Below are positions 1 to 26,122 of a stretch of DNA of 26,122 bases, piece after piece. This DNA is from a virus: positions 10,313 through 36,434 of IMG/VR virus record IMGVR_UViG_3300030430_003489. One strand, 5' to 3'. The translations under genes were made by a program, and so were the position numbers. Under the pieces are notes generated by a model. That model saw only the letters and a program-made list of their open reading frames with translations. It was not told the origin of the DNA and ran no database searches. Within the stretch, counting starts at the first letter, position 1. Each line of letters starts with the position of its first letter.

Positions 1-378
1 CCCGACGGGGTGGACGCCATCTCGGTCAAGGGTCATGACGGGTGGGGATTCATCCGTGTGCCTGAGCTGCCTGATTGGGCAAGGCCAGCACCGAGGGCCA
101 GGGCCAAGGTCGAGGCCAAGCATGAGCCAGTGGGCGAAGGTCATGACCCATCGTGGGCAGGCGATAGGGCCGGGTTCTGTGCAGCGCTTCGGGACCTTGA
201 AGTGTCCATTACTTACGACCAGCTCAAGCAGTTCTGTTTGGACGAGGGGTGGCCGAAGCCTAGCGCCGTGACCCAGGAGAAGAGGAAGAAACTCTTCAAC
301 TGGCTGTGCACTGACGGTGGTGCTGACAAGGTGTTGGCATGGAAGATTAACCAAGAAAGGAGGAGAGAGAATGACTAG
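1..378 (+). CDS. C-terminal part of an unrecognised protein (5' end outside window)
   Basis: The reading frame is open from the first base and ends with TAG at 376-378. A GTG at 10-12 exists, but the frame continues upstream of it, so I read this as the last ~125 residues of a longer protein. The visible part has a Pro/Arg/Lys/Glu-rich linker (PAPRARAKVEAK) followed by a helical C-terminal domain containing WPKPSAVTQEKRKKLFNWL. I do not recognise the family. It overlaps the next gene by 8 bases and sits two genes upstream of an SSB. A replication or recombination role is therefore plausible from context only, for example a single-strand annealing protein or a DNA-handling ATPase. Confidence 0.6.
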   Translation, partial: PDGVDAISVKGHDGWGFIRVPELPDWARPAPRARAKVEAKHEPVGEGHDPSWAGDRAGFCAALRDLEVSITYDQLKQFCLDEGWPKPSAVTQEKRKKLFNWLCTDGGADKVLAWKINQERRREND

Positions 379-601
379 CAACAGCTCTAGCCGGTGGGCG
401 CTTAATCCCAAGGTCGAATCAGACGGGATGTGCTGGCTTTCGATTCGCGTCAAGGTGGACCCTGAGTTCGTTGAGACGCTGGAGAGGGTAAGGCTCTCAA
501 TGATTCAAGAGAGCGGGCTCTACAACATAAGGGGCAATCAGGTTGTGCTTGCATGCCTCAAGACAGGGCTAGACTCCCTGAAGGACAACTACGATGAATA
601 A
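371..601 (+). CDS. Small ribbon-helix-helix-like protein (76 aa)
   Basis: The ATG at 371 is preceded by a strong ribosome site (AAGGAGGAGA, about 358-367). This start is preferred over the in-frame ATG at 317, which would lie deep in the upstream gene. The protein has a predicted beta strand (LSIRVKV, about residues 23-29), then a helix starting DPEFVETLERV, and a second helix (NQVVLACLKTGLDSL). This strand-helix-helix order is typical of CopG/Arc/MetJ-type ribbon-helix-helix DNA-binding proteins, but I cannot confirm homology. The stop overlaps the SSB start (GATGAATAA, 593-601), so the two are probably translationally coupled. A role as a small regulator of the early operon, or as an SSB partner, is inference. 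Confidence 0.6.
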   Translation: MTSNSSSRWALNPKVESDGMCWLSIRVKVDPEFVETLERVRLSMIQESGLYNIRGNQVVLACLKTGLDSLKDNYDE

Positions 602-968
602 GGTAATCTTGATGGGCAACCTAGGCTCTGACCCAGAGCTAAAGGATGCGGGTGGTTCTAAGGTGTGTAAGGTCAGCCTTGCCACCACTTGGAAGAAGGG
701 CAACGAGAGCCAGACCGACTGGCACAACGTTGTGTTCTGGAATCAGACGGCTGAGATAATCAACCAGTACTGTAAGAAGGGCACCAAGCTCTTGGTGGAG
801 GGTCGCATCAAGACCCGGAGCTATGACCAGAACGGTCAGAAGAAGTACATCACAGAGATTGTGGCTAACAACTTCGAGTTCTGTGAGTCCAAGAGCGGAA
901 CCTACAACGCCAACCAAAAGCCAGTAGCCAAGTCGAATCCATTCGACGATGACGACGTGCCGTTCTAG
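594..968 (+). CDS. ssb: Single-stranded DNA-binding protein
   Basis: A 124-aa SSB of the bacterial OB-fold family that coats single-stranded DNA during phage replication and recombination. The N-terminus MNKVILMGNLGSDPEL matches the family, followed by the WHNVVFW and GTKLLVEGRIKTRSY segments of the OB fold (about residues 43-85). The C-terminus is the acidic tail DDDDVPF, the usual docking site for replication and repair partners. The linker is short compared with cellular SSB (~178 aa), as is common in phages. The ribosome site AAGGA (581-585) precedes the ATG, which overlaps the upstream stop. It is the last gene before a structured non-coding stretch. Confidence 0.95.
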   Translation: MNKVILMGNLGSDPELKDAGGSKVCKVSLATTWKKGNESQTDWHNVVFWNQTAEIINQYCKKGTKLLVEGRIKTRSYDQNGQKKYITEIVANNFEFCESKSGTYNANQKPVAKSNPFDDDDVPF

Positions 969-979
969 GCTGTTAGCCC

Positions 980-1043
980 GGGTCCGGTTGGGACACATAC
1001 CACTATACATTGAGGTCATCCTCAACGACACCTAGCCGGACCC
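980..1043 (+). terminator. Long stem-loop after ssb, possible terminator or attenuator
   Basis: 980-992 pairs with 1031-1043 over 13 contiguous base pairs: GGGTCCGG with CCGGACCC, then five more pairs including two G-U wobbles. Inside it, TTGAGG (1010-1015) pairs with CCTCAA (1020-1025) around a TCAT tetraloop. The outer stem is followed by ACTTTTC (1044-1050), a short T tract. It lies 12 bases after the ssb stop, the usual place for an intrinsic terminator. The loop is unusually long and the T tract is weak, so partial termination or a regulatory RNA fold is also possible. Confidence 0.45.
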
Positions 1044-1056
1044 ACTTTTCACCAGG

Positions 1057-1091
1057 AGCCCCAAGGTTTTTAAATGTTTTCCCTTGGGGCT
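1057..1091 (+). other. Perfect 10-bp inverted repeat with T-rich loop
   Basis: AGCCCCAAGG (1057-1066) is perfectly complementary to CCTTGGGGCT (1082-1091). The 15-base loop is almost all T and A. There is no T tract after the stem on either strand, so it is not a standard intrinsic terminator. It follows the previous stem-loop by 13 bases. It may be a second element of an RNA switch or attenuator, or a protein-binding hairpin in the leader of the 65-aa gene and mom. Confidence 0.45.
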
Positions 1092-1177
1092 TCGTCAAGC
1101 CCTCCACAGCACGCTGCCATTTTCGCTAACTATTTGACGGTTGTACTGGGGAGGCACCTTACACAAAGGGGGAGGCC

Positions 1178-1375
1178 ATGAATCAACCGTTCGACTCACA
1201 TGCAAAGCAGGAAGAGAGGCGAGCCATAAGGCTGGCCCTCTTCGCCATCGTGGCGATATTGATAAGCACCGCCGCGCTAACCTGTGACCCGGAAGAGCAT
1301 TGGAGCAGGCAGTATATTGACGACCACTGTGAGCGCTGCATACAGCAGGGCGAGCCGTGCTGCTTCTCCGACTAA
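1178..1375 (+). CDS. Small cysteine-rich membrane-anchored protein (65 aa), cistron upstream of mom
   Basis: The strong ribosome site GGGGGAGG (1168-1175) precedes the ATG. The N-terminus is basic (KQEERRAIR), followed by one hydrophobic segment LALFAIVAILISTAAL (about residues 19-34). This suggests an N-in anchor with an exported tail. The tail holds Cys36, Cys51, Cys54, Cys61 and Cys62 (CERC and PCC motifs), suited to disulfides or metal binding. The residues before Cys36 do not form a good lipobox. I do not recognise the family. Its position directly before mom recalls Mu Com, a small Cys zinc protein that activates mom translation, but the membrane segment argues against simple Com homology. 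The RNA of its last codons can pair with the mom start region. Confidence 0.65.
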   Translation: MNQPFDSHAKQEERRAIRLALFAIVAILISTAALTCDPEEHWSRQYIDDHCERCIQQGEPCCFSD

Positions 1376-1411
1376 CGCAACAAGGTTGACACAGGGGGGG
1401 GGCGGCATGGC
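1354..1411 (+). promoter_or_regulatory. RNA helix sequestering the mom ribosome-binding site and AUG
   Basis: 1354-1369 pairs continuously with 1396-1411 over 16 base pairs: 10 G-C, 1 A-U and 5 G-U. The 3' arm contains most of the G tract, GCGGC and the mom ATG (1407-1409). The 5' arm is the end of the 65-aa gene, including CTTCTCC. The stop codon of that gene (1373-1375) lies at the start of the 26-base loop, so a ribosome terminating there would cover and open the 5' arm. This is the layout expected for translational coupling: mom closed unless the upstream gene is translated. The pairing is seen in the sequence; the function is inferred. Confidence 0.6.
1394..1402 (+). repeat. G9 homopolymer inside the mom ribosome site
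   Basis: Nine consecutive G residues lie 5-13 bases upstream of the mom ATG and provide its only Shine-Dalgarno-like sequence. A tract this long is prone to length change by slippage. A change would alter ribosome-site strength and the pairing with the CTTCTCC tract, though not the reading frame from ATG 1407. It could also be a place where assembly or sequencing miscounts. Confidence 0.7.
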
Positions 1412-1985
1412 GCACCTTAGGCAGGCGGACTGGATGGTGGAGTACATAGCTCACGCGAAAGCAGCGGACTTCATCAGGGAGCATCATTATGCGAAGGGGT
1501 GCAGTAAGCGCGGGGCTACCTTTGGCCTGAAAAGGAGGTCGGACGGTGAGCTTATGGGTGCTGCGCTGTGGCTCCCTCCGACTAAGAATGCAGCAATGAA
1601 CGCTTGCAGGCTAGACGAAAAAGACCCAGACAGGTGGCGCGGAGTGCTGTCTCTGTCTCGACTTGCAGTGCATCCCGACGTGCCCACTAACGGTGCCAGC
1701 TTCCTAATAGGCCGGTGCTGTCGAATCTTGCGAAAGAGGGGCAAGTACCACCTATTGGTCACATATGCGGATGAGAGCCAAGGCCACACAGGAGCAATCT
1801 ATAAAGCCACAAACTGGAAGCAGGCCGGCAAGACCAAACCAGAGCCTAGGTGGTTAAGTGAAGATGGGAGACAGGTCGCACGAAAGGCCACGCGAACGCG
1901 CACCAATGCCGAGATGAGGGAACTGGGGTACTATGTGTCGGGCAAGTACATCAAGCGCCGATTCATCATGCGGATATCCGACTAG
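1407..1985 (+). CDS. mom: Mom-family DNA adenine modification protein (GNAT-like)
   Basis: A 192-aa protein resembling phage Mom-type enzymes, which convert adenine in phage DNA to N6-methylcarbamoyl-adenine and so protect it from host restriction. Visible conserved blocks are the N-terminal FIREHHYAKG (residues 22-31), LSLSRLAVHPDVPTN (81-95) leading into a GNAT-type cofactor-binding helix (ASFLIGRCCRILRK), and VTYADESQGHTGAIY (118-132) followed by KATNW. ATG 1407 is chosen because similarity begins right after it. An in-frame ATG at 1284 would add 41 residues that overlap the 65-aa gene. Its ribosome site is a G9 tract locked in a predicted helix. The stop shares three bases with the stop of the opposing phosphoesterase gene. 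Family assignment is from remembered motif pattern. Confidence 0.82.
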   Translation: MAHLRQADWMVEYIAHAKAADFIREHHYAKGCSKRGATFGLKRRSDGELMGAALWLPPTKNAAMNACRLDEKDPDRWRGVLSLSRLAVHPDVPTNGASFLIGRCCRILRKRGKYHLLVTYADESQGHTGAIYKATNWKQAGKTKPEPRWLSEDGRQVARKATRTRTNAEMRELGYYVSGKYIKRRFIMRISD

Positions 1986-3127
1986 CCTAGTGGGTTGGAG
2001 TAGTCCTGCCTGGACACCCCGGCCTTAGCCCTCTTCCAGTTGAGCATGTCTGCTGCCTCGTCGACGTCCCACACTACCTTGATACGCTCCATTGGAGAGG
2101 GGTTTGTGGGGTCGATGATGGTAGTGCATGCCTCACCATGCTCGTGCTCGTAGAAGCCACAGTCCTCGGCATACTCGTCATGGTACTTGAACCCCCTGAC
2201 GATGAGAGACCACCTAGGCTTTCCGTCCGTGCCTTCCTCGTGATGGCTGACCCAGATGTGGCGATGGCCTGAGATGTAGATGTCACCCCATGGGTTGAGC
2301 TTGGACTCACGCATTGGGCCGTGTGCCCTGTTCCAGATGCTTGAGCCCTTGAAGTCATGCCGTGCTACGATGCGGATAGGGTTGCCCTTCGGGAACGTCA
2401 GGTTGATACGTGCCGTGTTGTGGCAGAACGCAGCGATGCGTGCACCCTTCGTCAGGTAGTGGAGTAACTGTGCTCCATTGTTCCACTTGTCATGATTGCC
2501 CAGCACACAGTAGAGCCAAGGCACAGAGTGAAACAGCCAGTGACCAAGGCGCACAGCCTCGTCCAGCGTAGTGCTCTGGTGTGCCCATAGCTTTTGGAGC
2601 CTACCCACCCAGTTGTTCGTGGTGTCGCCGATGTTGCCAGCAAACATTCCAGGGGTCTGGCTCACCACCTCGACACAGCGCAGGAGCTTGGGCCAGTTGC
2701 AGCCATCGTCATCGACGTGTGGGTCACCGAAGTGGGTGATGGCGATAGGGCCTTTGATGTTCACACCGATGTCGCGGATGTGTTTCTTCTTGCGCTTGCC
2801 GTCGTAGCGTTTGAAGCGCTCACGCCTAGCCTCGATGAGTTCCTCGATGGGCATGTCAAACTCATCGTAGTTGTCATCAAACTGGAGGTCAGAGAAGTCA
2901 ACGTGCTCGTTCTCTGGCACATCCCAGCGGTGGAAGTTGGGCAGCGAGTCTGATTTGACCTTGGTAGCGCTCGCTTCTGTCATCTCACGCTTGTACTGTA
3001 GACGCCTGTAAAGTGTGGCGATGTGGATGCCTAGCTTCTCGGCCACGTCCTCATCAACCATGCCTTGGTCACGCAATGCCTCTATCTCAGCGGCTTGCTG
3101 ACGGATACGCTGCTCTCTGTCGGCCAT
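1982..3127 (-). CDS. HTH domain fused to a calcineurin-like metallophosphoesterase
   Basis: A 381-aa protein. The N-terminus (about residues 8-45, EALRDQGMVDEDVAEKLG then IHIATLYRRL) reads as a helix-turn-helix of the transposase/sigma type. After an acidic linker comes a metallophosphoesterase domain with its metal-binding motifs in order: GDPHVDD (134-140), GNIGD (164-168), GNHD (210-213), His257 and GHRH (287-290). Such enzymes hydrolyse phosphodiesters or phosphomonoesters using two metals. Here the HTH suggests a nucleic-acid target, but the substrate is unknown. It is the last gene of the minus-strand block, starts 2 bases after the previous stop, and converges on mom. Confidence 0.88.
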   Translation of the reverse strand: MADREQRIRQQAAEIEALRDQGMVDEDVAEKLGIHIATLYRRLQYKREMTEASATKVKSDSLPNFHRWDVPENEHVDFSDLQFDDNYDEFDMPIEELIEARRERFKRYDGKRKKKHIRDIGVNIKGPIAITHFGDPHVDDDGCNWPKLLRCVEVVSQTPGMFAGNIGDTTNNWVGRLQKLWAHQSTTLDEAVRLGHWLFHSVPWLYCVLGNHDKWNNGAQLLHYLTKGARIAAFCHNTARINLTFPKGNPIRIVARHDFKGSSIWNRAHGPMRESKLNPWGDIYISGHRHIWVSHHEEGTDGKPRWSLIVRGFKYHDEYAEDCGFYEHEHGEACTTIIDPTNPSPMERIKVVWDVDEAADMLNWKRAKAGVSRQDYSNPLG

Positions 3128-3129
3128 TC

Positions 3130-3468
3130 CTACCCTCGGTCTCCGAACTTGGAGAGCACCTCTATCAGTTGGGTTTGCATCTCGCGTTGTGCCTTGGACT
3201 GGTCGGTAACGGTCTGGGCAAACATCTGGCTGATGCTTTCCTGTCTGTTTCCGAGACGGTCCAGAGCTCCAGACATCTCCTCTCGCTCCCTCTCAAGGGC
3301 ATCGGTGAAGGTGACTTGGATGTGCCGCCGGTCCTCTTGGTTCCTCTGCTCTGCCTTGGCTAGGTAGCGCAAGAACAGAATGACGACCAGCACCAAGAGG
3401 CCGGCAACTGGGTACTGCCAGAGAGCGTGGTCAAACGCCGTCTGAACGCTAGCATCTGCAAAGAGCAT
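3130..3468 (-). CDS. Single-pass membrane protein with coiled coil; holin or inner-spanin candidate
   Basis: 112 aa. A slightly acidic 20-residue N-terminus is followed by one transmembrane segment (PVAGLLVLVVILFLRYL, about residues 20-36). A charged coiled coil rich in Glu, Gln and Arg then runs to the C-terminus. The positive charges follow the membrane segment (RYLAKAEQRNQEDRR), favouring N-out, C-in. This resembles the layout of BhlA/UviB-type holin proteins more than an N-in inner spanin. It lies in the lysis cluster, starts on a TGATG overlap with the previous gene, and is followed by the phosphoesterase. The lysis role is inferred from architecture and position. Confidence 0.6.
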   Translation of the reverse strand: MLFADASVQTAFDHALWQYPVAGLLVLVVILFLRYLAKAEQRNQEDRRHIQVTFTDALEREREEMSGALDRLGNRQESISQMFAQTVTDQSKAQREMQTQLIEVLSKFGDRG

Positions 3469-3689
3469 CAGTCGCTTGCTACGACATCGACCTCGACACC
3501 CTCACCAATCTCCATGCTGCCCTCTTCAACCGTTACCTTGTCGGTGACGTAGGGGGCAAGCATGTTGGCAAGCAGGCCTGCGAGTGTCTCTACGGGGATG
3601 GCCTTGAGTCGGGGCTCTTTGGCAGAGATCGTCTCCAGCACGTCCGTTGCAATGCCTAGGGCAAACTTCGTGGCATCACTCAGCGCCAT
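3468..3689 (-). CDS. Hypothetical protein in lysis cluster (73 aa)
   Basis: The start at 3689 is chosen because GGAGAAG lies 4 bases upstream of the ATG. A longer in-frame version from 3800 would overlap the lipoprotein gene by over 120 bases with no reason to prefer it. The protein begins MALSDATKFALG, has a helical first two-thirds with a mildly hydrophobic stretch (ETLAGLLANMLAPYV) and ends in an acidic tail (EEGSMEIGEGVEVDVVASD). I do not recognise it. It overlaps the lipoprotein end by 14 bases and the next gene by one base (TGATG), so it is part of the coupled lysis block. Confidence 0.6.
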   Translation of the reverse strand: MALSDATKFALGIATDVLETISAKEPRLKAIPVETLAGLLANMLAPYVTDKVTVEEGSMEIGEGVEVDVVASD

Positions 3690-3933
3690 CAGACTTCTCC
3701 GCTGGCTCGGGGCATGCCTTGCGTAGCACCTCCATCGGTACCTTGATAGGCTCAGCGTCCTTGATGCAGACAACGACGACCTCTGGATCTCCATCACCAA
3801 AGACGGTGAGGCAGGTGCCTAGGTCCTTGCTGTCTTCGAGCTTCCATCCACCAGTCTTCAGCGTGTACCTAGAGCCGCACCCGATCAGGAGCAGGGACAG
3901 AAGTACAGCAACAACAAAGTAAATCTTTTTCAT
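3676..3933 (-). CDS. Small lipoprotein, outer-spanin candidate
   Basis: 85 aa. The start MKKIYFVVAVLLSLLLIGCG is a lipoprotein signal peptide with lipobox LIGC, cleaved before Cys19. The mature part would be 67 aa. It holds two further Cys in a short beta-rich segment (GTCLTVFG, VVVVCIKD) and a charged C-terminus. Gram-negative phages often place a small lipoprotein (Rz1-type outer spanin) beside the endolysin. Here it directly follows the CHAP lysin, overlapping it by 4 bases (ATGA). Typical Rz1 proteins are Pro-rich and this one is not, so the spanin role is only a candidate. Confidence 0.7.
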   Translation of the reverse strand: MKKIYFVVAVLLSLLLIGCGSRYTLKTGGWKLEDSKDLGTCLTVFGDGDPEVVVVCIKDAEPIKVPMEVLRKACPEPAEKSDGAE

Positions 3934-4523
3934 ACAGACCTCAGCGGTGCTCCCGCTATCCTTTCCTTTATTGGGACAACTCTAACAAATCCAACCACTC
4001 TTGCCCAAGCCTCATCCCCTTCACGGATGATTTCTCTTGCAACTTGGCCACCACCTCTGACCCGACTGTGACCAAACCCAGAACTGTTTCCGGCCACACA
4101 ATGCACCTCCTTCAGGTCAACATCTACGTGGGTAACGACGCCGACATGCCCTTGTCGGGACATGCCGCGCAGCACCTTACCTCGCTCTTTGTCAGGCTTT
4201 GACAGCCGGGTGCGGACAAACACTAGCCCATCAGGCTCCACGTTCCATATGTGATCACGATCGATGTGCTGGTCGTCATCTGTCTTCAGCCAGAAGTTGA
4301 CAGCTCTGCCAGTCTTGGGTGCGTCAATCTCAAAGCCGCAGCGCTCAAGCTGTCGGCATAGTGATGACACAAAGTAGGCGCACCAAGGTGGCGCTTTGCT
4401 TGGCCTGCCACCGCCATCGTGGATGAACCATGACACATCAGGTCCACGGTTTGAGCCGCGCTCTCTAGCGCCTTGCTCTAGCCATGACTCTGCCAGGTTA
4501 GTTAGTGCCTTTGCTGAGTTCAT
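3930..4523 (-). CDS. CHAP/NlpC-type peptidoglycan hydrolase (endolysin)
   Basis: 197 aa. The likely catalytic Cys48 is in PPWCAYFV, the His126 in RQGHVGVV and a third polar residue, Asn146, in AGNSSGFG. This Cys...His...Asn order and the surrounding GSNRGPDVSWF segment fit cysteine-dependent amidase/endopeptidases of phages, which cut peptide bonds or amide links in peptidoglycan during lysis. No signal peptide is visible, so it would need a holin to reach the wall. The ATG at 4523 is preceded by AGGGG. It is 7 bases after the large internal protein gene and overlaps the lipoprotein start. A tail-associated role cannot be excluded, but the neighbours favour lysis. Confidence 0.8.
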   Translation of the reverse strand: MNSAKALTNLAESWLEQGARERGSNRGPDVSWFIHDGGGRPSKAPPWCAYFVSSLCRQLERCGFEIDAPKTGRAVNFWLKTDDDQHIDRDHIWNVEPDGLVFVRTRLSKPDKERGKVLRGMSRQGHVGVVTHVDVDLKEVHCVAGNSSGFGHSRVRGGGQVAREIIREGDEAWARVVGFVRVVPIKERIAGAPLRSV

Positions 4524-4530
4524 TATACCC

Positions 4531-7500
4531 CTATCGTCCTCTCGTTACGCCTTCATCATCGAAGAACACCGGCACACCGATGACGTCTCCAACTGTTGGT
4601 ATGACAATGCTCTTGAGCGCCTGATTGAAGCGGTCCTTTTGCTCAGGGAGCAGGCCTTGTTCGTACCTATCAATGTACTCTCTGTATCCGTCGATTGCGG
4701 TCTGAACGGTAATTGGAACCGTGGCCCCGATGAAAGCACGCTTCAGGATCTCCATCTCGGTCGCAGCGTTTATAGCGTCAATTGTTGCGTTTACGTCGTT
4801 TGCGTTTTCAGGCTTGATATCCTTGTTGGACCAATCCTGACCGTACCAGACATTTAACGCTGTGTTGATACCAGGCGTCGTCTTGTACCAGAACAGCTTG
4901 CTCGCTTTATTGATGTAGTCGCGCCTATCCTCGTCCTCTGAGTTCAACAAGTCGAACATTAAACGGCCCCACGTAGGGCCAAGGCCTGAGCCCAGGTCAT
5001 ACCTAGCCCCTCCCGGCCCAGAGTTCCTGAGAAAGTCTCGCTGACCCGGTGTGACGTACCGCCTCAAAGCATCCAGGGTCTCCTCGCCGGCCTCTTCTGC
5101 GGTACCGCCGGACGTGAGTATGGCTGCACCAACTGAGGCTGAGCTGATAATGCCGCTGGCCATAAAGAACTTCAGTATGTTTGTGTTTGCGGTTCTCAAT
5201 ACACCCAGGTCCTTCTCGGACAAGCCACCGTATTCACCCTCTAGGGACTTGAGGGCCTTGTTCAGCTTGTTTGCAAAAGGGAGGTTGTTTGGTATCGGGT
5301 TGCCTGCTGAAGCCAACTGAATGGCCCGCAGCGGGGTGGAGAACTTAGATGCCGAGTATCTCCAAGCAAAGAATAGCTGGTCCAAGACACGCTGAACGCC
5401 CGGACCTACGTCTTTAAATGTTGGCCTGCCCGATTGTGAGTTGATGTCCTCGGCAAGGGACTTCATGGCCCTCCTGTCGACAACCTTGTTGAGTTCTTTG
5501 TTAAGTTCTTTCTTAGAGGCGGCGAGTTTCTTCTGACGGTTTATTAGTTCACGGCGGAGCCTCTTGGCCCTTGGGCTTGCGCTGTCAGTAATGAGAAGTT
5601 CGTCCCTGATGGCGTTTACTTCAGATAGGTCTTGTGAGACCTTAGACTCCAGGGGAGTAATGTCGAGCCCGTTGACAGCAGCCAAGGCCCTAACGCCAGC
5701 GTCGTAAGCCTCTACCCTGATTTCATTCAAGGGCAGAGCAAAGGCGTTGTTGGACTTCTGAAGGCTTCCGCCTGCCATATTAGACAGGTTTCTTAGGATA
5801 GTGCGAGAGCCCTCGTCAGGTGCAACAAGCACCTGTGCAAAAGCCTCCTCTCTTACGTTGGTTCTGCCGTCACCAATGCCCTCAACCTCTCCCATGTGAA
5901 GGCCAGATTGACGAGCCGAGTCGGCAAGAGGCCTTTCTATTAGGGCCTCTTGTTTCCTGCGTGCGTTTAGGCGAGGGGTCTTTCCAAAGTATGCCCTAGC
6001 GGCGGTCATGTAGCCCCTTGCGAACCGTGCGGGAATGCCCATCAGACCGCCTCGTGCAATAACAAGACCGCCCTGTCTCGCAACAGAGCCCATATCATGC
6101 GACGCTAGTATTGAGCGGGACATGTTGTTCAGCGTTTCAATGCCCGTTACTTCTGGAATAACCCGGTCGGTGACCACCTCTGCTTGGCGCAACCCGGTCT
6201 CCGCAACAACAATCTCTTCCTCTTTCTTGATTGCCTCGTCTTTAGACTTCTGGAGAGCACGTTCCGCCTTGTTCAACGCAACTCGAATCTGTCTGGTGAC
6301 CTTTTGGCGGTCAGCGCGAGCGTCACGTATTAAGTCCTGCAACTCCTCAACCTTCTCTTGGAGCTTGGCTATCTTGCGGCGCGCCTGTGCTGCCTCACGG
6401 CGCAACTTGTTACGCTGCTTCCTTAGCTTTAGTTCGATCTTCTTACGGCGACCCCACCTCGCTGCAATGCTTGCCTTTTCTTTGCTTGTAAGGTCTCTCT
6501 TCAGGACCGATTTTGCCCTGACCATAACATCAGCAACGGTCGCATCACGGCCAAACCCTATCTGGGCATACCTCATGTTAAGGCCCGCCTCGCTGAGGGC
6601 CTTCTTTGTCAGCAAACTTGCCTCGATAAAGCCCGCCTGAATACCAGCCAGCTGTTCTGCAAGAGGGGGCACATCCGCAGGCTTCGCCTTAGCAATCTTA
6701 TCAAGTAGTGCCTTTTCAGCACCCTTATAGACGGCAACGAGGCGATTGATGCCAAGGGTCTCAAGGGACGATGTAGGCTCATTCCGGGATGCCCTGTTTA
6801 CAGCATCTTGGAGCGCATCGGGTATGACGGGTGTGCCCTCAACGAGGGTGGGCATCAGCCCCTGTTGCTCAAGGTCGGCGTCTCGTTCCTGAATGGTCCT
6901 GCTCTTAAACGATGGCAGGTCGGATGCCATTTGCTCTAGGTCAATGCCTGCCCTCTGAGCTACAGCCTCTGTCTCTGGCTGTAGAGATGCACGCTGCATT
7001 GATATGGTGTCGCTGTCGATGACCTTTTCTTGCGTTGCCCTCAAGCTCACAAGTTCTGCCGCTTTTCGTAGAACATCAGCATCGCTAATCGATGCGTTGC
7101 CAACAATCGCCTGGAGTTCGGTAGCGGCACGCTCAATGACACTCTCAATGTTTGGCGTGACGGCTGTCTCAACGTCCTTGTCGACATCTTGAGTCGTAGT
7201 GGGTGCTGCGGGGTCCGCAGGCTTGACGCGAGGGCGTCTAGGAAGCTCAGGGATAGACTCTTCCGCCCGCTCTGCGGCTATCTCAAGGACGCGCACGGAC
7301 TCTCTAATCTCATCCTCTACGGTCTCGGGCTCTGGAGTGCCTTCAGGGCGCTCAAGACCCTCAGCCTCTGCTAGAATGGCAGCTTCTTCAGCATCGATCT
7401 CTGCTTGCGTCTGCTGTATTTCAGCCGAGAGTTGTGCCTTGCTAGCATCAGATTCAAGGAGTGCTGCCTCTTCCGCAGTCGCACGGTCAGACAGCCGCTG

Positions 7501-8658
7501 AATCCCCGAAGCGCCAAGTGAGCCAACAAAGCCGGGAGCAGCTCCGCCCAGAAGACCCCCAACAGCAGCGATGGGCAGGGTTGACGGGTCAACACCCAGC
7601 ACGGTCTCATCAGTGTCGCGGGTGCCAGCCTGAGACAGAACCTCCTGAATGACGCTTTCCGCCGCCTCGGCACCGCCCTCCACTACACTAGAGCCGGCAG
7701 CCCGCTTGAGGGCTGCCCCAAATGTTGTGCCCGGATTTAGAAGGTATCTAAGACCAAGGCGCTCAAGCTGACCTATGGTAAGCCCGCCAATCATCCCCAG
7801 CGCCACGTCTTCATTCTGTGTAGACGGGTCTCCGCCAGCCGCTGCCCTGTTGGCAGCACGCTGGTCGGCAATCTGACCTGCTTGGCTAATGACAAGTGCC
7901 GGGAACGAGATCATTGCCGTAGCCATATATGGGAACGCCTCACCAACCGACTCAAGCATGTAGCTTCCGAGCACCCCTGGGTCTTCTATGACGTTTGTGT
8001 CGAGCACATCCTGAATCGTAGTTGTGCCCTCTCGGTCCTTTTGGGCGGAATTGCGTAGAGCGATAGCCATGTAGGCGCTTGGAGAAACGACCCGCCTACC
8101 CTGTGCGTCGTAGATGTTGTTATCCCTAGCGGAAAACGTGTCTGCACGAGAGGCAAACGAGTCATCCTCCCCCCTTGGGATGTATGCGTCGTATGTGTAG
8201 CTATATTCGCCCGCAACGACATTTTGTGCCGTGTCGCCTGGCTGCTCAGTGAACTGAAACGGGGCCTCAATTCCAGGCACGCCTCCGCCCTGTAGGAAGG
8301 GCAGGTTTTTAGAAATGGCATCTGCCTGTCTTGCTGCAAACCCAGACAGGCCTGCACCAATGCTCTTGACCGAAGCAGAGAGTTTCGAGATTGGGCGCGG
8401 ACCTTGGTCCGAAATGTCAGGCTGTTGCTCCGGTGCCTCTGGTGGCTCAGGGGCAGGCCCGAGAAACGGGCTAGACAGAGGCGCGGGAGGCTCATACTGC
8501 TCGACTGTCATATCTGAGGGCGTGAAGTCTAGCTGCGGCATTTCTTGAGACATGACAGACTGCCTTATAAACGCAAGCTCTCTGTCGGTGGGGTTCTTGC
8601 CCTCAATCTCAAACTCGTAGACGTTGCCAGACCGCGCTCTAAACTGTCTTGTTACCAT
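4531..8658 (-). CDS. Very large internal virion / DNA-ejection-type protein (1375 aa)
   Basis: The largest gene in the window. Order of regions: a Pro-rich N-terminal segment (about 45-110); Ala/Gly-rich hydrophobic or amphipathic helices (about 222-390, for example FPYMATAMISFPALVISQAG and IAAVGGLLGGAAPGFVGSLG); an acidic region; a long basic coiled coil (about 730-830); and a C-terminal domain from about 1090. The C-terminal domain begins FFAWRYSASKF and includes another hydrophobic helix (FFMASGIISSASVGAAIL). The C-terminal part resembles domains in large phage polyvalent and internal proteins. I found no lytic transglycosylase signature. Position after the tail genes and two smaller Ala/Arg-rich proteins matches the T7 gp14-gp15-gp16 order, so ejection-conduit function is inferred. 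Confidence 0.75.
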   Translation of the reverse strand: MVTRQFRARSGNVYEFEIEGKNPTDRELAFIRQSVMSQEMPQLDFTPSDMTVEQYEPPAPLSSPFLGPAPEPPEAPEQQPDISDQGPRPISKLSASVKSIGAGLSGFAARQADAISKNLPFLQGGGVPGIEAPFQFTEQPGDTAQNVVAGEYSYTYDAYIPRGEDDSFASRADTFSARDNNIYDAQGRRVVSPSAYMAIALRNSAQKDREGTTTIQDVLDTNVIEDPGVLGSYMLESVGEAFPYMATAMISFPALVISQAGQIADQRAANRAAAGGDPSTQNEDVALGMIGGLTIGQLERLGLRYLLNPGTTFGAALKRAAGSSVVEGGAEAAESVIQEVLSQAGTRDTDETVLGVDPSTLPIAAVGGLLGGAAPGFVGSLGASGIQRLSDRATAEEAALLESDASKAQLSAEIQQTQAEIDAEEAAILAEAEGLERPEGTPEPETVEDEIRESVRVLEIAAERAEESIPELPRRPRVKPADPAAPTTTQDVDKDVETAVTPNIESVIERAATELQAIVGNASISDADVLRKAAELVSLRATQEKVIDSDTISMQRASLQPETEAVAQRAGIDLEQMASDLPSFKSRTIQERDADLEQQGLMPTLVEGTPVIPDALQDAVNRASRNEPTSSLETLGINRLVAVYKGAEKALLDKIAKAKPADVPPLAEQLAGIQAGFIEASLLTKKALSEAGLNMRYAQIGFGRDATVADVMVRAKSVLKRDLTSKEKASIAARWGRRKKIELKLRKQRNKLRREAAQARRKIAKLQEKVEELQDLIRDARADRQKVTRQIRVALNKAERALQKSKDEAIKKEEEIVVAETGLRQAEVVTDRVIPEVTGIETLNNMSRSILASHDMGSVARQGGLVIARGGLMGIPARFARGYMTAARAYFGKTPRLNARRKQEALIERPLADSARQSGLHMGEVEGIGDGRTNVREEAFAQVLVAPDEGSRTILRNLSNMAGGSLQKSNNAFALPLNEIRVEAYDAGVRALAAVNGLDITPLESKVSQDLSEVNAIRDELLITDSASPRAKRLRRELINRQKKLAASKKELNKELNKVVDRRAMKSLAEDINSQSGRPTFKDVGPGVQRVLDQLFFAWRYSASKFSTPLRAIQLASAGNPIPNNLPFANKLNKALKSLEGEYGGLSEKDLGVLRTANTNILKFFMASGIISSASVGAAILTSGGTAEEAGEETLDALRRYVTPGQRDFLRNSGPGGARYDLGSGLGPTWGRLMFDLLNSEDEDRRDYINKASKLFWYKTTPGINTALNVWYGQDWSNKDIKPENANDVNATIDAINAATEMEILKRAFIGATVPITVQTAIDGYREYIDRYEQGLLPEQKDRFNQALKSIVIPTVGDVIGVPVFFDDEGVTRGR

Positions 8659-8672
8659 TCTCTGGTCCAGCC

Positions 8673-10748
8673 TTAAATATTTAGATCAATGGGCTCAAGC
8701 ACGCTGCCCTCTGCTTCAAGGTCTACGATCTCCGTCTCCAGATTGGAGATATCTTTTTCGAGTCTCTCTATTTTTCTTCGGTTTGAGGGATTGACTACGG
8801 TTTTCTTTAGCTCGTCCCGTTTCTGTTTAATTAAGGCTTCGCGCCCTCTTACCTTTGCAGCGTTTATGGCGGCCTTGTTTTGGGCCTTAGCGGCCTCGGA
8901 TTCGGCCTTAGCGCCCGCCGCCTTTTCGACTCTCGCGGTGACAGCTGTTGTTGCAGCCGGCTCAAACGATATTCGGTTCAGCACCTGGGCGGATGACTTG
9001 TATCCCCTGCCTTTGATGATTGCGTTGATTCTCCTCTGATTGAGACCTGCCTCTTCCAGCCTCCTGGAAAAAACGCCCTCAGATGCAATCGGTGACACAA
9101 GCTCGCCATCGTCACCGACGAACAGCGGCACCGAAGATTTAAGGCTGTCGAGCCGCCGCTTCTTTGCATCGGGGTCCTTTTCGCTGTTGGCCTTTGCGTA
9201 CTGGTCGAGATACTTACTGTACTGGTCTTCAATGGCCCTTTGCTTCTTACTTAGACCCCTTCTGATACGAAGATAGTCCTTGTTCTTCGATGCCTTCTCT
9301 TTGTCTTTTTTGATCTTAGCATCCAGCTCCTCTATCTGCTTACGGACCTTTGCGGCCTGTGCGCGAGACTTTTCTGCCGAGGCTCTACGGGACTCTATCC
9401 CAGACATGTCGGAGATCTCTTTACGCAGCTTGAGGTTCTTGAGCTTCTGCTCCTCTGTCAGCGGCTTCTTCCTGTTCTTCCCAAACTGCTTGATGATGTC
9501 ACTCTGAAGGGCCTTGACCGACTTGCCCGAAAGAAGGTCTGCAAACGTCGTTGGTGTTGCCTCCCTCTCCGCTGCGCGTAGCAGGCTCTGTAGCTGCTGC
9601 TCGTTCTCGGCAAAGCCCGATGCTGCAACGAGCTGGGCAGGGTCATACGTGTCAATGGCACGCTGTGACGTTATGCCGACATCTTCAAGCTTGGACAGGT
9701 CTGTTGCTGTGGGCCTGACCATAAGGGGCTGTGTTAGCTCTGGGCTGACGGTCATAGCAACATCTTGCGACATTGTAGGGGGCATCGACAGCCGAGCCAC
9801 GTCTAGTTCCATGGCATCCTGAGCAAGATCACCCTGTGTCATTATCCTCTGACCTATAGGCTTTTCGATGTCTGTTGGGTCACCGACAGGAGGAACCATC
9901 ATCTGCTGAGCAGGGCTCATTCTGCCGTATGCGTTCACGATTGCGTTGGCTCTTTGAACCTGCTCAGGCGTAAGACCGGCTCGAACACGCCTATCTCCCG
10001 CCGCCCTTACAACATCCTGAGTGAGTCCTACCTCGCCGAGCACATCCTCTGGCGCTGTTGCGCGTTGCATTGCCCTGATTTCCTCAAGCCTGTCGGCCCG
10101 TGCTCTTAAGGCGGCTTGCTGCATAGCGTCCTGCTTCCGAAACACCTCCCGTTCCTCTTGAAGCAAATCGCGCATCCTAGCGCGAGCTTGGATGAGATCG
10201 TTGGAGGCAGACCGCTCTTCGGGAGACATTTTACTCATGTCCGCAATCACGGAACTAGGCCCACTTCGGTCTCTCAGGCCTGCAAGTCTAGCCGCTGCAT
10301 CTTCTTCCGATACAAGCGCTCGGGAGGGCATGAGAGATCCTGACAAAGACTCTCCGAGTGTTGGCCCTGAGAGGCCTATGCTCTGAAGGAACTGCTGGGT
10401 TCCAGCGTCAGACGTGTCAGGCTCACGAAGCCTTGGCATTGACTCAAGGGCTTGTCCTGCCTCAGAAACGGCAGTGCCCACTTGCTCCTGCTGCTTAGCC
10501 CTGTCTTGCTCTAGCGCCTTGCGTGCCGCATTACGCTTTTTGTTGCGAACGGCCCTGTCGATACCGCCGCCAATCAGGGTGCCAAGATTAGCCGCCTGCT
10601 CAAACACCTTGATCCCACCTGAGATGGCGTCAAGGGTGTTGATAGCATCCTTGGTCTTGTCTCGACGAGCTGGACTGCGGCCTATGCCGGAAATCCTTGT
10701 TCTGCGGCGGCCAAAGATGTTGCCTGGAGATCTAACAATACGACCCAT
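8673..10748 (-). CDS. Internal virion protein with long coiled coils (691 aa)
   Basis: The start ATG is preceded by GGAGAA. The N-terminus is strongly basic (FGRRRTRISGIGRSPARR) and is followed by a Gly-rich amphipathic stretch (GGIKVFEQAANLGTLIGGG). Two long Lys/Glu coiled coils lie at about residues 450-530 and 605-685. The middle is Met/Gln/Asp-rich, for example YGRMSPAQQMMVPP. There are no enzyme motifs. Size, composition and position between a small Ala-rich protein and a 1375-aa protein suggest the middle ejection protein of a three-protein set like T7 gp14-15-16 or P22 gp7-20-16. No direct homology is claimed. Confidence 0.7.
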   Translation of the reverse strand: MGRIVRSPGNIFGRRRTRISGIGRSPARRDKTKDAINTLDAISGGIKVFEQAANLGTLIGGGIDRAVRNKKRNAARKALEQDRAKQQEQVGTAVSEAGQALESMPRLREPDTSDAGTQQFLQSIGLSGPTLGESLSGSLMPSRALVSEEDAAARLAGLRDRSGPSSVIADMSKMSPEERSASNDLIQARARMRDLLQEEREVFRKQDAMQQAALRARADRLEEIRAMQRATAPEDVLGEVGLTQDVVRAAGDRRVRAGLTPEQVQRANAIVNAYGRMSPAQQMMVPPVGDPTDIEKPIGQRIMTQGDLAQDAMELDVARLSMPPTMSQDVAMTVSPELTQPLMVRPTATDLSKLEDVGITSQRAIDTYDPAQLVAASGFAENEQQLQSLLRAAEREATPTTFADLLSGKSVKALQSDIIKQFGKNRKKPLTEEQKLKNLKLRKEISDMSGIESRRASAEKSRAQAAKVRKQIEELDAKIKKDKEKASKNKDYLRIRRGLSKKQRAIEDQYSKYLDQYAKANSEKDPDAKKRRLDSLKSSVPLFVGDDGELVSPIASEGVFSRRLEEAGLNQRRINAIIKGRGYKSSAQVLNRISFEPAATTAVTARVEKAAGAKAESEAAKAQNKAAINAAKVRGREALIKQKRDELKKTVVNPSNRRKIERLEKDISNLETEIVDLEAEGSVLEPIDLNI

Positions 10749-10750
10749 TG

Positions 10751-11332
10751 CTATTCTCCGAATGCCTCGCCAAGAGCTGACTCAGTGTCAACAACTGCTT
10801 GCTTAGTGAAGAAACTTACCGGATCCCCAAATTTGCCAAATCCTTTGCCTCTAGACTGGGCATACTCAAGTTCCTCATCGGCAATAAGGTTGTCCACGTA
10901 TGCTCGACCAGCATCGGTAGTCATGGTGGCCTTCAGTCGGTTAAGCTGCCTAATGATCCTGTCGCCAGGTACACCTGCCGCCCTCAGCTCCTGCAAAACA
11001 CTCTCCGCGTAGGCTGATTCCTCTGAGGCTCTCATGGCAAACTCACCCATCTGGGCAGCGGCTGCTGTAGCGCGATCGGCAGCAATCGCCCTGTTCTGCG
11101 CCCTGATTTGATTTGCAGTGGATGCAGCTTCTCGGGACCGAAGCAGGTTAGACCCTGAGCCGGGGACACCGCCAACCCTAGTGCTAAACACTAGGTTTGC
11201 CACATCCCTCTCGCTAGCACCTGCGGTGGGGACTGCATCGAGCTGGGCTTGGACGGAGCCAAGCGCAAGCTCATCGGCACGGCGAACCGATGCGCTTACA
11301 GGTGCCTCTAATAAATCGTAAATAGTCGCCAT
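10751..11332 (-). CDS. Small Ala-rich internal virion protein candidate (193 aa)
   Basis: The start at 11332 (MATIYDLLEAP) is preferred. It lies 10 bases after the previous stop with AGGGGGAT upstream, whereas the longer in-frame version from 11392 would run into the previous gene. The protein is mostly helical and very Ala/Arg-rich in the middle (RAQNRAIAADRATAAAAQM). It ends with a segment containing GFGKFGDPVSFFTKQAV. This composition is usual for the first, membrane-associating ejection protein of podophages. The next gene starts 2 bases downstream. Function is inferred from order and composition. Confidence 0.65.
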   Translation of the reverse strand: MATIYDLLEAPVSASVRRADELALGSVQAQLDAVPTAGASERDVANLVFSTRVGGVPGSGSNLLRSREAASTANQIRAQNRAIAADRATAAAAQMGEFAMRASEESAYAESVLQELRAAGVPGDRIIRQLNRLKATMTTDAGRAYVDNLIADEELEYAQSRGKGFGKFGDPVSFFTKQAVVDTESALGEAFGE

Positions 11333-11342
11333 ACTAATCCCC

Positions 11343-13373
11343 CTATCGAGTAAGGTGCTTCTTGCATATAAGGTACACCCAACAGCCTCCATATCCTACA
11401 TATTGGATGCCTTGGTATGATCCGTCGCCACGCTGAGCTTGCGTGTCGCCTGAGAACCCGGATGATGCCGTTCCACCAGACGACCCTGCCGTGGTGACTG
11501 GCAGGTTGCCAAGATTTAGCGGAACGCCAGATCCGGTGGTGCCTGCCTCCGTTGTGTACAGGGCGGTGCGAACCTCAATAAACTGGTCGGCTGCGGTCAG
11601 GGACGACCTGCCACTGTTGAGCATGCTGGTCCGTCTCTTCGTGTTGCTGTTGGACCGGCCAAAGGAAATGATCTGGTCTTGCCCGTAGTATGAGTTCGTA
11701 TTCGATGTGTCGTCTGAGTTCTGCCAGTTGAGGGGCACTTGGTGTATCTCCCAGTTCCACGCGGGCACTGCATTGCCGTAGTCACTGTCACCTTTCTTTA
11801 GGCGTCGAGAGGTAATCATCCCGCCGTTGAGTCGATCAACAATGGACCCGGTCGTACCCGATGACCCCTCGCCCCATCCTCTCACCTGCGTCGAGTCGTT
11901 GGTTGAAAAACCTTGGGGATCTTGAAGCTGCAAGAACGCCATCTGCTGATAACCAAACTGGTCAGCCTTCATGCCGCTTCCAATGCCCACGCCCACGTCT
12001 AGATTAATAGAGTGGTTGATCGGGGGTATCTCTGGAATCCTAGGGGACGTACCGCCAAATGTAGCCTGGCCATTAAACAGGTTCCACGGGGTCCAGTTCC
12101 ACGCTAAAAAGACATGATGCAGCGTGTAGGTATGGTGAATTGGTATGACCCTTCGATCGTAAAGAGCCGCCCTGGCAAAGACGCCATTTGAACCGGCAGC
12201 GTCAGCGAGGTAAGGGTACGATGTTAGAGAGGGCTGCATCGCCGCCAACCCGCCTGTAGGCAGGTTAGAGTAAAGTGGGACCGCGATCACATCGTAGCCA
12301 GCGGTGTGCCTTAGATGCTCCGTCACGGGCAAGTCTGAGTTGCGCGTCACCTCGCCCCTGAGCTTGTTCTTGAACTCATCGTCAATGTTTGAAATGTTTG
12401 CGCCAATGCCCCTGTCTGTTCCAGATAGGTTATCATCTGCGGTTATCGCGTCAGCAGAGGACGGCACGTTAACGGTCACAGATGGAGACGTGCTGACCCC
12501 ATACTTGTCAACGCCACTGGCGGCGTTCTCAGCGATGTTGTTTATTGAGCTTCCGCTATCTCTAGCCACTAGGCGATGTGCAAACTTCAGCGTTATCTCA
12601 ACGCCGGGGAGGCAGAGGTTCTTGATGGTGGTGGCCGAGAGTGGGTTGTGAGCAGTTAGATCCTTGAGGCCGGGGCACTCGATCTTGATGGCGTATGTAC
12701 AATACGGGTCAATCGCGATATCAATGTCGTCTTGGAAGAACGGGTTGAGTCTTTGGCTATCTCCTGCAAACGCAGCAGAGCCTATGCCGGTGGACCATGC
12801 TGTGGAAGCTGTATAGTCCTGAGTGCTCGTAAACTTGCCCATTCGGCTGAAGAAGAGTTGGTTCTTTTTTAGCAGAGATATTCGAATGTCTAGCCTGTTG
12901 ACCGCATCGTATACGAGCATGCCTTTTTGCTTTGACATGCCGTAAATGCCATAGTCATCCGAGGAGGTGCTTTGCCCATCGGACCAATACTCGCTAGCAA
13001 TCGCTGCGGGCTCAGCTCTTTGGTCCCAAGAGAAGCCCACCCCTTTAAGAAGTATCTGAGGCAGGTCAGGTGTATACTCAGGCACAAACAGTGGCATTGC
13101 CGTGCCGCTTGAGTTCACAAGCTGTTCTTTTTCGAAGAACTCTTGCAGCGGTGGCAGCACAAAAGGGATGACAATGCTTCCTGCTGGAATAGTGTCTGGG
13201 CCGATGTGAGGCACTGACAGGTTGATGCGGAAGGGGGCCAAAGGTTTCTGGAGCTGATCGTCCGTGACGCTGCCTTCAAGCTGTGTCTTGGCATCTGACA
13301 GTGTGTCAAAGACATGCTCTGGGGCGAGCTTGATGCCCCGTGTAAGCTTCTTCCTGTCATCGATCTTAGCCAC
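11343..13373 (-). CDS. Large virion protein of unknown function (676 aa)
   Basis: A GTG start at 13373 is supported by AAGAGG 7 bases upstream, inside the end of the previous gene (8-base overlap). The protein is rich in Ser, Thr, Gly, Asn and aromatic residues and poor in charged clusters, as in beta-rich structural proteins. Distinct segments are ILLKGVGFSWDQR, a central IPIHHTYTLHHVFLAWNW, a low-complexity Gly/Ser/Thr stretch near the C-terminus, and a hydrophobic end YVGYGGCWVYLICKK. I do not recognise a family. It lies between tail and ejection genes beside another unknown large protein. Both may form a spike, receptor-binding or head-decoration assembly; that is inference. Confidence 0.7.
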   Translation of the reverse strand: MAKIDDRKKLTRGIKLAPEHVFDTLSDAKTQLEGSVTDDQLQKPLAPFRINLSVPHIGPDTIPAGSIVIPFVLPPLQEFFEKEQLVNSSGTAMPLFVPEYTPDLPQILLKGVGFSWDQRAEPAAIASEYWSDGQSTSSDDYGIYGMSKQKGMLVYDAVNRLDIRISLLKKNQLFFSRMGKFTSTQDYTASTAWSTGIGSAAFAGDSQRLNPFFQDDIDIAIDPYCTYAIKIECPGLKDLTAHNPLSATTIKNLCLPGVEITLKFAHRLVARDSGSSINNIAENAASGVDKYGVSTSPSVTVNVPSSADAITADDNLSGTDRGIGANISNIDDEFKNKLRGEVTRNSDLPVTEHLRHTAGYDVIAVPLYSNLPTGGLAAMQPSLTSYPYLADAAGSNGVFARAALYDRRVIPIHHTYTLHHVFLAWNWTPWNLFNGQATFGGTSPRIPEIPPINHSINLDVGVGIGSGMKADQFGYQQMAFLQLQDPQGFSTNDSTQVRGWGEGSSGTTGSIVDRLNGGMITSRRLKKGDSDYGNAVPAWNWEIHQVPLNWQNSDDTSNTNSYYGQDQIISFGRSNSNTKRRTSMLNSGRSSLTAADQFIEVRTALYTTEAGTTGSGVPLNLGNLPVTTAGSSGGTASSGFSGDTQAQRGDGSYQGIQYVGYGGCWVYLICKKHLTR

Positions 13374-14529
13374 TGATAACCTCTTCGAGCATGGTCACAG
13401 TCATGTTCATCTGCTGGGCGTACCATGGCATGAATCCCCAACCACCCCTCTGGGTGCTTTCATTATCGTTGTCATCATACAGGTCTTTCGAGAAGTTGTT
13501 CATGTATATCTGGAGACTGCTGTCGCTTCCAAACCCAGGGTCTGAGCTGATCGCCTCTCTAACGTATCGAGGTATGACCGTATGAATGCGAAGACGCGAG
13601 TTGTTTGGGAGCGGGATGTTTAGGTCTTTTAAGGAGATGTGAACCCCGAAAAGGCTGCCGCCCCCTGTCTCACCAACCAAGCCTGTTTGAGAGTTTCCCG
13701 CAAGAGGCTTCATGTCTGGTATGTTTGAGTTGCCCACGCCGTTCAAAGAGGTTGGCACGCCCATGACAGTGATGCTGTCGTTTGCAATCTCAAAGTCCCT
13801 CCTCATCACCTCGACGTCAGACATGGTTCGTGTCTCAGGATCAAAGAGGCTATCGACCGTTGCGGACAAGGCAAGACCTCGGTCAAACAGATTCGTCGCG
13901 CCCGGTATATACTGTACAAAATTACCAACAAACGTGTCGTACTGAAATGCGTTCTGAAACTGCCGGCGCGGTGGGTTTGCGCTATCTAGTATCTTTGGGC
14001 AGTCTACGATCATAACCAGATCGATTGCATCTAAGATCGTAGGCTGTGACAAGAACCATGAGCGCGTCCAGCAGTACTGTTCGCCAAACTGAACATCGGT
14101 GATGTCAGCAAAGCCCTTTGGGTATATGCCTGGCGCAAGCGCACCCTTGACCCTGTAGGGGTTTCTGAAGCTTACACTATCACCAGATGATGACCCAGTC
14201 TCTTCGGGCGGAACCTGCGATGTATCGTTTTTCATCCGCATCCATGGCCAATGATGCAGTGCATACACGTTGCCGTCAGAGCCTGATATGTCTGATGGAT
14301 CGCCATGATCTTGTTTGGACGAGCTGAACTTGATAGCCCTAGTGTTCTGAGGCATCCATCCGCAGACATAGGTGGTGGGTGTCCATCGGCTCTGTAAGTC
14401 GCCGTATGGAACACTGTTCACTCTGTCCTGAACATCTTGGACAGCACGGTCAATTCGATTCCCATCAATTGTGGTGCCCTCAGAGAACTGCTCGTCCGTA
14501 ATTACTCTCGGGTTTTTCTTCCAAGTCAT
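13366..14529 (-). CDS. Virion protein of unknown function (387 aa)
   Basis: The ATG at 14529 overlaps the stop of the upstream gene (TGATG), so it is preferred over the TTG one codon earlier. The sequence is aromatic- and Pro-rich with beta-type composition. Segments include RWTPTTYVCGWMPQN, YALHHWPW and GGWGFMPWYAQQMNMTV near the end. It has an HHW motif in the same style as the HH/W segment of the following 676-aa protein, so the two may be distantly related or interact, but I cannot align them convincingly. No enzyme motifs are seen. A tail spike, fibre or adsorption component is the most likely role by location. Confidence 0.65.
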   Translation of the reverse strand: MTWKKNPRVITDEQFSEGTTIDGNRIDRAVQDVQDRVNSVPYGDLQSRWTPTTYVCGWMPQNTRAIKFSSSKQDHGDPSDISGSDGNVYALHHWPWMRMKNDTSQVPPEETGSSSGDSVSFRNPYRVKGALAPGIYPKGFADITDVQFGEQYCWTRSWFLSQPTILDAIDLVMIVDCPKILDSANPPRRQFQNAFQYDTFVGNFVQYIPGATNLFDRGLALSATVDSLFDPETRTMSDVEVMRRDFEIANDSITVMGVPTSLNGVGNSNIPDMKPLAGNSQTGLVGETGGGSLFGVHISLKDLNIPLPNNSRLRIHTVIPRYVREAISSDPGFGSDSSLQIYMNNFSKDLYDDNDNESTQRGGWGFMPWYAQQMNMTVTMLEEVISG

Positions 14530-15119
14530 CAAATGGCCCCTAGATTGTTATCGAACTCTGCAACTCCAGCACCAGGAACAAACGCGCAGCCGATTGCATT
14601 GGCAATGCTGCTGGGAAACCCCTTGTGGAGTATTTCGCTAGACTCCCCTAGCGCCCCAGTAAACTCACAAGCAACGAACACAACGCTACCACTGCGCAAA
14701 AATATATGGCGTGAAGAACTATCCTCACCACCTTTAACCGCGCGGTGGAACCTGCACCCGATAAATAGCACCTTCGCGCCATCCAAAATGGTAACCGCAG
14801 GGCCATCAGCATCACAATCAAAACGGACGCCAGAGATGGAGGCCGAACTTGACGCAATCAAGCCGCGAGCAAACGAGGAGCCAGAGCCAACGGATGAAAC
14901 ACGAGTGTTAGGGACAGACAAAACAAGCCTCCCGAACTCACCAGGGGCAAGAGATATCGCGTTGTCTGCCAGCTTTGTCTCCACAACCTCCCCATTCGGA
15001 AGAGATAAATTCAGGGCCGCAACTGCATCTGACACAGCATCGGACTGGGCCTTATTGCTGACCTCAACCCTTGTCATGCCAGGCTTTACGATCTGATTGT
15101 AGAATGCAACGCTAGGCAT
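14529..15119 (-). CDS. Small beta-helix-like virion protein (196 aa)
   Basis: The start overlaps the previous stop (TAATG) and the stop overlaps the next start (TGATG). After an N-terminal segment (MPSVAFYNQIVKPGM, likely attachment), the C-terminal half shows rung-like repeats of alternating hydrophobics: ISGVRFDCD, AVTILDGAKVLFIGCRF, IFLRSGSVVFVACEF and AIGCAF. Each ends in a Cys/Phe turn. This is the pattern of right-handed parallel beta-helices seen in phage tail spikes and adsorption proteins. It is too short to be a full tail spike. It may be an adaptor or a small spike beside the nozzle. Confidence 0.65.
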   Translation of the reverse strand: MPSVAFYNQIVKPGMTRVEVSNKAQSDAVSDAVAALNLSLPNGEVVETKLADNAISLAPGEFGRLVLSVPNTRVSSVGSGSSFARGLIASSSASISGVRFDCDADGPAVTILDGAKVLFIGCRFHRAVKGGEDSSSRHIFLRSGSVVFVACEFTGALGESSEILHKGFPSSIANAIGCAFVPGAGVAEFDNNLGAI

Positions 15120-18088
15120 TATCTACCCTTCCTACGCCTGCCACCAACAACCCTAAAGGCTGCCTTAGCGCCCTCTATAAAGAGGCGCTCAGCCTTGTTT
15201 CTAATGAAGCCAAACATCATAACGCTAAACGACTGACCCTTGACGCCAAGCGAAACAGCAATATCGCTAACCTCCTCATCACCGATAAGAAGATCTCCGC
15301 TAGTCGTCCTGTCACTAGCAAGCGTCGAATAGGTCGGCCCGTCTGACTGTGCAAACGTCTTGCCTATCATGTTGCCACCACTGTTTTGGAAGGTGGTGCG
15401 GATAGTGTCAATCCCTGCAAACGCCGCTGACGCTGCCGGCGGTGTGCCAGAGTAGTCTGCCTGCTGCTTCACCTGAGCAGGATCGCTAGTAAAGTCAATT
15501 ACTTGGGCAGCCAACCCACGCCTGTCAGACTCAGCAAGAACGTTGAAAAGACCATACTGCCAGTTTGCATCTGTTACTGTAAGGTCAGCCCTGCCGTGAC
15601 TCAAAAGATTTGCGTACACGCCCCTGAACTTCAGTTCTCCGCCTTGATTAACGCCGAGACTACCAGACCTGTAGGCCCAGTCCACCGGCTGTGCAACGCT
15701 GTCCTGCTGGCGCATGGTGGCTGTTGATGGAGACCAGCGGTCAAACACAAAAGACGCTAGATTGGAATCAATGCCCTGCGCAGTGCTTTCGACAGCAGCC
15801 ACAGTGGGAACAATGCCCATCGTGCTCTCGTCCGTGGTGCTGGCGTTCTTCTTCATGTAGATAGACAGAAGGGGGCTCAGGCGACCTAGCGGAACGTTAA
15901 GGCTCATGTCATAGTAACTACCCGGAACTGTTGATGAATTTCCAACATAAGCTATATTTATATACGAGCCTGAAGCATCGGCCACGCCGGACGCATCCGT
16001 GCGTGCGATGGTAAAGTTTGAAATAGACAGGCCAAGTCGCTCAGAGGCAAGCGTATATGTCAAAGCTGTAGTACCACCACTCTGGAGGACTGGAGTGTAT
16101 CGTGTGGCGTCGAACAGAAATCGAAGTGTAAACTGATCGATCCAGTTGCCGGGCACTGTTGCTCCAGATCCATGATTGGCTGTTCTGAGCAACTGCCATA
16201 TAGGGCCGCTTCCTCCGGTTGCGGCAGCTTGAGATGTAAGCACAAGGCTGATTGGCACTTCATAGGTTTCGCTCGACAGGGTGACAGGTGTTGCATCAGA
16301 GTCAGTTGGATTAACAGGCGTGATCACATTGTAACCCGAAGGCAGCTCGATCGGGTCATCAAAGAAGAAATACCCGTTCTGCAACCTATTGGCATCCGCT
16401 TGCTCTGCACGTATCCTACCGGTAAATCTCCTTACATCCTCATCAGTTACGCTTCTGTCAACCCCTCCGCCCCGGCCATATTCACAGATAAAAAAGGACC
16501 TCGACTTGGTGTCTCCGCCCTTATCTCCCGAACCGCTGTCATCTGTCAGCACTTCAGAGTCTGGGCCTGCTATCATAAACAACTGGTCTTGATGCGCCAT
16601 AACCCACGGCGATGGAAGGTTGGCCGTCTTGCCAGGCTTGCCGTCCGACGTTGACAGGGACTCAAAGGACCACCATGACCACCTGCCAGCAGACTGGCAC
16701 AGGACGCCATCTAGCTCAGGAAAGCAAACCATGAGGCAGCCAAGGTCCTGAGAGTAGCTGCACTTCACGCCACCGAAAGAGGCGCGCAAGGTCGTCCTCA
16801 CAAAGTCAGATGCGGTTGACGGCTGCCCTTTCGTAAGAAAAAAGCTGGTCATCGGATTCGGCATTGTGTCCGTGAAGAAGGGCTCAATGTCGTCAGATAT
16901 GCTTTGGATGCTGAGGTTGCCCGTCGAAGCATAGACCCCAGAGGTATCAACAAACACAACAGAGGAGTCTACGCCAACAATAGCGTTTGGCCCTATGCAT
17001 CCTATCTCGGCGCTTATCTGTGTCAGCTTTCCATCTGAGGCAATCGGGCCAAGCGATGGCTGATAGAGCCATGTCTCGTTTGGTGTGAAGATGAGAAGGT
17101 TGCCGTTCTGTGCTGCTACCGCAACAATGTCTTCTCTGCACGGCACTTGAAAGAAGTTTAACCCAATAATATGGTTTGGGCTTGCCTCGTCACTAATGAA
17201 TATTTCTTTGCCCGCTGCGTAATAGAAGCGACCCAACACGTTGGCCACGTCGACAGGTCTTGGCAGGTCGCCTGTGCGAAAGTACTCGAAAGAAGCGACG
17301 CTCTCGCCGGGAACAAACACAACTGGCACGACAATCGAAGACTCTGAGTATGGACCCATAGACTCACGAGTGTTTATGACGTCCACACCGATCGGGCGAA
17401 TAGAACTAAATGATGTCGGTCTATATGCCCATGTGCCGGTGAACCTGTTGCCGAAATAAAGAACGCCCTCGAACTCTTCAAAGTAAAAGAACTCATCGTT
17501 GGCCCTAATCCATGACTGATAGTTCTGGCCGAAGTGAGTCTGATACTGCCCTTGGACTGTAGGCGCATCGGCAAAGAATGAGGATGAGCTTGCGCTTACA
17601 GCCTGACGACGTCCGGAACCCGACGTGCCGGTAGGTGAGAACTCTATGAACGTATCGGGATATGCCTTTTGGCTCGTATGGCCATACAAGGGAACCTCGA
17701 ACCGCTCATCTGTGGTGAGGTCATAGATGTGGACAATGTAGACATCGAGGCCAGTCGTTGCCGTTCTACCTGTAGAGAAGCTTGAGGAGCTGCTTGCGTT
17801 AGATACGCTTGTGTTGCAGGTCGCGAGAAAGATTGTGACCATCTGAAGGTTGCCAAACGCAGTCTTAATCAGGCGAGAACCAAGCTGCTTTCCATAACCC
17901 CAATCAACTGTGCTTCCGCCCGTGGGAAGGGACAGGGTTGTGTCAAACTGGGACACCTGTCCAAAGCCCTTGCGGACCTGCCAGCAGTTGTTTTTGTACA
18001 GCATGTTCAGCGCAAACGCTCCCTTTGTTGGGGCGTTTGCTTGGATGCCGGGTCCTACAACGTCAGCTTCTTCTGTCTGAAGGGCCAT
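15119..18088 (-). CDS. Nozzle / tail tubular-like protein (989 aa)
   Basis: The N-terminus (about residues 20-50) contains GAFALNMLYKNNCWQVRKGF, like the opening of phage tail-nozzle and stabilisation proteins. A beta-propeller-like core follows, with GNLLIFTPNETWLYQPSLGP (about 327-346), IGCIGPNAIVGVDSSVVFVD and a DDIEPFF segment. These are typical of the P22 gp10 / T7 gp12 class of podophage distal tail-tube proteins. At 989 aa it is much longer than P22 gp10 (~470) or T7 gp12 (~790), so the Ser/Thr-rich C-terminal half may be an added domain. It ends in a basic tail (GGRRRKGR). It starts on TAATG directly after the adaptor gene. Confidence 0.7.
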   Translation of the reverse strand: MALQTEEADVVGPGIQANAPTKGAFALNMLYKNNCWQVRKGFGQVSQFDTTLSLPTGGSTVDWGYGKQLGSRLIKTAFGNLQMVTIFLATCNTSVSNASSSSSFSTGRTATTGLDVYIVHIYDLTTDERFEVPLYGHTSQKAYPDTFIEFSPTGTSGSGRRQAVSASSSSFFADAPTVQGQYQTHFGQNYQSWIRANDEFFYFEEFEGVLYFGNRFTGTWAYRPTSFSSIRPIGVDVINTRESMGPYSESSIVVPVVFVPGESVASFEYFRTGDLPRPVDVANVLGRFYYAAGKEIFISDEASPNHIIGLNFFQVPCREDIVAVAAQNGNLLIFTPNETWLYQPSLGPIASDGKLTQISAEIGCIGPNAIVGVDSSVVFVDTSGVYASTGNLSIQSISDDIEPFFTDTMPNPMTSFFLTKGQPSTASDFVRTTLRASFGGVKCSYSQDLGCLMVCFPELDGVLCQSAGRWSWWSFESLSTSDGKPGKTANLPSPWVMAHQDQLFMIAGPDSEVLTDDSGSGDKGGDTKSRSFFICEYGRGGGVDRSVTDEDVRRFTGRIRAEQADANRLQNGYFFFDDPIELPSGYNVITPVNPTDSDATPVTLSSETYEVPISLVLTSQAAATGGSGPIWQLLRTANHGSGATVPGNWIDQFTLRFLFDATRYTPVLQSGGTTALTYTLASERLGLSISNFTIARTDASGVADASGSYINIAYVGNSSTVPGSYYDMSLNVPLGRLSPLLSIYMKKNASTTDESTMGIVPTVAAVESTAQGIDSNLASFVFDRWSPSTATMRQQDSVAQPVDWAYRSGSLGVNQGGELKFRGVYANLLSHGRADLTVTDANWQYGLFNVLAESDRRGLAAQVIDFTSDPAQVKQQADYSGTPPAASAAFAGIDTIRTTFQNSGGNMIGKTFAQSDGPTYSTLASDRTTSGDLLIGDEEVSDIAVSLGVKGQSFSVMMFGFIRNKAERLFIEGAKAAFRVVGGRRRKGR

Positions 18089-18768
18089 TAGTACCCTCCG
18101 AACCAGTCAATCACCTGAACATAACAGGTCTCTGGATCTGCGCGTTCTCGCAGGTATTCCTGAAACCTAGTGAGCCTGTCCTGCATCTGCACCATAAGGG
18201 GCTGGCTCATGCCGCCGTCTTGAATGAAGTACTGCTTGGATGACAGCAGGGCAATCAGATCGTGAAACGCATCTAGGTCATCGATGAACGTGAGTGACGA
18301 CCAAGTGAGCGAGCCCGGAACGTAGTGGATCCTGTACTTGTCACCCATCTCTTGACCGAACTGGATCTTAGTCCCGACAAGGGCATACGAAGACGCCGTA
18401 GAAGACAGTGCCCTTACGTTGTTTACGGGGTTCAGATATCGGATGTGGTCACCGTCCGAGTTGACCTCAGAGATGCGTAGAAGACGCACTAGGTTAGCGC
18501 CTGCGGTCTGGCTAGCGCCGAGTAGGCGGACGCTGACAGACGACTCGTTGACGAGACTCGTTGCTGCAAGGTCAAGCTCGGTAGCTGGCGAGGTTGGCTC
18601 ATAGCTGACAAACGTCTCGTAGATGGTGGGGCAGATGTCAGAGACCATGTTCCTGAACTCTCTGTACCCCGCATCTAGATAGGTGATGATGTTTGCGTCA
18701 GACACAAACGTGGTGTCAGGCTCATCGATATAGATTCGGAAGAGTGCCTTTACCTCGTTCGGGGTCAT
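18088..18768 (-). CDS. Head-tail adaptor protein (226 aa)
   Basis: The protein starts MTPNEVKALFRIYIDEPD and continues into FVSDANIITYLDAGYREFRN, a helix-rich pattern usual in phage head-to-tail connector/adaptor proteins that bind the portal base. Its size and its place directly after the portal and before the nozzle fit the T7 gp11 / P22 gp4 position. The start overlaps the portal stop by 4 bases (ATGA). A short acidic loop and a hydrophobic DLIALLSSKQYFIQDGG helix lie near the C-terminus. Confidence 0.7.
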   Translation of the reverse strand: MTPNEVKALFRIYIDEPDTTFVSDANIITYLDAGYREFRNMVSDICPTIYETFVSYEPTSPATELDLAATSLVNESSVSVRLLGASQTAGANLVRLLRISEVNSDGDHIRYLNPVNNVRALSSTASSYALVGTKIQFGQEMGDKYRIHYVPGSLTWSSLTFIDDLDAFHDLIALLSSKQYFIQDGGMSQPLMVQMQDRLTRFQEYLRERADPETCYVQVIDWFGGY

Positions 18769-20669
18769 CCCATCCCTCCTGTGAGAGGCCCTATCAGAGC
18801 TTCAGCACCTTGATCTAAGCCCTGCACATTCTGAGCTAAGCCCTGCTTTGTGCTTAGCTCGATGCCCTCTGCTGCGATCTGGTCTTGGGTCATCGGTGAC
18901 TGGGCAGAGACAATCGCATCAACCTGTTCTTGACGCTTGATTGCCTGCTTTGGGAACACCTTGTCCATGGCCTGTGCCTGAGCAAACTGACGAGGATCGA
19001 CGTTTGGATTCTCGAGCGCGACCACCACATCCCGGAGGTAAAGCTGAACCTCTTCCGGAAGCTCGTAGAAGTCGTCAGTCCTAATGTAGTCACTGAAGAC
19101 CTTGAGCATTGATGGGATGTCATCAGAGCGGAAGATCTCAATCTGCATGCCATCCTTGGCTGCATCGAGAAGACGCTTCGCGTGTGCCATGGCCTGAACA
19201 CGTTCAGTGATGAATGCGTTACCTGTACGGAAGGACATCTCGTTGAGCGCGTCCTGCGGCGTGATAAGACCTGCCTGGAACAGGTCCATCACGTATCGGT
19301 CACGGTCCTGAGAGTCGAACCGGAATGCAGATCCAGCCTCGATGAAGATCTCAGGCTCTTTGACGATAGTCTCTGAGCTGATTGCCTGGAAGGCCACCTT
19401 GCCCGTCTGGTCCAGCATGCGGGCCATCTTCGGCTCGGTATAGAACATCTGCATCAGCTCGAGAACAACCTTGCCCAGATCACGCATAGCGCGCTCAATG
19501 TTCGACTGGGTTGTTTGTAACTGAGATGTGTCTCGCTCGGTGAGGACCTGCATGGCCTTGCCTGATGAAACACCCACTGCCCGTTTGCCCAAGCTAACGG
19601 AATGGATTCCTGCCACATCGTACATCTCTGCTTGTGTTCGGACGGTGCTCTCCTGCACGTATCCAGGCATGGGTGCCGGCTGAATCATGGAGGGTGCGCC
19701 GCCTGCTGGGTTGTAGAAGATCTTCTCACCCGGCTTGTTTGTGATAGCAGCAGCGTTGACGCCGCTGGTCTTTGGAATGAGATACTTGGGATTACCCATC
19801 AACTGCACGTTGTGGATAATCTGAGTGCGCTGCTCGTTGTAGAGCCGCTGCAAGTCTAGGAGAGGCTGAACCAGACCGAGGCCCCACAGTCTGCCTGGCA
19901 GCTCTGTGTACTTTATGACCTGCACAGGGAACGTCGTTGTGTGACGCTCCCCCTTGTACAGGTAGGTGTCGCCATTTACGATGGCGTGCCTGCCGTCCCT
20001 CCAGTAAATCTCAAACAGTTCAACACGGTCATCTGGCACAGTGTGCAAGTCATAGGCAAGCGAGCCCGTGCTGTCGCCGGAGAAGGAGGTGATCTGATCA
20101 GCCTTGTCTGGGTACGCCTTCTTTACATCCTCTTCGGTGTGGAAGGTGCGGATAGCCACCCACTGTGAGTCCTCGACTCGGGTAACGTTCTTCTCGAAGA
20201 AGAGATCGTAGGGGTTGACGACGGTGGTATGAACGCACTCGTCGTTGGCGTCATAGAAGGTGTGCAAAGCCACAGTCCCGCAGATAAGCAGGTTTTGGAT
20301 CGCTTGGTTCATGACGCCTTCGATGTCATCGGCAGACCAGTAGTAACGCAGCGCAATCTCGCTGGTCTTGGCCTTGATGATGTCGTCGTTTGATGGGCTT
20401 GCTGGCACAACCACAACCGAGGGGTAGCTCAGTGTGAGGCGGGAAAGGATGTTCCGATAAATGTTCAGCAGCAAGTTAACAGTTTGCCGCTTAGAACCAT
20501 CTCGACGAACCCTAGTGTCAATCGTGTACTTGAGGCTAGTTGAGTTGAAGTCGAGCCACTGGCGGCCCTCTACGAAGAGAGAGCAAAGGTCCCACACCCG
20601 TGTGTTGCCAGTCTTGTCATCACGAGAGCTGGCGATGCGCGTTCCAATGTCCTGTGGGAAATCAGCCAT
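18765..20669 (-). CDS. Portal protein (634 aa)
   Basis: Dodecameric DNA-gate protein of the capsid vertex. ATG 20669 is chosen because it overlaps the upstream stop (TGATG); the codon before it is TTG. Visible portal features are VWDLCSLFVEGRQWLDF near the N-terminus, the helical LLLNIYRNILSRLTLSYP (66-83), and VVNPYDLFFEKN (150-161) of the wing. A long helical region follows, including AMRDLGKVVLELMQMFY, then a Gln/Gly-rich end. The length fits podovirus portals. It follows the capsid gene rather than terminase, which is unusual. Confidence 0.85.
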   Translation of the reverse strand: MADFPQDIGTRIASSRDDKTGNTRVWDLCSLFVEGRQWLDFNSTSLKYTIDTRVRRDGSKRQTVNLLLNIYRNILSRLTLSYPSVVVVPASPSNDDIIKAKTSEIALRYYWSADDIEGVMNQAIQNLLICGTVALHTFYDANDECVHTTVVNPYDLFFEKNVTRVEDSQWVAIRTFHTEEDVKKAYPDKADQITSFSGDSTGSLAYDLHTVPDDRVELFEIYWRDGRHAIVNGDTYLYKGERHTTTFPVQVIKYTELPGRLWGLGLVQPLLDLQRLYNEQRTQIIHNVQLMGNPKYLIPKTSGVNAAAITNKPGEKIFYNPAGGAPSMIQPAPMPGYVQESTVRTQAEMYDVAGIHSVSLGKRAVGVSSGKAMQVLTERDTSQLQTTQSNIERAMRDLGKVVLELMQMFYTEPKMARMLDQTGKVAFQAISSETIVKEPEIFIEAGSAFRFDSQDRDRYVMDLFQAGLITPQDALNEMSFRTGNAFITERVQAMAHAKRLLDAAKDGMQIEIFRSDDIPSMLKVFSDYIRTDDFYELPEEVQLYLRDVVVALENPNVDPRQFAQAQAMDKVFPKQAIKRQEQVDAIVSAQSPMTQDQIAAEGIELSTKQGLAQNVQGLDQGAEALIGPLTGGMG

Positions 20670-20866
20670 CAATCACCACCAGTAGCCCTGTAGATGGACT
20701 CTATTATTTCACTAGGACTGCTGTCCTCGTCAATAGAAGGGAGGAGAAGCCGAAGCTCCTCCTCCTTAATCTTACGCGCAACAGATAAATACCTGCTGAG
20801 CTGATAGAAAACGACACCACCTCCGAGTCCGAGGAGTACGAAGGTGATGTCGAACAAAACCCACAC
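20669..20866 (-). CDS. Small membrane protein between capsid and portal (65 aa)
   Basis: A GTG start at 20866 shares one base with the capsid stop (TAGTG), and the stop shares one base with the portal ATG (TGATG). A longer in-frame ATG at 20947 would lie inside the capsid coding end. No Shine-Dalgarno sequence precedes the GTG, so translation is probably by re-initiation after capsid. The protein has one hydrophobic segment (VLFDITFVLLGLGGGVVFY, residues 3-21), a basic stretch (ARKIKEEELR) and an acidic tail. I do not recognise it. A membrane protein in the middle of head genes is unexpected. Confidence 0.55.
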   Translation of the reverse strand: MWVLFDITFVLLGLGGGVVFYQLSRYLSVARKIKEEELRLLLPSIDEDSSPSEIIESIYRATGGD

Positions 20867-22254
20867 TAGGAGGTCTGATTTCCGCCAATGACTCCGGCGA
20901 GAACACCGTTTGCATTGGGCCGGTAGCAGTAGTGGTTGTAGTACCACTTGTAGAAGCCCTCGAAGGCGTCTGCTCCAGTAACTCGCGAAAGAACATTTCC
21001 GTCCATATCCGCAAACTTACCATCCTCAAGGATCGCCAGCTTGAATGTGCTGGTGTTGAGGAAGATAAACATTCCGGGTGGTACGTGTCGCGAGGTGCGG
21101 ATTGGCTTGCCAGCAAAGCTGATTCCAGTCACGCCGCCGTCAACAGTAGTTGCGGCGCTTTTGGGATCAAACGACATTGCATTGACGTTGCCATTGAGCA
21201 GATCGATGTAGGCTGACCGCATTGCGGAATTGCACAAAATCAAGTCGGGCTCAAGGCCAGAAACAGATGCGATGCCATCAATGACGGTCTGCATCCTTTT
21301 CAGGGTAAGAGCCTCTCGGGCATCACCCGAAGAGTCATCATCTGCCTTGAGGCAGAAAGTCTGCAATGTGGTCTCGTCACCGGACACAGTAGACTGACGC
21401 CCAACACCAAAGTGATGTGGGTCGAACAGGTTACCGAGGATGCCCACGGGCTCCTTGTCTGGAGAGTATCGAGTGTCATCGTCAACAAATGCCTTAAGAC
21501 GAACCGTAGCGGCGATGCCTGCTGGAACAAGGTTAAAGGAAATGTTGCCGGTCTCTACCGTACCTGTAACAGTCCCTGCAACCGGGTCGATAGCAGTAAC
21601 GCGGAGGAACGACGTGGAGGAGTCGCCAATCGTCTCGTTAATGTATCGGTACCCGTTAGTTACACCAAGCTCTTCAGAGCCCGCAATCAAGAACTCTAGG
21701 TCAACCGTATCGCCACCGTGTGCAAGGCTGCCAAGCTTCTTGAGGTTTCCATCAACCTTGATGGTGACAGAAGCGTTGTGCGCCAAAGCTGATGACTGAC
21801 AGGTGAACCCAATGACACGGCCACCCGTAACGCATGCCTCGTTGGCGCGATCACGGATGTCACTCTTGAGGTTCTCCATCTCAAGATCGAGAGTGCCGAT
21901 AAACGACGCCGTGCCGCCCTGCTTTGCAGCGGCGACAGCCTGGCCCGTAACTGCCATACGCCCGTAGAGGTAGCTCGCCTCAACGCTCAACCGCGCCACA
22001 CCCTGTGTGCCAGCAGTAGGCAGGTTTGTGCCGCCAGCGGTTGCTTCAGTTGCGTAACCAACGCCCGTGTTTCGCGAAACGTGAATGGGAACGATAGCCT
22101 GACGACCTGCCCATGAAACTTTAGCCTTCTCGAACATCTCAAGGCACATGACCTCGTTGTTGAGCTGCTCTTGAAGGGGTCCAATGTAAAAATCTTTTAG
22201 GATGTCGCTGATCGATCCTGCCGATGCGACTGTTCCGTAATTGGCAATAGCCAT
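20866..22254 (-). CDS. Major capsid protein, HK97-fold type (462 aa)
   Basis: The strong ribosome site AGGAG, typical of an abundant protein, precedes the ATG. The N-terminus MAIANYGTVASAGSISDILK leads to helix FYIGPLQEQLNNEVMCLEMFEKAKV, then GRQAIVPIHVSRNTGVGYATE and TVQ-like strands. The central LEMENLKSDIRDRANEACVTGG helix corresponds to the long spine helix region of HK97-fold coat proteins. It lies directly after the scaffold gene. No protease is encoded nearby and no cleaved delta domain is evident, so the separate scaffold probably directs assembly. Confidence 0.85.
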   Translation of the reverse strand: MAIANYGTVASAGSISDILKDFYIGPLQEQLNNEVMCLEMFEKAKVSWAGRQAIVPIHVSRNTGVGYATEATAGGTNLPTAGTQGVARLSVEASYLYGRMAVTGQAVAAAKQGGTASFIGTLDLEMENLKSDIRDRANEACVTGGRVIGFTCQSSALAHNASVTIKVDGNLKKLGSLAHGGDTVDLEFLIAGSEELGVTNGYRYINETIGDSSTSFLRVTAIDPVAGTVTGTVETGNISFNLVPAGIAATVRLKAFVDDDTRYSPDKEPVGILGNLFDPHHFGVGRQSTVSGDETTLQTFCLKADDDSSGDAREALTLKRMQTVIDGIASVSGLEPDLILCNSAMRSAYIDLLNGNVNAMSFDPKSAATTVDGGVTGISFAGKPIRTSRHVPPGMFIFLNTSTFKLAILEDGKFADMDGNVLSRVTGADAFEGFYKWYYNHYCYRPNANGVLAGVIGGNQTS

Positions 22255-22267
22255 TGTCTAACTCCTG

Positions 22268-23200
22268 TTAGCCGAAGAGATTGATTTCGCCTTTTCTGAC
22301 AGCATCCCATAATGCGTCAGAGCCCTCCCGCAAAGTCTTGTAACCGCCGCGCTGCTTAGCCTTTGCAATACTTGCTGAGCCACTCCCTGCTGACTTTGGT
22401 CGAGGAGGTGTACCCTTGGATGTCTGCTCTTGAGCTTCGGCCACAGATGCGCCTGGATTGCTTTCCAAGTATTTAGCAATGGCTGACTCCTCAATGCTGG
22501 ACTTCCATGTGTTATATTGCTCCGCCGTCTTCATCACGTCGATCGAAGGGTCACGGGCTACGGCATGAAGTAGAACCTGACGCAGCTCTTGTGCGTCCAA
22601 ACTTGAGTACTCCTGAGAGGCTGCTGAAATCTCTGACTCCAGCGCTTGCATCTCATAGTTCTGCTCTTGCTGATAGATTCTGTCTTGAAGCGCCTGAAGT
22701 TCCATTCGGATGTGATCAGGAAAGTCATTGTCTTCCGACAACAGTTCGTCAAGGTCAGAGTCTGAGTACTCCTGCTCTTGGCTCTCAGCTTGTGGGGGCG
22801 GAGTGCGGAGGGTCATCATCTGCTGACGAAGCTCCTCCATCTGTTGCTTCTGCTGCTCAATCGAGCTGCGTAGCGAGTCGTTCTCTTCACGATATTCATT
22901 GCGTGCTTTGACGACACTTTGGAACCGCTTGTACGGGACGCGGTGGCCCGGAACCGTAGCATCATCATCGGACATACCGTCATCCGATGCCTCAGCCTTG
23001 GCTGCACCCTCACTAGCTGTCGCCTCTGTCGCCTGCTCAGCTTCTGGCTGAGCCTGCTCCTCGGGCTTCTCTTCAACCTCAGAAGAGGCTGCCACTTCTA
23101 CGTTTACGTCTGGAACTGGTTCAGACGGGGGCTCCTGCGGCTGATCACTTTGCAATCTTTCTGAGATTTGCTCGTACTGTTCATCCGATAAGAAACCCAT
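22268..23200 (-). CDS. Capsid scaffolding protein (310 aa)
   Basis: A strong AGGAG site precedes the ATG. The first ~80 residues are Glu/Gln/Pro/Ala-rich and disordered. VPGHRVPYKRFQSVVKARNEY (83-103) starts a coiled coil running to about residue 132 (IEQQKQQMEELRQQ). A Gln/Glu-rich helix follows, then a basic C-terminus (AKAKQRGGYKTLREGSD). Acidic, helical body plus basic coat-binding tail is the classic scaffold design. It is placed directly before the capsid gene. Confidence 0.82.
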   Translation of the reverse strand: MGFLSDEQYEQISERLQSDQPQEPPSEPVPDVNVEVAASSEVEEKPEEQAQPEAEQATEATASEGAAKAEASDDGMSDDDATVPGHRVPYKRFQSVVKARNEYREENDSLRSSIEQQKQQMEELRQQMMTLRTPPPQAESQEQEYSDSDLDELLSEDNDFPDHIRMELQALQDRIYQQEQNYEMQALESEISAASQEYSSLDAQELRQVLLHAVARDPSIDVMKTAEQYNTWKSSIEESAIAKYLESNPGASVAEAQEQTSKGTPPRPKSAGSGSASIAKAKQRGGYKTLREGSDALWDAVRKGEINLFG

Positions 23201-23210
23201 AACCTAACTC

Positions 23211-24884
23211 CTATTTAACGCCAGGACCGTGGCGAGGTGAATACTTACGTATTGTTTCGTCTATTTCAGATAAGAAATCAAGTGTTTGGCTATCATCCCT
23301 ACCCCAAGTGTTGCTGTACAAACGACCAGTGGTCATCTCATACTCTAAGATTTCCCTAATCCCTTGCGGCTTTTTGGCAGCCTTTTCTTCGGCCAAAGCC
23401 TCAACCTGTTCAAGGCCTGCAAGGGCTAAGCCCCATGCGAAGATCATATCATCGTGCTTGCCGGAGTCTGCCGTGGCTTTACCTTTGGAGTTGTAGATGA
23501 ACGTGTTCATTTCAAACTTCATTCGCTCATCGTTAATAACCAAAGACTGATCACCAATGAACTTCCTGAGTCTGTTGATAAGCACAGGACGAGTAGACAC
23601 GGAGGTTGCGAAACCTATGTCTTCCCTCCACCTGTTGACGACCTTGTCGAACTTGGTTCGCCTGTAGTGGTTTGCGTACCCTTGGCCCACCAAGTACTCG
23701 ATAACGCTTAGCCCATAGGAGTTAGACTCTGCCACGCAGAGGGCATCGTACTCTCTCAGTTCTTTGAGGACCCGGACGGAGAACTCGTTGGGTGGTAGCT
23801 TTGCGTAGAAGGTGCTGACGCACTTGGGCTTCTTCTTGTCCGTAACGTCAAGAACACAGAACGCAGAGTAGTCGCCAGACGGAGAGCCGCTCGCTGTGTC
23901 CACGCCCATGGTGTAACACCGAAACTTTTGTGGTGGGCTGTAGCGTTTATAACCAGCGCTGGCTTGTGCATGCGGGAAGATGATATCGAAAAACCGCTCG
24001 CCCGACGTGATAAAGGCAAGGTCCGCTGTGACCGGGTACTCTTGGTGAAACGTGTTCCAAGAGCTACCACACTTCGTGCGATACGTGTGATAGGCCCACC
24101 AAAGCTGGGGCTTGGTAAGCTTGTGCTCCGCCGCGTAGTCTTTCCATTTCTTGGGTATATTCCTCTTGATGTCCGTAGGCGGTTTCGAGAGCGTGTACTC
24201 CTCGGCAACGGTCCACGGGAGAAAGACTTTGCTATATCCGTTCTCACCTTTCCAAAGATCGTAAGCATGATTGAGTCCATTGGCCGTTGTCTCCATGACA
24301 ACAATAGCATCAGGGGTGGCCGTTTGGAACGCAGACTCGATGGTCTTGGCCACATCTTTGTAGAAGCTGAACTCGGAACAGTGGAGGAAGTTATACGTTG
24401 TGCCGCGAGCCGATTGTGTGTTTGCCGTGAAGACCCTAACCATTCCGCCATGAAAGAAGAGAAGTTCCCTGACGTTAGACTTGGTGGTGGGGAACCTTAG
24501 AAAGTCAGGAAGGTTTGCATAGAAGCGTTTGTAAATCTCAAAGATGGCCTCAGCAGCCTCACGGCTCTGGGCCAAAACACCAACCCTGAAGTTAGGCCTT
24601 AGCAGTGCGTGCCAGAAAGCATACGCCGCGATGCCGGTTGTGCCGCCTAGCTGACGAGCCTTGAGGTCAAAGACCCAGGGGTTAAGCTTGATCGCATCGA
24701 TGAGCTGATTCTGCGCTTCATTCGGCCTGAATGATATGAGCTGAGCCTTTTTGTTTACGATCTTTAGATAGCGGCAGAAGTAGAGAAAGTCAGAGGCGCA
24801 CCTCCGAATCTCCTTCTCAATGTCACCCTTAGTGGACCGCGTCGTCACTAGGCTTTGCTTTCGGTGAAGAGTCGTTGAGCACAT
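23211..24884 (-). CDS. terL: Terminase large subunit (557 aa)
   Basis: The DNA-packaging ATPase and nuclease. The ATPase domain shows an adenine-binding segment FRPNEAQNQL (52-61), a deviant Walker A KARQLGGTTG (75-84), Walker B FLHCSEF (166-172) and coupling motif METTANG (197-203). The nuclease domain shows MGVDTASGSPSGDYS (326-340, Asp329), VAESNSYG (384-391, Glu386) and KHDDMIFAWGLAL (476-488). All expected catalytic acids are present. The ATG at 24884 overlaps the small-subunit gene by 56 bases. A GTG at 24848 (residue 13) is an alternative start with weaker upstream signals. Confidence 0.93.
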   Translation of the reverse strand: MCSTTLHRKQSLVTTRSTKGDIEKEIRRCASDFLYFCRYLKIVNKKAQLISFRPNEAQNQLIDAIKLNPWVFDLKARQLGGTTGIAAYAFWHALLRPNFRVGVLAQSREAAEAIFEIYKRFYANLPDFLRFPTTKSNVRELLFFHGGMVRVFTANTQSARGTTYNFLHCSEFSFYKDVAKTIESAFQTATPDAIVVMETTANGLNHAYDLWKGENGYSKVFLPWTVAEEYTLSKPPTDIKRNIPKKWKDYAAEHKLTKPQLWWAYHTYRTKCGSSWNTFHQEYPVTADLAFITSGERFFDIIFPHAQASAGYKRYSPPQKFRCYTMGVDTASGSPSGDYSAFCVLDVTDKKKPKCVSTFYAKLPPNEFSVRVLKELREYDALCVAESNSYGLSVIEYLVGQGYANHYRRTKFDKVVNRWREDIGFATSVSTRPVLINRLRKFIGDQSLVINDERMKFEMNTFIYNSKGKATADSGKHDDMIFAWGLALAGLEQVEALAEEKAAKKPQGIREILEYEMTTGRLYSNTWGRDDSQTLDFLSEIDETIRKYSPRHGPGVK

Positions 24885-25329
24885 CCACGAGCTTCTCTAG
24901 CATCGCCGAGTCGCCCTCCTCTTCGATTCGCTTGGTCCGTGCCTTGGTGTATTCGATGTCAGCGCGGGTGCGCTCCATGCCGAGAACCTTTACCTTCCGC
25001 TCGATCTCAGCGTCCAACTTGACCCTCTCTGTCCAGCCGTAGCGCTTCTGGAGGATGAACATGGCCGCTTTCCAGTTGCTGTTCTCGATGGCCTCGTGCA
25101 TCACGATCTCAGCAAAACGACCTTCCGCCTTGCCTTGAGACTTTTCGAACTCATCGGCGAACTGCTTCATCTCAGGCGTTGCGTCGTCAGCTCTGCCTTT
25201 CTGGAGCCACTTACGCATAGTGCGTACAGTCACACCACCGAAGGACGCCGCTGTGGCCTGTGAGTGGCCACGCTTGAGCGCCTTCAATATCTCAGCCATT
25301 TTAGATTTCCGGGGCGAAACGAGGGCCAT
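24829..25329 (-). CDS. Terminase small subunit candidate (166 aa)
   Basis: The start ATG 25329 has AAGAGG at 7-base spacing; the next in-frame ATG is at 25299. An N-terminal helix-turn-helix (about residues 10-45: ILKALKRGHSQATAASFGG then VTVRTMRKWLQKG) would bind packaging sites. A helical oligomerisation region follows with WKAAMFILQKRYGWTERV, a phrase common in phage small terminase proteins. It directly precedes and overlaps terL. The acidic C-terminus (LNDSSPKAKPSDDAVH) is usual. Confidence 0.8.
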   Translation of the reverse strand: MALVSPRKSKMAEILKALKRGHSQATAASFGGVTVRTMRKWLQKGRADDATPEMKQFADEFEKSQGKAEGRFAEIVMHEAIENSNWKAAMFILQKRYGWTERVKLDAEIERKVKVLGMERTRADIEYTKARTKRIEEEGDSAMLEKLVDVLNDSSPKAKPSDDAVH

Positions 25330-25771
25330 CAACGTACCTCTTCTTCCAGTAATGTCGCTTCTGTCTTGTGGATGCCTCTGACAAACAGTGATGCGCAGAG
25401 CCTAAGAAACTAATTGTTTCCCTAGCAAAGGATGCCATCTCTTCGTTAGTCAGGTCACGATCGAAGTCGTATTCAGAAAGGTTGTCCCTGTACTTACTGA
25501 ACACCTGTCTAGTTGCCCGGTGTTTCGGCGAGAGGTTTGCGTCCTTTACCTCACCGAGGAAGTGGCCGACATGCTCAGCGATGTTCGCACAAGTCTTCGC
25601 CTCAAATACAAATATCTTACTGAAGCTCTCTAGGCCGAGGCTGTCATTAATCGAGTCTAGCGACACCTTGACTTGGGTTAAGGCGTCAGCCAAAAGGCCC
25701 TCGACAACCTCTTTAGGGAACGCAGGGACTACAACTTTCGGGCTAACAGTTTTAATTGAGGAACTGCCCAT
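25301..25771 (-). CDS. Hypothetical protein upstream of terminase (156 aa)
   Basis: The ATG at 25771 lies 43 bases inside the previous gene and its stop lies 29 bases inside the next, so the three are coupled. The protein is helical and polar, starting MGSSSIKTVSPKVVVPAFPK and ending with a basic HYWKKRYVDGPRFAPEI. No motif is recognised. Its position before the terminase small subunit suggests a role in late gene control, packaging or a moderately conserved accessory function; none can be shown. Confidence 0.6.
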   Translation of the reverse strand: MGSSSIKTVSPKVVVPAFPKEVVEGLLADALTQVKVSLDSINDSLGLESFSKIFVFEAKTCANIAEHVGHFLGEVKDANLSPKHRATRQVFSKYRDNLSEYDFDRDLTNEEMASFARETISFLGSAHHCLSEASTRQKRHYWKKRYVDGPRFAPEI

Positions 25772-26010
25772 TTCACACCACCAGCCTTTTGGGTATCAAT
25801 ATATTTCTTCAAGCATAGAACAGCCATGGACTCAAGGTCCTCAATGCCGTACTTGCCGCGAAACTCAACGACTGCCTTTGTAAGGAAGCGCAGTTCTTTA
25901 TCGGTTAGCTGTGACGCCTTGATGGAAACAACCACTGGGTCCTTTGGTTTCGGTGGTGCCTTTGGCTTTGGTGCTGCTTTGCGCTTTGGTGCCGTCTTCT
26001 TCTCTGCCAT
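25729..26010 (-). CDS. Small protein with basic Lys/Pro/Ala-rich N-terminal tail (93 aa)
   Basis: ATG 26008-26010 directly follows the upstream stop. Residues 2-23 are a low-complexity tail of Lys, Ala and Pro (KKTAPKRKAAPKPKAPPKPK), like histone H1 or bacterial nucleoid-protein tails. A short helical domain follows (TDKELRFLTKAVVEFRGKY, then LESMAVLCLKKYIDTQ). The tail suggests nucleic-acid binding. I do not recognise a family. Confidence 0.6.
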   Translation of the reverse strand: MAEKKTAPKRKAAPKPKAPPKPKDPVVVSIKASQLTDKELRFLTKAVVEFRGKYGIEDLESMAVLCLKKYIDTQKAGGVKWAVPQLKLLARKL

Positions 26011-26122
26011 CTAAATCCATCCCCAAGCGTTGACCGCCGCCCATCCTATGAGGAGTGCGGCTCGCTTGTCATCATTGGTTGCCTCGGACGCAAATGCAAC
26101 ACCCGGCATGGTGCCCGGTCTT
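26011..26122 (-). CDS. C-terminal end of a gene extending beyond the window
   Basis: Reading the minus strand from the right edge, an open frame runs to a TAG at 26011-26013. It gives a peptide ending AALLIGWAAVNAWGWI. It abuts the ATG of the 93-aa gene with no gap. The frame is open to the window edge, so the gene is probably longer; an internal ATG would give only 32 aa. The hydrophobic, Trp-rich end is all that can be described. Confidence 0.4.
   Translation of the reverse strand, partial: RPGTMPGVAFASEATNDDKRAALLIGWAAVNAWGWI

Follow-up and report, generated by a model that had tools for sequence, protein, structure and literature searches.

The mom gene of phage Mu is controlled by a stem that covers its start (established; PMC6483171), and coupling of neighbouring genes by RNA unfolding has precedents in E. 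coli rpmI-rplT (at +52 nt), phage f1 VII-IX and MS2 coat-lysis (PMC12548453). The locus described here, from an uncultured phage, can be set beside both. As in the translation inhibition structure (TIS) of Mu, the mom start codon falls within a predicted RNA stem beside a small upstream gene, and as in the three coupled pairs, the ribosome-binding site is occluded by the upstream frame, translation of which would, here by prediction, open it. The Mu stem has 8 pairs and costs 10.6 kcal/mol to open, whereas the same calculation gives 21.3 kcal/mol for the 16 pairs found here. Mu mom starts with GUG inside the com frame, while here the start is AUG and the 5' arm of the stem lies inside the upstream gene; the Mu stem is opened by Com binding to a neighbouring hairpin, but no Com homologue is present here. 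An earlier note on this DNA took the helix for an independent cis solution to the need that Mu meets with its stem-loop and Com. A predicted stem over the mom start is indeed present, but the product of the upstream gene belongs to none of the Com families of Pfam or PHROGs and probably has a membrane segment. With no Com and a different geometry, the resemblance to Mu is in effect and not in parts. The unfolding precedents involve genes other than the two considered here, and the spacing of +31 is comparable to the +52 of rpmI-rplT.

The window, i.e. the whole stretch of 26 122 nucleotides that was analysed, runs from base 10313 to the last base, 36434, of a virus record and contains portal, capsid and terminase genes. 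A ten-N run (L062, 10303-10312) immediately precedes the start of the window, which shows a scaffold gap in the record at that point. No Rfam family was matched in the window. Features of the locus are collected in Table 1.

Table 1. Features of the mom locus, in window positions.
Feature	Positions	Strand	Description	Remarks
65-aa gene	1178..1375	+	likely membrane segment, then Cys-rich tail	homologues in L011, L012
5' arm of helix	1354..1369	+	last codons of 65-aa gene, (E)PCCFS	16 pairs, probability 0.94-1.00
TAA stop of 65-aa gene	1373..1375	+	31 nt before mom ATG	
Nine-G tract	1394..1402	+	likely Shine-Dalgarno site of mom	
3' arm of helix	1396..1411	+	G tract, CGGC, AUG, GC	
mom, DNA-modification protein family, 192 aa	1407..1985	+	PF25680, phrog_1384	

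The downstream gene had already been called mom in the earlier note, and profile searches agree: its product matches Pfam Mom (E 7e-26, 91.5 bits against a cut-off of 27.1 bits) and the PHROG listed in Table 1 (E 7e-33). Homologues in other phages mostly start within a few residues of the 1407 start, and the core TYADESQGH is invariant in 10 Mom sequences. Judged by a profile score above the cut-off together with this conserved core, the product is a member of the Mom DNA-modification family. The notion of keeping a toxic enzyme off is borrowed from Mu by analogy, and is not evidence from this phage.

On sequence grounds the 65-aa gene is also real, since two related phages (L011 and L012) carry homologues (E 3e-9 and 2e-7) that share the invariant Cys pattern C..P..W..Y..C.RC..G.PCC. 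The protein has one membrane segment, judged likely by eye, and a tail of the form C..W..YI..CxRC...GEPCC; it had no Pfam match above the cut-off, no PHROG and no match in the phage collection. The relatedness of the two phages is seen in the adjoining phosphoesterase, which is 68% identical. In both, the 65-aa homologue is encoded on the other strand and immediately follows the phosphoesterase gene; in L011 its GTG start overlaps the phosphoesterase stop. The gene corresponds to L011 6137-6340 and to about 6110-6310 in L012. No mom was found in either record, both of which may be incomplete. Compared with these kin phages, then, the window has the 65-aa gene turned round with respect to its neighbours and placed ahead of a mom that is missing from the kin records.

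These data bear on whether a trans-acting factor, either a protein like Com or a phage RNA, opens the stem in place of upstream translation. Mu provides the precedent (PMC6483171), and the 65-aa protein, small and Cys-rich like Com, could itself be the factor. Its lack of a Pfam or PHROG match to Com, its likely membrane segment and the position of its homologues in kin phages, beside another gene and with no mom found there, make this very improbable.

The earlier note described an uninterrupted 16-bp helix joining the end of the 65-aa gene to the mom start, and every pair was confirmed, as were the positions of the stop and of the ATG. From the outermost pair (1354-1411) to the innermost (1369-1396) all 16 are standard, five of them G·U, and in the predicted fold the 3' arm buries the G tract and the mom AUG (1407-1409). 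Folding of 1170-1450 against shuffled sequence, a check proposed in the same note, gave a minimum free energy structure that includes the helix, with a z-score of -2.13 and 4 of 200 shuffles as stable. The narrower segment 1340-1425 also contains the helix in its minimum free energy structure (-39.6 kcal/mol, z -4.35), and none of 200 shuffles was as stable. Pair probabilities in the helix were 0.94-1.00 whether the folded context was 390 or 1392 nt long, and the 86-nt segment from 1331 had the highest stability of the 5208 sampled from both strands. With loops of up to 150 nt, this is the longest unbroken helix of the + strand. Length by itself does not set it apart, though, since a 17-pair and a 16-pair helix occur on the - strand of the whole window. 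A DNA palindrome or the inverted repeat of an insertion was rejected as an explanation, since five of the pairs, being G·U, can form only in RNA of the mom sense, and the arms mismatch as DNA. We judge the predicted helix to be real, strong and probably regulatory, and presume that it forms in vivo.

A long G+C-rich hairpin between two genes could also call to mind an RNase III site, a pause or a terminator-like hairpin, acting on transcription or RNA stability and not as a translation switch. We find this scarcely credible here, as the helix covers the AUG itself, no T run follows the 3' arm and no terminator was called, the last two points having led us to reject an intrinsic terminator. Neither promoters nor terminators were called within 900-2100, so these calls give no evidence for a co-transcript of the 65-aa gene and mom; we assume that the two genes share one transcript.

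Two further hairpins lie nearby. One, just after ssb, is present in all three related phages (window 978-1043; L011 6343-6412; L012, reverse strand). In the window and in L011 it has about 13-14 pairs and encloses a smaller hairpin of 6 pairs; in L012 the inner part folds differently. By hand count, its outer stem has about three paired changes between the window and L011/L012; it could act as a terminator, or be an RNA or DNA element that has been conserved. The other, at 1055-1092 between ssb and the 65-aa gene, is a 12-pair inverted repeat (GAGCCCCAAGG...CCTTGGGGCTTC) whose loop is AT-rich; it folds at -22 kcal/mol and has no T tail.

To compare start sites, the cost of opening was computed for positions -15 to +5 around starts that were chosen by rule. 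The value for the window's mom was equalled by only 1 of 200 composition shuffles. It was the costliest of 21 starts in the window (21.3 kcal/mol against 14.8 for the next and a median of about 8) and the most closed of 36 mom genes, the other 35 ranging from 2.5 to 16.3 kcal/mol (rule-chosen starts again, with a few near-duplicate records). By prediction, then, the start is closed by pairing with the upstream frame, as the 5' arm lies inside that frame and no other start is as costly. The length of the G tract comes from one assembly; when lengths of 5-12 were modelled, the start stayed closed at every length, with an opening cost of 11-19 kcal/mol, and we therefore rejected an assembly error in tract length as the cause of closure. 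Slippage on the tract that would fuse the two frames was also rejected, because the 65-aa frame comes to its stop at 1373, short of the tract.

The reading we favour is that translation of the 65-aa gene opens the lock on mom, i.e. translational coupling by RNA unfolding, to which we assign a probability of roughly 0.55. On the transcript, the last codons of the 65-aa gene would pair with the ribosome-binding site and AUG of mom and so block its translation. A ribosome elongating over the codons of about 1325-1375, or terminating at 1373, would occupy the 5' arm, freeing the G tract and the AUG 31 nt downstream; a second ribosome, or the terminating 30S via short scanning, could then start mom. 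The output of mom would thus stay low and follow the translation of the 65-aa gene. Modelled in the longer context, with a ribosome footprint at the stop (1355-1386) the start costs 10.8 kcal/mol to open, against 18.0 without it, which is nearer to the other starts of the phage, and a ribosome placed 15 nt earlier gives 9.5 kcal/mol; the footprint is a hard-constraint approximation with an assumed end at ~1386, and leaves the mom site itself uncovered. That a ribosome finishing the 65-aa gene opens the helix, as the earlier note held, is consistent with the geometry and with this modelled drop, and has the standing of a calculation. Coupling of mom to the 65-aa gene is what these models suggest, and the locus may plausibly be added to the cases of this known mechanism, but is not a demonstrated mom-specific system.

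The same two genes in this order were found in no relative among viral contigs, bacterial genomes or the phage collection. The genes upstream of mom in L001-L009 differ from the 65-aa gene; the 26 records with a related capsid gene, many of them fragments, yielded no mom; viral_contigs contained no near copy of the mom start region, and genome_contigs gave one distant mom. A comparable helix was absent from the 35 other mom genes, whose longest start-covering helix has 5-10 pairs, and the mom genes of L022-L057, ICP1, PMBT8 and Darwin encode homologous Mom proteins but have no such helix. The helix is thus known from a single sequence, while regulation of this kind is already known. In about half of the mom homologues of L022-L057 (IMG/VR), an open frame of at least 60 codons ends a few bases from the mom start, often with a 4-base overlap; coupling may therefore be common for mom.

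How much of the pairing reflects selection depends on what the protein dictates. The striking item is the nine-G tract ahead of the mom AUG, by run count the sole G/C run longer than six in the window. The motif PCCFS is pyrimidine-rich by the genetic code (CCN UGY UGY UUY UCN) and either C or U can pair with the G tract, so that the complement of the tract is largely given by the sequence of the 65-aa protein. When the codons of both genes were recoded and the spacer shuffled, 16 pairs arose in none of 1000 trials and the energy was matched in four. With mom and the G tract kept and only the 65-aa gene recoded, at least 16 pairs arose in 145 of 1000 (14.5%), and the energy was reached in 22 (2.2%). 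The 5' arm, moreover, encodes GEPCC, a protein motif that also occurs in the kin phages without mom; the motif appears to constrain the arm, which counts against a tuned device.

Mom may thus have landed after a pyrimidine-rich gene end with an over-long G-rich Shine-Dalgarno tract, the strong pairing being unselected, perhaps lowering mom expression, but not a regulatory device. The GEPCC motif of the kin phages, the 14.5% of synonymous recodings and the lack of conservation of the helix in mom relatives all fit such a by-product, and we regard it as possible, if less probable than coupling. It accounts poorly for a helix energy attained in so few recodings, for a G tract that has no equal in the window, and for the most closed start of the phage, which would leave mom nearly silenced unless coupled.

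Translational coupling also invites a broader and more speculative proposal, which we think unlikely as it stands: that mom outside Mu evolves its own cis locks, and that here, once mom had been acquired, an inverted gene for an unrelated membrane protein had its end recruited as the lock, so that mom reports the translation of that gene without a Com-like factor. If coupling at this locus is true, there would be a second means of restraining a Mom enzyme, one that does without Com, and the locus, with its very strong lock, would be a clean test case for RNA-unfolding coupling at +31 nt. Such coupling would also suggest that unrelated phages need tight translational control of mom.
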